DNA of 64,000 nt from the NCBI GenBank assembly GCA_016871755.1, contig VHCJ01000004.1, positions 1 to 64,000 of the forward strand, read 5' to 3'. The translations under genes and the position numbers were made by a program. Numbering within the stretch: position 1 is the first letter of the stretch; each line of letters starts with the position of its first letter. Shown in pieces: positions 1 through 64,000 of this stretch. The DNA is from Verrucomicrobiota bacterium (GTDB taxonomy: Bacteria; Verrucomicrobiota; Verrucomicrobiia; Opitutales; Opitutaceae). The notes beneath the pieces were generated by a model, which saw nothing but the letters and a program-made list of their open reading frames with translations, was not told the origin of the DNA and did no database searches.

Positions 1-585
1 ACGCTGGTCCTGGGCTCGTGCGCGCCCGGAGTCGAGCTGCCCTCGAACGACGTCGATTTCCGGGCCATCGGATGGCACGCGGCGGGAAGGATCATTGGCT
101 TGGGGCACCGCCGGGTCACGATGCTGCAGCCCCCGCGCCCGCTTCCCGGGGATCTGGCGGCGCAGGACGGGTTTCTTGCCTACGCGCAGCAGGCCTCGGT
201 GCAGGTCGTGGTGAGGGTGATGCCGGCGGACGGCTCGCGCATGCTGTGGGGAACACGCATCCGCGCGCTCCTCCTGTCACCGAACGCGCCCACCGCCGTA
301 TTCACCACCCGCGTGACCCATGCGCTCGGCGTGATCTATCATGGATTTGCCGCGGGGCGCCGCATTCCCGCCGACCTCTCGGTGGTGCTGGGGAAATCGG
401 ATCTCATGCTCGAAACGGCGCTTCCGGAGGTCGCGCGCTACCGCGATGTCCACCTCCGGCAGTCGGCGCTGGCGATGCGCGTCGTGGAGGCGCTGTTGGC
501 GGGGCACTCGATGTCGCGAAAGCCGACCTTGCTCGTCCCTTCCTTCGTCGCGGGTGCGACTCTCGGCCCCGCGCCGGTCCAGTGA
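1..585 (+). CDS. LacI/GalR-family transcriptional regulator, C-terminal part (5' end outside the window)
   Basis: The open frame runs in from the left edge and stops at 583-585, leaving 194 residues. It matches the sugar-binding (periplasmic-binding-protein-like) domain of LacI/GalR regulators. The clearest piece is a segment reading FAAGRRIPADLSVV near residue 118, the usual 'G..IP.DLSVVG' strand of this family, followed by the late helix where family members dimerise. The DNA-binding helix-turn-helix would lie upstream of the window, so the operator and sugar cannot be judged. Known family role: repressor of carbohydrate-use genes, released by a sugar. The neighbouring broken hydrolase is convergent, so it gives no hint of the target. 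Confidence 0.75.
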   Translation, partial: TLVLGSCAPGVELPSNDVDFRAIGWHAAGRIIGLGHRRVTMLQPPRPLPGDLAAQDGFLAYAQQASVQVVVRVMPADGSRMLWGTRIRALLLSPNAPTAVFTTRVTHALGVIYHGFAAGRRIPADLSVVLGKSDLMLETALPEVARYRDVHLRQSALAMRVVEALLAGHSMSRKPTLLVPSFVAGATLGPAPVQ

Positions 586-706
586 TCAACGTCTTGGTCG
601 GGCGATGGCACGCTCCCGGGTCCGCCACGGTGCGCCCGTTTCGAGTTGCGTCCGGCCGCGCGCGCCCGACTTGGATACCGGATGCCTCGACCGGTTTGGG
701 CGGGCG

Positions 707-2046
707 CTACTCGGCCGCAGCCGCAGGACGCTCGATCGCTTGGTACACGAGGTTGCGGAAGAGCTCGATGGGCTCGCCGTGCGTGGTGGGCGCGATCTGG
801 CGGTAGAGGAGAAACACCATCCGCTCCTGTGGATCGACCCAGTAGGAGGTCGCGAAGGCACCACCCCAGGAGTAGGTGCCGCGGGTGGAGGGTGTGCGGT
901 TTTCGCTGCGTGCCGAGACGATCCCGAAGCCGAGACCGAAGTCGTCACCCTCCCGATTGAAGCCTTGGCCGCCCGGCTGGACCGTCGTCATGAGGCGCAC
1001 GCTGGAAGCGCTCAGGATCCGGCTTCCCCGGAGGGGCCATGGTTGAGGAGCATCTGCAGGAAACGGCCGTAGTCCTCGATCGAGGAGGACAGCCCCGCTC
1101 CGCCGGAGAAGAAGGACTGTTCCTCGAGGGGATAGTTTGGTCGGGTCTCGGGATCGTTGAGTGCGCGTCCAGGATGCTTCTCAAGCTTTCCCTCGGGAGT
1201 TTCGCGGTACAGCGGCACGAGCCGCGGGGCTTTCTCCGCCGGCACCCGGAAATGGGTGTCGTTCATGCCGAGCGGCGCGAAGATCCTTTTGCGGAAGAAG
1301 GCATCGAGGGTTTGACCGGAGATCTGCTCGACGAGGCAGCCGAGCAGGTCGGTGTTGAGACCGTAGGTCCAGCGCTCGCCTGGCTGGTGCATCAGCGGCA
1401 CGGCGGCGAGCCGGTTCATCGCGGCGAGGAGAGTGTCGCCCTGGACGTCCAGTCCGAGCCGGACCTTGGCCTTGGCGTAGAGAGCGACCGCCTCGCGGGA
1501 ACCGATCGTGGCGTAACCAAGGCCGGACGTATGGGTGAGCAGATCCCGGATGGTGATGTCGCGCCTCGCCGGGACCGTGGTGGTCGATCCATCGGCCGGG
1601 TTGAATGACGCGATCACCTGCTGGTTGCGGTAGGCGGGCAGGTGCCGGGACACGGGATCATCGAGGCGGAGGCGACCCTCCTCCATCAGCATCATGATGG
1701 CGACGCTGGTGACAGCCTTGGTCTGGGACGCGATGCGGAAGATCGCGTCGGTGCGCAGTGGCGTGCGGGTCTCAAGGTCTGCGTAGCCGGCGGAGCGGAG
1801 GAAGGCCACGTGGCCATCGCGGATCACGAGGGCGACGCAGCCGGGCATCTAGCCCGCCTGCACCCACTCGTTCATGGCCCGTTCGATCCGGGTGAGCCGC
1901 TCGGCGGAGAAGCCGGCGGCGGCCGGTTGTTCGACGCCCGGGGCGGCGGCGGATCGGACGACGGGGACCGTGAGCGTCGACGCGGCGAGGGCGACGAGCA
2001 GCCACGCGATCGGGGGGCGAATGGACCGGAATGGAGCGGATGACAT
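707..2046 (-). pseudogene. Secreted serine hydrolase (class C beta-lactamase / esterase EstB fold), disrupted by a nonsense codon and a frameshift
   Basis: Reading leftward from ATG 2046, a signal peptide (hydrophobic stretch around residues 13-28) leads into a beta-lactamase-related serine hydrolase. An in-frame TAG at 1849-1851 falls where homologues read straight through (WVQAG, stop, MPGCVALV). The next 278 residues hold the SQTK active-site motif (S-x-x-K), HTSGL and YGLN. Near 1012-1035 the frame shifts by one missing base. The C-terminal third (707-1000), with a WGGAFAT segment and a WVDPQERMVFLLY strand, continues in another frame. Restoring one base gives 446 codons, a normal length for the family. 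Two independent lesions argue for real decay, although reinitiation at the ATG directly after the TAG is possible. Confidence 0.8.
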
Positions 2047-2165
2047 GGGAGTGAAGCGGACTGCACCGCGACCAACCCCCTCGGCCCGGGGGCGGGAGGC
2101 GGCCTCGGTCAGGAGCCCGGCGGATCACACGCCGCTGGACCGGGCAGCGGTGCGGAGACGAGCCG

Positions 2166-3482
2166 TCAGTCGAGCTCGGCGTGCCGGCTCTCCTTGAGGA
2201 AGATTGCGCCGATGACGGTGGTGAGGGCGGCGATGGCGATGGGATAGACGAGGCCGGCGTACGGATTGCCGTATTTGGCGACCAGACTCGTGGCGATGAA
2301 CGGGGTGAGACCGCCGAAGATGCCGTTGCCCACGTGGTAGGGCAGCGACATTGACGTGTAGCGGATGCGCGTCGGGAAGATCTCCACGAGGAAGGCGGCG
2401 ATCGGCCCGTAGGTCATGGCGGCGAGGATGACGAGCGTGAACAGCAGGGCCACGATCATGACCGGGTTGAGGGGGGTTGCGAAGTGCTGCAGGCCGGCGA
2501 AGATCGGGACGTAGAGCAACGCGGCGAGGCCCATGCCGCCGAGCACGACCGGTTTGCGGCCGATCTTGTCGGAGATGCTGGCGAAGAGCACGAACGCCGG
2601 CGTGCCGAGGAGGAGGGCGATCGCGATGAGGGTGAGAGCCACCTCGTACGGGATCTTCAGGACGGTCTGGAGGAAGTACATCGCGTAGAACTGGCCGGTG
2701 TACCAGACCACGCCCTGACCGGCGGTGGCGCCGAAGAGAGAGATGAGCACGAGGCGCCGGTTCTCCCGGTTGAGGAAGCTCTCCTTGATCGGGTTGCGGG
2801 CGAGTTTGCCGGAGGCCTTGGCCTTGGCGAACAGCGGCGACTCCTCCATGCTGATGCGGATGTAGTAGGAGAGACCGACGAGGATGATCGAGAGCAGGAA
2901 CGGCAACCGCCAGCCCCACTCATTGAACTTCTCGACGCCGATCGCCTCGCGGATGGCGAGGATGGTGACGATCGCGAGCAGGAGGCCCCCGGTCGCAGTG
3001 ATCTGGATGAAGCTCGTGTAGAAGCCGCGGTGGGCGCGCGGGGTGTGTTCCGCGACGTAGGTGGCCGCGCCGCCATATTCGCCGCCGATGGCGAGACCCT
3101 GGAGCAGGCGCAGGAGGACAAGGATGATGGGCGCCGCGATGCCGATGTCCGCGTAGTCGGGGAGGAGGCCGATCGCGAACGTCGCCCCGCCCATCAGGAG
3201 CAGGGTGAGCAGGAACGTGTACTTCCGACCGACGATGTCACCGAGGTGCCCGAAGACAATCGCGCCGAACGGGCGGATGATGAAACCGGTGGCGAAGGTC
3301 GCGAGCGTGAGAAGCAGCGCGGCCGTCTCGTTGCCCTTGGGGAAGAAGTGGCCCGCGATGATGGTCGCCAAGGCGCCGTAGACGAAGAAGTCATACCATT
3401 CGATGAGCGTTCCCGCCGAGGAGGCGAGGATGACTTTCCAGAGCGTTTTCTTGTCGGGGTGGCGGGGGGCGTGGAACGACAT
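2166..3482 (-). CDS. MFS transporter of the metabolite:H+ symporter (MHS) type
   Basis: A 438-residue inner-membrane protein with about twelve hydrophobic segments. The loop after the second membrane helix reads GHLGDIVGRK, the MFS signature. The segment RLLQGLAIGGEYGGAA around residues 125-140 is characteristic of the MHS subgroup (ProP, ShiA, KgtP, citrate carriers), which couples proton entry to uptake of an organic acid, betaine or proline. A second GRK loop (SDKIGRKPVV) opens the C-terminal half. The substrate cannot be told from sequence. It ends just before the broken hydrolase and follows argA on the same strand with about 70 bases between them, so co-transcription with argA is possible but not shown. 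Confidence 0.85.
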   Translation of the reverse strand: MSFHAPRHPDKKTLWKVILASSAGTLIEWYDFFVYGALATIIAGHFFPKGNETAALLLTLATFATGFIIRPFGAIVFGHLGDIVGRKYTFLLTLLLMGGATFAIGLLPDYADIGIAAPIILVLLRLLQGLAIGGEYGGAATYVAEHTPRAHRGFYTSFIQITATGGLLLAIVTILAIREAIGVEKFNEWGWRLPFLLSIILVGLSYYIRISMEESPLFAKAKASGKLARNPIKESFLNRENRRLVLISLFGATAGQGVVWYTGQFYAMYFLQTVLKIPYEVALTLIAIALLLGTPAFVLFASISDKIGRKPVVLGGMGLAALLYVPIFAGLQHFATPLNPVMIVALLFTLVILAAMTYGPIAAFLVEIFPTRIRYTSMSLPYHVGNGIFGGLTPFIATSLVAKYGNPYAGLVYPIAIAALTTVIGAIFLKESRHAELD

Positions 3483-3520
3483 GGGGGTGAAACCTTGGGG
3501 GAAAGCAGCCCGCGGGCACT

Positions 3521-3560
3521 CGGCCGCCGCTGAGGTTAGGCGGCCGCCGGTGAGGTTAGG
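3521..3560. repeat. Tandem duplication of a 20-base unit at the 3' end of argA
   Basis: Bases 3521-3540 and 3541-3560 are two adjacent copies of a 20-base unit beginning CGGCCGCC and ending GAGGTTAGG. They differ at one base (C versus G at the tenth position). The second copy contains the argA stop codon. It looks like a simple replication-slippage duplication. Confidence 0.85.
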
Positions 3561-4965
3561 CGGACGCGGTGCCGGTGGCGGGCGCGGGGTCGAGCCTCTT
3601 CACGAGGACGCGCGGGTTGCGGCCGCTTTCCTCGTAGGTCTTGAGCCGGGCCTCGGGCAGGATCGACTTGTCGGCCTCCTCGAAGCCGGCGACCCCGGTG
3701 AAGAAGCCGAAGTTCTGCGTCGAGAGGGCCACGAGCGTGGTCGCGCCCTTCTCCTTCGCGCGAAGGGAGGCGTACTCCACCATCTTCCGGCCGATGCCGC
3801 GGTTGTGATAGAACGGCAGCACGTAGAGCGTGCCGAGTTCCGCCATCGTCGGGTGGCCGGGGGAGAAGTAGAGCGTGACGCAGGCGATGATGTTCTCGTC
3901 GATCTCGAAGACGTAGAACTGGTCGATGTTCTTCTCGATCGCCTGTTGCGTGCGGTGGATGAGTTCCTCGCGCTTCACGCCGCCCCGGATGAGCGAGTAG
4001 AGGGCGCGGACATCGCGGCGCGTGGCGCGCCGGATCTGCTGGTAGTCGTTGCCGTAGACGAGGGAGCCGACGCCCTCGCTGGAGAAGATCTCGTTGAGCA
4101 GGCCATCGAGGAGCCGGCCGTCGACGATGTGCACGCGCGGCGTGCCCGTTTCGATGGCGCGGACGGCATTGAGCGCCTTGCTCCGGACGACCTCGGCGAT
4201 CCGCTCCGGCTTGGTCCGGAGGATGTCGCGCAGAATCTCGATCGAGATTTCGCGGCGGATTTCGCCGTCGATCTCCATTCCCGGCGCCGGCGTGAGGTAG
4301 ATGATCTTCGTCGCGAGCAGGGCCTCGGCGAGTTCGGCGGCGAGGAGGTCGGAGTTGATGCGCAGCGACTTCCCGTCCGGGCCGAACCCGATCGGCTGGA
4401 TGATCGGGACGATGCCCTCGTCGAGGATGTGCGTGATGAAGTCGCGGTCGACCCGCTCGACCTTGCCGGTGAACTGCTGATCCACGCCCTTGATGATGCC
4501 GACCGGCAGGGCGCGCACGGCGTTGGTGAGAGCGGCCTTGAGCGCGTTCTGCGTCAGGCCCTCGAGCACGAGGTGCGAGACCCGGGCGGAGGCGCGGACG
4601 GCGAGATCGAGGGTGGCGGCATCGGTGACGCCGGTGCCGTCGTTGTTGGTGATGGGGACGCCGCGCAGGACGGAGAGTTCCTGGATCTGCTGGCCGATGC
4701 CGTGGACGAGCACGACCTTGATGCCGAGGGAGCGCAGGACGGCGATGTCGACGAGCAGGTTGCCGAAGTTGTCGTCGGCGACGATGGAGCCATCGAGGGC
4801 GAGGACGAAGATCTGGCCCTGGAAGCGCGGGACATACTTCAGGATGCCGCGCAGGTCGGTGGGCTTGATGGAGGCGGCGCTCGCGGCCACGGCGGAGCCC
4901 ACGCCGCTGGCGGCGGGGGAGGGTGCGGACGCGGGTGGGGCGGCGGGGCCGGAACCGTGGCTCAT
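3556..4965 (-). CDS. argA: N-acetylglutamate synthase (amino-acid N-acetyltransferase)
   Basis: 469 residues with the two-domain plan of classical ArgA. An amino-acid-kinase fold spans roughly residues 40-300, with the glycine-rich VHGIGQQI loop near 87. A GNAT acetyltransferase domain spans about 315-455, with the acetyl-CoA loop in NRGIGRKMVEYA. It transfers acetyl from acetyl-CoA to glutamate, the first committed step of arginine synthesis, and family members are inhibited by arginine through the kinase-like domain. The first 30 residues are a low-complexity Ala/Ser/Pro extension. The start ATG at 4965 is followed by that extension, and a start just before the conserved part cannot be excluded. 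The divergent neighbour is an Lrp-type regulator. Confidence 0.9.
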   Translation of the reverse strand: MSHGSGPAAPPASAPSPAASGVGSAVAASAASIKPTDLRGILKYVPRFQGQIFVLALDGSIVADDNFGNLLVDIAVLRSLGIKVVLVHGIGQQIQELSVLRGVPITNNDGTGVTDAATLDLAVRASARVSHLVLEGLTQNALKAALTNAVRALPVGIIKGVDQQFTGKVERVDRDFITHILDEGIVPIIQPIGFGPDGKSLRINSDLLAAELAEALLATKIIYLTPAPGMEIDGEIRREISIEILRDILRTKPERIAEVVRSKALNAVRAIETGTPRVHIVDGRLLDGLLNEIFSSEGVGSLVYGNDYQQIRRATRRDVRALYSLIRGGVKREELIHRTQQAIEKNIDQFYVFEIDENIIACVTLYFSPGHPTMAELGTLYVLPFYHNRGIGRKMVEYASLRAKEKGATTLVALSTQNFGFFTGVAGFEEADKSILPEARLKTYEESGRNPRVLVKRLDPAPATGTASA

Positions 4966-5099
4966 CGAGAAGGGGCGCGGGAGTCTCGCCGCTTCCGGCT
5001 TCCGCCGTCAATCACGGGATTGAGCCGGGCGGGCGGGGGGCGGCGTCGCAGAATTGTGTGGATTCCCGCTCGCCCTCTCTGCGATTCTCTCCGGCTGTC

Positions 5100-5588
5100 A
5101 TGAATCCCGTCCTGAAGCTTCTTTCCGAAGGCGCCGCCGTGTCGACCGACCAGATGGCGCAGGTGCTCGGCCTTGCCTCCGCGGAGGTCGAGCGCCAGTT
5201 GGAGACCCTGAAGCGCGAGCGCATCCTCCTGGGCTGGCGCCCCGTGCTTGATCTCTCCTCGCAGGGCGAGGGGGCGTCCGCCGTGCGGGCCGTGATCGAG
5301 GTCAAGATCACCCCCGAGCGCGGCGGCGGCTTCAACCGCCTTGCGGAGCGCATCAGCCGCTTCGACGAGGTCGAGTCGGCGTACCTCATGTCCGGCGGTT
5401 ACGACCTGCTGGTCTTCGTACGTGGATCCTCGCTCCAGAAGGTCGCCGGCTTCGTCTCGGAGAAACTCTCCACGATCGAAGGCGTGCTCTCCACGTCCAC
5501 CCATTTCATGCTGCGTTGCTACAAGGAGCAGGGCTTCCTCGTGGAGTCAGCGGAGGCGTCGAGCACGCGGCTCACGGTGGCGCCGTGA
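5100..5588 (+). CDS. Lrp/AsnC-family transcriptional regulator
   Basis: 162 residues. The first ~55 form a winged helix-turn-helix (TDQMAQVLGLASAEVERQLETLKRE), and the remainder is the RAM/ligand-binding domain with the AYLMSGGYDLLVFV strand typical of Lrp/AsnC proteins. Such proteins assemble as dimers or octamers and sense amino acids. The stop codon lies at, or overlaps, the start region of an aminotransferase gene. This regulator-aminotransferase pair resembles the AlaR-AlaT arrangement known in Bacillus, so control of the adjacent aminotransferase is a fair inference. It is also divergent from argA across about 130 bases, which could make argA a second target. Confidence 0.88.
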   Translation: MNPVLKLLSEGAAVSTDQMAQVLGLASAEVERQLETLKRERILLGWRPVLDLSSQGEGASAVRAVIEVKITPERGGGFNRLAERISRFDEVESAYLMSGGYDLLVFVRGSSLQKVAGFVSEKLSTIEGVLSTSTHFMLRCYKEQGFLVESAEASSTRLTVAP

Positions 5589-5629
5589 GTGGGCCGGGCC
5601 AAGGACAGACCTCCACCGTGACGACGACG

Positions 5630-6811
5630 ATGAGCGACGACGCGAAGCGCTGGGTGGCGAGGCACATTGCCTCGCTGCCGAAGAGCGGCATCCGGGACTT
5701 CTTCGAGTTGGTGGCGAAGATGAAGGGTCATGACGTGATTTCCCTGGGCGTGGGCGAGCCGGACTTCGTCACGCCGTGGCATGTGCGCGAGGCCGCGATT
5801 TTCGCGCTGGAGCGCGGCAAGACCTACTACACCTCGAACCTCGGCCTGCTGGAGCTGCGTCGCGCGATCTCGACCTACGTCGGCGAACATTTCGGCGTGC
5901 ACTACCGTCCGGAGGACCAAGTGATCGTCACGGTCGGCGTCAGCGAGGCGCTGGACCTCGCCTTCCGCGCCTTCTGCAACCCGGGCGACAAGGTGATGTT
6001 TCACCAGCCCTGCTACGTTTCCTACGCGCCGAGCATTGCGTTGGTGCATGCCGAGGCGATCGCGGTGCCGACGTACGCGAAGGACGATTTCGCGCTGACG
6101 GCGGAGGCGCTGCGCGCCGCGTGGCAGCCCGGCGCGCGCATCCTCATGCTGAACCTCCCGTGCAACCCGACCGGGGGCACCTGCTCGCTGGAGCAGTTGG
6201 GGAAGATCGCGGAGTTCTGCCGCGAGAAGGATCTGCTGGTGCTGAGCGATGAGATCTACTCCGAACTCACCTTCGAGGGCACGCACACCAGCATCGCCAG
6301 CCTTCCCGGCATGGCCGAGCGCACGATCTTCCTGCACGGATTCTCGAAGGCGTTCGCGATGACCGGCTGGCGCATTGGCTACGCCTGCGGCCCGGCGGCC
6401 CTGATCGACGCGATGATGAAGGTGCACCAGTACTCGATGATGTGCGCCTCGATCATCGCGCAGGAGGGCGCCCTGGAGGCCCTGACCCGCGGCTGGGACA
6501 GTGTGGTGCGGATGCGCGAGCAGTATCACCGGCGCCGCGACCTGATCGTGCGCCGCTTCAATGAACTTGGCCTCGTGTGCCACTCCCCGCGCGGTTCCTT
6601 CTATGCGTTCCCGGACGTGCGTTCGTCGGGCCTGACCGAGAAGGAGTTCGCGGTCGGCCTGCTGGAGCGCCACAAGGTGGCGGTGGTGCCGGGGCTGGCC
6701 TTCGGCGAGAACGGCCGCGGTCACGTGCGTGCCTGCTTCGCCACGAGCTACGAGCAGATCGCGGTCGCGTGCGACCGCATTGAACGTTTCCTCGCCACGC
6801 GGGGTTCCTGA
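5630..6811 (+). CDS. Class I/II PLP-dependent aminotransferase (alanine/aromatic/PatA-like)
   Basis: 393 residues from ATG 5630, matching the usual ~390 of this family. The motifs run in order: SLGVGEPDF near the N terminus, NLPCNPTGG, LSDEIYSELTF and the PLP-lysine segment GFSKAFAMTGWRIGY. Upstream in-frame GTG codons at 5585 (overlapping the lrp stop) and 5618 are alternative starts, but the conserved part begins after the ATG. It probably moves the amino group between a neutral or aromatic amino acid and 2-oxoglutarate. The exact substrate is not readable. It is translationally close to the preceding Lrp regulator and very likely in the same transcript. Confidence 0.88.
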   Translation: MSDDAKRWVARHIASLPKSGIRDFFELVAKMKGHDVISLGVGEPDFVTPWHVREAAIFALERGKTYYTSNLGLLELRRAISTYVGEHFGVHYRPEDQVIVTVGVSEALDLAFRAFCNPGDKVMFHQPCYVSYAPSIALVHAEAIAVPTYAKDDFALTAEALRAAWQPGARILMLNLPCNPTGGTCSLEQLGKIAEFCREKDLLVLSDEIYSELTFEGTHTSIASLPGMAERTIFLHGFSKAFAMTGWRIGYACGPAALIDAMMKVHQYSMMCASIIAQEGALEALTRGWDSVVRMREQYHRRRDLIVRRFNELGLVCHSPRGSFYAFPDVRSSGLTEKEFAVGLLERHKVAVVPGLAFGENGRGHVRACFATSYEQIAVACDRIERFLATRGS

Positions 6812-6877
6812 CCGCACCGCCGCGCGCCCGATCGGTTCGCCGGCCCTGGCCGCTCCTCCCTCCGTCTCCCTTCATCC

Positions 6878-8389
6878 ATGTCGCGCACCGTTGCCATCGT
6901 CGGTCGTCCGAACGTCGGCAAGAGCCGTCTCTTCAACCGGCTCGCGCGCAAGCGCATCTCAATCGTCCACGACCAGCCCGGCGTCACGCGGGACATCATC
7001 TCGGCGCCGATCGCCGACGGGGACTACATGCTCCTCGACACCGGCGGACTCGGGCTGAAGGGCGGCGAGACCGCGCGCGAGCTGATCGCGGCCTCCGAAC
7101 GGCAGGTGGCCTTCGCGATCGACGCCGCCGACGTGGTTCTCTTTGTGATCGACGGGCTCGATGGCATCACGGCCCTCGACGAGAAGATAGCCGGCCAGCT
7201 TCGCCGCACCGGGAAGTCGATCATCACGGTGGTCAACAAGGCGGACTTCGGGGAGGAGAAGATCGACGTCGGCCAGGCGCACCGCCTCGGCCTCGGCGAG
7301 CCGCTCTTTGTCTCGGCGGAGCACGGGCGTGGGGAGGAACTCCTGCGGGACGAGATCCTCCGCCGCCTTGGGCCGCCGGAGGGCGGGGAGGCGCCGGCCC
7401 GGACGGCGGCGGATCCGCTTTGCGTGTGCTTCGTCGGCCGCCCCAACGTCGGCAAGTCCTCGTTGAGTAACCGCCTCCTCGCGAGTGACCGCCTGATCGT
7501 GAGCCCGGTGCCGGGGACGACCCGCGACGCGGTGGAGATTCCCTTCGAGTTCAAGGGCCGGGACGGGGGAATGCACCCCTTCCGGCTGATCGACACGGCG
7601 GGCATCCGGGCCCAGACCAAGCTTTCGTCGCCGGTGGAGTACTTCTCGCGCCTCCGCTCCCTCGATGCGATCAAGAACACGGACGTCGTGTTCCTCGTTC
7701 TGGACGCCCTGGAGGGCGTCACGCAGCAGGACAAGGCGGTCGCCGGTGAGGCGGTGAAGGAGCACAAGCCGATCGTGGTGGTGGTGAACAAGTGGGACCT
7801 GGTCCATCAGGCGTTCAAGGATCCCCTGGGCATTCAGGGTTATGATAGCGAGCGGGACTACCGGACGAAGTATGAGCAGGCGGTGTTTGACCGGCTCTTC
7901 TTCACGCCCGGCTCGCCGCTGGTCTTCGTGTCGGCGATGAGCGGGTACGAGGTGGACCGCATGCTGAACGCCGCGGTGCGGCTGCACCGCGAACTCGACC
8001 GCAAGCTACCCACGGCGCGCCTGAACGCGGTGCTGGAAAGGCTGGCGGACCGCAACCCGCCGCCGGCGATCGGGGGCCGGCGCTTCCGCATCTACTACGC
8101 GACCCAGACCGGGAACCGTCCCTTCCGGATCAAGCTGTTCTGCAACCGCGAGGAGAAGCTGACGGAGAGCTATCGTCGTTACCTGGAGGCCGGCATCGTT
8201 GAGGAGTTTGGGCTCAACGGCTGCCCCGTGCTCTTCGATTTGGTGGGCAAGGAGCGCGAGCGCTCGCGCGGCGGGTCCGCGGAGCCGGCCGCGGGCGGTC
8301 GCGGCGAGGCGCGGGCTCCCCGACGGGCGCCGCGCAACCGCCAGAAGCCCCTCGAAAAGCTTCCCCAGCATGAAACGCTCGAAGACTGA
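6878..8389 (+). CDS. der: Ribosome-assembly GTPase Der (EngA)
   Basis: 503 residues with the diagnostic tandem GTPase domains. GRPNVGKS occurs near residue 8 and again near residue 188, each followed by a PG(V/T)TRD switch I, a DTGG or DTAG G3 motif and an N/VNKxD G4 motif (VNKAD, VNKWD). A KH-like C-terminal domain follows. Der is an essential factor in maturation of the 50S subunit. The last 45 residues are an Arg/Ala/Gly-rich basic tail longer than in E. coli. The 3' end overlaps the next gene by 20 bases, indicating coupled translation. Confidence 0.96.
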   Translation: MSRTVAIVGRPNVGKSRLFNRLARKRISIVHDQPGVTRDIISAPIADGDYMLLDTGGLGLKGGETARELIAASERQVAFAIDAADVVLFVIDGLDGITALDEKIAGQLRRTGKSIITVVNKADFGEEKIDVGQAHRLGLGEPLFVSAEHGRGEELLRDEILRRLGPPEGGEAPARTAADPLCVCFVGRPNVGKSSLSNRLLASDRLIVSPVPGTTRDAVEIPFEFKGRDGGMHPFRLIDTAGIRAQTKLSSPVEYFSRLRSLDAIKNTDVVFLVLDALEGVTQQDKAVAGEAVKEHKPIVVVVNKWDLVHQAFKDPLGIQGYDSERDYRTKYEQAVFDRLFFTPGSPLVFVSAMSGYEVDRMLNAAVRLHRELDRKLPTARLNAVLERLADRNPPPAIGGRRFRIYYATQTGNRPFRIKLFCNREEKLTESYRRYLEAGIVEEFGLNGCPVLFDLVGKERERSRGGSAEPAAGGRGEARAPRRAPRNRQKPLEKLPQHETLED

Positions 8390-9281
8390 GTACCGCGGCG
8401 GCGCCGCCCTGCGGATTGGCACGCCCCGGTTGGAGGCGGTGGTCACGACCGACTGCGGGCCCCGGGTCGTCTCCCTGCGGGCCCCGCGCGGCCGCGGCGG
8501 CAATCTGTTCATCGAATTCCCCGAGGACGCGCCCCGCGCGCACGGACTGGCGCTGCGCGGCGGGCACCGCCTCTGGCATGCGCCGGAGGCCATTCCCCGG
8601 ACTTACCAGCCGGATGACCTGCCCCTGGCCGTGCGGTCGCTTCCGCGCGGCGTCGCCTTGCGGCAGCCGGTGGAGCCCGTGACCGGCCTGGAGAAGGGAA
8701 TCGCTCTCGAAGCGGTGGCGCCGGACACCCTCCGCGTCACCCACACCCTGAAAAATGCCGGCGCGTGGGCGGTGGAGACGGCGCCCTGGGCGCTGACGAT
8801 GCTGCGGCCCGGAGGCTTCGGCGTTCTGCCGCTCCCGCCGAAGGGGGATCACGCCGCGGGCGACCTCCTGCCGGGCGGGGCGCTGGTACCCTGGACGTAC
8901 ACCGACCTCTCTCTCCCGGTGTGGCGGATCCGCCGCGACTCCATTGGGATCGACGTGCGCCGGGCGCGCGCGCCCCAGAAGCTTGGGATCACCTCCTACC
9001 CCGGCTGGTCGGCATATTGGCTGGATGGGGACGTGTTCGTGAAGCACGCCCGACTCGTCGCCGGGGCGACCTACCCTGACCTCGGGTGCGCCTTCGAAGT
9101 CTTCACCAACGGCGCATTGATCGAATTGGAGACCCTTGGGCCGCAGGTGCGGCTGGAGCCGGGTCGTTCGACGGTGCACGTCGAGCACTGGACCATCCTG
9201 ACGGGCCTGCCGCGTCCGGACTCGGATGCGGCCTTCGAGCAACTGGCCCGCCGCGTGGAGGCGTGGCGGCGGAGTCTCTAA
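8370..9281 (+). CDS. Conserved protein resembling DUF4380 / aldose-1-epimerase-like fold
   Basis: 303 residues. The segment RGGHRLWHAPEAIPRTYQPD near residue 65 and the later ALTMLRPGG and PWTYTDLSLPVW strands match what I recall of DUF4380-type proteins, which are beta-rich and related to galactose mutarotases. No catalytic residues can be named with confidence, so a carbohydrate-related role is inference only. The ATG lies inside the end of der (20-base overlap), and the stop comes one base before the GTG of fmt, so all three genes are probably co-translated. No signal peptide is seen. Confidence 0.6.
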   Translation: MKRSKTEYRGGAALRIGTPRLEAVVTTDCGPRVVSLRAPRGRGGNLFIEFPEDAPRAHGLALRGGHRLWHAPEAIPRTYQPDDLPLAVRSLPRGVALRQPVEPVTGLEKGIALEAVAPDTLRVTHTLKNAGAWAVETAPWALTMLRPGGFGVLPLPPKGDHAAGDLLPGGALVPWTYTDLSLPVWRIRRDSIGIDVRRARAPQKLGITSYPGWSAYWLDGDVFVKHARLVAGATYPDLGCAFEVFTNGALIELETLGPQVRLEPGRSTVHVEHWTILTGLPRPDSDAAFEQLARRVEAWRRSL

Positions 9282-9282
9282 C

Positions 9283-10326
9283 GTGACTGGAGCGCTGCAG
9301 ACTGCGGAGCCGCTGCGGATCGCGTTCCTTGGCTCGGACGCGATTGCGCTGCCGCTGCTGGAGTCGCTGACGGCGGACCCCGCGGCGCCCGGCCGGGTGG
9401 TGGGCGTCTTCACGCAGCCGGACCGACCGGCGGGGCGCGGCCAGCGGGCGGAGCCCGGTGCGATCAAGGCGTGGGCGATCGGTCGCGGGCTGCCGGTTTG
9501 GCAGCCTGAACGATTCGACGATGCGGCGCGCGAGGCGCTCGCGGCCCTGCGGCCCGACGTCGCGTTGGTGATGGCCTACGGGCACCTCTTGCGCGACGAC
9601 GTGATTGCGACACCCCGGCTTGGCACGCTGAACGTGCACACCTCGATCCTGCCCCGCTACCGCGGAGCCTCACCGATCCAGACGGCGATCGCGGCGGGGG
9701 AGACGGAGACCGGGGTGACCCTGATGCGGATCGTTCGCGCCCTCGATGCCGGCCCCGTGGCGGACGTGGAGCGCGTGCCCATCGGTCCGCTGGAGACAGC
9801 GGGGGAGATCGAGGCCCGGCTTGCGGCGGCCAGCGTGCCGCTCGTGACCCGCGGGCTGGCGCGACTCCGGGACGGGACCCTGTCGTTTGTGGCGCAGGAC
9901 GACTCCCGGACGACCTATTGCCGCCGCCTCGCGAAGGACGACGCGGCTTTGGATTTCCATGCCCCTGCGGCGGAATTGGCGGCGCGGATCCGCGGGTTGT
10001 ATCCGTGGCCGGGCTGCGCCTTTCCCTGGGGGGCGGGTGTCATCAAGGTGGGTCTCGCGTCCGCGCTGGCAGGCCCGTGGACGGCGGCGCCGGGGACAAT
10101 CGTCGCGGCGGGGGAGGCGGGGGTGGATGTGGCGACGGGAGAGGGCGGGCTGCGCCTGCTTCGCCTGCAGCGAGCGGGGGGGCGGATGCTCCCGGCGGGC
10201 GACTTCCTGCGGGGATTCGCGCTGCCCGTGGGCGCGGTGCTCGCATCCCGCCCCATGCGACCGCTGCTTGCCTCCCGCCCCTTTCCCTCCCGGCCTTCGC
10301 CCCCGGAGCCGCCGGTGCGGCCGTGA
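9283..10326 (+). CDS. fmt: Methionyl-tRNA formyltransferase
   Basis: 347 residues from GTG 9283, preceded by GGAG at a good distance. It formylates Met-tRNA(fMet) for translation initiation. The family hallmarks are visible: VFTQPDRPAGRG near residue 45, the catalytic-region AYGHLL, and NVHTSILPRYRGASPIQTAI, which corresponds to the conserved N-x-H-x-S-L-LP-RG-A-P loop (here HTS-ILPRYRGASP). The C-terminal OB-fold domain is shorter and ends in a Pro/Ser/Arg-rich tail. It follows der and the mutarotase-like gene without a gap and is followed closely by a LysM protein. Confidence 0.94.
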   Translation: MTGALQTAEPLRIAFLGSDAIALPLLESLTADPAAPGRVVGVFTQPDRPAGRGQRAEPGAIKAWAIGRGLPVWQPERFDDAAREALAALRPDVALVMAYGHLLRDDVIATPRLGTLNVHTSILPRYRGASPIQTAIAAGETETGVTLMRIVRALDAGPVADVERVPIGPLETAGEIEARLAAASVPLVTRGLARLRDGTLSFVAQDDSRTTYCRRLAKDDAALDFHAPAAELAARIRGLYPWPGCAFPWGAGVIKVGLASALAGPWTAAPGTIVAAGEAGVDVATGEGGLRLLRLQRAGGRMLPAGDFLRGFALPVGAVLASRPMRPLLASRPFPSRPSPPEPPVRP

Positions 10327-10370
10327 AAAGCTCCGCTTGTTTTCTCGGCGCGGTTTTTGCACAGTCCCGC

Positions 10371-10934
10371 ATGCGGTACACCTTTCTGTTGCTGCTGTTG
10401 GGTGCGGCGGTGACGGTGCGCGGGCAGTCCCCGGTGGACTTCGCCAACCTCCGCGAGGACGTGCGCGTGCTGTCGCAGCGGGTCGGGGAACTGTCGTTGC
10501 GGGTGGAGCAACTCGAGCGGGAGATTGCGCAACTGCGGACGCAGGCCGACGGTGGCGGCCGTTCGTATGCGACGCTGGCGCAGCTCAACGAAGCCGTGGC
10601 GGAGATGAATCGCGTCCTGAAGGCGGCGGTGAGTGCCTCGCGGACCGAGACTCTCGAGACGGTGTCGCGCCGGATGGAGCAGATGGCGCAGCAGACGGAC
10701 GCGGCGATCCAGGCGCTGGCGAAGGGCGGAGCGGCGCGCGCCGTCACGCCGCCCACCTTTTCGCCGGAGTTTCCGAAGGAAGGCATCAGCTACACTGTCC
10801 AGAAGGGCGACACGGTGGCGCTGATCGCCAAGCGCACGGGAGCCCGGGCGGCGGACATCATCAACGCGAACAAGCTCGCGGATCCCTCCGTGATCTTCGT
10901 CGGACAGGTGCTCTTCATACCTGGCGGCAAGTGA
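10371..10934 (+). CDS. Secreted coiled-coil protein with C-terminal LysM domain
   Basis: 187 residues. An N-terminal signal peptide (MRYTFLLLLLGAAVTVRG) leads into a predicted coiled coil (about residues 22-120, with heptad-like LRVEQLEREIAQL). A single LysM module then occupies about 138-187 (ISYTVQKGDTVALIAKRTG ... IFVGQVLFIPG). LysM binds N-acetylglucosamine-containing glycans such as peptidoglycan, so a periplasmic, wall-associated role is likely. An in-frame GTG at 10323, touching the fmt stop, is an alternative start, but it would place the hydrophobic segment internally. parB follows after ten bases. Confidence 0.8.
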   Translation: MRYTFLLLLLGAAVTVRGQSPVDFANLREDVRVLSQRVGELSLRVEQLEREIAQLRTQADGGGRSYATLAQLNEAVAEMNRVLKAAVSASRTETLETVSRRMEQMAQQTDAAIQALAKGGAARAVTPPTFSPEFPKEGISYTVQKGDTVALIAKRTGARAADIINANKLADPSVIFVGQVLFIPGGK

Positions 10935-10935
10935 C

Positions 10936-10945
10936 TTTATCCCCA
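10936..10945 (+). other. TTTATCCCCA decamer just upstream of parB (DnaA-box-like, one mismatch)
   Basis: The ten-base word TTTATCCCCA ends at the first base of the parB ATG and recurs exactly at 11925-11934, just after parB. It differs from the classical TTATCCACA DnaA box at one position. Function is unproven, and chance recurrence is possible. Confidence 0.25.
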
Positions 10946-11865
10946 TGGCAGCTCCCAAATCGCGTTTAGGTCGAGGACTGGGCGGACTGATCGCCGCCGC
11001 GGCCCCGAAGTCCGCCGAGGCCAAGCCGGCCGCGGCGTCGGCGGCGTCCGGTGCATCGGCACCCGCCTCGCCCGGATTCATCGACGTCCCCGTTTCCGCG
11101 GTGGAGCCCAGCCGCTTTCAGGCGCGGCGGGAGATCCTGCCGGAGCAGTTGCAGGAACTCGCGGACAGCATCCGGAGCGAAGGCCTGCTGCAACCGATCG
11201 TGGTGCGGCGGCACGGCGACAAGTACCAACTCGTGGCGGGAGAGCGGCGCTGGCGCGCGTTCCAGTTGCTGAAGATCAAGGTGATTCCGGCGCGGGTGGT
11301 GGAGGCGAGTGATGCCTCCTCGGCCGCGCTGGGGCTGATCGAGAACCTCCAGCGCGAAGGGCTCAATCCTGTGGAGGAGGCGTACGGATACGCGAGCCTG
11401 ATCCGCGATTTCGATCTCACGCAGGAGGCGGCGGCGGAGCGGGTCGGTCGCAGCCGGGCGTCCGTGGCGAATTCACTGCGACTCCTTTCCCTCGACGCCG
11501 AAAGCCAGGGCTACCTCGCGAAAGGGCTGCTGACGGTGGGCCACGCCAAGGTGCTGCTCGGCGTGGACGACGCCGCCCAGCGGGCGTTGCTCGTGCGGCG
11601 GGTCATTGAGGAGGGGTTGAGCGTGCGGGGGACCGAACGGCTCGTCCTCGCGCGCAAGGAGCCGGTCAGCGCTCCGGCCGCCTCCGGGAAGAAGACTCCG
11701 GCGGTGGAGGCGGCAGCGGTGGCGAGCATTGAGCGCAAGCTCGTGTCCCGGCTCGGTGCCCGGGTGTCGGTCAAGCATACGCCCAAGCGCGGTCGCATCG
11801 TGATCGAGTACGCGGGCAACGACGACCTGCACCGCATTCTCGAGAAGCTTGGCATCGAGGCTTAG
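10945..11865 (+). CDS. parB: Chromosome-partitioning protein ParB (Spo0J family)
   Basis: 306 residues. The ParA-interacting LGRGLGGLI motif sits at residues 8-16, followed by an Ala-rich linker. The CTP-binding ParB/Srx domain carries the VAGERRWRAFQ box near residue 96, and a helix-turn-helix with NLQREGLNPVEEA and the TQEAAAERVGRSRASVAN segment binds parS. A C-terminal dimerisation domain closes it. ParB spreads from parS as a CTP-dependent clamp to organise the origin region. No parA gene is adjacent, and I found no obvious parS sequence in the window. The LysM gene upstream is ten bases away. Confidence 0.95.
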   Translation: MAAPKSRLGRGLGGLIAAAAPKSAEAKPAAASAASGASAPASPGFIDVPVSAVEPSRFQARREILPEQLQELADSIRSEGLLQPIVVRRHGDKYQLVAGERRWRAFQLLKIKVIPARVVEASDASSAALGLIENLQREGLNPVEEAYGYASLIRDFDLTQEAAAERVGRSRASVANSLRLLSLDAESQGYLAKGLLTVGHAKVLLGVDDAAQRALLVRRVIEEGLSVRGTERLVLARKEPVSAPAASGKKTPAVEAAAVASIERKLVSRLGARVSVKHTPKRGRIVIEYAGNDDLHRILEKLGIEA

Positions 11866-11904
11866 ACGCTGGCCGGGAGGTCCCGCTGAGCGTCGAAGCG
11901 TCCC

Positions 11905-11928
11905 CGCGCCGCTCGCGGCGCGCGTTTA
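11905..11928 (+). terminator. Possible intrinsic terminator after parB
   Basis: A GC-only stem with arms CGCGCCG (11905-11911) and CGGCGCG (11916-11922) around a CTCG loop is followed by CGTTTA. The T tract is only three long, so termination is plausible but weak. Confidence 0.35.
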
Positions 11929-11934
11929 TCCCCA
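11925..11934 (+). other. Second TTTATCCCCA decamer, downstream of parB
   Basis: An exact copy of the word at 10936-10945 lies between the parB terminator-like stem and the AT-rich palindrome before the SulP gene. See the first copy for its similarity to a DnaA box. Confidence 0.25.
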
Positions 11935-11949
11935 GCGCCATAGTGGGTT

Positions 11950-11977
11950 TTAATTCCCCAATTTTTTGGGGAATTAA
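11950..11977. promoter_or_regulatory. AT-rich perfect 12-base inverted repeat upstream of the SulP gene
   Basis: Arms TTAATTCCCCAA (11950-11961) and TTGGGGAATTAA (11966-11977) flank a TTTT spacer. The match is perfect and the arm edges are AT-rich in an otherwise very GC-rich region. The repeat ends 39 bases before the SulP ATG. There is no T tract after the second arm, so it does not look like a terminator. An operator for a dimeric regulator or an RNA hairpin in the sulP leader is more likely. Confidence 0.55.
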
Positions 11978-12016
11978 CTTGGCAGGGGGGGCCTTTGGTC
12001 TTCCTGTGGCCTCACG

Positions 12017-13957
12017 ATGTGGTGGCGAAGGGTACGTGAGCGGGTGTTTCCGCGGAAGGCGGAGGCCCGTGCAGAGCGGGTGTTGAATGAGGCCGTGGAC
12101 GGCCTCAGCGACGTCGCGGACTACCTGCGCTACGATCCGGTGCCACCGGTGTGGCGGGAACTGCGCTCGTATTCGTGGGCCAAGTTGAAGGCCGATGCGT
12201 TCGCCGCGTTGATGGTGGCGATCGTGACGATCCCGCAGGCTCTCGGCTTTGCGCTGGTGGTGGGGATTCCGGTGCAGGCGGTGTTGGTGACGGCGGTGAT
12301 TGGAGGCGCGGTGTGCGCCATCCTCGGGACGTCGCGGCATGTGGTGTTCGGTCCCACCAACACGGTCTCGATCATCCTGGCGGGCGCGTTGCTGACGGTG
12401 ACGGCGGTGCCGCTGACCTCCCTGCAGAAGGTGCTCGTCGTGGGCTTCATGATGGGCGTCGTGCAGCTGGCCGCGGGCTTCTTCAAGCTGGGCACGCTGA
12501 CGAACTTCATTTCGCGGACCGTGATCGTGGCGTACGCGACCGCCGTGGGCATTCTGATCGCGGCCGGTCAGGTGGGGAACCTGCTTGGCCTGGGCCGGCC
12601 GGGCGACGTGAGCCTGCCGGGCATCGTCGCGCACGTGGCGGGCAGCGTGGTGCGGTTCGATCTCAACCCCATGACTGCCGGGGTGGGGATTGCGAGCCTG
12701 CTGCTCATGATCCTGATCCGCAAGGTGCGCCCGCGCTGGCCGGAGGGCCTCATCGTCCTCGGAATCGGCGGGGCGCTCTCGCTGGGGTACAACCTCGCGG
12801 CGTTCCACGTGCCGCTCGTGCGCGACGTCGGTGACGTCGTCGGTCACATGCCGATCTTCGTGGGTTTTCCGACCAACGAGAACGGACTCGCGCTGATCCC
12901 CCAGTTGGCGAGCGTGGCCTTTGCGGCGGCGATCCTCGGCATGCTGGAGACGGTTTCGATCTCGAAGTCGCTCGCGGCCCGGTCCGGCCAGAAGATCAAC
13001 CCGAATCAGGAACTGGTGGCCATGGGCGCGGGGAATCTGGCGGCAACCGCTTTCGGTGCGATGCCGGGATCGAGTTCCTTCGTGCGGAGCGCGGTCTGCT
13101 ACGAGTCGGGGGCGGCGACGCAGATGGCGTCCATCTTCTCGAGCGGGATCGTGCTGGCGTTGCTGGTGGTGACCGCCGCTGCGGTGGGCGTGATCCCGGT
13201 CGCGTCGCTCGCGGCCTACCTCATCCTCGTGGCGCTGCGCCTGATCAACCGTGAGCAGATCCGCATCACGCGCCGGGCGACGCGCTCGGACGGGGTGGTG
13301 TTCTGGGTCACGCTCACGGCGGCCCTCTTCCTGCAACTCGACACCGCGGTCTATGTCGGGATCGGCACGTCGCTCGCGCTTTTCCTCCGCAAGGCCAGCG
13401 CGCCATCGCTGGTGGAATACGCCTTCAATGACCAGGGGCAGTTGGCGGAGCTCGAGGACCGTCGGAAACGGCGGGAGGCCGCGATCTCGATCGTCCACGT
13501 GGAGGGCGAGTTATTCTTCGGGGCGGCGGACCTCTTGCAGGAGCAGGTCCGTTATCTGGCGGACGACGACCAGATCCGCGTCGTGATCCTGCGGATGAAG
13601 AACGCGCGGCATCTGGACGCCACCACCGTCCTGTCGCTGCTCCAGTTGCATGAGTACCTGCGTCGCACCGGACGCCACCTCTTGATCAGCGGCATCAATG
13701 AGGACGTCGAGAAGGTCCTGCGCCGTTCCGGGGCGCACCGTCGCATCGGGGGCGAGAACATCTTTCCCGCGGAAGCGAACCTCACGATGAGCACCAAGCG
13801 GGCTCTCGTCCGGGCGCGTGCCCTCCTGCAGGAGGACGCCCGGAGCGGCGGAGGGAAGGCCGATGTCCGGATCTTCTACGACCGGAAGCGTGGCGGGCAG
13901 GGGGAGTCGGCTGCATCCAAGCCCCGGGACGAGTCGGGGCACGACTATCAGATCTAG
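12017..13957 (+). CDS. SulP/SLC26-family anion transporter with C-terminal STAS domain
   Basis: 646 residues. A cytoplasmic N-terminal segment (1-55) leads into a membrane core of ten or more hydrophobic segments (about 55-455). It carries the SulP signature in AIVTIPQALGFALVVGIPV near the first helices and PGSSSFVRSAV in the middle. A STAS domain follows (about 480-605, ISIVHVEGELFFGAADLL ... HLDATTVLSLLQL). Family members move sulfate, bicarbonate or dicarboxylates, often with sodium or protons. The actual substrate is not readable here. The last ~45 residues are a hydrophilic tail. A 12-base inverted repeat lies just upstream, and secG follows in its own unit. Confidence 0.9.
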   Translation: MWWRRVRERVFPRKAEARAERVLNEAVDGLSDVADYLRYDPVPPVWRELRSYSWAKLKADAFAALMVAIVTIPQALGFALVVGIPVQAVLVTAVIGGAVCAILGTSRHVVFGPTNTVSIILAGALLTVTAVPLTSLQKVLVVGFMMGVVQLAAGFFKLGTLTNFISRTVIVAYATAVGILIAAGQVGNLLGLGRPGDVSLPGIVAHVAGSVVRFDLNPMTAGVGIASLLLMILIRKVRPRWPEGLIVLGIGGALSLGYNLAAFHVPLVRDVGDVVGHMPIFVGFPTNENGLALIPQLASVAFAAAILGMLETVSISKSLAARSGQKINPNQELVAMGAGNLAATAFGAMPGSSSFVRSAVCYESGAATQMASIFSSGIVLALLVVTAAAVGVIPVASLAAYLILVALRLINREQIRITRRATRSDGVVFWVTLTAALFLQLDTAVYVGIGTSLALFLRKASAPSLVEYAFNDQGQLAELEDRRKRREAAISIVHVEGELFFGAADLLQEQVRYLADDDQIRVVILRMKNARHLDATTVLSLLQLHEYLRRTGRHLLISGINEDVEKVLRRSGAHRRIGGENIFPAEANLTMSTKRALVRARALLQEDARSGGGKADVRIFYDRKRGGQGESAASKPRDESGHDYQI

Positions 13958-14063
13958 CGGCGGAAGCCTTCTCGTGGCGGCGGGTCGTCGGGCGGGGTCA
14001 CCGCCCGCACCCGGGCCCGGCGGCCAGGAGGCTGGCCCCGAAAGCCGCGTGGTCAGGCCGGCA

Positions 14064-14092
14064 TTGACAATCCCTCGTTGGAGCGGTTTTCT
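14064..14092 (+). promoter_or_regulatory. Candidate sigma-70-type promoter for secG
   Basis: TTGACA at 14064-14069 is a perfect -35 hexamer. Seventeen bases later TTTTCT is only a 3-of-6 match to a -10 box. The predicted start site would fall a few bases before the secG ATG, so the transcript would be nearly leaderless. Confidence 0.3.
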
Positions 14093-14105
14093 GCTCCGTT
14101 TCCAC

Positions 14106-14456
14106 ATGAGCATCGTCATCGGCATTCTCACGTTCGTTCTCATTCTGCTTTCGCTCTTTATCGTGCTGGTGGTGCTGGCGCAGAAGGCGAAGGATGGTGG
14201 CGTGGGGGCGGCCCTCGGCGGTGGGGCAACGGAGGCGGCCTTTGGCGCCGAGACCAACAACGTGCTGTCGCGGGCCACGATCAATGCCTCGATTGGCTTC
14301 TTCGTCCTGAGCTTCGTGCTCTACCTCGGTCACATTTACCAGCGCAAGCAGGCCGCCGCGAGCGGGGGCAGCCTGCCGAACATTTCCGTCCCGGCGGCGA
14401 CTCCCGCCCCGGTTGCGCCGGCGGCCCCGGCCCCGGCGGCGCCCAAGGCGCCCTGA
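14106..14456 (+). CDS. secG: Protein-export membrane protein SecG
   Basis: 116 residues. Two transmembrane segments (about residues 1-20 and 58-76) flank a short loop containing the conserved LAQKAKDGGVGAALGGG stretch of SecG. SecG is the small subunit of the SecYEG translocon and aids SecA-driven export. A 35-residue Ala/Pro-rich tail (ending APAAPKAP) extends beyond the ~75-110 residues usual in other phyla. The gene lies between the SulP gene and a LolA-like gene, with 148 bases upstream that contain a good TTGACA box. Confidence 0.88.
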   Translation: MSIVIGILTFVLILLSLFIVLVVLAQKAKDGGVGAALGGGATEAAFGAETNNVLSRATINASIGFFVLSFVLYLGHIYQRKQAAASGGSLPNISVPAATPAPVAPAAPAPAAPKAP

Positions 14457-14472
14457 GGCGCTCGGAGCGGCC

Positions 14473-15384
14473 ATGAGCGTCCCACGGAGGTTCCGGCGCG
14501 GGCCGCGAGCCGCGTCGGGCTGGACGGTCGCGACGCTCGTCGCGGCCTTGGGGATTTTTGCGGGCGGTGAGGTGTGGGCGCAACCTCGGCGTGTCCGACC
14601 GCCACCCGACTACGTGCAACTGGCTCCACCGGATCAGGCGGAAGGCCGGACGATTCTGGAGTCATTCCGACGCAGCGACCAGGGAGGCGACTGCCATCTG
14701 GAGTTCGTGCTCCGGGTGATGCCACGGCGCGGCGAGGAGCGCCGCGTAGCCGGGCGTCTCTGGCAGCAGGCAGGGAGCGACGGCGTGGCGCGTCGGGTGG
14801 AACTGAGGGAGGGGGAGACGGCGGACTCCCCGGTGCTGCTGCGCCTGTTGCTCCGAGGCGGGGCGGAACCCGGGCTCTGGCGCTGGCGACCGGGAGTGAC
14901 CGCCGCCGAACGACTAGCCGGGCCGGCGATGTTCGAGTCCCTCGCGGGCACGGAGATCACGCCCTTTGACCTCCAAATGCCCTTCCTTGAGTGGCGCGAG
15001 TCCGCCTACGAGGGCTTGAAGAAGGTGCGGGGCCGTCCGACGCACGCCTTTCTCCTCTATCCTCCGGACGACGTGGCTCGGGCGCGTCCCGACCTGCTGG
15101 CCGTGCGGATTTTCATCGACGCCCAGTTTCAGGCCCTCGTCCAGGTCGAGCATCTGGGCGAAGGTGCCCGGGCCCTGCGCTCGGTGCACGTGAACGACCT
15201 GAAGCGACTGGGTGAACGTTGGATGGTGAAAAGCCTGGACGTGCGGGATGACGCGACGCGCAACAAGACCCGCCTGCTGATGGTGGGTGCGGCGCTGGAT
15301 GCGGAGTTCGCCGAGGCGCTGTTCACCCCCGAGGAACTCTCTTCGGCGATCCTTCCGCCGGAACTCACGCCGATTCCGCCATGA
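14473..15384 (+). CDS. Secreted LolA-like (outer-membrane lipoprotein-sorting domain) protein
   Basis: 303 residues with a signal peptide (about 17-36, ending VWA). The pattern of the second half, TPFDLQMPFLEW, a beta strand VEHL, then ERWMVKSLDVRDDATRNKTRLLM and a final FTPEEL, matches the 'outer membrane lipoprotein-sorting protein' group with a LolA/LolB-like half-barrel. Those proteins are periplasmic and are thought to bind lipids or lipoproteins. The specific role is unknown. Its TGA overlaps the ATG of the next gene (ATGA), so the two are translationally coupled. Confidence 0.6.
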   Translation: MSVPRRFRRGPRAASGWTVATLVAALGIFAGGEVWAQPRRVRPPPDYVQLAPPDQAEGRTILESFRRSDQGGDCHLEFVLRVMPRRGEERRVAGRLWQQAGSDGVARRVELREGETADSPVLLRLLLRGGAEPGLWRWRPGVTAAERLAGPAMFESLAGTEITPFDLQMPFLEWRESAYEGLKKVRGRPTHAFLLYPPDDVARARPDLLAVRIFIDAQFQALVQVEHLGEGARALRSVHVNDLKRLGERWMVKSLDVRDDATRNKTRLLMVGAALDAEFAEALFTPEELSSAILPPELTPIPP

Positions 15385-16058
15385 ACTCCCGACCGGAACG
15401 ACCTGCGAGGGCCGTGGTCTTCGACCTCGACGGCACCCTTGTCGACAGCATGCCGATGGTCCTGAAGGCCTATGCGCACGCGCTGGAGCCCTTTGTGCCG
15501 CCGCTGACGCCGCACGAGCTTTTTCGGCGCCTCGGGGCGCCGCCCGAGCGCACCTTCGTGGAGATGCTGCCCGGACCGGCGGAGGTCGCCTCCGCGATGG
15601 CCCGGCTGATGGACTACTCCACGAGGCACTGGCACCTCATTGAGTCGTTCCATGGGATGCATGACGTGTTGCGCGATCTCCGGGCGGCGGACCGCCGGAC
15701 GGGACTTTGGACGGGCCGGGATCGGCGCTCGACCGAAGTGATCCTGCGCGAGCAACGTCTGGAGACATGGGTGGAAGCGTGCCTCTGCGGTGACGACCTG
15801 CCCTCGCACAAACCGGATCCGGCCGGACTGAGCGCCGTCTTGGAGCGACTGGGAGTGCGGCCGGAGGAGACCGTGTACGCCGGCGATGCCGACGTGGACG
15901 TGCTGGCCGGGCACGCGCTCGGCGTCCGGACGGTGCTGATCCGCCACGGCCGACCGGTTCCCGGGGATGTCGTCGACCGCGCGTGGCGGGTCGTGGAGAC
16001 CCCCCGCGAGGCCTACACCCTCGTGCGCGCGGCGGTCGAGGGCATTTCGCGGGACTGA
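15381..16058 (+). CDS. HAD-superfamily phosphatase (phosphoglycolate-phosphatase-like)
   Basis: 225 residues. Motif I is DLDGTLVDS at about residue 15, with the nucleophilic aspartate first. Motif II is the WTGRDRRS threonine region. The motif III lysine is in SHKPDP, and motif IV acidic residues are in YAGDADVDVLAG (a GDxxxD variant). A helical cap lies between motifs I and II, as in the Gph/PgmB subgroup. It should hydrolyse a small phosphate ester such as 2-phosphoglycolate or a sugar phosphate. The substrate is not determined. It overlaps the LolA-like gene by four bases. Confidence 0.8.
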   Translation: MNSRPERPARAVVFDLDGTLVDSMPMVLKAYAHALEPFVPPLTPHELFRRLGAPPERTFVEMLPGPAEVASAMARLMDYSTRHWHLIESFHGMHDVLRDLRAADRRTGLWTGRDRRSTEVILREQRLETWVEACLCGDDLPSHKPDPAGLSAVLERLGVRPEETVYAGDADVDVLAGHALGVRTVLIRHGRPVPGDVVDRAWRVVETPREAYTLVRAAVEGISRD

Positions 16059-16227
16059 CCCCGTTCCCCGGGGGGCGAGAGACAGCCTCTGGCGCAGGCA
16101 CGCCGGTCGAGTCGGAGGAGCCTCAACAGCCGGCGGACGGGCGCAGGAAACGGGAAGGTGACGATTTGCGTTGCGGACTCCGGAGCCGATGTTCTACGAA
16201 CTTCTACTATTCCCCGTTCCTCCCGTC

Positions 16228-16545
16228 ATGCCCTCCCCGAAGTCCGCCGCCGCCACCCCTGTCACTTTTGAAGTCCCGGTCGCTCTGATCGGCAAGATGG
16301 AGCAGGTTCGGTCGCGGCGGGGCCTGCGGTCGCTGAGCGATGTGGTCCGGGTGGCGCTGGATCAATTCGACTACGGTGCGCATACGTCGCCGCGGGCGGA
16401 GCGCCGGCAGCTCTCGGTGCGCCTGCCCGACGGCGTGAAGCGGACCCTGCAGCGGCAGGCGCGACTGCACCGCACGAGCGCGGGTGAGTTGCTTCGCTCC
16501 GCGATCGACCGACTGCCGGTGGGCGCGGCGAAGTCGAAGCGCTGA
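16228..16545 (+). CDS. Small protein with two ribbon-helix-helix motifs
   Basis: 105 residues from ATG 16228; in-frame ATG 16189 and TTG 16171 are alternatives. Two consecutive segments each fit a beta strand followed by two helices. The first spans residues 12-48 (VTFEVPVALIGKME ... SDVVRVALDQFD). The second spans 60-96 (RQLSVRLPDGVKRTL ... SAGELLRSAIDRL). A single chain could therefore form an intramolecular RHH pair and bind DNA. MetJ/Arc/CopG-type proteins repress genes, often antitoxin operons, but no toxin gene is next to it. A basic C-terminal KSKR ends the protein. Confidence 0.65.
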   Translation: MPSPKSAAATPVTFEVPVALIGKMEQVRSRRGLRSLSDVVRVALDQFDYGAHTSPRAERRQLSVRLPDGVKRTLQRQARLHRTSAGELLRSAIDRLPVGAAKSKR

Positions 16546-16578
16546 CCCGGGCGGTGCGGGTGGGCCGGGGCGATGCTA

Positions 16579-16600
16579 CCACCCGAGAAAGCGCGGGTGG
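16579..16600 (+). other. Stem-loop after the ribbon-helix-helix gene
   Basis: Arms CCACCCG (16579-16585) and CGGGTGG (16594-16600) surround an 8-base loop. No T tract follows, so it is not a classical terminator. It is the only structure I see in the 200-base gap before the aspartate aminotransferase gene. Confidence 0.3.
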
Positions 16601-16747
16601 CGAGGCGCTACGCGGCCTCATTGAGTTCGCCGCGAGGGTAGACCGGTGCGGACGATCGCGGGACGGTGCCTGTGGAGCGGTCGCGGGAGCGCGTCGCGGC
16701 AAAGCGCGGCCTTGCCTTTGCCGACGCCGGATGGTTGCGTCGGGGCA

Positions 16748-17941
16748 ATGTCCATGAGCCTTTCACCCGCTCCTCTCTCCACGTGGGCCAGGAACATCTC
16801 CCCTTCTCCGACGCTGGCGGTCGATGCGAAGGCCAAGGCGCTGCAGGCGGCCGGAGAGGACGTCTGCGGATTTGCGGCCGGCGAGCCGGATTTCGACACG
16901 CCGCAGCACATCAAGGATGCGTGCGCGGCGGCGCTGGCTTCGGGCAAGACCAAGTATGCTCCGACGCCGGGCATCGAACCGCTGCGCGCGGCGATCGCGG
17001 CCCGTTACCTGGCTGAGTATGGGTGGAAGGTGGCGCCCTCGCAGGTGATCGTCTCGCCGGGCGGCAAGTTCTCCTGCTACCTGGGCATCCTCGCGACCTG
17101 CTCGCCGGGCGATGAAGTGATCGTGCCGGCGCCGTTTTGGGTCAGCTACCCGGAGATGGTGAAGCTGGCCGGGGCCACGCCCCGGATCGTGCTCGCGGAC
17201 GACCGCACCGGGTTCAAGCTCACCCCGGCGGCGCTGGAAGCGGCGATCACGCCGCGGACGCGGATGGTGATCCTGAATTCGCCGTCGAACCCGACCGGGG
17301 CGGTGTACCGCCGGGAGGAACTGGCGGCGTTGGTGGAGGTGGCCGTGCGTCACAACCTGTACCTGCTTTCCGACGAGATGTACGAGCACCTCGTGTACGA
17401 CGGCGCCCGTCCAACCTGCGTGGCGACGCTGAGTCCGGAGGCGGAGGCGCGGACCATTGTGGTGGCGGGTTTCTCGAAGACGTATGCGATGACCGGATGG
17501 CGCCTCGGCACGACGGTGGCTCCGGCGCCGATCGCCAAGGCGATCTCGGAATTGCAGAGCCAGATGACGTCGAACGTGACCACCTTCGCGCAGTACGGCG
17601 CGCTCGCGGCGCTGCAGGAAAAGGAGAAGACGGCGGCGGCGCTCGCGGTGATGCTGGCGGCGTTTGATCGCCGGCGGCGGAACCTGCACGCGGCGCTCAA
17701 CGCGATCCCGGGTGTCACCTGCCTCCTCGCGGAGGGTGCCTTCTATCTCTTCCCGAACATTTCCAGCTTCGGTCTCCCAGACACGGAATTCTGCGCCCGC
17801 CTGCTGGATCAGGAGAAGGTTGCGGCGGTGCCCGGCAGCGCGTTCGGTGCGCCGGGGTACCTGCGGCTCAGCTATGCCACGAGCGACGCGATCATCGCGA
17901 AGGGCGTGGAGCGGCTGGCCCGGTTTTGCCGCAGCCTCTAG
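16748..17941 (+). CDS. Aspartate aminotransferase (class I, AatA/AspC type)
   Basis: 397 residues from ATG 16748 (ATG 16754 is a close alternative). The order of motifs is that of subgroup I-gamma aspartate aminotransferases: [11 protein letters not shown] near residue 40, [11 protein letters not shown], the [11 protein letters not shown] loop, [14 protein letters not shown], and the PLP-lysine segment [15 protein letters not shown]. It interconverts aspartate and oxaloacetate with glutamate and 2-oxoglutarate. Some relatives also accept prephenate, which would link it to pheA further along. menA follows 21 bases later on the same strand. Confidence 0.9.
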
Positions 17942-17962
17942 GCCTTTTGGCCGGCGGTCCGC

Positions 17963-18853
17963 ATGCCCCCCGCCGGTTCCCTCCGCACGTGGCTCGCGGC
18001 GACGCGGCCCAAGACCCTGCCGGCGGCCGTGGCGCCGGTCCTCGTTGGCACGGCCTTTGCGTGGCATGAGGGCCGGTGGGTGCCGGCGGCGGCGCTGGCC
18101 TGCCTCGCGTTTGCGCTGCTGGTGCAGATCGCGACCAACTTCGCGAACGACTACTACGACTTCGTCAAGGGGGCGGATACGGCGGACCGGGTTGGCCCCC
18201 GGCGGGCGGTGGCGAGCGGCCTGATCATGCCCGCAGTGATGCGGCGGGCGATGATCGTGACCTTCGTGGCGGCGTTCCTCGCGGGCCTCGCCCTCCTGCC
18301 GTACGGCGGCTGGCCGCTCCTCGTGATCGGCATCGCCAGCATCCTGAGCGGCATCGCCTACACCGGCGGCCCGTATCCCCTCGGGTACCATGGGCTGGGT
18401 GATCTCTTCGTTTTCCTGTTCTTTGGCCTCGTCGCCGTGGGCGCGACCTACTTTGTGCAGGCTGGCTTACCCGGCTGGAAGGTCTGGGTGGCCGGAGCGG
18501 CGGTGGGCCTGCTGGCGGCGAACATCCTCGTCACGAACAATCTCCGGGACGCGGAGACGGATGCCCGGGCGGGGAAGCGCACCACGGTGGTGCGTTTTGG
18601 CCGCGGCTTTGGGAGGGCCCAGTTTGCGGCGTCGCACCTGTTCGCGCTCGTCGTTCCCCTCCTCGTGTTTCGGGCGGGAGCGTCGCCGTGGGTGCTGCTG
18701 CCGCTGCTGCTGACGCCCCTGGCTTGGTCGCAGACCCAGCGAATCTACCGGGAGACGGATCCGGCGCGTCTGATCGCGTTGCTCGGCGAGGCGGGGCGCT
18801 ACGTGGCCCTCTATGCCGGGTTGCTGGCGGCGGGCTTGGTGCTCGACCGCTGA
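17963..18853 (+). CDS. menA: 1,4-dihydroxy-2-naphthoate polyprenyltransferase
   Basis: 296 residues of a UbiA-superfamily membrane enzyme with eight or nine hydrophobic segments. The first Asp-rich motif lies in ATNFANDYYDFVKGADTADR (about 52-71) and the second in NNLRDAETDARAGKRTT, spaced as in MenA. It attaches the polyprenyl tail to dihydroxynaphthoate in menaquinone synthesis, implying menaquinone-based respiration. The N-terminal RPKTLPAAVAPVLVG is diagnostic. It converges with trxA across about 90 bases that contain the trxA terminator. Confidence 0.93.
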   Translation: MPPAGSLRTWLAATRPKTLPAAVAPVLVGTAFAWHEGRWVPAAALACLAFALLVQIATNFANDYYDFVKGADTADRVGPRRAVASGLIMPAVMRRAMIVTFVAAFLAGLALLPYGGWPLLVIGIASILSGIAYTGGPYPLGYHGLGDLFVFLFFGLVAVGATYFVQAGLPGWKVWVAGAAVGLLAANILVTNNLRDAETDARAGKRTTVVRFGRGFGRAQFAASHLFALVVPLLVFRAGASPWVLLPLLLTPLAWSQTQRIYRETDPARLIALLGEAGRYVALYAGLLAAGLVLDR

Positions 18854-18864
18854 CGGGGGACGAG

Positions 18865-18891
18865 AAAAAGGCACCGCAACGAGGCGGTGCC
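18865..18891 (-). terminator. Intrinsic terminator of the trxA transcript
   Basis: Read on the minus strand, arms GGCACCGC and GCGGTGCC (18891-18884 and 18877-18870) surround a six-base loop and are followed at once by TTTTT (18869-18865). This is a textbook rho-independent terminator, sited 50 bases past the trxA stop. Confidence 0.9.
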
Positions 18892-18941
18892 GGGGGCGGG
18901 AACGGGAGGCGGGCCACGCGGCCCGTCCGATCCGTCGGAGC

Positions 18942-19265
18942 CTAGACCTTGGCGAGCAGGCGTTGCTTGATGTCCGGCTTCGGGAGCATGCCGACCATCG
19001 TGTCGACGAGGGTGCCGCCCTTGAAGAGGAGCATCGTCGGAATCGCGCGGACATTGTACTGGGCGGCGAGCTGATCGTTGTCGTCGACGTTGACCTTGGC
19101 GATCGTCACGCGGCCTTTGAGTTCGGCCCCGAGTTCTTCGAGGACCGGGGCGATGGCCTTGCAGGGCCCGCACCAAGGGGCCCAGAAGTCGACGAGAACC
19201 GGGGTGGATGAGCTGATGGCCGCCGGGAAGCTGGCGGCGTTGAGTTCGATGGTATTGGCGGACAT
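18942..19265 (-). CDS. trxA: Thioredoxin
   Basis: 107 residues, the standard thioredoxin length. The redox motif WCGPC lies at residues 31-35 inside [14 protein letters not shown], and the cis-proline segment [12 protein letters not shown] follows near residue 73. It reduces protein disulfides in the cytoplasm using thioredoxin reductase. I start it at ATG 19265 because the conserved fold begins right after; an upstream in-frame ATG at 19292 would overlap the preceding gene. It is followed by a strong terminator and forms the end of the leftward scpA group. Confidence 0.96.
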
Positions 19266-19288
19266 GAAAGGAGAGAGTGATGCGGAGA

Positions 19289-19564
19289 TCACTGCGGGGT
19301 CGACTTGTGCAGGATCTCGGCGAGTTCGCGGGGATCGACGGTCTCGAGGTGCCGGTCGCGTCGCTTCAATTCCTCGAAGGTCTTGATCACCGTCTCGGTC
19401 ATGCTCCCGTGCGTCTCCTCGGAGCCTCCGACGAGGTGGAACTGCTCGCCCTGCGTGATCCGCTTGTGGCCGTCATCGCCATCCAGCCCCAGCCCAAGCA
19501 GGGCGGCCTTGCCGGCCGGCCGCTTCGCGGACGAGGGAGTCTTCTTGACGGGCTTCTTGCTCAC
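19289..19564 (-). CDS. Small conserved-looking protein of unknown function
   Basis: 91 residues, not recognised. The basic N terminus ([19 protein letters not shown]) precedes a short glycine-rich stretch and an acidic helical C-terminal half ([33 protein letters not shown]). Its GTG start overlaps the scpA stop (GTGA), so it is translated with scpA, and trxA begins 23 bases downstream. Tight coupling supports it being real. A role alongside ScpA is only a guess from position. Confidence 0.65.
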
Positions 19565-20394
19565 GCCATCACCGTGCTTCCTTCCGCTGCGGTTTCAAGT
19601 GGGTTTTCCGTGGCAGCGTTCTCCGGCGCGGAAGCGGATGCCTCGGCGGGGGCGGGATCGACCTCGGCCGCCGAGCAGACGATGTCCGTGAACGCCTCGT
19701 CCTGCCGGATGTTGAGCTTGCGCAGACGCGTGAGCTCAAGGACGGCGAGGAACGTCGCGACCAGCACCCGCAGCGTGGTGCGCTCGGGGAAGAGGGAGGA
19801 GAAGACGAAGGACTTCGTCGTTTGGAGCTTGAGGAGGAGGGACTCCATCTGATCCGCCACGGTCACCTGTTCATCCCGGATCTCGCCGACGACGAGCTTT
19901 TCGGCGAGCCGGCGCAGGACGATGTTAAAGGCGTTCCAGAGCTCGATGCGGTCGACCGGCTTGAGCGGACGGTCGTGCTCCGAGACGGCTTGCTCGGCGA
20001 CACGGCGCGGGAGCTTGTCCTGCTCGAACTGCGCCAGTGCCGCGAGGCCACCGGCGGCCTCCTTGAACTTCTTGTACTGCAGAAGCTGGTGGACAAGCTC
20101 CCAGCGGGGGTCCATCGCGTCGTCGTCGGCATCGTCCGCGACGGCCGCCTGTCCCTTGGGGAGCAGCATGCGGCTCTTGATCTCCATCAGCGAGGCCGCC
20201 ATGACGAAGAACTCGCCAGCGATCTCGAGGTCGAGTTGCTGCATCGAGTGTAGCACGTCGATGTACTGGCGCGTGACGGCCTCGATGGGGATGTCGTAGA
20301 TGTCCAGCTCGCTCTTGCGGATGAGGAAGAGCAGCAAGTCGAGGGGACCCTCGAACGCGGGCAGCTTGATGCGGTAGTCGGTGTCGGGAGCCAC
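19561..20394 (-). CDS. scpA: Segregation and condensation protein A (kleisin)
   Basis: 277 residues from GTG 20394. The N-terminal kleisin segment FEGPLDLLLFLIRKSELDIYDIPI (residues 14-37) and the SLMEIKSRMLLP helix near 90 are diagnostic for ScpA, which bridges the Smc heads in the bacterial condensin complex. A winged-helix C-terminal part (ERTTLRVLVATFLAVLELTRLRKL) binds the other Smc head. A further ~50 residues form an acidic Ala/Glu-rich tail. Its usual partner gene scpB is not adjacent but about 25 kb away at 45.2 kb. Confidence 0.93.
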   Translation of the reverse strand: MAPDTDYRIKLPAFEGPLDLLLFLIRKSELDIYDIPIEAVTRQYIDVLHSMQQLDLEIAGEFFVMAASLMEIKSRMLLPKGQAAVADDADDDAMDPRWELVHQLLQYKKFKEAAGGLAALAQFEQDKLPRRVAEQAVSEHDRPLKPVDRIELWNAFNIVLRRLAEKLVVGEIRDEQVTVADQMESLLLKLQTTKSFVFSSLFPERTTLRVLVATFLAVLELTRLRKLNIRQDEAFTDIVCSAAEVDPAPAEASASAPENAATENPLETAAEGSTVMA

Positions 20395-20451
20395 GGTCGC
20401 GGCGATGGTTGGCCGCGCGCCGGAGGCGGCAACGAAAAACGCGCGGTCGGC

Positions 20452-21699
20452 TCACGCCCGGCGAAGCAGGGCGCAGTAAAAGCCGTCCGTATCGTAAAGC
20501 GAAGGCAGCAAGGTGTGCCCGGGCGAGGCGGGCCGGGCGCGGGGCAACACGCGAAGGGGGGCGGACTCTGGCCGGAAATCGGGGTGACGCTCGAGGAAGC
20601 GGCGGACCACGGCCTCGTTTTCGGAGGCGGCCAGCGAGCAGGTGGCGTAGACAAGGAGCCCGCCCGGTCGGACGAGAAGCCGGTAACGATCGAGCAGCGC
20701 GCCCTGCCGTACGGCGGCGGCGGCGACGTCGGCGGGCTGCGTGCTCCACTTGAGGTGGGGTGCGCGGCGCCAGGTACCGGTGCCGGTGCACGGCGCGTCG
20801 ACGAGGACGCCGTCGAACCCGCCTCCAGCCTGGGTCTCCGGCGTGCGCGTGACCTCAATGGACCGCAGTCCGGCGCGGCGTGCCCGGAGGCGCAACTCGT
20901 CGAGGGCCGCGGCGCGGATGTCGTGGGCGAAGACCCTTACCGTCCCGCCGAGCCGCGACGCGAGGTGCAGGGTCTTGCCACCGGCACCGGCGCAGGCGTC
21001 GAGCCAGCGCTCCCCGGCGGCGAGCGGGAGTTGCGCCACGATCCACTGAGAGCCCAGATCCTGCACCTCGATCCGCCCGTCGGCGCAGGCGTCGCTGCGG
21101 GTGAGGTCGACGTCGCCCTCCATCCGCCAGGCGCCGGGAAGGTCCGGAGACGGCGTGAAGCCCCATCCCTGCGCCCGAAACTCCGCTTCGACCCGTTCCG
21201 GTTGGCCGGTCTGCAGGCGGATCCAAAGCGGAGCGCGCTGGACGAGCACCTCGTTCAGCGGTGGCGTGAAGGCCACCGGACATTCGGCGCGAAACCAGTC
21301 GGGCAGCACCGGACGATCGGCGTGGGCCAAAACCTTGCCGAGGAGGAACGCGGAGCGTTCTTCGATGCTTGAACCCGCGGGCGGCCAGTCGGACAGCAAC
21401 GAGCGCTTGAGTTCCCGCGTGGCGGGAAGGTCGGCGGACAGCCAGACGACCGCGGCAATCGCCGCATCTTCCATGGCTTGGCCGGGATCAGGTAGCCAGC
21501 TGCGGTAGCGCAGCGCGGTGTACACGAGTTCCCGGTAAAGCCGACGGTCGCGGGAACCGAAGCGCCGATCCTGCCGAAGTCGCTGCTCCAGCTTTGCCGG
21601 CAAGGCGCGGTCCGAGGTCGCCAGCGGGTGAAACTCCACCCAGAGCTGACGGAAGACCTCGGACTGACCTCGGGCGATGCGGGATGCGGCGTTCAGCAC
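20452..21699 (-). CDS. RsmB/NSUN-family RNA (cytosine-5) methyltransferase
   Basis: 415 residues from GTG 21699, four bases after the lptD-like stop. The S-adenosylmethionine-binding region has LDACAGAGGKTLHLA. The two catalytic cysteines lie in DAPCTGTGTWRR (motif IV) and YATCSLAASENE (motif VI), typical of m5C RNA methyltransferases. An N-terminal region (1-160) resembles the NusB-like domain of RsmB only loosely. The likely target is 16S rRNA position 967 or another rRNA or tRNA site, not decided here. It sits between lptD and scpA on the same strand. Confidence 0.85.
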   Translation of the reverse strand: MLNAASRIARGQSEVFRQLWVEFHPLATSDRALPAKLEQRLRQDRRFGSRDRRLYRELVYTALRYRSWLPDPGQAMEDAAIAAVVWLSADLPATRELKRSLLSDWPPAGSSIEERSAFLLGKVLAHADRPVLPDWFRAECPVAFTPPLNEVLVQRAPLWIRLQTGQPERVEAEFRAQGWGFTPSPDLPGAWRMEGDVDLTRSDACADGRIEVQDLGSQWIVAQLPLAAGERWLDACAGAGGKTLHLASRLGGTVRVFAHDIRAAALDELRLRARRAGLRSIEVTRTPETQAGGGFDGVLVDAPCTGTGTWRRAPHLKWSTQPADVAAAAVRQGALLDRYRLLVRPGGLLVYATCSLAASENEAVVRRFLERHPDFRPESAPLRVLPRARPASPGHTLLPSLYDTDGFYCALLRRA

Positions 21700-21703
21700 G
21701 GGT

Positions 21704-23800
21704 TCAGAACCGGGCGCGCTCGAACTGCACCACGAAGCCGAATGACCCCTCGCGCTTCCGACCCTCGAAGAAGTTGACCCCGTAGCCGAGCACCCAGAGT
21801 CGATCAAGGGTCTGCCGGATGCCGAAGGTCCGCTCGACGAAGCGTGCCTGCCGGGTGTCGTAGTGGAGCCTCGTGAAGCCTTCATAGACCTCGTTCAGCC
21901 GGTAGCCCGCGTCGACGACGTACTCCTCGATCCGGCTGCGCAGGAAGTGGGTGCCGACCCGCAGCGTCCACCACTCGCTGTTTGTCAGCGTCAGACCCGT
22001 GTTGAGCTCAGCGAGCTCCGCCCGGTCCGTCGTGAGCCGCTGGTACAGGTCGAAGCGCAGCCAGTCGAAGGGAGTCAGCCCGAGTCCGAGGTGGAGGTCG
22101 GAGAGCGCCCGCGTGCCGGCCGGGTTGTCGAAGCGCAGATCAGCGGCCAGATCGAGCGACGCCAGATCGCGGGACCCGTAGGTGCGGTCGCGCGTCTGGA
22201 GCACATTGTCGACACCGAGGCGCAGGGTGTCCCGCGGCGCCAGTTGGTCGACCGCGCGCGAATCGCCCAGTCCCAGCGGCTGCAGGTAGGTCGAGAAATC
22301 GCGGCGGTCGATGGCGGGAGGCGCGGTGCGGTTTCCCCCGGCGCGGTCGATGCGGCGGTAGGAGAGGCGAGGCGTAACGCGGTGACGCAGTCCATCGACG
22401 TTCCAAGCCTCGTTGCGATACGGGAACGTGGCCTGCGCCGAGACGGCGGCGTCGAAGCCGACTTCCGTGAGCGTTCGTTGGATCGAGGAGGGTCCGGTGG
22501 CGGGGGAAATGCCCCCGTACCGCGTATGGCGCACCCCGGCGACCGGCGTGAACGCAAATCCCGACGCCGGCACCGTGGTCCGGCTCAGGCCATAGTAGGC
22601 GTCGAGGCGGTCGCTGCGGAGGGTGGGCAGGCGGTGCCTGGGATCAGCCTCCCGGAGCCGTACGTAGGACGCGTGACCGCGCTGCTGGAGGCCGAGCGCG
22701 GGAGATCCGAGAGACTGGGGGAGCAGCGTGGCGGTCAGTTCTGGCAGTCGCTCTTGGACGAGGAACGTCCGGTTGAAGTTCGGGCGCGCGAATGCCTCGA
22801 GACCGAACGTCGGGGCGATGTACGTGGCGGCGAGGAACGAGTCGGGATGCTGCGCACCCTCAAAGCGATCCGGCCGGAAGTCCCGCAGGACTTCCGAGTC
22901 GGACCAGTGCACGACCTGCGCGGTGAGGGTCAGATTCTCCCCCTCGCGCTGACGGTGGCGCCACTCCAGGAACCCGCGCTCGGCGCCGATCGGGCGATCG
23001 AGGATGTCACGCTCGCGATTGCCGCTGTCGCGAATGAAACCGCTTTGGAACGACCCCTGCATCGCCCCGGAGGAGGTCCGGGACGCATACGTGGCCAGGG
23101 GACCGGCGAGGAGGCCCCGGTTGGTGTAGAGGCCGAGGGAGCCGCCCGCCTCAAGTCCGGGCGCGACGGGGAATTGAAGCCCCACGTCCGCGAAGGCACC
23201 CACCGTGCGGCGGTAGCCTGCGGCGAGGGTGGCGTAGCGGATGAACGCGCGGTCGGCGGGCAGGGGAAAGCTTGGCAGCGGCAGTTGCGGACCCCGGCCG
23301 AGGCCCACGCGCCCACCGGTCAACTGGAGGCGGTCGTCCGGGCGCAGGAGCAACCGGTCCGCGCGCAGCGTGGGGGTCCACGGGCCTGGCTCGCCGAACG
23401 TGGCGACGGCCTGCTCGACGATGATCTCGGACGCGGTTCCGTGGATCCGGGTGCCGGAGAGATAGACCAGATCGGTGCCGAGCCGTGGCTGGGAGACCTC
23501 AAATGACTGGTCGGCACGGCGATAGACCAATTCGTCGGCGAGCAGGCGGCGTCCGTCGCGCTGGAAGACCACGTTCCCGCGGGCGCGGGCGACCTGGGTG
23601 CGGTAGGCGTACCGGATCTCATCGGCGGTAAGGCTGGTGGTGCCGTCGACGAGACGGGCGTTGCCGCGGCGGATGGTTTCGCCGGCGGCGAGATCGGTCT
23701 CGGACACGTCGGCGGAGAGATCGAACCCGGTCGGCGCAGCGGGAGCGGCGGCGAGGCACGAGCAGCAGACGGCGAGGAGCGTGAGCAGGACGAAGCGCAC
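21704..23800 (-). CDS. lptD: LptD-like outer-membrane LPS-assembly protein
   Basis: 698 residues from GTG 23800. A signal peptide (about 1-18, with a Cys-Cys pair) is followed by an OstA/LptA-like beta-jellyroll (about 24-190, with repeating 'LTADEIRYAYRTQVARARGNVVFQ' type strands). A long region of alternating aromatic and polar strands fits the LptD beta barrel and ends in phenylalanine (VQFERARF). LptD inserts LPS into the outer leaflet with LptE. It supports an LPS-bearing outer membrane. Sequence conservation of the barrel is low, so lptD is assigned from architecture. Confidence 0.78.
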   Translation of the reverse strand: MRFVLLTLLAVCCSCLAAAPAAPTGFDLSADVSETDLAAGETIRRGNARLVDGTTSLTADEIRYAYRTQVARARGNVVFQRDGRRLLADELVYRRADQSFEVSQPRLGTDLVYLSGTRIHGTASEIIVEQAVATFGEPGPWTPTLRADRLLLRPDDRLQLTGGRVGLGRGPQLPLPSFPLPADRAFIRYATLAAGYRRTVGAFADVGLQFPVAPGLEAGGSLGLYTNRGLLAGPLATYASRTSSGAMQGSFQSGFIRDSGNRERDILDRPIGAERGFLEWRHRQREGENLTLTAQVVHWSDSEVLRDFRPDRFEGAQHPDSFLAATYIAPTFGLEAFARPNFNRTFLVQERLPELTATLLPQSLGSPALGLQQRGHASYVRLREADPRHRLPTLRSDRLDAYYGLSRTTVPASGFAFTPVAGVRHTRYGGISPATGPSSIQRTLTEVGFDAAVSAQATFPYRNEAWNVDGLRHRVTPRLSYRRIDRAGGNRTAPPAIDRRDFSTYLQPLGLGDSRAVDQLAPRDTLRLGVDNVLQTRDRTYGSRDLASLDLAADLRFDNPAGTRALSDLHLGLGLTPFDWLRFDLYQRLTTDRAELAELNTGLTLTNSEWWTLRVGTHFLRSRIEEYVVDAGYRLNEVYEGFTRLHYDTRQARFVERTFGIRQTLDRLWVLGYGVNFFEGRKREGSFGFVVQFERARF

Positions 23801-23915
23801 GCCGGAAGGGAACCCCGCGGCGGGGCGGGACGCAAGACACCGCTGCCGGGTCGCGGCGGTCCGAGACTAGGCTAGACGGAGCCGGGCCGCTGGCCTACGC
23901 TTGCGGTTCCGACCC

Positions 23916-26138
<2,223 letters not shown>

Positions 26139-26170
26139 ACGTCGGGTTGACGACCCTCCCGCGGAGAGCG

Positions 26171-27718
26171 TCAGGCCGGGGCGTTCGAGCCAGCGAACCC
26201 GATGATGCTCTCTGCGAGGCGCTTCGCCCCGGCTTCCAGCCACGCTTTCCCTGACTCCGCGGAGGCGGCGGTGGCATCGCCCATCACCCCGCTGCGGGAC
26301 AGGTCTGACGTGAGCCAGGCGAAGGTGGCGGGTGCCTTTTCGGGGCGGAGTGATCCCGGATCGTCGAGCCGCGCGGGGTACTCGGAGGTGGCGCGCTCGC
26401 GTCGCACGAGGTCCGGCATGGCGGCGAGCAGGAGCGATGTTTCCCATGCGCCGGCGTGGAAGCCGTGGATACGTTCCTGCGCCGGCAAGTCGGCCGCGGT
26501 CGGCACGGTCAGCAGGGCGGTGCGAAGCCCGAGTGTCGTCTGGATCTCGCGCAGCGTGTAGGTGAGCACGGCGCTGTTGCCCCCGTGCGTGTTGAGCACG
26601 GCGAGGCGCCGGAAACCCCAGGCGTGCAACTGCCGAGCTTGGGCGAGTAACGCGTGCCGCAGCGTGCGGGTGGAGAGGCTGAGCGTGCCCGGAAAATCGC
26701 GATGCTCGCTGCTCTTCCCCAGAAGCATCGCGGGGGCGAACCAGACGGCGGCTTCAGGAGGGAGTTGAGCGGACAAGGCCGAAGACCAGATTTCCCCGAG
26801 AAAGGCGTCCACCCCGACGGGCAGGTGCGGACCGTGCTGCTCGATTGCTCCTGTGGCGACGATCGCCACCGCGTTGGCGGGCCCTCCGGAGGCGGTCAGT
26901 GTCGCCAGTTGTCGGGCGGTGAGGTCTGCGAGGCTCCGCGGCGAGGCCGCGGGGGGCGGCGCAGCGCGGAAACCCTCGGCCGGTCGCCGCCAGTCCGCCA
27001 GCGCGGCTTCACCCCCCGGGGTCCGGTGGCCGGCGATCTCCCCGAGCAGGCCGCGCAGGCGCGCCGCCGCCTCGATCGCGATTACGCCCCCCGCCAGCCC
27101 CGGGGGGGCCGGGAGGGGAAGGGGCAGGTTCCAGTACCCCGGCCGCAGGGCGACGTCGGCGCAGTCTCCGTCGCGGAACGGCGCCTCCGGCGGGACGCCG
27201 AGCAAGGTGGAGCCGATGGCCTGGACCCGGGCTCGATCTCGTCCGGCAGGATGGAGGTCGAGTCCGAGGCCGGAGCCGTGGATCACGTACGTGTGCAGTC
27301 CCAGCGAAGCGCGGAGATCGAGTGCGGCTGTGGCGGCGAGTTCCACGTTCCATGGGCTCGAGTTGAGCAGGACCAACTTGCGGAACCCGGCGGCGTGCAC
27401 GCCGGCGCCGACCTCCAGGAGCAGGGCGTGCGCGGTGTCTGGATCGACGCCGAAGCAGCACGACGCGTACGGGCCCAGAACCTGCTGGAGAGCGGGCAGC
27501 ACGCAGACCTCGGCCGGATCGATCCCGGCGACGGCGGCGGCGATCAGCGGCTCCGAGATCGCTTCCTCGAGGCGGAGCGGAAGGCCCAGTCCGTGGTCAC
27601 CGATGCCATGGAGCGGGAGGATCGCGATCCGGGTGGCGGAGGCCGGAGTGGTGGCGAAGTCCTCCCAGGTCCGATGCGACCAAGCGGTGCGAGGATCAGT
27701 GTGGCGGGAGTGCAGCAT
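26171..27718 (-). CDS. Two-domain creatininase-family amidohydrolase with a degenerate N-terminal domain
   Basis: 515 residues, about twice the normal ~250 of the family. The C-terminal half (about 265-510) has the metal-site pattern of creatininase/FAPy-hydrolase proteins: TGAIEQHGPHLPVGVD (E293, H295, D304), NTHGGN (H378) and GFHAGAWETS (E426). The N-terminal half (about 14-230) aligns by eye in the same order but reads LPLHGIGDHGLGLPL and LNSSPWN, so most ligands are lost. This suggests tandem duplication with one copy kept as a structural or regulatory domain. The substrate is unknown. A secreted unknown follows upstream on the same strand after 11 bases. Confidence 0.78.
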   Translation of the reverse strand: MLHSRHTDPRTAWSHRTWEDFATTPASATRIAILPLHGIGDHGLGLPLRLEEAISEPLIAAAVAGIDPAEVCVLPALQQVLGPYASCCFGVDPDTAHALLLEVGAGVHAAGFRKLVLLNSSPWNVELAATAALDLRASLGLHTYVIHGSGLGLDLHPAGRDRARVQAIGSTLLGVPPEAPFRDGDCADVALRPGYWNLPLPLPAPPGLAGGVIAIEAAARLRGLLGEIAGHRTPGGEAALADWRRPAEGFRAAPPPAASPRSLADLTARQLATLTASGGPANAVAIVATGAIEQHGPHLPVGVDAFLGEIWSSALSAQLPPEAAVWFAPAMLLGKSSEHRDFPGTLSLSTRTLRHALLAQARQLHAWGFRRLAVLNTHGGNSAVLTYTLREIQTTLGLRTALLTVPTAADLPAQERIHGFHAGAWETSLLLAAMPDLVRRERATSEYPARLDDPGSLRPEKAPATFAWLTSDLSRSGVMGDATAASAESGKAWLEAGAKRLAESIIGFAGSNAPA

Positions 27719-27729
27719 GGGCGCGGGAG

Positions 27730-28419
27730 CTATCGCGGGGAGGGGCGGGCCGACTCAAACTCCGAGTAGACGACCTCCATGTCGTCATCGAGTGACTTGA
27801 TCCACCAGGCCCGCCCGCGCAGGGTGACGGTGATGCGCTGGAGGAGGGTGGGTCGGTCGCCATCCGGCAGGGAGTATTCGACCACGGTGCGGGCCTGCTC
27901 GATCGCGATTCCGGTCACCGGCTTGAACGGCTCGAAGCTGGCGAGTTCCATGCGTTCGATCGTTCCCGTGGGCCGGTGCAGTACGAAGGTCACGGCCATG
28001 TGGGCCGCCGAGCGATCATCCTCATCGGTCGTCCGCAGGCGGAAGCGCCACTGGGCGCGCGTTCCATCGTCCTGAACCAACTGCGCATTGGCCTCGTCGA
28101 TCTGTTCCTTGACGTTGGGGGCGGTGTCGCCGCGGGAGCGCCGGGTCTGTTGCTCCGCGTAGCTCGCGCGTTCCTTCTCGGTGGGCGTACGGCCGTCCTT
28201 TTGCAGCAAGGTCCAGCGGCGGAACTCCGGAAGTCGCGGATCATAGCGCTCGACGAGACTCTTGCCGGCGGCGCGGGTGCTCTGGGTGAACGCCCAGCCC
28301 CTGCTTCCCTCGGCCCGGTAGCCGGCAAGCGCAGCGCGCAGATCGTCCGGCATTGAGGTGGCCTGCACCGGCAGGGTGCTGCCCAAAAGGACGAAAACGA
28401 GGAAGAGCCATGGCCGCAT
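27730..28419 (-). CDS. Secreted protein of unknown function
   Basis: 229 residues from ATG 28419 (GTG 28443 is an alternative), starting with a signal peptide (MRPWLFLVFVLLGSTLPVQA). The mature part alternates charged helices and beta strands, with FVLHRPTGTIERMELASFEPFKPV and LLQRITVTLRGRAWWIKSLDDDMEVVYSEF. This pattern vaguely recalls lipoprotein-sorting (LolA-like) half-barrels, but I do not recognise a family. It lies between the creatininase-like gene and a GreA/B-type factor, all leftward. Confidence 0.6.
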   Translation of the reverse strand: MRPWLFLVFVLLGSTLPVQATSMPDDLRAALAGYRAEGSRGWAFTQSTRAAGKSLVERYDPRLPEFRRWTLLQKDGRTPTEKERASYAEQQTRRSRGDTAPNVKEQIDEANAQLVQDDGTRAQWRFRLRTTDEDDRSAAHMAVTFVLHRPTGTIERMELASFEPFKPVTGIAIEQARTVVEYSLPDGDRPTLLQRITVTLRGRAWWIKSLDDDMEVVYSEFESARPSPR

Positions 28420-28469
28420 CCGGAGACGAAAGCCGTCCGCCACCGTGCGAGCAAGCCCGGCACGGGCGC

Positions 28470-28955
28470 TTAGTCGATCCGCGATACACGCAATCGGTTG
28501 GCGGATTTGGCGCCAGGGAGTTGAATTTCGTCGCCGAGGTGCCGGCCGAGCAGTTGCCGACCGAGAGGTGAAGCGGGGGTGATCAGTAGGATCGATCCAT
28601 CTGGATCAGGGATTTCGAGGCCGCCGGCGCGGGGGCCGAGAAAGGTGCGGAGGCTGGGACCGGAGCGGGGGGAGAGGGTGACGAGGGCACCGACGGCGAT
28701 GGGTTCGCGAGTCCGGAGCGAGGCGGGATCGAGGGTGCGGTAGTGGTCGAGGTGTTCGCGGATTTCGGTGGCGATCCGGGCCTGCCCCTCGGCGAGGTAG
28801 GCCGCCTCTTGGGAGTGCATGTCGTAGGGGTTCTCCGGACGGCTTTCCTCATCGATGGCCTCGTCGCGGGCGGAAAGGGCGGCCCGGGTGATCAGGGCGA
28901 GTTCCGCTTCGAGAGCGGCGATGATGGCTTGCACCAGACGAGCCTTGTCCGACAT
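28470..28955 (-). CDS. GreA/GreB-type transcription elongation factor
   Basis: 161 residues. An N-terminal helical hairpin carries an acidic tip (ARDEAIDEESRPEN, about 29-42) followed by PYDMHSQEAAYLAEGQARI. A C-terminal FKBP-like domain ends in a segment reading ITPASPLGRQLLGRHLGDEI. This matches the 'GreAB' subgroup, close to but distinct from canonical GreA. Gre factors insert the coiled-coil tip into the RNA polymerase channel to rescue backtracked complexes. Whether the tip is active here is uncertain. Confidence 0.75.
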   Translation of the reverse strand: MSDKARLVQAIIAALEAELALITRAALSARDEAIDEESRPENPYDMHSQEAAYLAEGQARIATEIREHLDHYRTLDPASLRTREPIAVGALVTLSPRSGPSLRTFLGPRAGGLEIPDPDGSILLITPASPLGRQLLGRHLGDEIQLPGAKSANRLRVSRID

Positions 28956-29073
28956 ACCTTGAGGCTTTGCCGAGCTTCCCTGAGTCGCCAGCGAATACCA
29001 CCCGGTCCCGCTGGGAAGGATTTTCCCCGCCGGATCAGTTGTCGCTAAGGCGAAACCCCTGATGGCCGATAAG

Positions 29074-29080
29074 GAGGTCG
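29074..29080 (+). promoter_or_regulatory. Strong Shine-Dalgarno upstream of the ParA-like gene
   Basis: GGAGGTC at 29074-29080, within AAGGAGGT, is near-perfect for 16S pairing. It lies about 12-15 bases before ATG 29093, slightly farther than usual. It supports that start. Confidence 0.55.
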
Positions 29081-29092
29081 GTTTTCCCTTCG

Positions 29093-29982
29093 ATGGCCCG
29101 AAAGATTGCGTTCATCAACTATAAGGGCGGCGTGGGCAAGACGTCGCTCATCGTCAACACCGCGGCAGCGCTGGTGAAGGCGGGCAAGCGCGTGCTCGTT
29201 TGCGACTTCGACACCCAGTCGAACGCGAGCATCTGGCTGCTGAAGCTTGATCGCTGGAACAAGATCAACGCCTCGGGAGAGGGTGAGGTGTACTCGATCT
29301 TCGAACCGGGCAAGGCTCAGGTGAAAGATCTGATCATCCGCGACGCCATCGAAGGCAAGAGTGGCGAGTGCCCGATGCCGGGATTGGATCTCCTGCCGAC
29401 GGCCTTCAATCTGGTGGATCTGGAGAATGAATACAACGGGGACCCCAAGCGTTCGCCGTTCCTCGTGTTCAGGAACAGTTGGCGGTGGTGGAGCCGAACT
29501 ACGATTTCATCCTGTTTGATTGCCCGCCGAACATTCTCCGGGCTTCCCAGTGCGGCATCTTTGCCGCGAACGAAATTTGCGTGCCGGCCAACCCGGACGC
29601 CCTCAGCCTGATCGGGTTCACCCTGCTCGTGGAGAAGCTGCATCGCTTCCACACCCTGTCAGCAAGCTTCCGCCGTTCCTCGATGGGTCCGCCGGCGCAG
29701 GTGCAGAGCGTGGTGTTCAACGCGATCAAGACGGGCGTCGACATCGAGGTTCCGAAGATGCGCATGCAGCTTCGCCTGAATCAGTTCCGGGCCGTAAAGC
29801 GGGTGGCGCAAACCGCCAAGATCTTCCAGACGCAGATTCGCGACGCGATGGTCGTGCGCCGCGCGGTGACGCTGGGCCTACCGGTCGTGCTCATCAGTCA
29901 GGACGCGGCCGATCCTTCCCAGGATAACGTCGTCAATGACTATCGGCGCATGACTCAGGAGCTGCTTCAGCAGGTCACCTGA
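29093..29982 (+). pseudogene. ParA/MinD-like P-loop ATPase interrupted by a one-base frameshift
   Basis: The first frame (to about 29470) has the deviant Walker A KGGVGKTS at residues 11-18, the Walker A' VLVCDFDTQSN and a long variable insertion. The second frame (from about 29470) has Walker B YDFILFDCPPN and the PANPDALSLIGFTLL segment of ParA ATPases. The switch lies at GTGTTCAGGAA near 29465-29475; adding one C restores a 296-residue ATPase of normal size. It is recognisably ParA-like but not the usual chromosomal Soj type (DFDTQSN rather than DLDPQ(G/A)N). The gene may be truly broken, or the deletion may be a sequence error. No slippery signal was seen. Confidence 0.75.
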
Positions 29983-30038
29983 TGTACCGATGAGCGGGAG
30001 GTTCGTCCTTCGCCACCCCGCTGAAGGTAACACCTGCC

Positions 30039-30956
30039 ATGCGATACTCTGCCAAGGAATGGGATGAGGTCCGCTCTGCGTTCGCGATGTCCATCATGGT
30101 GGACACGCCTCTGCACAGCCTCGCGCAGAACCTTGAAGGCCCGGAGTGGCCGGATGCGGACCGCAAGGAGACCCCGGGTCTTTTCATCGACCTGACCTTC
30201 GCCGAGGTGCACGAGGTGCTGGCGTCGCGGGGGCACCCGTTGGAGCGTTTCGATCAACTGGTTGACATCCTCAAACAGACGCTGGCGTTCGACAATCCGT
30301 TTGGGGACATGGTTGAGCAGGCGGCGACGTCCGCCGAGCGCGACAATCCGGTGCTCAAGATCATGGAGCGGCTCCAGATCCCGGAGGAGTTCCCGATCGA
30401 GTTCACCTTCCGGCAGGCCGACACGTTGGAGTTCTGTCGCTTGGAAAAACTCGGCACGCTCCGCGAGTTCGCGGTGTTCGCGCAAGGACTGTTGCGCACG
30501 GTGATCGTGGGCGGCGATTTCCGTGGCTTGCTGAACGCCCTTTCCCACGTGGACGAGGCGGGTCTGGCCAAGTACCTGCCTTTCCGCCCGGGCGCGAAGG
30601 GGCTGCACCTGATCGAATCGATCGCGCAGATTGTCCGGGAAATGCCGGCCGACCAGCGGGCGGTGGCGATCGCGCGACTGGCGGAGCTTTCCCCGGGCAC
30701 GCGGGACCGCGTGGCGCGCTTGGTGGCCTACTTCTCCACGCAGAAGTCCGACTTGATTCGGCAGATGTCGGCGGGCACTTCACTCACCCGCCTGCTCATG
30801 ACGATCGGCGATCCGTCGGTCGAGGCGGTCGTCGCTGCGCTGCTGACCCCGCACCTGAAGAGCGTCCCGACTCCCGCCGCGCCCAACGCGACGCGGGTGG
30901 CAGCGGTCAAGCCGCGCAAGGTCAGTCTCTGGCGCCGGCTCTTCTCCCGCGGCTAA
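30039..30956 (+). CDS. Unrecognised helical protein paired with the ParA-like ATPase
   Basis: 305 residues, family not recognised. The start ATG 30039 has GAAGG upstream. The sequence is almost all alpha-helical. Residues about 130-165 contain a conserved-looking block (LEFCRLEKLGTLREFAVFAQ, then a VGGDFRGLLNAL helix). The C terminus ends in a short basic amphipathic stretch (KVSLWRRLFSRG) that could bind membrane or nucleic acid. It lies 56 bases after the ParA-like gene on the same strand, so a shared transcript is likely. By analogy with other orphan ParA ATPases that position cargo, it may be the cargo adapter, but this is speculation. Confidence 0.7.
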   Translation: MRYSAKEWDEVRSAFAMSIMVDTPLHSLAQNLEGPEWPDADRKETPGLFIDLTFAEVHEVLASRGHPLERFDQLVDILKQTLAFDNPFGDMVEQAATSAERDNPVLKIMERLQIPEEFPIEFTFRQADTLEFCRLEKLGTLREFAVFAQGLLRTVIVGGDFRGLLNALSHVDEAGLAKYLPFRPGAKGLHLIESIAQIVREMPADQRAVAIARLAELSPGTRDRVARLVAYFSTQKSDLIRQMSAGTSLTRLLMTIGDPSVEAVVAALLTPHLKSVPTPAAPNATRVAAVKPRKVSLWRRLFSRG

Positions 30957-31327
30957 GCGGACTGCGCAGCACCGCGGAGCAGCCGGCGAAACTCCGGTCG
31001 CGTCCGCAGGCTGGCAAGGTCGGGATCCTCCGCCATGAATTCGAGGTCGCGGTAGCCCAACGCCACCGCCTCCCGCAGCGCGCGCAGGGCCTCGGCCGGG
31101 CGCTTCAGGAGTGCGAGGCTGCAGGCGAGGTTGTAGCGCGCCGTCGGATTGCGCGGCTGCAGGCGGACGATCCGTCGATCCACACGGAGGCCGTCCGTGA
31201 TCCTGCCCTGGCGCGTGTAGAGGCCTCCGAGCAACTCGAGCACCCAGGCGTCCGAGGGATTGTGGCGCAGGATCGATTCGTAGAAGGCGGTCTCGAATCT
31301 CGCATCCGCCTCGCTGGTCTTGGCCAT
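30953..31327 (-). CDS. Small TPR-repeat protein
   Basis: 124 residues with about three tetratricopeptide-like helix pairs (for example DAWVLELLGGLYTRQGRI and PTARYNLACSLALLKRPAEAL). A C-terminal segment with EFMAEDPDLASLRTRPEFRRLL is common at the ends of TPR proteins. TPRs mediate protein-protein contacts. Nothing indicates the partner. Its stop overlaps the end of the convergent ParA-partner gene, and it starts eight bases downstream of the Fur-type gene, suggesting one leftward fur-TPR transcript. Confidence 0.7.
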   Translation of the reverse strand: MAKTSEADARFETAFYESILRHNPSDAWVLELLGGLYTRQGRITDGLRVDRRIVRLQPRNPTARYNLACSLALLKRPAEALRALREAVALGYRDLEFMAEDPDLASLRTRPEFRRLLRGAAQSA

Positions 31328-31335
31328 GGTGCAGG

Positions 31336-31830
31336 TTAGCGGGCGCGGTGCCGGCAGGCTCCCGTGTCGCGGAAGGCGTTGCAGTGCGCGCTCACCTGCA
31401 GTCGCTGGCTCACGGGCGTGAGTCCGAGCTTGGCGGAGACGGTGCTCCCGTACCAGTCCATGAAGGGCGCGCTGATCTCGAAGATGCGGTCGCAGTCGAG
31501 ACAGACCACCTGCGCCATCTGACTCTGGTTGTTGGCGGCACGCCGGTAGAATTTCTCGCCCGTGCCGATGTCGACCTCCCGCAGGATGCCGCTCTCGGTC
31601 ATGATCGGCAGGGTCCGGTACACCGTGGCCCGCGAGACCGAGTCATCAATCCGTCGCGCCTGCGCCAGCAACTGTTCCGCCGTGAAATGCTCGTGCTGGC
31701 CGAAGGAGGCATCGAGGATCGCCAGGCGCTGGCTCGTGACGCGCAGCCCCTTCCTCTCCAGGAAGGATTTAAACTGCTGACGCGGCGCCTCGTTGCTCAC
31801 AGCGGCGATGTTTTGGCGGGCGCCGGGCAT
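31336..31830 (-). CDS. Fur-family metal-responsive repressor
   Basis: 164 residues. A winged helix ([14 protein letters not shown], then [18 protein letters not shown]) is followed by the dimer domain. The first zinc pair is CLDC (near residue 109). The second pair is unusual: homologues have CxxC, here the cysteines in [11 protein letters not shown] are eight residues apart. A phylum-specific variant or altered metal site is possible. Fur, Zur or PerR identity is not readable. The divergent priA gene starts 77 bases away, so that intergenic region may hold its operator. Confidence 0.85.
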
Positions 31831-31907
31831 GTCAATGCCGGGCCGAGCCCCCTTGTGGGTACGATGGAGGATTGCGGCCCGCCGATCGACCGCTCATTGA
31901 GCCAGTC

Positions 31908-34145
31908 ATGTTGGTCGGCGTCCATCCCTTGGCAGGTTTTGACAAGCTGCTGCATTACCGTGTGCCGACGGCGTTGGAGGGGGTGGTGGCGGTCGGGAGT
32001 CTGGTGCGGATTCCGGTGGGGCGCCGCATCACGGTCGGAATCGTGGCGGAAGTGGGGCCGCCGAGCGACTATCCGGTCGAGAAGCTCAAGGCGTTGGTTG
32101 AGGCGGTGTTCCCGTTTCCCGCCCTGACGCCGGATCTCCTTGGGCTGGCGCGCTGGATGGGCGCGTACTACGCAGCGCCGCTGGACTCGGTCATGGAAGG
32201 TTTTCTACCCGCGGCGGTGCGGGCGGGCGCGGCGATCAAGCAGGAGCGCCTGCTGGTCGTGGGGCAACGCTTGGAGGATGGGGAGGTGGAGACCCTCGCG
32301 CGGCGCGCGCCGCAGCAGGCGAAGCTGTACCGCTTCCTCGCGACGCAGCCGCAACCGCTGCGGAAGTCGGTCGTCTTGCGGCGTCTTGCCGTCACGCCGG
32401 CGGTGTGCGCCGCGCTGGTGCGTCGGGGGGCGATCCGCGAGGAGGCGCGCCGGGTTGAGCGGGTGGCGTATGCGGATGGGTTCGCCGAGGCCGACCATGT
32501 CGCGACGGCGCCCCCGGATCTCAATCCGCAGCAGCGTGAGGCGGTCGGGGCCTTGGAACGTTCGCTGGCCGCGGGGACCTTCGGGGTGACGCTCCTGCAT
32601 GGCGTCACGGGTTCGGGCAAGACGGAGGTGTATCTGCGGGCAATCGAGGCGACCCTGCGGGCGGGGGGTGGAGTGATCTTTCTCGTGCCGGAAGTGGCGC
32701 TCACGCCGCAGACGGTGGCGCGGCTGCGGTCGCGGCTGGAGTCGATTGCGCCCGAGCACCGGTGCGTGGTGTGGCACAGTCACCTCAGCGAGGGAGAGCG
32801 CCTGGATGGATGGATGGCCTTGGCGACGGGCGAGGCCCGGGTCGTGGTCGGCGCGCGTTCGGCGGTCTTCGCCCCGGTGCGCGGCCTGCGCCTCATCGTG
32901 GTCGATGAGGAACACGAGCCGGCCTACAAGCAGGACGAGTCGCCGCGGTATCACGGGCGCGACGTCGCCGTGATGCGGGCCAAGCTGTGCGGAGCGCACT
33001 GCGTGCTCGGCTCGGCGACGCCCTCGCTGGAGACCTGGGCGAACGCCCGGGCCGGCCGCTACGGGCTGCTGCGGCTGGCGGAGCGCGTCGATGGCCGCGG
33101 ACTGCCCCACATCCGGGTGGTGGACATGAAGATCGAGGTGATGCGGCAGCGGGGCACGGCCACGCTCTCCCGGCCGCTGGTCGACGCGATGCAGGGGCGG
33201 TTTGAGCGCCGGGAGCAGACCATTCTCTTCATCAACCGCCGCGGCTACTCGTCGTCGCTGCAGTGCACGAAGTGCGGCCACACCGAGGAGTGCCGGCACT
33301 GCAGCATCAGCATGACGTATCATCGGACGGATGAGACGCTGCGCTGCCACCTGTGCGGCGACGCGCGCCCCGCGCCGGTGCGCTGCCCGAGTTGCGCGGC
33401 GCCGGACATCCGGTGGCGGGGACTTGGCACCCAGCGCGTCGAGGAGGCCGTCCGGCGGATCCTGCCGCGGGCTCGGATCGAACGGATCGACGCCGACACC
33501 ATGGCGCGGAAGAACCGCTTCCGCGAACTTCTCGGTGAGTTCCGCACCGGCCGGATCGATGTCCTCGTCGGCACCCAGATGATCGGCAAGGGACTTGATT
33601 TCCCGAACGTGACGCTCGTCGGGCTCATCGATGCCGACCTCTCCATGCACGTGCCGGACTTCCGGGCGAACGAGCGCACGTTCCAGTTGCTCGTGCAGGT
33701 CGCGGGGCGGGCGGGCCGCGGCGACCGCGCCGGGGAGGTGGTCGTGCAGACGTTCACGCCACAGTCGGAGACGATCCAGTTTTCGCGTCACGCCGACTTT
33801 GAAGGCTTTGCGGAGACCGAACTGCACGTGCGCGAGCGTTTTGGCTATCCTCCGTACCGGCATCTCATTCACCACCTGTTCCGCGGTCCCAATGAGGAGA
33901 AGCTCGCGTTCTATGCGCAGCAGTGGGCGCGTACCGTGGAGCAGGCGTTCGGGACGCGGCTTGAGATCAAGGGGCCGTCGCCGTCACCGATCGAGAAGAT
34001 CAAGGATCACTACCGGTGGCAGCTCTGGTATTTTGTGCCCAGCGTGACGCGCGTGATCGCGGAGCTGAACGCGCTGCGCGACCGCTTTGCGTGGCCGGAC
34101 GATGTCGTGCAGGTGCTGGACGTCGATCCGGCGAGCCTCGTCTGA
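31908..34145 (+). CDS. priA: Primosomal replication-restart helicase PriA
   Basis: 745 residues from ATG 31908. After the N-terminal 3'-DNA-binding domain (AGFDKLLHYRVP) comes a superfamily 2 helicase core: GVTGSGKTEVY (Walker A), VVDEEHEPAYKQ (DEEH box), GSATPSLET, and a zinc-binding insertion rich in CxxC pairs (CTKCGHTEECRHC ... CHLCG ... CPSC). TQMIGKGLDFPNVTLVG and the C-terminal QVAGRAGRG motif follow. PriA reloads DnaB at stalled forks. It is divergent from the Fur-type gene. Confidence 0.96.
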   Translation: MLVGVHPLAGFDKLLHYRVPTALEGVVAVGSLVRIPVGRRITVGIVAEVGPPSDYPVEKLKALVEAVFPFPALTPDLLGLARWMGAYYAAPLDSVMEGFLPAAVRAGAAIKQERLLVVGQRLEDGEVETLARRAPQQAKLYRFLATQPQPLRKSVVLRRLAVTPAVCAALVRRGAIREEARRVERVAYADGFAEADHVATAPPDLNPQQREAVGALERSLAAGTFGVTLLHGVTGSGKTEVYLRAIEATLRAGGGVIFLVPEVALTPQTVARLRSRLESIAPEHRCVVWHSHLSEGERLDGWMALATGEARVVVGARSAVFAPVRGLRLIVVDEEHEPAYKQDESPRYHGRDVAVMRAKLCGAHCVLGSATPSLETWANARAGRYGLLRLAERVDGRGLPHIRVVDMKIEVMRQRGTATLSRPLVDAMQGRFERREQTILFINRRGYSSSLQCTKCGHTEECRHCSISMTYHRTDETLRCHLCGDARPAPVRCPSCAAPDIRWRGLGTQRVEEAVRRILPRARIERIDADTMARKNRFRELLGEFRTGRIDVLVGTQMIGKGLDFPNVTLVGLIDADLSMHVPDFRANERTFQLLVQVAGRAGRGDRAGEVVVQTFTPQSETIQFSRHADFEGFAETELHVRERFGYPPYRHLIHHLFRGPNEEKLAFYAQQWARTVEQAFGTRLEIKGPSPSPIEKIKDHYRWQLWYFVPSVTRVIAELNALRDRFAWPDDVVQVLDVDPASLV

Positions 34146-34180
34146 GCGGGATCGTCCCGGAGGACGTAAAGCGAGGCGCC

Positions 34181-34200
34181 GCGCGGCGCGGCGCGGCGCG
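34181..34200. repeat. GCGCG x4 microsatellite between priA and xylB
   Basis: Four exact tandem copies of GCGCG occur in the ~85-base gap between priA and the convergent xylB. It is a simple GC repeat with no obvious function. Confidence 0.8.
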
Positions 34201-34230
34201 CCCGCGCGGTCGGAGGGCGCCGGGAAATCG

Positions 34231-35754
34231 CTAGCCACCGACCAGTGCCCGGTGCTCGCGGAACACCTCGCGCAGCGTGCCGCTGAGGCGGTCCTGCAAG
34301 GCCTGCAGCTTGAGATAGTGACGGGCTCGGTCGCGGTCGGGGACGCAGCGGCTGGACTCGTTGACCGACACGACCTCGCGGGTCAGGTCGGCGAGCTTGG
34401 TGCGACGGCCCGCGGTGCGACCGACGGTCCAGGCGGCCTGGAGCGCGGCGCCCAGGGCGGCGCTTTCGTCCTCGACCATGGCGACGACCGGGACCCCGAA
34501 GATGTCGGCCATGAGCTGGCGCCAGACGGCGGACTTGGCGCCGCCGCCGGTGACGCGGATCTCGCGGGGCCGGACGCCGAGTTGCGCGAGGCGGCGGAGG
34601 CCGTAGTTCATGCCGAGCGTCACGCCCTCGAGGGACGCGCGGGCGACGTGCGCGGCGGCGAACGTGCGGGCGGTGAGGCCGAGGAGCACCCCGGAGCCGG
34701 CCGGTACGTTGGGCGTGCGCTCGCCGGCGAGGTAGGGGAGGAGGAGCAGTCCCTCGGATCCGGCGGGGACCGAGGCCGCGGCGCGCGCCATTCCGTCGTG
34801 ATCAAACCCGAAGAGCGTCCGGGCCTGTTCGGTGACGGCGGTGACGTTCATCGTGCACAGCAGCGGCAGCCAGCCGCCGTCGGACGAGCAGAAGGCCGCG
34901 ATCTCGCCCTGCGGATCGATAATGGGTTTTCCGGCGCGGGCGTAGATGGTGCCGCTGGTGCCGAAGCTGGCGGTGACGACGCCGGGGGTGACATTTCCGG
35001 TGCCGATGGCGCCCATCATGTTGTCGCCGCCGCCGGCGGACACGGTGACACCGGCGGGCAGTCCGTAGCGGGCGGCGAGATCGGCGCGCAGCACCCCGCA
35101 GGCTTGGTCGGAGGGGGACAGCGCGGGCAGCCAGTCCCCGAGTTTACGATCGATGGAGTGGAGGGCCTCGCCGCACCAGGTCCGGCGCCGGACGTCGAGC
35201 AGCGCGGTGCCCGAGGCATCGCCGTACTCCATGTGGTAGCGGCCCGTGAGGTGGAAGTTCAGGTAGTCGTGCGGCAGCAGGACGTGGCGCAGGCGGCGAA
35301 AGTTCGCCGGTTCGTGCCGCTTCATCCACAGGATCTTCGGAGCGGTGAAGCCCGGCAGGATGAGGTTGCCGGTGCGCCGCAGGGCGGCCTTCGGCCCACC
35401 GAGGCGACGGGTGATGAGGCCGCATTCCTCGACCGTGCTCGTATCGCACCACAACTTGGCGGGGCGGATCACCTGCCCGCCGGCGTCGAGGGGCACGAAG
35501 CCGTGCTGCTGGCCGGAAATGCCGATGCCGACGACGTCGCCGGCGGCGGGACCGAGTCGGGCGACGACGTCGGTGATCACCTGATCGAGCGCCGCGGTCC
35601 AATCGGAGGGGTGCTGCTCCATGTGGCCGACGGGCAGCCCCTCGATGAGCGCATGGGGCGCGCGGGCGTCGGCGATGACGCGGCGGGCCTCGAGGTCGAG
35701 GACGACGGCCTTGGTGCTTTGGGTGCCCGAATCGATGCCGATGAAGAGAGCCAT
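34231..35754 (-). CDS. xylB: Xylulokinase (FGGY carbohydrate kinase)
   Basis: 507 residues. The FGGY fold starts with GIDSGTQSTK (phosphate loop, residues 6-15), includes HMEQHP and GISGQQHG near residue 80, and has a second ATP-site loop SFGTSGT and a GGGAKSAVWRQLMAD segment. The MEQ(H/D)P plus GQQHG combination is typical of xylulokinases. It phosphorylates D-xylulose to xylulose-5-phosphate for the pentose phosphate pathway. No xylA gene is adjacent. It is the downstream member of a leftward group led by the DegT aminotransferase and cimA. Confidence 0.9.
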   Translation of the reverse strand: MALFIGIDSGTQSTKAVVLDLEARRVIADARAPHALIEGLPVGHMEQHPSDWTAALDQVITDVVARLGPAAGDVVGIGISGQQHGFVPLDAGGQVIRPAKLWCDTSTVEECGLITRRLGGPKAALRRTGNLILPGFTAPKILWMKRHEPANFRRLRHVLLPHDYLNFHLTGRYHMEYGDASGTALLDVRRRTWCGEALHSIDRKLGDWLPALSPSDQACGVLRADLAARYGLPAGVTVSAGGGDNMMGAIGTGNVTPGVVTASFGTSGTIYARAGKPIIDPQGEIAAFCSSDGGWLPLLCTMNVTAVTEQARTLFGFDHDGMARAAASVPAGSEGLLLLPYLAGERTPNVPAGSGVLLGLTARTFAAAHVARASLEGVTLGMNYGLRRLAQLGVRPREIRVTGGGAKSAVWRQLMADIFGVPVVAMVEDESAALGAALQAAWTVGRTAGRRTKLADLTREVVSVNESSRCVPDRDRARHYLKLQALQDRLSGTLREVFREHRALVGG

Positions 35755-35807
35755 GGCGGGAAATGCGCGAAGAGGGAGGGCGCCGGGTGCGGCGCGGGCC
35801 GCACGCG

Positions 35808-37385
35808 TTAGGAACTGCGGGCGGCGGACGAGAACAGCTTGTACACGACAGCCTCGCGCAGCGCCTCCCAGCTGGCGTCGACGATGTTGTCGCTCACGCC
35901 CACGGTGCCCCAGACCGAGTGTCCCTCGCCGCTTTCAACCAGCACGCGGGTGCGGCTGCCGGCTCCCTGGTTGCTTTCGAGGATGCGGACCTTGTAGTCG
36001 CGCAGCTGCATCTCGGCGAGCTGCGGGAACTCCTTCTCGAGCGCGAGGCGGAGGGCTCGGTCGAGGGCGCTGATCGGACCGGCAGCCTCGGAGACGGTGT
36101 GGTAGCTGCGATCGCCGACGCGGATTTTCACGGTGGCTTCGGCCCAGAGTTCGCCCTTGTGGCGCTCGATGATCACGCGGTAGCCCTCGACGCTGAAGAA
36201 GTCGGTGCGTCGTCCAAGGTGGCGGGCGATGAGCAACTGCAGCGAGGCGTCGGCGGCCTCGAATTCGTAGCCCCGGAATTCGAGTTCCTTCAGTTCCTCG
36301 ATCAGCGGCTTGATCGCTTCAGATTTCTCGTCGAGTTCGAAGCCGAGTTCGCGGGCCTTGAGCACAACGCTGGACCGGCCGGCCATGTCGGAGACGAGGA
36401 CGCGGGTGCGGTTGCCGACGAGCGCCGGGTCGATGTGCTCGTAGCTGCTCTTCACCTTCTGGGCGGCGTTGGCGTGGAGCCCGCCCTTGTGGGCGAAGGC
36501 CGAGGCTCCGACGTAGGGGGCCTTCGTGTCCGGGCGCAGATTGGCGAGCTCGTCGAAGAACAGCGAAAGCTCCCGGAGCTGGCCGAGGTGGCCCGCGCAG
36601 GCGGCGGTCGTGTCCAGCTTGAGGAAGAGGCTGGGCAGGATCGTGACCAGATTGGCGTTGCCGGTGCGCTCGCCGTAGCCGTTGACCGTGCCTTGGACGA
36701 GGCCGGCGCCGCTCTGGATGCCGGCGAGGCTGAGGGCGACGCCCAAGCCCGAGTCATTGTGACAGTGGACCCCGACGCGATCGCCGCCGAACTCGCGCAC
36801 GGCCCGGCCCACGATCGCCTCGAAGTCGTGCACCATGGTGCCGCCGTTGGTGTCGCAAAGCGTCAGGTTCGACGCCCCACCACGCAGTGCGGCGGCAAGG
36901 GTTTGGAGGGCGTAGTCGGCGTTGGCCCGGTAGCCATCGAAGAAGTGCTCGGCGTCGTAGATGACCTCGCGGCCCTGCGCCACGAGGTAGCGGATCGAGT
37001 CCTCGATCATCGCGAGGTTCTCTTCCGGAGTGGTGCGCAGGATCTCGGTGACGTGCAGCAGCCAGGTCTTCCCCACAAGAGTGAGCACGGGCATCTGGCT
37101 GTCGAGCAGCGTGCGCAGCTGCGGATCTTCCGGTGCCTTGGCGCCGGCGCGGCGGGTTGAACCGAAGGCGGCGAGACGGGCGTGTTTCAGCCGGAGCTGT
37201 CGGGCCTCGTTGAAGAAGGTGATATCGCGGGGATTGGAACCGGGGAATCCGCCCTCAATGTAATCGACCCCGAACTGGTCCAGGCGCTCCGCGATCCGCA
37301 GCTTGTCGGTCACGGAGAAGCTGATCCCCTCACCCTGCGTACCATCGCGCAAGGTGGTGTCGTAGATCTTGATGGCCCTCTTCAT
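35808..37385 (-). CDS. cimA: (R)-citramalate synthase
   Basis: 525 residues. The DRE-TIM barrel shows YDTTLRDGTQGEG (residues 8-20), the metal-binding HCHNDSG near 208, and GYGERTGNANL. The C-terminal LeuA-dimer/regulatory domain (from about 400, including NIVDASWEALREAVVYKL) is present. Length and the LRDGTQGEGISFS start match citramalate synthase rather than LeuA. It condenses acetyl-CoA and pyruvate, giving a threonine-independent route to isoleucine, consistent with ilvD nearby at 43-45 kb. A GGGGCA/TGCCCC hairpin lies just upstream. Confidence 0.92.
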   Translation of the reverse strand: MKRAIKIYDTTLRDGTQGEGISFSVTDKLRIAERLDQFGVDYIEGGFPGSNPRDITFFNEARQLRLKHARLAAFGSTRRAGAKAPEDPQLRTLLDSQMPVLTLVGKTWLLHVTEILRTTPEENLAMIEDSIRYLVAQGREVIYDAEHFFDGYRANADYALQTLAAALRGGASNLTLCDTNGGTMVHDFEAIVGRAVREFGGDRVGVHCHNDSGLGVALSLAGIQSGAGLVQGTVNGYGERTGNANLVTILPSLFLKLDTTAACAGHLGQLRELSLFFDELANLRPDTKAPYVGASAFAHKGGLHANAAQKVKSSYEHIDPALVGNRTRVLVSDMAGRSSVVLKARELGFELDEKSEAIKPLIEELKELEFRGYEFEAADASLQLLIARHLGRRTDFFSVEGYRVIIERHKGELWAEATVKIRVGDRSYHTVSEAAGPISALDRALRLALEKEFPQLAEMQLRDYKVRILESNQGAGSRTRVLVESGEGHSVWGTVGVSDNIVDASWEALREAVVYKLFSSAARSS

Positions 37386-37424
37386 GAGAGGGTGATCGTT
37401 GTGGCTGCCCCGGGGCGTGGCAAG

Positions 37425-37439
37425 GGGGCATTTTGCCCC
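37425..37439. promoter_or_regulatory. Small inverted repeat just upstream of cimA
   Basis: Arms GGGGCA (37425-37430) and TGCCCC (37434-37439) flank a TTT spacer in the 66-base gap between the DegT aminotransferase stop and the cimA start. No T tract follows on the minus strand, so it is not a clear terminator. It could be an operator or a leader hairpin. Confidence 0.35.
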
Positions 37440-37451
37440 GGCGCCGCCCCG

Positions 37452-38558
37452 TCAGGCTCCCAAGAAGGCCCGCACGGCGTCGCAGACCGCGTGGACGTGC
37501 TCGTCCCGGTGATGGGGTCCGATCGGCAGGCTCAGCACCTCGGCAGCGAGCCTCTCGGCCAGCGGAAACGACCCCTGCTCCCAGCCCAGCGGCGCGTAGG
37601 CACCGGAGCGGTGGGGAGGGATGGGGTAATGGATCTGCGAGGCGATGCCGCCGCGCGCGAGATGGGCGGCGAGTTCGTCGCGTCTCGGTATCCGCACGAC
37701 GAAGAGGTGCCACACCGGATCGGCCCATGCGGGCACGTGGGGCAGGGTGAGCCCGTCGAGGCCCGTCAGGCGCTTGCGGTAGATCGCGGCCAGCCGCCGC
37801 CGTCGTTCGTTCCACGCGGCGAGGTGCGGCAGCTTGGCGCGCAGGAACGCGCACTGCAGTTCGGAGAGACGCGAGTTGAGGCCCGGGGTCTCGTGGTGGT
37901 AGCGCTGCCGTGAACCGTAGTTGCGGAGCGTGCGGACCTTGTCGGCCAGCGCGGGATCGGCCGTGGTCACAGCGCCGGCGTCGCCGAATGCCCCGAGGTT
38001 CTTGCTGGGATAGAAGCTCACGCCGGCGGCGTGGCCCAGCGCCCCCGAAGCGATGCCTCGGGCGGTGGCGCCGTGGCTCTGCGCCGCGTCTTCGAGAACG
38101 AGGATGCCCCGCGGATCCGCGAGGGCCCGCAGCGCCGCCACGTCCGCGGGCTGACCATACAGGTGGACCGCAAGGATGCACCGCGTCCGGGGCGTGATCA
38201 GCGCCGCGACCCGCGCCGGGTCGATGTTCCACGTCCGCTCGTCCGGCTCGCACGGGACAATCGTGGCGCCCACGTGCGTGACCGCCAGCCAGGTCGCAAT
38301 GTAGGTGTGGGAGGGGACGATGACTTCATCACCCGGCCCGATGCGCGCGGCCATGAGAACGAGTTGCAGGGCCTCCAGCCCGTTGGCGACGGCGATGGCG
38401 TGGGGAACGCCGACGCTGGCGGCGTACTCCGTCTCAAACGCCTCGATTTCCTGGCCGAAGATGTACCAGCCCGAGTCCATCACTCGCCGGTACGCCGCGT
38501 CGACGTCGGCCCGGAGTTCGTCGTAGGCGGGTTTCAGCTCGAGAAAAGGGACTTTCAC
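37452..38558 (-). CDS. DegT/DnrJ/EryC1/StrS-family sugar aminotransferase
   Basis: 368 residues from GTG 38558, chosen because the family starts with VPFLELKPAYDELR. Hallmarks: SGWYIFGQEIEAFE near residue 28, PSHTYIATWLAVTHVGA, EDAAQSHGA and the PLP-lysine segment SFYPSKNLGAFGDAG. These enzymes convert nucleotide-linked keto-sugars to amino-sugars used in O-antigen, glycan or natural-product synthesis. The exact sugar is not readable, and no sugar dehydratase lies next to it in the window. Confidence 0.87.
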   Translation of the reverse strand: MKVPFLELKPAYDELRADVDAAYRRVMDSGWYIFGQEIEAFETEYAASVGVPHAIAVANGLEALQLVLMAARIGPGDEVIVPSHTYIATWLAVTHVGATIVPCEPDERTWNIDPARVAALITPRTRCILAVHLYGQPADVAALRALADPRGILVLEDAAQSHGATARGIASGALGHAAGVSFYPSKNLGAFGDAGAVTTADPALADKVRTLRNYGSRQRYHHETPGLNSRLSELQCAFLRAKLPHLAAWNERRRRLAAIYRKRLTGLDGLTLPHVPAWADPVWHLFVVRIPRRDELAAHLARGGIASQIHYPIPPHRSGAYAPLGWEQGSFPLAERLAAEVLSLPIGPHHRDEHVHAVCDAVRAFLGA

Positions 38559-38665
38559 CGTGACCGAGTAATGGCCCCGGGGGCCCGGCAAAGGCAAGGC
38601 CGCGTGTGAGGAGTGTGGTTCTCCTATTGCGCCCGCGGCCAGACCCCCGCTGACTCCTGACTCTC

Positions 38666-39697
38666 GTGCCTTCGTCCCTCCTCACTCATACCGTGCCTGC
38701 CGGGCCGCTGCGGCAGCGGGCCGACAAGGCGTTGGCGGCGGCGTTTCCCGAGCACAGTCGGGCGGCGATCCAGCGGGCCTTCGACGCCGGCCGGGTCCGC
38801 CTCGCGGGGACGGTGATCAGCCGCGATCACACGGTGCACCCGGGAGACTTCCTGGAACTGGATTTCCCGGAGGTGAAGCCCTCCGAACTCCGCGCGGTCC
38901 GGATTCCCCTCACGGTGCTCTTTGAGGATCGCCACCTGCTGGTCGTGAACAAGGCGGCGGGCATGGTCGTGCACCCGGGTGCCGGCACGGATGAGACCAC
39001 CCTCGTCCACGCGCTCCTGGCCCACTGCCGTGGCTCGCTGAGCGGCGTGGGCGGCGTCGAACGTCCGGGCATCGTCCATCGGCTCGACCGGGAAACGTCC
39101 GGTGCCATGGTGGTGGCGAAGACGGACGCGGCTCACCGCGGCTTGAGCGAGCAGTTCGCGCAGCGCACCCTGGTGAAGGAGTACCTGGCGCTCGTCCAGG
39201 GCGTGCCTTCGCTCCTGAGCGGCAGCATCCGCAAGGCGATTGGCCGCAATCCGCAGCACCGGCACAAGATGGCGGTCGTCGAGGATGGGGCGGGGGGCCG
39301 GGCGGCGCACACGGACTGGGAGGTCGTGGAGGCGTTTCCACCCCGGGCCGCCCTGCTGCGCTGCACCCTGCACTCCGGCCGCACGCACCAGATCCGCGTC
39401 CACTTGAAGTCGACGGGTCACGTCATCCTCGGTGACGCCGTCTATGGCTGGAAACCCGATCCCTCGCTGGGCGTGCAGCCGAAGCGCGTGTTGCTGCACG
39501 CCGAGCACCTCGTCTTCCGGCACCCGGTGACCGGCAAGACCATCGAGGTGCGCGCCCCTTTGCCGGATGATTTTGAGGACGTGTTGGCGGCGTTGCGACC
39601 CGTGGCGGCGCGGCCACGGCGGCGGGCGGAGCCGCGAAAGCGCCCGGCAGCGCGCCCGAAGCGTCCGGCCGCGCGCCGCCGCACCACGGGAGGTTAG
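38666..39697 (+). CDS. RluD-type 23S rRNA pseudouridine synthase
   Basis: 343 residues from GTG 38666. An S4-like RNA-binding domain occupies about 15-70, followed by the catalytic domain with the invariant HRLDRETSGAMV (catalytic Asp141). The later R(T/S)HQIRVH and GDAVYG motifs are also present. RluA/RluD enzymes modify uridines in helix 69 or elsewhere of 23S rRNA. The last 40 residues form a basic Arg/Ala/Pro tail. Its stop overlaps the convergent ppx gene by four bases. Confidence 0.9.
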   Translation: MPSSLLTHTVPAGPLRQRADKALAAAFPEHSRAAIQRAFDAGRVRLAGTVISRDHTVHPGDFLELDFPEVKPSELRAVRIPLTVLFEDRHLLVVNKAAGMVVHPGAGTDETTLVHALLAHCRGSLSGVGGVERPGIVHRLDRETSGAMVVAKTDAAHRGLSEQFAQRTLVKEYLALVQGVPSLLSGSIRKAIGRNPQHRHKMAVVEDGAGGRAAHTDWEVVEAFPPRAALLRCTLHSGRTHQIRVHLKSTGHVILGDAVYGWKPDPSLGVQPKRVLLHAEHLVFRHPVTGKTIEVRAPLPDDFEDVLAALRPVAARPRRRAEPRKRPAARPKRPAARRRTTGG

Positions 39698-40638
39698 CTG
39701 GCGTCGAGATCGGCGGCGGCGATCCCCCAGCGCAGGTTGTGGAACGTGTGCTGGAAAGCCGGATAGCCGCCCACGGCCGCGACGGTCAGCACGGTGGCGA
39801 GCGCGGCCGGGAAGACGTCGGCCCGGCCAGCCGTGAGTCCCGGAATCCTCAGGCGTTCGCTGAGCGCAAGGCCGGCCACCTCGTCGAGGAGGCGCGCCAG
39901 ATCCGCCACTGCAAGCCGCGGGGACGAGCGCTCCATCGGCAGACCGGCGCGCGCCCCAAGGATCGCCCGGGCGGTCGTCATCGTGCCGCCGGCGAACACG
40001 GCCTGCGGCACGGCGGGCCGGGCCGGTACGCAACCGCTGGCGAGGAGGGTCTGACGAACCCAAGCTTCGATTGCGCTCCGGTCGGTGTGACTCAAGGGGG
40101 CTTCCGGATGACGGACGAAGCGCTCGGTCAGCCGGACGCAGCCCAGCGGCAGGCTCAGAGCCTGCGTGGCGTGCCCGTCGCGGAACGTGAGGCATTCCAG
40201 ACTGCCGCCACCGAGATCGAAGAGCTGGAACTCGGTCAGGCCCGCGAGCGCGGGGTCGGAGAGCACGCCGCGGCCGATGAAAGTCGCTTCCTCGTCGCCG
40301 CTCAGGATGCGCAGGGGATGCCCGGTCGTCGCGAGCACCTGCTCGCGGAAGTCCGCGCCGTTGACGACGTCGCGCACGGCGCTCGTCGCGACGAGGACGG
40401 TCGCGTCGGGTCCGCGTGCACGCGCGTCTGCGAGGAGAGACACGATCGCGTCGACGCCCGCTTGCATGCCCGCCGCGCTGAGCCGGGGAGGGTTGCCGCT
40501 CAGCCCCGCGCTGATCCGGGTCTCGAGGGTGCGCTGGAGCACGGCGGCGGGTCGGCCGTCAGCGTCGCGCTCGGCGACGAGCAGCTTGACCGTGTTGCTG
40601 CCGACATCGATCACGGCGACCCTTCGGGACTTCATCAT
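39694..40638 (-). CDS. Ppx/GppA-type phosphatase
   Basis: 314 residues. An ASKHA-fold start (VAVIDVGSNTVKLLVAE, residues 8-24) is followed by the acidic site EEATFIGRG and the ATP/phosphate-site FDLGGGSLE (near 140). The second half is the shorter exopolyphosphatase-type domain. Family members degrade polyphosphate and/or pppGpp. The protein lacks the long C-terminal HD extension of E. coli GppA. It converges with the RluD-type gene and lies downstream of rsmI on the same strand. Confidence 0.85.
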   Translation of the reverse strand: MMKSRRVAVIDVGSNTVKLLVAERDADGRPAAVLQRTLETRISAGLSGNPPRLSAAGMQAGVDAIVSLLADARARGPDATVLVATSAVRDVVNGADFREQVLATTGHPLRILSGDEEATFIGRGVLSDPALAGLTEFQLFDLGGGSLECLTFRDGHATQALSLPLGCVRLTERFVRHPEAPLSHTDRSAIEAWVRQTLLASGCVPARPAVPQAVFAGGTMTTARAILGARAGLPMERSSPRLAVADLARLLDEVAGLALSERLRIPGLTAGRADVFPAALATVLTVAAVGGYPAFQHTFHNLRWGIAAADLDAS

Positions 40639-40675
40639 GGTGGGAGGGGGCGTCAGGGCCGCGGCAAAGTGGGGA

Positions 40676-41398
40676 TCAGAGCGTGAACCCGGCGGGGGCG
40701 ATGAGAACCACGAATTCGCCCTTGAGGTTGGACCGGGCGAGCCGGTCCCGCACCTCGCCCGCCGCGCCGACGAAGAAAGTCTCGTGGAGTTTGGTGATTT
40801 CCTTGGCGATGCAGACGCAGCGCTCGGGCCCGAGGACCTCGACGATCTCGTTGGCGAAGCGCTCGATCCGGTGGCAGCTCTCGTAGAGCGCGAGGGTGAA
40901 TTCGAAGTCCCGGTAGCGGTTGAGCGCGCTGATCCGCGCGGCGCTCTTCGGAGGGAGAAAGCCGAGGAAAAGCCAGGCGTTGGTCGGCAGGCCGGCGGCG
41001 CTGAGCGCGGCGGTGACCGCGCACGGCCCGGGAATCGGGACGACGGCCAGCCCCCGGCGGCGGCAGGCCCGGACCAGGCGGAATCCGGGGTCGCTCAGAC
41101 CGGGAGTTCCGGCATCGCTCACGACGGCGACCGAGCGACCGCCCGCGATGTCGTCGGCGAGAGATTCGGCAGCCTCACGCTCATTGTGCTCATGGTACGC
41201 GACCAGATCGCGACGGACTCCGAGCCGGGCGAGCATTGCTCCGGTGGTGCGGGTATCCTCGCAGGCGATGAGGTCGACGCCGCCCAGGGTGGCGAGCGCG
41301 CGCGGACTCAGGTCACCGAGATTTCCGATCGGTGTGGCGACGACGTAGAGATGGCCGCCGCGGACGGCGTGGGGCGGTTCGGCGCCGGGATCGCTCAT
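40676..41398 (-). CDS. rsmI: 16S rRNA (cytidine1402-2'-O)-methyltransferase
   Basis: 240 residues. The tetrapyrrole-methylase fold is recognisable from VVATPIGNLGDLSPRA (residues 19-34), CEDTRTTG, VVSDAGTPGLSDPG (near 95) and IPGPCAVTAALSAAGLP. The order and spacing fit RsmI. It 2'-O-methylates C1402 of 16S rRNA in the decoding centre. ppx follows after 37 bases on the same strand, and a small lipoprotein gene lies upstream. Confidence 0.93.
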   Translation of the reverse strand: MSDPGAEPPHAVRGGHLYVVATPIGNLGDLSPRALATLGGVDLIACEDTRTTGAMLARLGVRRDLVAYHEHNEREAAESLADDIAGGRSVAVVSDAGTPGLSDPGFRLVRACRRRGLAVVPIPGPCAVTAALSAAGLPTNAWLFLGFLPPKSAARISALNRYRDFEFTLALYESCHRIERFANEIVEVLGPERCVCIAKEITKLHETFFVGAAGEVRDRLARSNLKGEFVVLIAPAGFTL

Positions 41399-41431
41399 GC
41401 GCGGAGCCGGGAAGGGTCGGTTCTACGACCC

Positions 41432-41596
41432 TCAGCGACCGCTGCCGGGAGTCTGGCCCATGCCCGGGACCTGACCCTCCCAGTTGGCGGGCCGGCTCCA
41501 CGGGATGGACGTGTCGCGGGGACTGGTGCAACCCGACGCGGCGAGCGCTCCGAGCAGGCTGAGGGCGAGGAGGGAGAGGCGCGCGAGCAGTTTCAT
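41432..41596 (-). CDS. Small lipoprotein of unknown function
   Basis: 54 residues. A short hydrophobic signal (LSLLALSLLGALAAS) ends in the lipobox LAASGC, so the mature lipoprotein of about 33 residues starts at Cys22. The remainder is hydrophilic with WSRPANWEGQVPGMG. The gene is between pgi and rsmI on the same strand. I chose ATG 41596 because it places the signal peptide at the N terminus. No family recognised. Confidence 0.7.
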   Translation of the reverse strand: MKLLARLSLLALSLLGALAASGCTSPRDTSIPWSRPANWEGQVPGMGQTPGSGR

Positions 41597-41660
41597 GGAG
41601 AGAAGGTTGCAGGAGGAAAGGACGGGGCGCAAGCGAGCTTCTTGCGTGCGGCGCAACCGG

Positions 41661-43229
41661 CTACGCGCCGAAGGTCGTGTTCCACCACGGGGTGGCGGGG
41701 GTCTCGCGGATCCGGCCATTGGCGGCGAGGTGACGGAGGACCTTGAAGGCGGTCTCCGTCTGATCCGGACTTCCCACGGCGGCGCTCAGGGCCTCGGCGG
41801 TGAAGGCGTGACCGGGCTCGGCGCGCAGGGCGGCGAGCAGCTTGGCCTGGAGGGCCTGGACTCCGCCCGCGGCCTTCTTGCCGGCTTCGACGCCGGGCTG
41901 GTGGTAGGCGTTGATGTTGATGAGCGACGCGTAGAGGCCGACCACGCGCTCGTAGAGCGCGATGAGGAGGCCGAGGGTGCGTGGCGAGACCTCGTCGAGG
42001 GTCAGCGTGAGGGAGGCCCGGTCCTTTTCGGAAAGCGCATCGCGGGTCCCGAGGAGGAACCCGTGCAGGTAGTCGCCGCTGGTGATGCCAGGGTCGACCT
42101 CAATGCCGGCGCCTGGTCGGTCGCGGAGCACCTCGATGAACGTGACGAAGAAGTTGTTCACGCCCTCGCGCAGCTGCTGCACGTAGGCGTGCTGGTCGGT
42201 CGAACCCTTGTTTCCGTAGACCGCGATGCCCTGGTTCACGAGCTGGCCCGCGCGGTCGAACTCCTTGCCGAGCGACTCCATGACGAGTTGCTGCAGGTAG
42301 CGGGAGAAGAGAAGGAGACGGTCCTTGTACGGCAGCACGACCATGTCCTTCGCCCCGCGCCCATCGGTCAGATGGTACCACATCAACGCGAGCAGGGCGG
42401 CGGGGTTCTCGAGCGTGACCGGGTGTCGGGTCACGGCGTCGGCGTCGGCGGCCCCGGCGAGCAGCGCGTCGATGTCGATTCCCTGCAGGGCGGCGGGGAG
42501 GAGGCCCACGGCGCTGAGTTCCGACGTGCGACCACCGACCCAGTCCCACATCGGAAAGCGCGCAAGCCAGCCGTCGCGGATTGCGGTTTGGTCGAGCTTG
42601 GAGCCGGCGCCGGTGATGGCGACGGCGTGGTGGGCGAAGGTGAGCCCGGCGGCGCGGAAGGCGGCGGCGGTTTCGAGCTGGCCGTTGCGCGTCTCCGGGG
42701 TTCCCCCGGACTTTGAGATCACGACGACGAGCGTGCGGGCGAAGGTGGCGCGCAGGGAGGCGAGGGTCGTATCGATGCCGTCGGGGTCGGTGTTGTCGAG
42801 GAACGCGACCTGCAGACGATCGCGCCCGGGCTGACCGAGGGCGTGGTGCACCAGTTGCGGGCCGAGGGCGGAGCCCCCGATCCCGACCACCAGGAGACGG
42901 GTGAACGGTCCCTGCGGACCCCGTACCTCGCCGGCGTGGACGCGGGCGGCGAAGTGCTTGATCGCGGCGACGGTCTCGGTGATTTCGGTGGCGATGGCGG
43001 CGGTCGGCGCGAGGTGCGGTGCCCGCAGCCAGTAGTGGCCGACCATCCGACCCTCGTCGGGATTGGCGATGGCGCCTGCCTCGAGGGCCCGCATCTCGGC
43101 GAACGCGCGCTGCATGGCGTCCTCCCTCGCAGCGAGAAAACCGTCAGGAAACGGCGCGCGGCTGAGATCGAGCGAAAGCCCGAGCGAAGGGAACGGCAGG
43201 TGGAATTGCTTGAAACGATCCCAGGTCAT
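41661..43229 (-). CDS. pgi: Glucose-6-phosphate isomerase
   Basis: 522 residues. The sugar-isomerase domains show [17 protein letters not shown] near residue 118, [11 protein letters not shown] near 172 (phosphate-binding loop) and the [14 protein letters not shown] segment. The catalytic residues of the family lie in these loops. It interconverts glucose-6- and fructose-6-phosphate. The length falls within the family range. It is followed at the 3' side by the small lipoprotein gene, and ilvD lies 171 bases upstream on the same strand. Confidence 0.94.
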
Positions 43230-43400
43230 CGGAGACGGAACGGCGGAGGGAGACGGAGGCCAGCCGAGGGCGGCGTGGCGGAGCGAGGTGAGGGAGGGGC
43301 GGAGGCGGCGGATCAGAGCGCCGGGGCGGCTGGCTGGAGCGCCGGCGGCGACCGCCCGCGAAGGGCCCCGTCGACCGTGGCGGACGTGCTGAGATCGGAC

Positions 43401-45101
43401 TCAGAGCGTCTTGTCGGTGACGGCGCCCTCGGAGGCGGAGGTGACGAGGCGCGCGTATTTTGCCAGCACGCCGCGCTTGGCCTTTGGCTTGCCGGGCTTC
43501 CATGCCTTGAGGCGGGCTTTCACGTCCTTGGCCGGCAGATCCAGGGACAGCGTGTTGTTCACGGCGTCGATCGTGATCGGGTCGCCGTTGCGGATGACGG
43601 CGATCGGTCCCCCGCTGGCGGCCTCCGGGGTGATGTGACCGACGACGAACCCGTGGCTCCCGCCGGAGAAGCGGCCGTCGGTGATGAGGGCGACCTCCTT
43701 CCCGAGGCCCTTGCCCATGACGGCGCTGGTGGGGGAGAGCATTTCCCGCATGCCCGGGCCGCCGCGCGGACCCTCGTTGCGGATGACGATGACATGGCCC
43801 GCCTTGACCTTGCCATCGAGGATGCCGCGAAGCGCGGTCTCTTCCGACTCGAAGACGATGGCCTTGCCGGAGAACCGCAGGCCCTCCTTGCCGGAGATCT
43901 TGGCGACGGAGCCCTCGGGGGCGAGATTGCCGTAGAGAATGCGGAGGTGGCTGTCGGGCTTGATCGGGTTGGACAGGGGGCGGATGACGTCCTGATCGGC
44001 CGGGTAAGGGGCGACGTTGCGGAGGTTTTCGGCGACCGTGCGGCCGGTCACGGTGAGGACATCGCCATGGATGAGGCCGGCATCGAGCAGCATCTTCATC
44101 AGCGGCGGCAGTCCCCCGATGCGCACGAGGTGGGCCATGCCGTAGCGGCCGGACGGCTTGAGGTCGGCGAGGACGGGGACCCGCTTGCCGATGCGGGTGA
44201 AGTCGTCGATCGAGAGCTTGACGCCGGCCTCGTGGGCCATGGCCAGCAGATGCAGGACCGCGTTGGTCGAGCCACCGAGCGCAATGATGACCGTGATGGC
44301 GTTCTCGAAGGCCTTCCGGGTGAGAATGTCGCGCGGGCGGATGCCGGCCTTAAGGAGGGCCAGAGCGGCCTCGCCGGCGCGACGACAATCCTCCTTCTTC
44401 TCGGCGCCGATCGCGAGTTGGGCGGAACTGTTGGGCAGGCTGAGTCCGAGCGCCTCGATGGCGGAAGCCATCGTGTTGGCGGTGTACATGCCCCCGCACG
44501 AACCCGGACCCGGGATGGAGCACGCTTCGACCTTGGCGAGACCCGCCTCGTCGAGCTTTTTGGCGGCATACTGGCCGACGGCCTCGAAGACGGAGACAAT
44601 GTCGCACTCCTTCTTCGAGTCCGGGTGGATGCCCGGGAGGATGGTGCCCCCGTAGACGAAGACGCTGGGCCGGTTCAGCCGCGCCATGGCCATGACGCAG
44701 GCGGGCATGTTCTTGTCGCAGCCGCCGATGGTCACGAGGGCGTCGAAGCCCTCGGCCCCGGCGACGGTCTCGATGGAATCGGCGATGACCTCGCGGGACA
44801 CCAGCGAGTAGCGCATGCCCGGCGTGCCCATGGAGATGCCGTCGGAGATGGTGATGGTGCCGAAGATGATGGCCTTGCCGCCGGCGGCGTTTGCGCCGGC
44901 CTCCGCCTCGCGGGCGAGCTGGTCGATGTGCATGTTGCACGGCGTGACCATGCTCCAGGTGGAGGCGATGCCGACGACCGGTTTCTTGAAGTCCGCGTCG
45001 GTGAAGCCCACGGCGCGGAGCATCGAGCGATTGGGTGCGCGGTCGGGACCGTCGAGCACGATGGACGAGAACGGGCGGAGATCGGCAGGGGAGGAACTCA
45101 T
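43401..45101 (-). CDS. ilvD: Dihydroxy-acid dehydratase
   Basis: 566 residues. The three Fe-S cysteines are in place: Cys55 (TPCNMH), Cys128 (GGCDKN) and Cys202 ([10 protein letters not shown]). DGISMG and [14 protein letters not shown] motifs follow. It dehydrates dihydroxy-isovalerate and the isoleucine equivalent, so it serves Val, Ile, Leu and pantothenate synthesis with cimA at 36 kb. ilvB/ilvC are not in the window. It diverges from scpB across about 130 bases. Confidence 0.95.
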
Positions 45102-45232
45102 GGAGGCAAAGGGCGGAAGATGACACCACAGCGGGTGGGTCGCGGCAAGCGGTGTTTTGGCGACTCCCGCAAGGGCCTGCTTTCGAGGTTGCTTCAGCGG
45201 ACGCGGCTCGCATCACTCCCGGGTCTCCCGGC

Positions 45233-46174
45233 ATGGCGTTCAACCTCCAGAAAGTCCTCAAGGCGCTGCTCCTCTCATCGAACCAGGCGCTCTCGATCAA
45301 GGACATCCAAACGGTGTTCACGCGGTTCCACGATCAAGCGGTCCTGCCGCTCGAACCGGCGGAGACCGCGGCGGAGGGCGCGACCGAGTCCAGCCCGGCG
45401 GGTGCGCCGCCGGAGGCGGCGGAAGCGGTTGCAGCGCCGGCGCCGGCGGTCGATGAAGCGGCCGAGGTGGTGGTCGAGGGTGGGGAGGGAAGCGCGCCGG
45501 CGGATGACGACGTTTATGGTGACGTGCCCTCGCTGGTGACGGCGACGCAGATCCGCGAAGCGATGCAGGGGATCGCGGAGGAATTCCGCGCGCGCGACGA
45601 TGCCTTGCTCCTCATTGAGGGCCCGACGGGATTCCGCCTCGTGACCCACCCGCGGTTCGGGCGCTGGATCCGCATCCTGCGGGACGAGCCGCCGCCGGTG
45701 AAGCTCACGCAGTCGGCGATCGAGACCTTGGCGATCGTGGCCTACCGCCAGCCCGTCACCCGCACCGAGATCGAGACGGTGCGCGGGGTCTCGGCGGAAG
45801 CCGGCATCAACAAGCTGCTTGAACGCGAACTCATTTACATCGTCGGCCGCGCCGATTTGCCGGGACGGCCGTTGCAGTACGGCACGACGGACAGGTTCCT
45901 CGAGTTCGTCGGGGTCAAGTCTCTCGTCGAACTTCCGTCCTCGGACGTGCTCTCGCCGCGCCAGATCGATGAGTGGCTGAAGAATGCGATCAACCCGAAG
46001 CCCATCACCGATGCCGAGATGGGCCTGCCGCTCGAGGAGGGCGAGGGTGATTCGCCGAATTTTGAGCCGGTGTCCGTTGTGTCGGCGCCGCCCCCGGCGG
46101 ATTCGCCGGCCGATGTTCCCGGTCGGCCCGATGAGCCGACGTCCGAGCCCACCGCGACCCCGCTCCCCGCCTGA
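45233..46174 (+). CDS. scpB: Segregation and condensation protein B with a low-complexity insertion
   Basis: 313 residues. Two winged-helix domains are seen: the first starts MAFNLQKVLKALLLSSNQALSIKDI and resumes at TATQIREAMQGIAEEF; the second has PPVKLTQSAIETLAIVAYRQPVTRTEIE, a diagnostic ScpB block. Between them, residues about 40-100 form an acidic Ala/Pro/Glu-rich insertion not present in short ScpB proteins. A Pro/Asp-rich tail ends the protein. ScpB dimers bind ScpA in the Smc complex. Its TGA overlaps the ATG of pheA by one base. Confidence 0.92.
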   Translation: MAFNLQKVLKALLLSSNQALSIKDIQTVFTRFHDQAVLPLEPAETAAEGATESSPAGAPPEAAEAVAAPAPAVDEAAEVVVEGGEGSAPADDDVYGDVPSLVTATQIREAMQGIAEEFRARDDALLLIEGPTGFRLVTHPRFGRWIRILRDEPPPVKLTQSAIETLAIVAYRQPVTRTEIETVRGVSAEAGINKLLERELIYIVGRADLPGRPLQYGTTDRFLEFVGVKSLVELPSSDVLSPRQIDEWLKNAINPKPITDAEMGLPLEEGEGDSPNFEPVSVVSAPPPADSPADVPGRPDEPTSEPTATPLPA

Positions 46175-47253
46175 TGGACCTCGCCGCGATCCGCTCCCAA
46201 ATCGATGTGCTCGACCGGCGCATCGTCGATCTGCTGAACGAACGTCTCGCGCTGGCCGCGGAGATCGGCCGTCTCAAGCGCAGCCAAGGGGGACCGATCT
46301 ACGTCGCGGAGCGCGAGGATGCTGTCCTGCGAAAGGTCTGCGCGCTGAACGGCGGGCCGATCAAGGATGATGCCCTGAAGGCGATCTACCGGGAAATCAT
46401 GTCGGCCGCGATCGCGCTCGAGAAGCCGCTGCTCATTTCGTACCTCGGCCCCGAGGCGTCCAACACGCATGCGGCGGCGATGCGGAAGTTCGGCGCGAGC
46501 GTGGAGTACCATGCGATGCCGACCATCGCGGATCTCTTCACGGCGGTGGAGAAGGGGGAGTCGGATTACGCGGTGATCCCCATCGAGAATTCGACCGAGG
46601 GCAGCGTGCGCGAGGCGCTCGACTGCTTCGTGGAGAGCGACCTCAAGATCGTCGCCCAGATCTATCTCGAGATCACGCACGCCCTGATTTCCGCGAGCCC
46701 GATCGAGCAGATTGAGCGCGTGTGCTCCAAGGACCAGGCGCTGGCGCAGTGCCGCCACTGGCTGCAGCGCCACGTGCCGCACGCCCAGTTGGTGGACGCA
46801 CCGAGCACTTCGCGGGCGGTTCAGATCGCGAAGGAAACCCCGGGAACCGCCGCAATCGCGAGCGAGTTGGCGGCGCAGTACTACGGCGTGCCGGTGCTGG
46901 CGCACGGCATTCAGGACAAGGCCGACAATACCACGCGGTTCTTCGTGGTGGGCAAGCGCCCGTCAGGGCCGGTCGGCAACGGCCGCGACGTGAGCAGTTT
47001 CCTGATTTCGCTGGGCGACGAGGCGGCGGCGCACTCCGGCGCCCTGCTCAAGATGCTGATGCCCCTCGCGGAGCGCGGGATCAACCTCTCGAAGATCGAG
47101 TCGCGCCCCAGCAAGAAGCGCCCCTGGGATTACTACTTCTTCATTGACGTGACGGGTCACTACGACGATCCGGCGATGAAGCAGGCGCTGGTGGAGCTGA
47201 AGCAGTTCTGCCCGATGGTGAAGTGGCTCGGCAGCTATCCGTCGGTGGCCTGA
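46174..47253 (+). CDS. pheA: Bifunctional chorismate mutase / prephenate dehydratase
   Basis: 359 residues. A helical chorismate-mutase domain (1-85, IRSQIDVLDRRIVDLLNERLALA) is fused to a prephenate-dehydratase domain (about 86-265, YLGPEASNTHAAA, PIENSTEGSVREALD, DNTTRFFVV). A C-terminal ACT domain (about 275-355, SGALLKMLMPLAERGINLSKIESRP) completes it. The ESRP motif binds phenylalanine in this family, suggesting feedback inhibition. It makes phenylpyruvate from chorismate. One-base overlap with scpB implies coupled translation. Confidence 0.95.
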   Translation: MDLAAIRSQIDVLDRRIVDLLNERLALAAEIGRLKRSQGGPIYVAEREDAVLRKVCALNGGPIKDDALKAIYREIMSAAIALEKPLLISYLGPEASNTHAAAMRKFGASVEYHAMPTIADLFTAVEKGESDYAVIPIENSTEGSVREALDCFVESDLKIVAQIYLEITHALISASPIEQIERVCSKDQALAQCRHWLQRHVPHAQLVDAPSTSRAVQIAKETPGTAAIASELAAQYYGVPVLAHGIQDKADNTTRFFVVGKRPSGPVGNGRDVSSFLISLGDEAAAHSGALLKMLMPLAERGINLSKIESRPSKKRPWDYYFFIDVTGHYDDPAMKQALVELKQFCPMVKWLGSYPSVA

Positions 47254-47270
47254 ACGGACGGGCGGAAGTC

Positions 47271-48299
47271 ATGGATCACCCCGGCCTCAGGATCGGATTT
47301 GTGGGAGCGGGAGCTAATACCCGCAGCCGGCACCTCCCGGGCTTCCGTTCGCTCCCGGACGTCTCCTTCACGGTCGTCGCGAACCGCAGCCGGGAGTCCT
47401 CGGAACGCGTGGCGCGGGAATTCGGGATCGGGCGGGTGGCGGCGGATTGGCGGGAGGTGGTGGCGGCGCCGGACGTCGATGCGGTGTGCATCGGGACGTG
47501 GCCGTACCTGCACGCCGAGATCACGCAGGCGGCGCTTCGGGCGGGAAAGCACGTGCTCACGGAGGCCCGGATGGCGTCCGATGTCGCGCAGGCCGAGGCG
47601 ATGCTGGCGGAATCGAGGCGGCATCCGCACCTTGTGGCGCAGATCGTGCCGGCACCGCTGACGCTGACGATGGACGCGCTCGTACGCGGGTTGCTGCAGG
47701 ACGGTACACTCGGCGAGGTGCGTGAGGTCACGGTGACGCACGCGACGGGACAGTGCAGCTCGGCGGATGCGCCCCGTTCCTGGCGGCAGGATCGCGGTTG
47801 GAGCGGCTGCAACACCCTCAGTCTGGGCATTTACTACGAGACGCTGCTCCGCTGGTTGAATCAGGACGCGGCGGTCTTGGCTGCGGATGCGGCGGTCTAC
47901 ACTCCGTTCCGGCGCGATCCCGAATCGGGTCAGCCCCGACCGGTGGAGGCGCCGGACACCCTGACCGTGCTGGGTCGCTATCCGGCTGGAGCTCGGTTGG
48001 TCATGCACCTGAGTGCGATCGAAGCGGGCTCCGGACGGAACGAGATCCACCTCAACGGCAGTCGCGCCAGCCTGCGGGTGGACCTTGGCGCGGGGGCGTT
48101 GATCCTGACCCCGCACGGGGAGACCCCACGGTCCCTGGCCGTGCCCGCGCTGCCGGATGCAGGGTGGCGGGTGGAGGCGGATTTCGTTGCGAGCATCCGG
48201 GAGCATCGGCCGGTGCGCCTGACGGATTTCGAGACGGGAGTGCGCTACATGCGCTTCACCGAGGCCACGTGGCGGGCGTGGCGTGCGGTGGCGCCCTGA
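47271..48299 (+). CDS. Gfo/Idh/MocA-family oxidoreductase
   Basis: 342 residues from ATG 47271 with GGCGGAAG just upstream. The N-terminal Rossmann fold starts with RIGFVGAGANTRSRHLPGF, and AVCIGTWPYLHAEITQAALRAGKHVLTEARMA is the family's characteristic block. Here EARMA replaces the usual catalytic EKP, so the conserved lysine is absent (position about 105). The C-terminal alpha/beta domain follows. Family members oxidise sugars or inositols. With the lysine missing, catalysis may be altered. It follows pheA by 17 bases. Confidence 0.8.
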   Translation: MDHPGLRIGFVGAGANTRSRHLPGFRSLPDVSFTVVANRSRESSERVAREFGIGRVAADWREVVAAPDVDAVCIGTWPYLHAEITQAALRAGKHVLTEARMASDVAQAEAMLAESRRHPHLVAQIVPAPLTLTMDALVRGLLQDGTLGEVREVTVTHATGQCSSADAPRSWRQDRGWSGCNTLSLGIYYETLLRWLNQDAAVLAADAAVYTPFRRDPESGQPRPVEAPDTLTVLGRYPAGARLVMHLSAIEAGSGRNEIHLNGSRASLRVDLGAGALILTPHGETPRSLAVPALPDAGWRVEADFVASIREHRPVRLTDFETGVRYMRFTEATWRAWRAVAP

Positions 48300-48404
48300 G
48301 GGTCCGCCGTGCCCCCGTCCCTCGGGGCGGGAGTACTGACATGGGGGCACTGGCACGGTCCGGCCCGAACCGCGAGGCGAGCGGGCGGTTGCCGCCTTTG
48401 GGGC

Positions 48405-48433
48405 AAAAAAACGCAGCCCGATCGGGCTGCGTT
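48405..48433 (-). terminator. Intrinsic terminator of the rplU-rpmA transcript
   Basis: On the minus strand a perfect palindrome, arms AACGCAGCCCGA and TCGGGCTGCGTT (48433-48410), is followed by a run of T residues (48409-48405). It sits 25 bases beyond the rpmA stop and is a strong rho-independent terminator. Confidence 0.92.
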
Positions 48434-48457
48434 GAGACAGGGGGGCTGGGAGCCTGC

Positions 48458-48697
48458 TTAGACCACGGAGACGAGGCGATGGGCCTTGTCGTAGGCGACC
48501 ACGCCGTCCTTGAGCGCGAAGAGCGTCCAATCGCGACCGATGCCGACATTCTTGCCGGCGTGCAGGCGGGAGCCGCACTGGCGGACGAGGATGTTGCCGG
48601 CGAGGACGGACTGACCGCCGAAGCGCTTGACGCCGCGACGCTTGGAATGGCTTTCGCGGCCGTTGCTGGATGTTCCCTGACCTTTCTTGTGAGCCAT
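48458..48697 (-). CDS. rpmA: 50S ribosomal protein L27
   Basis: 79 residues. The N terminus [16 protein letters not shown] and the [24 protein letters not shown] block are diagnostic of L27, located at the peptidyl-transferase centre. The protein begins directly with MAHKK, so it lacks the cleavable N-terminal extension found in Firmicutes. It follows rplU by 20 bases and ends at a strong terminator. Confidence 0.97.
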
Positions 48698-48717
48698 GAC
48701 GAGGTTCTCCTGATCGG

Positions 48718-49032
48718 TTAAGCGTTGATGGTTTCGATCTTGATGACCGAGAGCTCCTGGCGGTGGCCCTGCTTGCGCTCGTAGCCCTTCCGCTTCTTCT
48801 TCTTGAAGACGACGACCTTCTTGCCGCGCTTGTTCTCAAGCACCTTGGCGGTGACCGAGGCGCCGGCGAGGCGGGGCGTGCCGACCTTAAAGGCAGCGCC
48901 TTCCCCGGCGGCCAGAACGTCGGTGATGGTAACCGTCGCGCCCTTCTCCGTGTTCGGGAAGCGGTTTACGGTCAGGACATCGCCCTCCGTGACGACGAAC
49001 TGCTGCCCTTGGGTCTTGATCGTGGCTTTCAT
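48718..49032 (-). CDS. rplU: 50S ribosomal protein L21
   Basis: 104 residues. [24 protein letters not shown] at the start and the [31 protein letters not shown]-terminal block are typical of L21. It forms the standard rplU-rpmA pair. A coiled-coil membrane protein lies 62 bases upstream on the same strand, so the promoter may be in that short gap or further upstream. Confidence 0.97.
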
Positions 49033-49094
49033 AAAAGGAAACCGCGGAATAAGGGGTTTTTGAAGCGGCCTAGCAAGGAGATATTTCGGGAACG

Positions 49095-49784
49095 CTAGGG
49101 GGTGGGGGCGAGCCGGCTTTGGTTTCGCTCCTTGGTTCGGGCATTCTCCGCCTCGATGGCCGCATTTTGCATCTCGATTGCCTGATAGTAGTGTTGGCGG
49201 CGCTTGTAATCAGGGGGCAGGACGCCCCGGGTGAGCAGCGCGCGTTCGGCCTCCAACTCGAGTTCACGCTGGGCGCGGAGTCGGGCGAGGCGGGCGGCTT
49301 CCTGTTCGGCGCGTTCGCGGCTGAGGCGCTCGGTTTCGGCGAGGCGGCGCAGGGCGTCTTCGCGGGCGCGTGCCGCCTCGGCCGCCTCGCGTTCGCGGAG
49401 TTCGGCGAGTCGCCGGGCTTCGCCGGAGGCGAGGTCCCGCTCGCGGGCGAGTCGGGCCTGCGTCTCCGCGGCCTCGCGGGCGGCGTGCTCAGCGGCGAGG
49501 CGCGCGGCCTCGGCGGCGGCCTGTTCGGCCCGCAGGCGGGCGAGTTCGGCCTCGGCGCGTTCGGCATCCTGCTGGGCCTTGAGGGCACTGAGGCGATGCG
49601 CCTCGGCCTGTGTCCGCGCGAGGCGAGCGGCTTCGTTCTCCCGTTCCAACGCCGCAGCCTGCTCCGTCGCGGCGAGACGGGCAGCGCGCTCACGCTCCGT
49701 CACCCAGCGATACGCGCGCAAGCCGAGGAAGACCAGCAGAGCAACCCCGAGAACGAGAAGAACGTGAGAGGTGCGTGTTTTCAT
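49095..49784 (-). CDS. Membrane-anchored coiled-coil protein (TolA-like composition)
   Basis: 229 residues from ATG 49784. One transmembrane helix (about 9-25, [17 protein letters not shown]) is followed by a roughly 150-residue Ala/Glu/Arg-rich segment with regular heptads (for example [21 protein letters not shown]), a long coiled coil. The tail has [30 protein letters not shown]. Composition resembles the middle domain of TolA, but no TolA C-terminal domain is seen, so orthology is not supported. It sits immediately upstream of rplU. Confidence 0.65.
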
Positions 49785-49959
49785 GGTTTGTAGGGGAACA
49801 CCGGCGGGACTCCGCGCGCGCCCGGGCGGGAGCCTCGCTGACGAGGGCGACGTTCGCGCGGGAGACCGCCGCATCCGACCGGCCGGTGCGCAAAAGGTGC
49901 CGTTGCATTCTTCCCAGCGCAAGTCGTGTCGTCTTGCGCGCAAAGGGCACCGCTCCGTT

Positions 49960-51363
49960 TTACCGCCGCTGGGGCCGGTAGAAGACGTAGTTTACGAGGA
50001 AGCTCAGTCCGAAGATGCCACTCAGGGTGCGGATGTTGCGCATGGCGCCGACGACGCTCGTCAAAGAACTTGCCGACGGCTCGTGGACGCGGAGGAGCCA
50101 GAAGGCACCCGTACAGGCTAGGACGGGCTGCACGATGAAGCACAGATGGTAGACGAGGAGCGGATCCGTGCTCCACCGCGCCAGGGCCCAGTCGAGGGAC
50201 GTGCCGCCGAGGACTGGAGCAGCGGCCGCGACCACCGACGTCACGGAAAGGTAGACGCCGATGGCGAGATTCTTGGCGGCGACCGGGATCAGCTTCAGCA
50301 GGAGCGTGAACTGCCCGAGGATGAAGCCCGCGCTGGTCATCCCGCTCCAAATCCACTGCCCGTAGAGAACGAGGCTGTTCTCCGGGGTGAGGAAGCACCA
50401 CGTCACGTTGCCCGACTGCCAGAGGAGAAGCGACACGGCCATGACCGCCTTGTTGCCGTAGCGGTCGAGCAGCTTCCCCCACGCCGGCAGGGAAGCCGCC
50501 CCGCCGAGGGCGGCGAGCGTCGAGAAGGTGCCGACCTGAAATGCGCTGAGTTCCAATTCCTCGAACATGAAGACGTGGTAGAAGGGACCGTAGCAGTTGG
50601 CCGCAAAGGACCACACGGCACCGAATCCCACGAATGCCAAGAGCGACTTCGAACGGCGGATCAGGGCAATCTGGTCACCAAGCGGCAGAGCAGCCTTGCG
50701 GCCGTGTCCGTGCGAGGCGCCCGCGGGGGTCTGCCAGATCCAGACCACGGAGAGCATCCGCAGGAGCACGGCTCCGAGGATGATCGCCTGAAAGACCCGG
50801 ATGGAGTAGTTCCAGTGTTCGAGCGCCCAGCCGGTGACGACGAGGAACGTCATGGTGGCCAGCGACAGCAACTGGTTGCGCCGAGAGAAGTAACGGCCGC
50901 GGAGACGGGAGGGAACCCACTCCTGAATCCACGCGTTCCAGCCCACACCGGCGAGGGACGCCGCGAAGCTGGACACGAAGAACCACACCGCGAGCCATCG
51001 GCCGACGGCGAGTGGATCGTGACGAGGCATTACTTCCAAGATGACGATCAAGGCGGCCCACGAGAGCAGATGAGCCGTCACGGGGACGTAGACGTGTGCC
51101 TTGGCGGAGAGGCGGCGCGACACCCATGGGGCCACGAAGACTTGCAGGAAGTTGCAGAGGAAGGGCAGTGCGGCGATGAACCCGATTGTCGCCTTCGGCA
51201 AGTGCAGCGACTTGGTGAACAGCGCGGATAGAAAAACGTTGACCGGCAACGAGATGGCAACGAGCGGGGTCCCGGCCATGCCCTCGGCGGTACACAGGTT
51301 GAGGGAGCGGCGGAAAGCGGCTCGGAGTTGCTGGCGGTGGTGGCGCGGCTGGGTGACCTTCAC
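49960..51363 (-). CDS. Major facilitator superfamily transporter
   Basis: 467 residues from GTG 51363. About twelve hydrophobic segments are present. A signature-like loop (AWIQEWVPSRLRGRYFSRRNQLL) follows the fourth region, and CYGPFYHVFMFEELELSAFQ lies in the middle. No substrate-specific motif is recognised. It is the last gene of a leftward cluster that includes uppP, the nuclease-ligase fusion, a DUF3108 gene and a family 9 glycosyltransferase. A 175-base intergenic space separates it from the coiled-coil gene. Confidence 0.72.
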   Translation of the reverse strand: MKVTQPRHHRQQLRAAFRRSLNLCTAEGMAGTPLVAISLPVNVFLSALFTKSLHLPKATIGFIAALPFLCNFLQVFVAPWVSRRLSAKAHVYVPVTAHLLSWAALIVILEVMPRHDPLAVGRWLAVWFFVSSFAASLAGVGWNAWIQEWVPSRLRGRYFSRRNQLLSLATMTFLVVTGWALEHWNYSIRVFQAIILGAVLLRMLSVVWIWQTPAGASHGHGRKAALPLGDQIALIRRSKSLLAFVGFGAVWSFAANCYGPFYHVFMFEELELSAFQVGTFSTLAALGGAASLPAWGKLLDRYGNKAVMAVSLLLWQSGNVTWCFLTPENSLVLYGQWIWSGMTSAGFILGQFTLLLKLIPVAAKNLAIGVYLSVTSVVAAAAPVLGGTSLDWALARWSTDPLLVYHLCFIVQPVLACTGAFWLLRVHEPSASSLTSVVGAMRNIRTLSGIFGLSFLVNYVFYRPQRR

Positions 51364-51498
51364 GTCGGCGGGTGAAGGAGGGTGTCCGTTCCGGTCGGAG
51401 TAGAGAAGCAAAACGCGTCGGCCGCGAAATTACGGTTGCTTTTCGTCTGCGCGGCCCGGGGCGAACAGCGCGAACGCGACGTCTGCGATGTGCCCGAA

Positions 51499-52425
51499 CT
51501 ATTCCGCCGACTCCGCCCGCCCGGCGCGCAGGGCGCGCGCCAACGCGGCCGGATCGCACGTGGTGCGCTGCGGGTCGAATCGGAGAATCCTTACCGTCCG
51601 CCCGAGGGGAGCCCATTGCCGCGGGTCGGTCGGGCCGAAGAGCGCGTGCACCGGTGTGCCGACGGCCGCCGCGAGGTGGGTGACGCCCGTGTCGTGGCCG
51701 GCGTAGGCCGACGCGCGGGCCAGCGCGGCGGCGAGAAGGGGCAGGTCCCACTGCTCGGCGATTTGGATCCGGGAGGAGGCAAGGGTCCGAAAACGCGCCG
51801 CGAGCGGGGTGTCCGCCTCGCCGAGTACGACGAGGAGGGGAACGGGATCAAGGCGGTCGATCAACTCGAGCCAGAGTTCCGGCGGCGCGTTCTTGGTCGG
51901 CGAGCCGCTGCCGGGATGAAGCGCGATGAACGGAGACGGGAGCGTGATCTGGTTCCGTGCGCGTTCGGTCGCTTCGGGGCCGGGATCGAGGGGCGTGAAG
52001 TCCGCAGGATCCTGACGATCCGCGGGCGCAATCGCGGCGACCGCATCCACCCACTGCCTCCACACGGGTCCGGCCCCCGGTGCTGGATCGATCCGCAGGG
52101 CCCGCTGTCCCGCACGTCGCGGGAAGTGCCGCATCACGGCCCCGTCCGCATCCGGCCAGCCGACGATGACAAGGTCGAAGTCCGTCACTATCGCCGCGAG
52201 CGGCTCCGGCAGCGGAGGGTCGCCGTAGAGCGCGGCCCACCGCGCCTCGTGCTGGGAATGGACCGAGTCGATGATCCCCGCGTCGACCGCGAGTTGCGCG
52301 GCGGCCGCGTTGCCGACGAGCTCGATCCGGGCGGTCGGGAACGCGGCGCGGAGCGTGCGCAGCAGAGGCAGCGTGAGCAGGAAATCACCCAGTGCGCCGC
52401 CGCGGAGGACGAGGACTGACCTCAT
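51499..52425 (-). CDS. Family 9 glycosyltransferase (heptosyltransferase-like)
   Basis: 308 residues from ATG 52425. The start VLVLRGGALGDFLLTLPLLRTL and the C-terminal GHDTGVTHLAAAVGTPVHALFGPTDP are the two signature blocks of GT9 enzymes (ADP-heptose:LPS heptosyltransferases). It would add a heptose or related sugar to the LPS inner core from the cytoplasmic face. Donor identity is not proven. Its ATG overlaps the DUF3108 stop by four bases, so the two are translated together. Confidence 0.85.
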   Translation of the reverse strand: MRSVLVLRGGALGDFLLTLPLLRTLRAAFPTARIELVGNAAAAQLAVDAGIIDSVHSQHEARWAALYGDPPLPEPLAAIVTDFDLVIVGWPDADGAVMRHFPRRAGQRALRIDPAPGAGPVWRQWVDAVAAIAPADRQDPADFTPLDPGPEATERARNQITLPSPFIALHPGSGSPTKNAPPELWLELIDRLDPVPLLVVLGEADTPLAARFRTLASSRIQIAEQWDLPLLAAALARASAYAGHDTGVTHLAAAVGTPVHALFGPTDPRQWAPLGRTVRILRFDPQRTTCDPAALARALRAGRAESAE

Positions 52426-53249
52426 TGACCCGGCCCCGGCGGCGAGGCGCTCGCCGGTCCGGAGGCGGCCGCGGTGGGCGGACGATGCTCGACGAGGGTG
52501 AGGAGCGCGGTGCCGAAGTTCAGCTTGAGCTGCATCTGCACGGGCAGGCGCGGTTCGCGCTCGGAGACCCAGACTTTGATCTCGCCTCCTTTGCGGAAGA
52601 CGCCGCGCGGCTCCTCGCTCTCCATGGACGGCACAAGACGCAGGGTCGGCACCGGACCTTTGGGTGTGCGCACCGTCTCCCGGCCGTCCGCCCGCAGGAC
52701 GATCGGATAGAGGTCGCGCCCGAAGTAGACCAACGCCTCCTGCCGGTCCCCGACGCCCGCCTGCCACTCGCGGGTCTGGATCAGCGCGGAGATCAGGTCG
52801 GTGGGGTCGCCCTTGGGCAGCGCGAACTCTCGGTTACGGTGCGGTCGCGCCTCATCGGTGTGGGTGGCCACGCCGCGTGCGTAGTCGAAGACGGTCACGC
52901 TGCCCTGCTTCTTGGAACCCGCCTGGCCACTTTCCGAAGCCCGGATGATTCGCCCGGTTGCCTCGTCGATCAGGAGTTCGCCCCAGTTGTCGAAGGTGTA
53001 GAGTCCGCGCACCAGTCCGCGGGATGAGATCTGAGTCGTGACGCGGACGATTCCCCGACGGTCGAGCGTGTCGCGATGGGCCTCGATGATGACCTCCCCG
53101 GCGTTTCCGAACACGCCCCAGCCGGTGCGGTAGCGGAAGCGCTCGCCGTCGCGCAGGGCGGTGAAGGGGGCGGCGTTTCCGGCAAGCGTGGCCATGAGGG
53201 CGAGGGAAACGGCCAGCAGCAGGCGGAGGGTGCGAGCGGAGCGTTCCAT
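52422..53249 (-). CDS. Secreted DUF3108-domain protein
   Basis: 275 residues with a signal peptide (LLLAVSLALMATLAGNAA). The pattern DGERFRYRTGWGVFGNAGEVIIEAHR at the start, TDLISALIQTREW in the middle and EIKVWVSEREPRLPVQMQLKLNFGTALLTL at the end fits DUF3108, a periplasmic beta-rich domain of unknown function. The gene starts one base after the upstream ligase stop and overlaps the glycosyltransferase by four bases. The clustering suggests a link to envelope assembly, but that is only positional. Confidence 0.8.
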   Translation of the reverse strand: MERSARTLRLLLAVSLALMATLAGNAAPFTALRDGERFRYRTGWGVFGNAGEVIIEAHRDTLDRRGIVRVTTQISSRGLVRGLYTFDNWGELLIDEATGRIIRASESGQAGSKKQGSVTVFDYARGVATHTDEARPHRNREFALPKGDPTDLISALIQTREWQAGVGDRQEALVYFGRDLYPIVLRADGRETVRTPKGPVPTLRLVPSMESEEPRGVFRKGGEIKVWVSEREPRLPVQMQLKLNFGTALLTLVEHRPPTAAASGPASASPPGPGQ

Positions 53250-56036
53250 TCAGTCGGAAGTCTGGCTCGATCCGCCTCCGGCGTCCAGCCCGGGAAGGAG
53301 ATCCGCCGGGCGGTTCCAGTCGACCGCCGCCGCCGCGAGCGTCCGGCAGGTCGACAGGCGGTCGATGTCCGCCACCGTCTTGTCGTCCCGGATGCGCACG
53401 ATCCGCGGAAAGCGCAGGGCGAAGCCGCTGTCGTGCCGCGGGCTCGGCTGGATCGCGTCAAAGGCCACCTCGAGGACGAGATCCGGGACCACGGTGCGCC
53501 GGCGGCCCTGCACCTCCAGGGTCCGGTCCAGAAAGTGGTCCGTCAGGCGGGCAATCTCAGCGTCGGTAAGGCCGGAGTAAGCCTTACCGACCGTGAGGAG
53601 GCGATCGCTGTCGTCGTCCCGGACCGCGAACGTGTAGTCGCTGAGGACGGCCTTCCGTTTGCCGTGGCCGGTCTCGACCGCCACGACGACGACATCGAGG
53701 GTGGCGGCGGCCTTCTTCAGCTTGAGCCACGCGAGGCCGCGGCGGCCCGGAGTGTAGGGGCTCGTGGGATTCTTGGCCATGAGTCCCTCGTTGCCGCGAC
53801 GCCGCGCGGCGGCGAAGGCGAGTTCGATCTCCTCCGCCGAGTGCGCGCGGCGGACCGGGGCGAGCTGCAGCGCCGGGATCGACCTGCGGTCCGCGCGTTC
53901 CGCGAGCAGGGCTTCGAGTCGGGCGCGCCGCTCGGCGAGGGAGAGGCGGAGCAGCGACTCGTCCCCGACGCGGAGGAGGTCGTAGCAGGAGAGGCTGACC
54001 GGGATCTCCGCGCCGAGGAACAGGTCGTCGCCCTTCCGGCCGAGGCGCCGCTGCAGTTCCGCGAAGGGCAGGGCGCGACCGTCGCGCCAGGCGAGGAGTT
54101 CGCCGTCGATGATCGCGGTGGTGCCGAGCTCGCGGGCGGCGGCGACCAATTCGGGAAATTGATCCGAGATGCGCCGCAGGTCGCGGGAAAAGAGCTCGGC
54201 CCGACCCGGCGCGGTGTGCAGCTGGCAGCGGATGCCATCGTACTTCTCCTCGATCCAGACCGGCGTGCCGAGCCGCGTGATGATCGCGCCTGCATCCGGT
54301 TCCGGGCTGGCCAGCATGAATCCGATCGGCTGATACAGCGCGGCCTCGAGGGTGCCAAGGGTGCCGGCGCGAGTCGCCGCCAGTACCTCGCCGAGGTCGC
54401 CATTGATCATGACCGCATCCCTGACAGCCTCGATCGGGACCGCGGTTGAGGCGGCGATCGCCTCCTCGACCAATCCCTCCCGGAGGCCAATCCGCAGGTC
54501 GCCGGTGAGGATCTTGATCACGTACTTGGTCTGGTCCGGCGACAGCGCGCGGAAACAACTCTCCAAGAGCGCCAGCTTGGCGGCTGGACCCGCGGAGCGG
54601 GCGAGGCGATCGAAGAGCTCACCCACGTCACGCAGGCCGAGGGGCCGCGGCTCGACTCTCCCGCCGAGGAGGGCCTCGGCCGTCTCCCCGCTGTCGCCGA
54701 ACCGCAGGTAGGCCCGGCGAAAGTCGTCCGGGGTGGCGCCGGCCACCTCCAGCACGGCGCGGCGGATCAGCGACCAGCCGACCTGCAGGGTGCGTTCGTC
54801 GGCGCGCGCCAGCGGGCGGGCCGTGAAGTAGCGGGTGGCGAGCGCGGCCTCCGGGGTCGGCAGGGAGCGGAAATACTCGGCCAGCAGCGCGACCTTGTCG
54901 GTGCGTCCGGTGAGAGTCCGGAGGGCCTCGGCGGTCGCGGCAAAACGGCCGAAGTCGGTGGTATCCTCCTCGACCCGCCCGGCGGTCGGGGCGGCGGCCG
55001 GGCGTTCGGGGGCGGACGAAGGCGGTCGGGCAGTGGGGGACGGCGCGGGCTCGTGGAGCGCCATCTCCAGCTGGTTGTCTTCATTGATCGCCCACGCGTC
55101 GAAGCCCCGTTCGCGCAGGGTGCGCGCGAAGTCGGCGGCGAAGCCGTGCAGGGTGAGCACGCGGCGCGGCTGCACGCACTCAACCATGCGCAGCAGGTCC
55201 GGGAAATCGGCGTGGTCCGAGAGCGGGAACGCTGCATCGCAGCCGGAGCGGAAGCGGATCGACGGATCGAGCGCCCAGCCGGTGATCGTGGCCGTCCGGC
55301 GCCGCGGCAATCGACGGAGGAAGGCGGACTGCGGGGATTGCGGGGGGCATAGGACCACGTGCCCCGGGGCTTCCGCCTCGTCGAAGGTCCGGTACGCCGG
55401 GAACCGCACGCCGAGTTCCTCGTAGACCGCAGTCATGCGTGCCGTCTGCGGGTGCAGCATCACCGGGAGTCCGTCCTGCGTCAGGACGGAGAGCAGTTCC
55501 TGGCTCTTGCCGAGGCTGTAACCGAAGAGCACGGGCGTTTCGCCCTCCTGCAGGGCCTCGCGGCAGAAGCGCCGGATGTCGGCCAGCACGGTGGCGGTCG
55601 GGGGAAAGACGTACTGCGGGCGGCCATAGGTCGTCTCCATGATCAACAGGTCGGCCGCAGGCGTGGCACAGGGCTCCGCGGACAGTCCCGGACGCAGCTT
55701 GAAGTCGCCGGTGTAGAGGAGCCGGCCGTGCTCCGGATGGGCGATGAGGCATTGGGCCGACCCGAAGATGTGACCCGCCGGGTGCAGCGTGAGCGTGGCG
55801 CCCCGGTCGAGGGGGATGGTCTCGCCGAAGGACACCGTGCGGTAGGCGCGGGCGGCGGGCAGGCGGGCCTGCATCAGCCGGGCGGTGCCCTCGGAGCAGA
55901 GGACCTCTCCGTGCGCGGCGAGGTGGTCGAAGTGCGCGTGGGAGACGAAGGACCTCGGCGTCGGGAAGTGTGCATCCAGCCACCAGCCGATCTGCGGCAG
56001 CCAGAGTCCGTTGCGGTACTGCACATCCCAAGCCAT
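53250..56036 (-). CDS. Fusion of a metallo-beta-lactamase-fold exonuclease and an ATP-dependent DNA ligase
   Basis: 928 residues, one open frame. Residues 1-325 are an MBL/beta-CASP nuclease: HxHxDH at 33-38 (SHAHFDHL), SLGKSQELL near 174, and LSDHADFPD near 272, like the 'DNA ligase-associated exonuclease'. A Pro/Ala-rich linker (about 329-357) follows. Residues about 360-905 are an ATP-dependent DNA ligase with the nucleotidyl-transfer lysine Lys598 in EEKYDGIR, then DGELLAW, NEGLMAK and WLKLKK motifs. In some bacteria these proteins are separate genes in an operon with Lhr helicase and a phosphoesterase. Neither is in this window. The fusion would process and seal DNA ends. Confidence 0.88.
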   Translation of the reverse strand: MAWDVQYRNGLWLPQIGWWLDAHFPTPRSFVSHAHFDHLAAHGEVLCSEGTARLMQARLPAARAYRTVSFGETIPLDRGATLTLHPAGHIFGSAQCLIAHPEHGRLLYTGDFKLRPGLSAEPCATPAADLLIMETTYGRPQYVFPPTATVLADIRRFCREALQEGETPVLFGYSLGKSQELLSVLTQDGLPVMLHPQTARMTAVYEELGVRFPAYRTFDEAEAPGHVVLCPPQSPQSAFLRRLPRRRTATITGWALDPSIRFRSGCDAAFPLSDHADFPDLLRMVECVQPRRVLTLHGFAADFARTLRERGFDAWAINEDNQLEMALHEPAPSPTARPPSSAPERPAAAPTAGRVEEDTTDFGRFAATAEALRTLTGRTDKVALLAEYFRSLPTPEAALATRYFTARPLARADERTLQVGWSLIRRAVLEVAGATPDDFRRAYLRFGDSGETAEALLGGRVEPRPLGLRDVGELFDRLARSAGPAAKLALLESCFRALSPDQTKYVIKILTGDLRIGLREGLVEEAIAASTAVPIEAVRDAVMINGDLGEVLAATRAGTLGTLEAALYQPIGFMLASPEPDAGAIITRLGTPVWIEEKYDGIRCQLHTAPGRAELFSRDLRRISDQFPELVAAARELGTTAIIDGELLAWRDGRALPFAELQRRLGRKGDDLFLGAEIPVSLSCYDLLRVGDESLLRLSLAERRARLEALLAERADRRSIPALQLAPVRRAHSAEEIELAFAAARRRGNEGLMAKNPTSPYTPGRRGLAWLKLKKAAATLDVVVVAVETGHGKRKAVLSDYTFAVRDDDSDRLLTVGKAYSGLTDAEIARLTDHFLDRTLEVQGRRRTVVPDLVLEVAFDAIQPSPRHDSGFALRFPRIVRIRDDKTVADIDRLSTCRTLAAAAVDWNRPADLLPGLDAGGGSSQTSD

Positions 56037-56082
56037 GGCCGTCAGGGTTGGCGTCCGGGCTCTGCGGTGGCGCCCCGTTGGC

Positions 56083-57147
56083 TCACGCGGCGAACCACCA
56101 CGCGATCACGCCGGCCAGCGCGAGGCGGTAGAGCGCGAAGGCGGTCAGGCCATGCCGGGAGAGATGACGCAGGAGGAAGCGGACGGCGACGGCGGCGGAA
56201 AAGGCGGCGGTGATCGCGCCGACCAGCACGGGGGTCCAGCCGAGCCCCGCGACCATGGCGGGTCCGGTTTGCACGCCCTTGTAGAGGGCGGCGCCGGCGA
56301 GCACGGGGAGCCCGACGAGGAAGCTGAACTCGGCCGCGCGCGCGGGGGCGAGCCCGCAGGCGTAGCCGCCCACGATCGTGACCATGGCGCGGCTCATCCC
56401 GGGCCAGAGGGCGAGGCACTGGGCGAAACCGATGCCCAAGGCTTGACCGGCGGAAAGATCGGCTCCGGTGCGGGAAGCGACGGGGGGATGCGAGCGCCGC
56501 CGCCGTTCTGCGGCCAGCATGAGCACCGCCCCCACCGCGAGGGCGGCGGCGACCGTTCCCGCGGAGAAGAGATGGGCCTCGATCCACGGGCCGAGCAGCA
56601 GGCCGGCGATCACGACGGGCGCCACCGCCAGCGCGACATTGCGGAGCAGGGTCCGTCCCGCGGCGCTCTGGCCGATCAGCCCGCGGAGCATGCTCCGCAC
56701 CTCGGCGCCGCAGACGAGGAGGACGGCGAGGATCGCTCCCGCCTGAATCACCACCAGATAAGAGTCGACGGCCCGCTTGCGCGTGAGCGGGATGCCCTCC
56801 GGGTGGGCGCCGCCTGGGCGACGGTGCCACAGAACCTCACCGTCCGGGCCGCGCAAGGCCTCGGGCCGCGCCGGCACGGCGTGGCCCCCCAGCTCATGCC
56901 AGACACGCTTGCCGTCCGGCCCGTACCGAGGCGTCGCTTCCTCGAGCCCAAGGAGCTCCGCGGCGATGATCAGGTGTCCGGTGGAGGAGATGGGAAGGAA
57001 CTCCGTCACGCCCTCGACGACGCCGAGGACGAAGGCCGCGTGGATTGGCAGCGGCGGCTCGGCCGGGGGAGGTGTGGGACCGGTCGTCGCTGACGCACGG
57101 GAGATCCAGACGCCGGCGAGCAGAATCACGAGGGCGAGGACGCGCAC
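56083..57147 (-). CDS. uppP: Undecaprenyl-diphosphatase with an internal insertion
   Basis: 354 residues from GTG 57147. A possible signal or extra hydrophobic helix at the N terminus precedes the family core EGVTEFLPISSTGHLI (residues 45-60), and a later GMSRAMVTIVGG is the second catalytic loop. Between these, residues about 69-125 form an insertion absent from E. coli UppP that includes two copies of a GPDG-x3-WH motif. The enzyme removes the pyrophosphate from undecaprenyl-PP to recycle the wall-lipid carrier. It is divergent from trpD across 78 bases that hold a perfect inverted repeat. Confidence 0.9.
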   Translation of the reverse strand: MRVLALVILLAGVWISRASATTGPTPPPAEPPLPIHAAFVLGVVEGVTEFLPISSTGHLIIAAELLGLEEATPRYGPDGKRVWHELGGHAVPARPEALRGPDGEVLWHRRPGGAHPEGIPLTRKRAVDSYLVVIQAGAILAVLLVCGAEVRSMLRGLIGQSAAGRTLLRNVALAVAPVVIAGLLLGPWIEAHLFSAGTVAAALAVGAVLMLAAERRRRSHPPVASRTGADLSAGQALGIGFAQCLALWPGMSRAMVTIVGGYACGLAPARAAEFSFLVGLPVLAGAALYKGVQTGPAMVAGLGWTPVLVGAITAAFSAAVAVRFLLRHLSRHGLTAFALYRLALAGVIAWWFAA

Positions 57148-57177
57148 GCCCGGAACGTCGCCGGATTGGCGGGGTGG

Positions 57178-57193
57178 CGCAAATTTATTTGCG
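57178..57193. promoter_or_regulatory. Perfect inverted repeat between divergent uppP and trpD
   Basis: Arms CGCAAAT (57178-57184) and ATTTGCG (57187-57193) flank a TT spacer. It is the only AT-rich block in the 78-base divergent region, lying 31 bases 5' of uppP and 32 bases 5' of trpD. This placement suits an operator acting on either gene, or a bidirectional promoter element. Confidence 0.5.
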
Positions 57194-57225
57194 GCCGACG
57201 GACGCTCCGGGCTGTCTCGCGGGCT

Positions 57226-58269
57226 ATGGGCCTTGAGGACTTGACCCGGACTTTGGCGGAAGGACGCGCGCTTGCCGACGCGGACGTCGCGTTCGCGGCG
57301 GCTTCGCTGGCGGACCCGGCGGGGAGCGAGGAAGGAAAGGCGGCCTTCCTGACGGCTCTCGCGACCAAGGGAGAGACGGCGGCCGAGATCGCCGCCTTCG
57401 CCCGGGAGTTTCGGGCCCGGGCGGTCGATCCCGGGGTCGGGGAATGGTCCGGCCGGGCGATCGACATCGTGGGCACGGGGGGTGACCACGCCGGGGGCTT
57501 CAATATTTCCAGCGTGGTGGTGCTGATTCTCGCGAGTGCGGGGGTCGTGGTGATGAAGCACGGCAATCGCGGCATCACGTCCAAGTGCGGCAGCGCAGAC
57601 CTCCTCTCGGCGCTGGGAGTGAAGCTGGATGCCACGCCGGAGGTTGTGCGCCGCGCGCTGGCGGAGCTGGGCTACGCCTTCTTCTTCGCGCCGGCGTATC
57701 ATCCGGCGTTCCGCCACATCGCCCCCGTGCGGAAGCTGCTCGCCTCGCGCGGGCAGCGCAGCGTCTTCAACATCCTTGGCCCGGTGATCAATCCGGGGCG
57801 TCCGGCGCACGTGCTGATGGGCGTGTTCTCGGCGGCCTGGGTCCCGGTGCTGGCGGACGTCCTGCAGGAACTCGGGGTCGAGGCGGGATTGACCGCGCAT
57901 GGCGACCTTGGCGGCGGGCGCGGCATCGACGAACTGACCACGGCGACGCCCAATCGCGTGCGCGGGGCGGGACGGCTGCGCGAGATTGACGGTTGGTGGC
58001 AACCGCGGGATCACGGCTTCGGCTTGGGGACCTTCGACGGATTGCGCGGCGGCGACGTGGCGGAGAACCTCGCGATCGTGGATGCCATCCTGGAGGGCCG
58101 GGCACCGACGGTGCTGATCGACACGCTTCTCTTCAACGCGGCGACGGCGCTCTGGCTGACGCGCACGGTTCCGACCGTGCGGGAGGGCGTGGAACTGGCG
58201 CGGGATCGCCTTCTTGGCGGCGCGGTGCGGGCCAAGATTGCGGCGACGCGGGAGTTCTATGCCGCCTGA
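57226..58269 (+). CDS. trpD: Anthranilate phosphoribosyltransferase
   Basis: 347 residues from ATG 57226. Family marks: DIVGTGGDHAGGFNISSV (near 80; the pyrophosphate-binding GTGGD loop), KHGNRGITSKCGSADLLSALG, and the NILGPVINPGRPAHVLMGVF block. It adds phosphoribose to anthranilate in tryptophan synthesis. The next gene, glmM, overlaps it by 11 bases, separating trpD from trpF. Confidence 0.95.
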   Translation: MGLEDLTRTLAEGRALADADVAFAAASLADPAGSEEGKAAFLTALATKGETAAEIAAFAREFRARAVDPGVGEWSGRAIDIVGTGGDHAGGFNISSVVVLILASAGVVVMKHGNRGITSKCGSADLLSALGVKLDATPEVVRRALAELGYAFFFAPAYHPAFRHIAPVRKLLASRGQRSVFNILGPVINPGRPAHVLMGVFSAAWVPVLADVLQELGVEAGLTAHGDLGGGRGIDELTTATPNRVRGAGRLREIDGWWQPRDHGFGLGTFDGLRGGDVAENLAIVDAILEGRAPTVLIDTLLFNAATALWLTRTVPTVREGVELARDRLLGGAVRAKIAATREFYAA

Positions 58270-59611
58270 GATCGCGCGACGCTTCTTTGGCACGGACGGC
58301 ATCCGCGGTCCGGTGGGCGGCCCGCTGATCAATCCGGACTTTGTGGCGCGAGTGGGTGCGGCGGCGGGGGCGTGGGTCGGTGGTGCCGGCATCGCGTTGC
58401 TGGGTCGCGATACGCGCGCCTCCGGCCCGGAAATCGAGGCGGCCACGGCGCGGGGAATCGCCGCGGCCGGGCTCTGCGTGGTGTCGCTCGGCATCCTGCC
58501 CACCCCGGCGATCGCGCGCGCGGTGCGGGATCGGCGTGCGGCCCTCGGGGTGATGGTCACCGCCTCGCACAACCCGGCGTCGGACAATGGCGTGAAGTTC
58601 TTTCGCCCGGGCGGAACGAAGCTCGACGATGCCGCGGAGCGGGAGATTGAGGCGCGGATCGCTGACGACGCCGGGCAGGGAGCGACTCCAACGCTCGCGG
58701 TGGATCTGTCGGCCCGCGAAGCCTACATCGAGGCGCTGGCGCGGTCGCTGCCGGCGGGCGCGCTGCTCGGGTGGCGCATCGCCCTCGACGTCGCGAACGG
58801 GGCGACCGTGGTCTCGAGCCCGGAGGTGCTGCGGCGGCTGGGCGCGGATCTGGAACTGCTGGGAGCAGCTCCGGACGGAATCAACATCAACGACGGGGTC
58901 GGCAGCGAGCATCCCGGCGCGTTGGCGTCGCGCGTGCGGGAGGTCGGTGCCCGGTTGGGCATCGCGCATGATGGCGACGGAGACCGTTGCGTGGTGTGCG
59001 ACGAGCGCGGGGTCATCCTCGACGGTGACGAGGTGCTGACGATCCTCGGGCTGCATGCCTTGCGGAAGGGGCGGCTGGCGGGGCGGGAACTGGTGATCAC
59101 GGTCCAGAGCAATCTGGGAGTCGATGAGGCGATCCGGGCGGCGGGCGGCACCGTCTTCCGCACTGCCGTGGGGGATCGCTACGTCTTGGAACGGATGCGC
59201 GAGTCCGGCGCCTCGCTGGGCGGCGAGTCCAGCGGGCACGTGGTGTGTGCGGATCTGGCGATGACCGGCGACGGGCTGGCGACCGCGCTGAGGTTGCTCG
59301 AGGTGATGCGCGAAACCGGTGCCCCGCTGTCGGAGCTTCGTCAGCAACTCCGCCGGTTCCCGCAGGTGACGCGGAACGTGCGGGTGATCGAGCGGCGCCC
59401 GATTTCCGGATGCGCCCGTCTCGCGGCCGAGATCAAGGCGCTCGAGACGGAATTGGCGGGCGCGGGTCGCGTGCTGGTGCGCTACTCGGGAACGGAGCCA
59501 AAACTGCGCTTGCTGGTCGAGGCGCGGGAGGACGCGGTGGCCCGGCGGGGCTTGGACCGTCTCGAGGCGGCGGCGCGAAGCGATCTTTCCCTCCCGCCGG
59601 AGGTGGCGTAG
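58259..59611 (+). CDS. glmM: Phosphoglucosamine mutase
   Basis: 450 residues from ATG 58259. The start FFGTDGIRGPVG (9-20), catalytic Ser103 in TASHNP, the metal loop DGDGDRC near 242, and RYSGTEPKLR near the C terminus match GlmM. It makes glucosamine-1-phosphate for UDP-GlcNAc, peptidoglycan and LPS. The N-terminal codons overlap the end of trpD by 11 bases, and trpF begins nine bases after its stop. Phosphomannomutase is a less likely alternative. Confidence 0.92.
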   Translation: MPPEIARRFFGTDGIRGPVGGPLINPDFVARVGAAAGAWVGGAGIALLGRDTRASGPEIEAATARGIAAAGLCVVSLGILPTPAIARAVRDRRAALGVMVTASHNPASDNGVKFFRPGGTKLDDAAEREIEARIADDAGQGATPTLAVDLSAREAYIEALARSLPAGALLGWRIALDVANGATVVSSPEVLRRLGADLELLGAAPDGININDGVGSEHPGALASRVREVGARLGIAHDGDGDRCVVCDERGVILDGDEVLTILGLHALRKGRLAGRELVITVQSNLGVDEAIRAAGGTVFRTAVGDRYVLERMRESGASLGGESSGHVVCADLAMTGDGLATALRLLEVMRETGAPLSELRQQLRRFPQVTRNVRVIERRPISGCARLAAEIKALETELAGAGRVLVRYSGTEPKLRLLVEAREDAVARRGLDRLEAAARSDLSLPPEVA

Positions 59612-59620
59612 GGTCGCGCC

Positions 59621-60283
59621 ATGATCGCCGGAATTCGTCTCAAGGTCTGTGGCCTGACTTCGCTCGTCGACGCGGAGGCGGCGGATGCGGTCGGCGCGGA
59701 TTACCTCGGGTTCATTCTCTACCCACAGTCGCCCCGACACATCACGCTGGCGCAGTTTGTGGCGATGGCCGCGCGGCTGCCCCCGGGCCGCCGACCAGTG
59801 GCGGTGATGGTGGAGCCGTCCGCCGAGGAACTGGCTCCTGTCGCGGCGGCGGGTTTCGTGGCCGTGCAGATTCATTTTCGCGAGGAGACCCCCCTCGCGC
59901 ATCTCGAGGCCTGGAGCGAGCGGGTCGGATCCGATCGGCTCTGGCTGGCGCCGAAATTGCCGCCCGGCCGCGAGCCCCAGCCAGCGTGGTTGCCGCTCGC
60001 GCGCACCTTCGTGGTCGACACCTTTCATGCGGCGGGTTTCGGCGGTTCGGGTCAGACCGGCGATTGGGCGGCCTTCCCGCGCCTTCGGGTGGCGCATCCC
60101 GACCATCATTGGATCCTCGCGGGCGGGCTGAAGCCCGAGAACATCGCCACGGCGGTGCGTCAGACGGGGGCGAGGTGGGTGGACGTGAACAGCGGCGTGG
60201 AGTCCGCTCCCGGCGTGAAGGACGCCGCGCGGCTGCGGGCGTTTGGCGCCGCGTTGCGCGCCGCGGCGACGGCGCAACCCTGA
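59621..60283 (+). CDS. trpF: Phosphoribosylanthranilate isomerase
   Basis: 220 residues of a TIM barrel. KVCGLTSLVDAEAA near the start contains the conserved catalytic cysteine, and the phosphate-binding loops near the end read LAGGLKPENI and DVNSGVESAPGVKD. It performs the Amadori rearrangement in tryptophan synthesis. It follows glmM, giving the order trpD-glmM-trpF. Its stop converges with the sulfatase across 66 bases. Confidence 0.95.
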   Translation: MIAGIRLKVCGLTSLVDAEAADAVGADYLGFILYPQSPRHITLAQFVAMAARLPPGRRPVAVMVEPSAEELAPVAAAGFVAVQIHFREETPLAHLEAWSERVGSDRLWLAPKLPPGREPQPAWLPLARTFVVDTFHAAGFGGSGQTGDWAAFPRLRVAHPDHHWILAGGLKPENIATAVRQTGARWVDVNSGVESAPGVKDAARLRAFGAALRAAATAQP

Positions 60284-60349
60284 GGATGGCGCCGCCGCGG
60301 GACGAGCTGCGTGAACCAGCGAAGCGGACGAGTCATCGATCGAGAGTCC

Positions 60350-61930
60350 TCAGGACCTGCTCAGGTCGGGCCCGGCGGCCTTCCATCCGCGCCGCCAGGC
60401 ACTGAGCAACGTTTCCTGCAACTCGCGGACCTCCGGCCGTCCGGCGAGATTCTCGTTTTCCTGGGGATCGGTGGCGTGGTCGTAGAGCTCGATGGCCTTG
60501 ATCTCCCCGGGCGACTGCCGATTCACCCACACGGTGAGGCGGTGCTGCTCCGTGCGCATCGAATAGCCCATGAGACGCTCCGACGAACCGTTTCGCGGGT
60601 ACTGGGAGGAGGCGGCGGACTTCCACGGGCGGTCGGGTTGGGAGAGCAGGGGGCGCAGGCTGGTGCCCTCGACCTGGGCGGGAATGGGCAGGCCGGCCAG
60701 ATCGGCGAGCGTCGGGTAGATGTCGACGAACTCGACGAGGGATCGCGAAGCGCGGCCGTTGCCGGTCTTGTGGGGTGCGGCGATGATCAACGGAGCGTTG
60801 GTGTCGTTCTCGGAATTGCTGTGTTTGCACCACGCATCGTGCTCACCGAGTTTCCAGCCGTGGTCGCCCCAGAGCACCACGATCGTGTTGTCGGCGATGC
60901 CCAGCCGATCGAGTTCATCCAGCAGGCGTCCGATTTGGGCGTCGGTGTAGCTGATCGCGGCGTAGTAGCCGTGTTTCAGCTGGCGGGCCAGGTCATCGGG
61001 AATGGAGCCCTCCGGGATCCCGTGGTACGCCCGCATTTCATTGCCGGGCAGAATCGCATAGTCGGGCGCGCCGCGGGGACGGAAACGATTCGACGCGCGC
61101 GGCAGTTTCGCGGGATCGTAGAGGTCCCAGTACTTCTTCGGGGAGACGAAGGGCAGGTGGGGCTTCACGAAGCCGACGGCCAGGAAGAACGGCTCGCTCT
61201 TTCCCTTGAAGTCGCGCAGGCGCTCGATGGCGAACTGGGCGACTTTGCCGTCCTGAAAGGTATCATCGGGAACATCGGCACCCTCGAATGCCGGGCCGCG
61301 CGTATTGCGTCGGGAAGCGGGGGCTCCGGCCGCCGCCGCATTGGCTCCCTCCTCGCGGTTGGCGGCGGCCGCCTTGCGCCTCGACTTGCGACTGGAGCCC
61401 TTGTCCTCGTCCGCGGTCTGGTATTGGCGCTCGTGAAGCGCGAGATTCTCCGGTCGAGCGTACGGCGGGGCCTTCGGGGTTTGCCAAGGCGTCGACCACG
61501 TCGGAGCATCGTCGTAGCCACCGTGATAGATCTTGCCGGTGCCCTGCACGAAGTAGCCGTGCTGGCGGAAGAGCTGGCCCAGCGTCACGACGTCCGGCAT
61601 CGCCGTGCGGAAGTGCGTGACCAGATCCCAGACCTGGGTCGTGTCGGGGCGGGCGCCGGTCATGACGCTGGAGCGCGACGGCGAGCAGACAGCCTGCTGG
61701 CAGTAGGCGCGCGTGAACGTGATTCCGCGCTGGGCGAGGCGGTCGATGTTCGGACTCTTGACGAGGGTGTTCCCGTAGCAGCCCAGATCGGTGCGGAGGT
61801 CGTCGACGACGATGAAGAGGACATTGGGCCGCTCCGCGGTCGCCGCGCCGAGACCAACGGTTTGCAGGGTGACGAGCAGCAGGATGTTCCGGAGGAGGCG
61901 GAGTGGGGCTGCGGACGGCGGCGAACTCAT
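60350..61930 (-). CDS. Secreted sulfatase (iduronate-2-sulfatase-like)
   Basis: 526 residues. A signal peptide (about 12-32) precedes VLFIVVDDLRTDLGCYG (metal-site Asp pair) and the active-site CSPSR (Cys82), which must be converted to formylglycine. WDLVTHFR and FFLAVGFVKPHLPF are typical of iduronate-2-sulfatase-type members, and LWGDHGWKLGEH supplies further metal ligands. Residues about 174-212 are an Arg/Ala-rich low-complexity insertion. It would release sulfate from an extracellular glycan. No formylglycine-generating enzyme is adjacent. Confidence 0.9.
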   Translation of the reverse strand: MSSPPSAAPLRLLRNILLLVTLQTVGLGAATAERPNVLFIVVDDLRTDLGCYGNTLVKSPNIDRLAQRGITFTRAYCQQAVCSPSRSSVMTGARPDTTQVWDLVTHFRTAMPDVVTLGQLFRQHGYFVQGTGKIYHGGYDDAPTWSTPWQTPKAPPYARPENLALHERQYQTADEDKGSSRKSRRKAAAANREEGANAAAAGAPASRRNTRGPAFEGADVPDDTFQDGKVAQFAIERLRDFKGKSEPFFLAVGFVKPHLPFVSPKKYWDLYDPAKLPRASNRFRPRGAPDYAILPGNEMRAYHGIPEGSIPDDLARQLKHGYYAAISYTDAQIGRLLDELDRLGIADNTIVVLWGDHGWKLGEHDAWCKHSNSENDTNAPLIIAAPHKTGNGRASRSLVEFVDIYPTLADLAGLPIPAQVEGTSLRPLLSQPDRPWKSAASSQYPRNGSSERLMGYSMRTEQHRLTVWVNRQSPGEIKAIELYDHATDPQENENLAGRPEVRELQETLLSAWRRGWKAAGPDLSRS

Positions 61931-62166
61931 GGAAGGAGGCGGATGACGGAGGGCGGAACGTGCGGTGATTGTCCGAGAAGGTCGATCGGCGTTGAGGCAA
62001 CCTCAGCGTGCCTTGCACCGGCGCGGACCGCTGAATGTCGGAAGACTCTCATTCGAGACCGGAGCGCGCAAAGGCGAAGGTAGTTATATTGTTAAGCACG
62101 CTCTGGCGAGGTCGCTCAAGCGCTAGCCGTCTGTGTCGTTTTACACATTACCAACCGCTCTCCGAC
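61931..62166. promoter_or_regulatory. Divergent intergenic region between sulfatase and HDOD gene
   Basis: This 236-base interval is the longest gene-free stretch in the window. The half near the HDOD gene is relatively AT-rich, with TATATT at 62085-62090 as a possible -10 element. No convincing -35 partner or terminator was found. It probably carries both promoters. Confidence 0.3.
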
Positions 62167-63342
62167 ATGGCCCTCTCCATTCTTCAGCGTCTGCTTGCAG
62201 TGCTCGGCTTCTCCAAGGGGAGAGCCGCGGCGGCACCCGTGGCGAGCGATGCGGCGAAGGCTCCGGCGCCGACTCCGGCGGAGAAGCCCGCTGCCGAACC
62301 GGCACCGATCGCTGCCAGCGGGGCTGCGGCGGCTGAATCCAAGCCTCGTCCTTCCCAGCGGCCCGAAAACGACGACCAGGCGGTCAAGCCGGAGGTCGCA
62401 ATCCGGCAGATGTTGAAGGTGAAGTCGCTGGCGGATGCGGCGCGGCCGCAATCCCCGGAGGATGTCCGGGCCCAAACCCTGAACGACCTGAAGGCGCTCA
62501 AGGAACTGCCGGCGCTCAAGTCACTCGCGCAGGGATTTGCGCGGATCGTCTCCCGCCCGGACGTCGACGTGGACGAGGTGGTGGAGTCGATTTCCAAGGA
62601 TCAGGGTCTTTCCGTGCGCATCCTCCGCATGGCGAATTCGGCGGAGGTCAGTTCCGAGCAGCGCATCGACAGCCTCGACGTGGCGGCGCAGATGCTCGGC
62701 GTGGACCGGGTGCGGCAGGCGGCGGACGCCGTGTCGATCCTCGGCCTTCCGAGCAGCGCGGGCGACTCGCTCGACTGGAAGCACCTCTGGATCCACGCGC
62801 TGGGCACGGCGGCGATCAGCGAGCGTCTTGAGGGATTGATCCGCGGCGAGCGCACTTCGGCGGTCTACGTTGCGGGGTTGCTGCACGACGCCGGCAAGAT
62901 CGTGCTCTCGACGCTGCAGCCCGACGCGTATCGCGGGGTGCTGCTCGATGCGTGGAATGAACTGGAGCCGCTCGAGAGCCTGGAGGTCGCGCGTTTCGGG
63001 GTGGATCATGCCGAGGCGGGCGTGAATTTCGCCCGCCAGAACGTCATGGGCGAAATCATCGTGCAGGCGATCGCCCATCACGGCCGGCCGGACCGCGCCG
63101 AGACCCACCGTCTGGAGGTCGCGCTGGTGGCGCTGGGCAACTTCCTCGCCAAGGCCTACGGCGTGGGCTTCAGCGGTTCGCGTCTGACCGAGCGGGACGG
63201 CGAGTTCGCCGATCACCCCGCATGGGCGATCATCGAACAGGAAATTGGACGCCGCCCGGACATCGAGCACGTCTCTGACCAGATGAAGGTCTTCATCAAG
63301 CGGCTGCGCACGCAACTCGCGGCGCTGCGCGAGGGCCTTTAG
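62167..63342 (+). CDS. HDOD-domain signalling protein
   Basis: 391 residues from ATG 62167. After an Ala/Pro-rich N-terminal linker (about 20-75), an HDOD domain spans about 112-320, with LPALKSLAQGFARIVSRPDVDVDEVVESISKDQGLSVRILRMANSA as its opening. The HD pair lies in GLLHDAGKIVL (H240-D241). HDOD proteins act in chemotaxis, virulence or c-di-GMP-related control, usually without full phosphodiesterase activity. There is no attached GGDEF, EAL or receiver domain in this chain. Confidence 0.85.
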   Translation: MALSILQRLLAVLGFSKGRAAAAPVASDAAKAPAPTPAEKPAAEPAPIAASGAAAAESKPRPSQRPENDDQAVKPEVAIRQMLKVKSLADAARPQSPEDVRAQTLNDLKALKELPALKSLAQGFARIVSRPDVDVDEVVESISKDQGLSVRILRMANSAEVSSEQRIDSLDVAAQMLGVDRVRQAADAVSILGLPSSAGDSLDWKHLWIHALGTAAISERLEGLIRGERTSAVYVAGLLHDAGKIVLSTLQPDAYRGVLLDAWNELEPLESLEVARFGVDHAEAGVNFARQNVMGEIIVQAIAHHGRPDRAETHRLEVALVALGNFLAKAYGVGFSGSRLTERDGEFADHPAWAIIEQEIGRRPDIEHVSDQMKVFIKRLRTQLAALREGL

Positions 63343-63462
63343 TCCGCTCCAGCGTCGACTCTCGTCGGGGCGCGCCGGGGTGTGTTGGTTACCGCCTGAC
63401 CGCAGTGCGGTTCACGGTGACGGCCTCGCCCGGCGCGCGCCGGTGACGACGCGGCCTCGCCG

Positions 63463-64000
63463 TCACGCCTCAAGCGGCGGCGGTTGCTGAAGGAGGGCGG
63501 CGGAGTCGGGATCGAGGAAGACCGTGGCCTGCGGATGCCGGCGCACGAGGGAGGCCGGGCACGCGGTGCTGATCGGCCCCTCGAGGGCGTCCCGGACGGC
63601 CTGCGCCTTGCGGGCTTCCGGCACGCAACAGACCCACGCGGCGGCGCGGAACAGGCCGGTGCAGGTCACGGTGATGGCCTCGCGCGGCACGGCGTCGAGG
63701 TGGGGAAAGTGGCCCTCGCCGACCTGCTGGCGGCGGCAGGCCTCGTCGAGGGTCACGACCTTGAGCATGGCCGGGTCGTTGAAATCGGCGACCGGCGGGT
63801 CGTTGAAGGCGATGTGGCCGTTCTCGCCGAAGCCCACGAAGGCGACGTCGATCGGACCCGCGGACAGCAACGCGGTGTAGCGCGCGATCTCGGCGGCGGG
63901 CGAGGGTGCGTCGCCCGCGATCAGGTGCATCGCCCGCAGCGGACGTCGTCCTGCCACGCGGGTGTTGAGCCAGAGGCGGAAGCTGGCGGAGTGCGTCGCG
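63463..64000 (-). CDS. nagB: Glucosamine-6-phosphate deaminase, C-terminal part (start outside the window)
   Basis: About 178 codons are visible, open at the right edge. The segment FVGFGENGHIAFNDPP contains the family hallmark (catalytic Glu and His region of NagB), preceded at the edge by SFRLWLNTRVAG. It converts glucosamine-6-phosphate to fructose-6-phosphate and ammonia during amino-sugar use. It could feed or drain the pool used by glmM. Alternative: a 6-phosphogluconolactonase-like relative, less likely given GENGHIAFNDPP. Confidence 0.85.
   Translation of the reverse strand, partial: ATHSASFRLWLNTRVAGRRPLRAMHLIAGDAPSPAAEIARYTALLSAGPIDVAFVGFGENGHIAFNDPPVADFNDPAMLKVVTLDEACRRQQVGEGHFPHLDAVPREAITVTCTGLFRAAAWVCCVPEARKAQAVRDALEGPISTACPASLVRRHPQATVFLDPDSAALLQQPPPLEA

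Follow-up and report, generated by a model that had tools for sequence, protein, structure and literature searches.

The four-gene LigB-Exo-Lhr-MPE cluster of bacteria (TIGR04120 to TIGR04123) contains nuclease and ligase families related to those of the gene described here, and in the cited part of PMC10140301 the role of this LigB/Exo/Lhr/phosphodiesterase pathway is stated as not known. Nucleases and ligases joined in a single chain are also in print. The same source cites an earlier case from Opitutus terrae, OTER_RS15935 (Ejaz and Shuman 2018), which it places in the Lhr/phosphodiesterase configuration, and describes 13 metagenome proteins from the Dry Valley (Antarctic), none of them in the Lhr configuration. 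In a Dry Valley homolog the ligase module was active and the nuclease module was insoluble (PMC10140301). The plant DNA ligase 6 (AtLIG6) has a ligase catalytic domain and a beta-lactamase/beta-CASP domain in one protein (PMC3198793).

The window analysed here is a stretch of 64,000 nucleotides from a Verrucomicrobiota bacterium of the family Opitutaceae (assembly GCA_016871755.1, contig VHCJ01000004.1, positions 1 to 64,000), and it holds a gene of this fused type. A first-pass annotation, made from the sequence alone, took the two activities to be known as separate genes and to be carried here by one polypeptide. The fusion is already published for O. terrae and the Dry Valley metagenomes, as is the Lhr-less setting (PMC10140301). 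What is added here is the four states of the chromosomal slot, the co-occurrence of Lhr and ligase, the dead ligases, and a motif C of the CPSF73/RNase J type. No published account of the slot erosion or of a dead ligase was found in a full-text search of one open-licence collection, which leaves out Ejaz and Shuman 2018.

The window's gene has the same domain order as OTER_RS15935, with the nuclease first and a three-domain ATP-dependent ligase after it in one frame. It differs in its setting, as neither Lhr nor MPE lies next door and neither was found in the window's draft genome. The Dry Valley RMMBL-LigB fusions share the domain order and lie outside the Lhr cluster, but those loci show little mutual synteny, whereas the window's slot is conserved in its family; this likeness is drawn from their published description. 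Close relatives of the window's gene adjoin Lhr and MPE as in the LigB-Exo-Lhr-MPE cluster, while the window's own gene is fused and both its halves score below the cluster-family cut-offs. The AtLIG6 domain has been likened to Artemis, which has Val in motif C where the window's protein has His, and the comparison with AtLIG6 holds at the level of architecture only (PMC3198793, PMC7458816).

The explanation we consider quite probable is that of a two-activity repair enzyme which trims and seals. The fusion, the intact motifs, the predicted folds, the synteny and the presence pattern are observed; we infer both catalytic activities, the direction of gene loss, the substrate, the hand-over between the halves and the role in repair. 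An N-terminal beta-CASP nuclease would be tethered through a flexible linker to a complete DNA ligase. The nuclease would trim blocked, flapped or RNA-containing ends until a nick with 5'-phosphate and 3'-OH remains, the tethered ligase would seal this nick, and the NAD-dependent LigA would serve replication. A single fusion event within the window's class would have given rise to the gene, and its nuclease and ligase would belong to a lineage separate from the LigB-Exo pair usual in the Lhr cluster. An Lhr helicase and a metallophosphoesterase (MPE) would once have stood between the fusion gene and DUF3108 in the ancestry of the window, and both would then have been lost in place.

Gene and domain structure

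The features of the locus are listed in Table 1. The single 928-residue frame with a nuclease and a ligase, as first annotated, is borne out: it starts with ATG, has no internal stops and is matched by both domain profiles (in Pfam, RMMBL and the ligase A_N, A_M and A_C domains). The three-domain ATP-dependent ligase spans residues 362-900. In the sequence TGAATG the stop codon of the fusion directly abuts the start codon of DUF3108.

Table 1. Features of the fused gene and its two flanks (positions in the window)
Feature	Position	Strand	Evidence
Fused nuclease-ligase gene P0001, 928 aa	53250..56036	-	frame and profile matches
Beta-CASP metallo-beta-lactamase nuclease domain, residues 1-320	55077..56036	-	TIGR04122 8-318, RMMBL, model pLDDT 92.9, archaeal CPSF/CPSF73 matches
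Disordered Pro/Ala-rich linker, residues 321-356	54969..55076	-	pLDDT < 50; 23-56 aa in 49 fused rows
Ligase DNA-binding domain PF04675, residues 362-528	54453..54953	-	Pfam
Ligase nucleotidyltransferase domain PF01068, residues 574-774	53715..54317	-	Pfam
Catalytic Lys598 codon, EEKYDG motif	54243..54245	-	alignment
Ligase OB domain PF04679, residues 795-886	53379..53654	-	Pfam
DUF3108 gene, conserved slot flank in the window's family	52422..53249	-	Pfam, relatives' loci
uppP (BacA, PF02673), other flank; start codon not fixed; same flank in L088-L091	56083..56943	-	Pfam

The match to the ATP-dependent DNA ligase superfamily (TIGR00574) is 234.5 bits, above the curated cut-off of 217.8, with the catalytic K598 present. 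The narrower families all score below their curated cut-offs: 213.1 bits on residues 8-318 for the equivalog TIGR04122 (ligase-associated exonuclease; cut-off 325), 353 bits on residues 364-900 for the equivalog TIGR04120 (cisplatin damage response ligase; cut-off 400), and 373.8 bits on the ligase half to about residue 902 for NF006701 (bacterial ATP ligase; cut-off 543).

The whole-protein model has a mean pLDDT of 84.6, with long stretches below 50 at residues 321-356 and 905-928. Its pTM is 0.54, and the relative placing of the two halves is not predicted. The first of these stretches is the Pro/Ala linker, which is present but begins and ends a little earlier than the residues 325-365 first assigned to it. 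It gives no sign of a missed stop or frameshift: all 49 fused rows, among them the window and three with a decayed ligase, are in frame here, and the nearest homolog (L088) is 79% identical over residues 1-921. In L093, L168 and L169 the ligase profile match splits near position 226, which suggests an insert between the DNA-binding and nucleotidyltransferase parts of these sequences.

The window's genome (G000) is a draft, 97.4% complete, in 144 contigs. It encodes the NAD-dependent LigA (698.6 bits), and a profile search of the genome gave no second PF01068 ligase.

Active site and type of the nuclease

The HxHxDH motif occupies residues 33-38 (H33, H35, D37 and H38), and Lys598 of the KYDG sequence lies within EEKYDG at residues 596-601, both in agreement with the first-pass annotation. 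The acid of motif A is E134, and motifs B and C are provided by H275 and H297. The motif alignment consists of 71 fused-protein frames, duplicate loci included. HxHxDH, GH, the Asp of Y(T/A)GD, SDH and the ligase Lys are kept wherever a row covers them, except in three decayed cases; the other rows without a motif (L095, L096, L099, L100 and L167) are contig-end or frame-break cases.

His297 is invariant in all 21 aligned nucleases, including the Alphaproteobacterial ones, and lines up with motif C of CPSF73. The window's protein has the complete motif set of CPSF73, archaeal CPSF and RNase J (HxHxDH, A acid, B His and C His). It lacks the motif C Val of the SNM1-family DNA nucleases, Artemis among them (PMC7458816, cited part). 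The model of the nuclease half has a pLDDT of 92.9, and its top structural neighbours, at Z 25-32.5, are archaeal CPSF (Z 31-32.5), CPSF73, Ysh1, TTHA0252, Integrator 11, Cas14 (type VII CRISPR) and RNase J. No SNM1 entry stands among the best 50 structural matches listed, which is not counted against kinship.

Because of the CPSF73-type His in motif C and the neighbours of CPSF and RNase J type, RNA is a serious candidate substrate of the nuclease half. Lhr helicases can unwind RNA:DNA hybrids (PMC8301817, cited part), which fits an RNA-acting nuclease. The nuclease half could then be an RNase, or process RNA within DNA (R-loops, RNA ends) before the ligase seals, instead of being a DNA exonuclease. 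However, a Val to His swap in SNM1A altered neither activity nor selectivity, according to the cited part of PMC7458816. In addition, SNM1A and Apollo are structurally close in Foldseek (query TM 0.64-0.69, as compared with ~0.67-0.77 for the CPSF group). SNM1A is also the best match in a single-sequence search; a profile search places archaeal CPSF and CPSF73 first and SNM1A next. The NCBI name of the family is DNA damage response exonuclease, and "exonuclease" is for this half a putative, annotation-based term. The RNA alternative is a tentative one in our judgement, and the RNA-type motif C points to the substrate class to examine first.

Distribution of the fusion

The first-pass annotation had proposed a genome search for the same domain pair. 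In a draw of 387 genomes from the phylum, 80 have a match at E <= 1e-60, and 32 of these carry an intact fusion, all within the window's class (11 from the window's own family, 21 from others). Both domains were checked in one frame for each intact fusion; the gene of G102 spans two contigs. Outside the class six genomes match, by the ligase half only, and the loci examined in three of these (G196, G218 and G308) hold no fusion. In a draw from the order, 128 of 177 genomes match at E <= 1e-3, and among the matches listed the intact fusions are found in the window's family only. In genomes with names, 14 of 74 loci (L088-L100 and L154) combine the two domains, whole or in part, in a single frame, under the names Opitutaceae, Opitutus, Opitutia, Spartobacteria LR76, Chthoniobacter and Verrucomicrobia. 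The nuclease start of L095 and L099 sits in another frame, and L096 and L100 are truncated where their contigs end. The fusion alone is ordinary for this bacterial class. In G513, a genus mate of the window's genome, nothing matches the fusion at E <= 1e-60 and a PF01068 ligase is lacking, which counts against the trim-and-seal explanation; Lhr (threshold E <= 1e-60) and MPE (threshold E <= 1e-20) are likewise not found there.

The same one-frame fusion in 32 genomes, several of them of one contig, refutes the reading in which an assembly error or read-through links two distinct genes. Nothing was found in favour of this reading, although G124, G086 and G108 show how close separate pairs can look, and we give it practically no credence.

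Further fusions considered in G124, G094, G086 and G108 were rejected, as nuclease and ligase are separate adjacent genes there. In G124, G086 and G108 (loci L175, L177 and L178) the two genes are in the same frame with a single stop codon between them, one step short of fusion. The Acidobacteria locus L130 was rejected as well, being an adjacent pair.

Origin of the fusion

The ligase tree has 104 rows and comes from a quick search with SH-aLRT support only and with long-branch warnings. In it, 48 fused and 2 dead ligase halves form one clade with an SH-aLRT of 99, which does not include the cluster ligases usual in the same order. Of the 48 rows, 46 share a frame with a nuclease; the other two, L101 and L103, are pieces at contig ends that were counted as fused. 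A further piece, L102, probably makes up a single fused gene together with L101 from the same bin. The nuclease tree (125 rows; quick search, long-branch warnings) has the same deep split. Since the fused ligase halves form one clade, the simplest reading is one fusion event in the ancestor of the window's class. The closest unfused rows to the clade are archaeal. Since the window's own peptides were used to collect the loci, sampling leans toward the window, and for this reason the archaeal nearness is not taken as proof of transfer.

The gene is not simply a fusion of the pair found in the usual cluster, as both halves lie far from the same-order adjacent nuclease/ligase pairs in the trees and score below the cluster-family cut-offs.

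Gene order before DUF3108

Within the window's family the gene has its place ahead of DUF3108, a slot with four states: fusion-Lhr-MPE-DUF3108, fusion-DUF3108 (the window), dead-ligase fusion-DUF3108, and nuclease-DUF3108. The order fusion-Lhr-DUF3108 occurs in ten relatives (L089, L090, L091, L093, L094, L163, L164, L165, L168 and L169), with MPE seen between in L089, L091, L093, L163, L165 and L168; by TIGR04123, MPE is also beside Lhr in G013 and G135. Our own Lhr and MPE profiles were built from 5 and 9 seed frames, respectively, and the MPE profile scores weakly. In G114 the helicase adjoining the fusion combines DEAD, helicase C, WH_Lhr and DEAD_assoc domains. The fusion is followed by DUF3108 without Lhr between in the window, L088, L095, L162, L166 and L225, and the decayed fusion is followed by it in L247 and L248. 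Among 32 solo loci of the type seen in the window's family, 31 (all but L250) have DUF3108 next to the nuclease on the same strand within about 350 bases. This count leaves out contig-end and broken genes, such as L139 with its nuclease broken over two frames. L115 and L262 carry identical nucleases. DUF3108 was not detected at L224, a fused locus of the window's family, or near ten solo loci outside this family (L179, L180, L198-L201 and L254-L257).

The order uppP-fusion-Lhr-MPE-DUF3108 is found in L089 and L091, and L090 has the same order with MPE not detected by our own profile. The order in the window and L088 is uppP-fusion-DUF3108, and these two are nested within the Lhr-bearing group in both the nuclease and the ligase trees. 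Because L089-L091 share the uppP flank with the window and L088, the lineage of the window probably lost Lhr and MPE from their place between fusion and DUF3108. The first-pass description of a cluster of uppP, DUF3108 and a glycosyltransferase without Lhr or phosphoesterase is correct in its members: the three genes are present (the last as a family 9 match), and Lhr and phosphoesterase were not found in the draft genome. However, it is not a replacement cluster, since close relatives hold Lhr and MPE between the fusion and DUF3108.

Throughout the window's family DUF3108 is retained after the nuclease or the fusion, and this tie may be meaningful.

Lhr and MPE across genomes

Lhr and MPE are absent from the flanks of the fusion gene in the window. 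In the window's draft genome no Lhr match is better than 64.8 bits (cut-off 850), and there is no MPE match at E <= 1e-3. An adjacent Lhr cluster, which the first-pass annotation had named as evidence against itself, was thus not found there.

A search of 63 genomes of the class gave matches to TIGR04121 in 28 (E <= 1e-60) and to TIGR04123 in 25 (E <= 1e-20), with 14 over the curated cut-off in each case. In the state counts, Lhr means a TIGR04121 match at E <= 1e-60, a threshold at which the control was positive in 6 of 14 known genomes (one over the cut-off). Of the 32 intact-fusion genomes, 24 have an Lhr-type match, 12 of them over the cut-off, as against none of 24 solo genomes at either level; for MPE the values are 23 of 32 and 0 of 24. 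In the solo genome G415 a helicase match of 249 bits covers positions 11-434 of 804, and this genome was counted as having no Lhr. The PF01068 ligase is absent at E <= 1e-3 in all 24 solo genomes. To the question, raised at the first pass, of whether fused genomes still encode Lhr, the answer is that most do, often elsewhere in the genome. The Fisher value for Lhr versus ligase state, 4.8e-9, ignores kinship. The kinship-corrected test has too few usable pairs, 4, to carry any power, with 2.1 on average in the same direction and 0 in the opposite one, and a median p of 0.5. Two genomes, G360 and G433, have an Lhr-family match despite a decayed ligase.

In G480 and G433 the open frame that holds the Lhr-family match measures 1475-1481 aa and exceeds Lhr-Core in length.

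Probable loss and decay of the ligase half

Many relatives keep the nuclease with the ligase missing or decayed, so the coupling is not essential to the nuclease, which counts against the trim-and-seal explanation. This opens an alternative in which the nuclease is a conserved core working without the ligase, and the ligase an accessory that was shed, or kept in a non-catalytic form, in lineages without the Lhr-MPE pair. In 89 nuclease rows (44 fused, 42 solo and 3 decayed) at least 7 changes between fused and solo are required, and a single clade of solo rows is rejected (p-AU 1e-5). Adjacent pairs, L181, L096 (fused, cut by a contig end) and L102, L116 and L135 (solo, cut by a contig end) were left out of this count. 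No ligase remnant was found at E <= 0.01 in the 33 solo loci searched of the 42. These results, the DUF3108 retained next door in the solo loci and the distribution of Lhr and MPE all favour the alternative. However, parsimony counts cannot separate gain from loss, and the direction is taken from the ligase tree; the association with Lhr comes with a kinship-corrected test that lacks the power to back it and has its exceptions in G360 and G433; and the window's own ligase is intact. We see this alternative as falling a little short of an even chance. Returning to the trim-and-seal enzyme, its best reading is one in which the nuclease half would be the lasting core.

The decayed forms bear on the same choice. 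In L247:7320-9599 (G433) and L248:7577-9850 (G368) the nuclease is fused to a ligase without the catalytic lysine or the OB domain; the Lys is replaced by R or L, DGE by DGT, and the SRD motif is missing. This dead ligase, with a pN of 0.277 vs a pS of 0.733, is still constrained, as the nuclease-core alternative would have it. Between L247 and L248 the dN is 0.345 in the ligase part (dS near saturation) and 0.233 in the nuclease part, while five intact pairs have dN values of 0.26-0.51 and 0.24-0.51, respectively. Because the ligase/nuclease dN ratio is 1.48 in the dead pair vs 0.92-1.28 in the intact pairs, the constraint is partly relaxed, less tight than in intact ligases, which weakens that alternative.

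A wider reading would combine an RNA-type beta-CASP nuclease and a DNA ligase for RNA removal and sealing. Stepwise decay of the slot, first of Lhr and MPE, then of ligase catalysis and then of the ligase, would leave a nuclease with a job of its own, and one genus would keep the dead ligase as a nucleic-acid-binding arm. We consider this combination unlikely. One fixed slot with every stage from the full set to the nuclease alone, together with a naturally dead ligase, is a natural experiment on the interdependence of the parts. The most reduced fusion, L249:7151-9007 (G360), which also favours the nuclease as core, has the nuclease fused to the ligase DNA-binding domain only.
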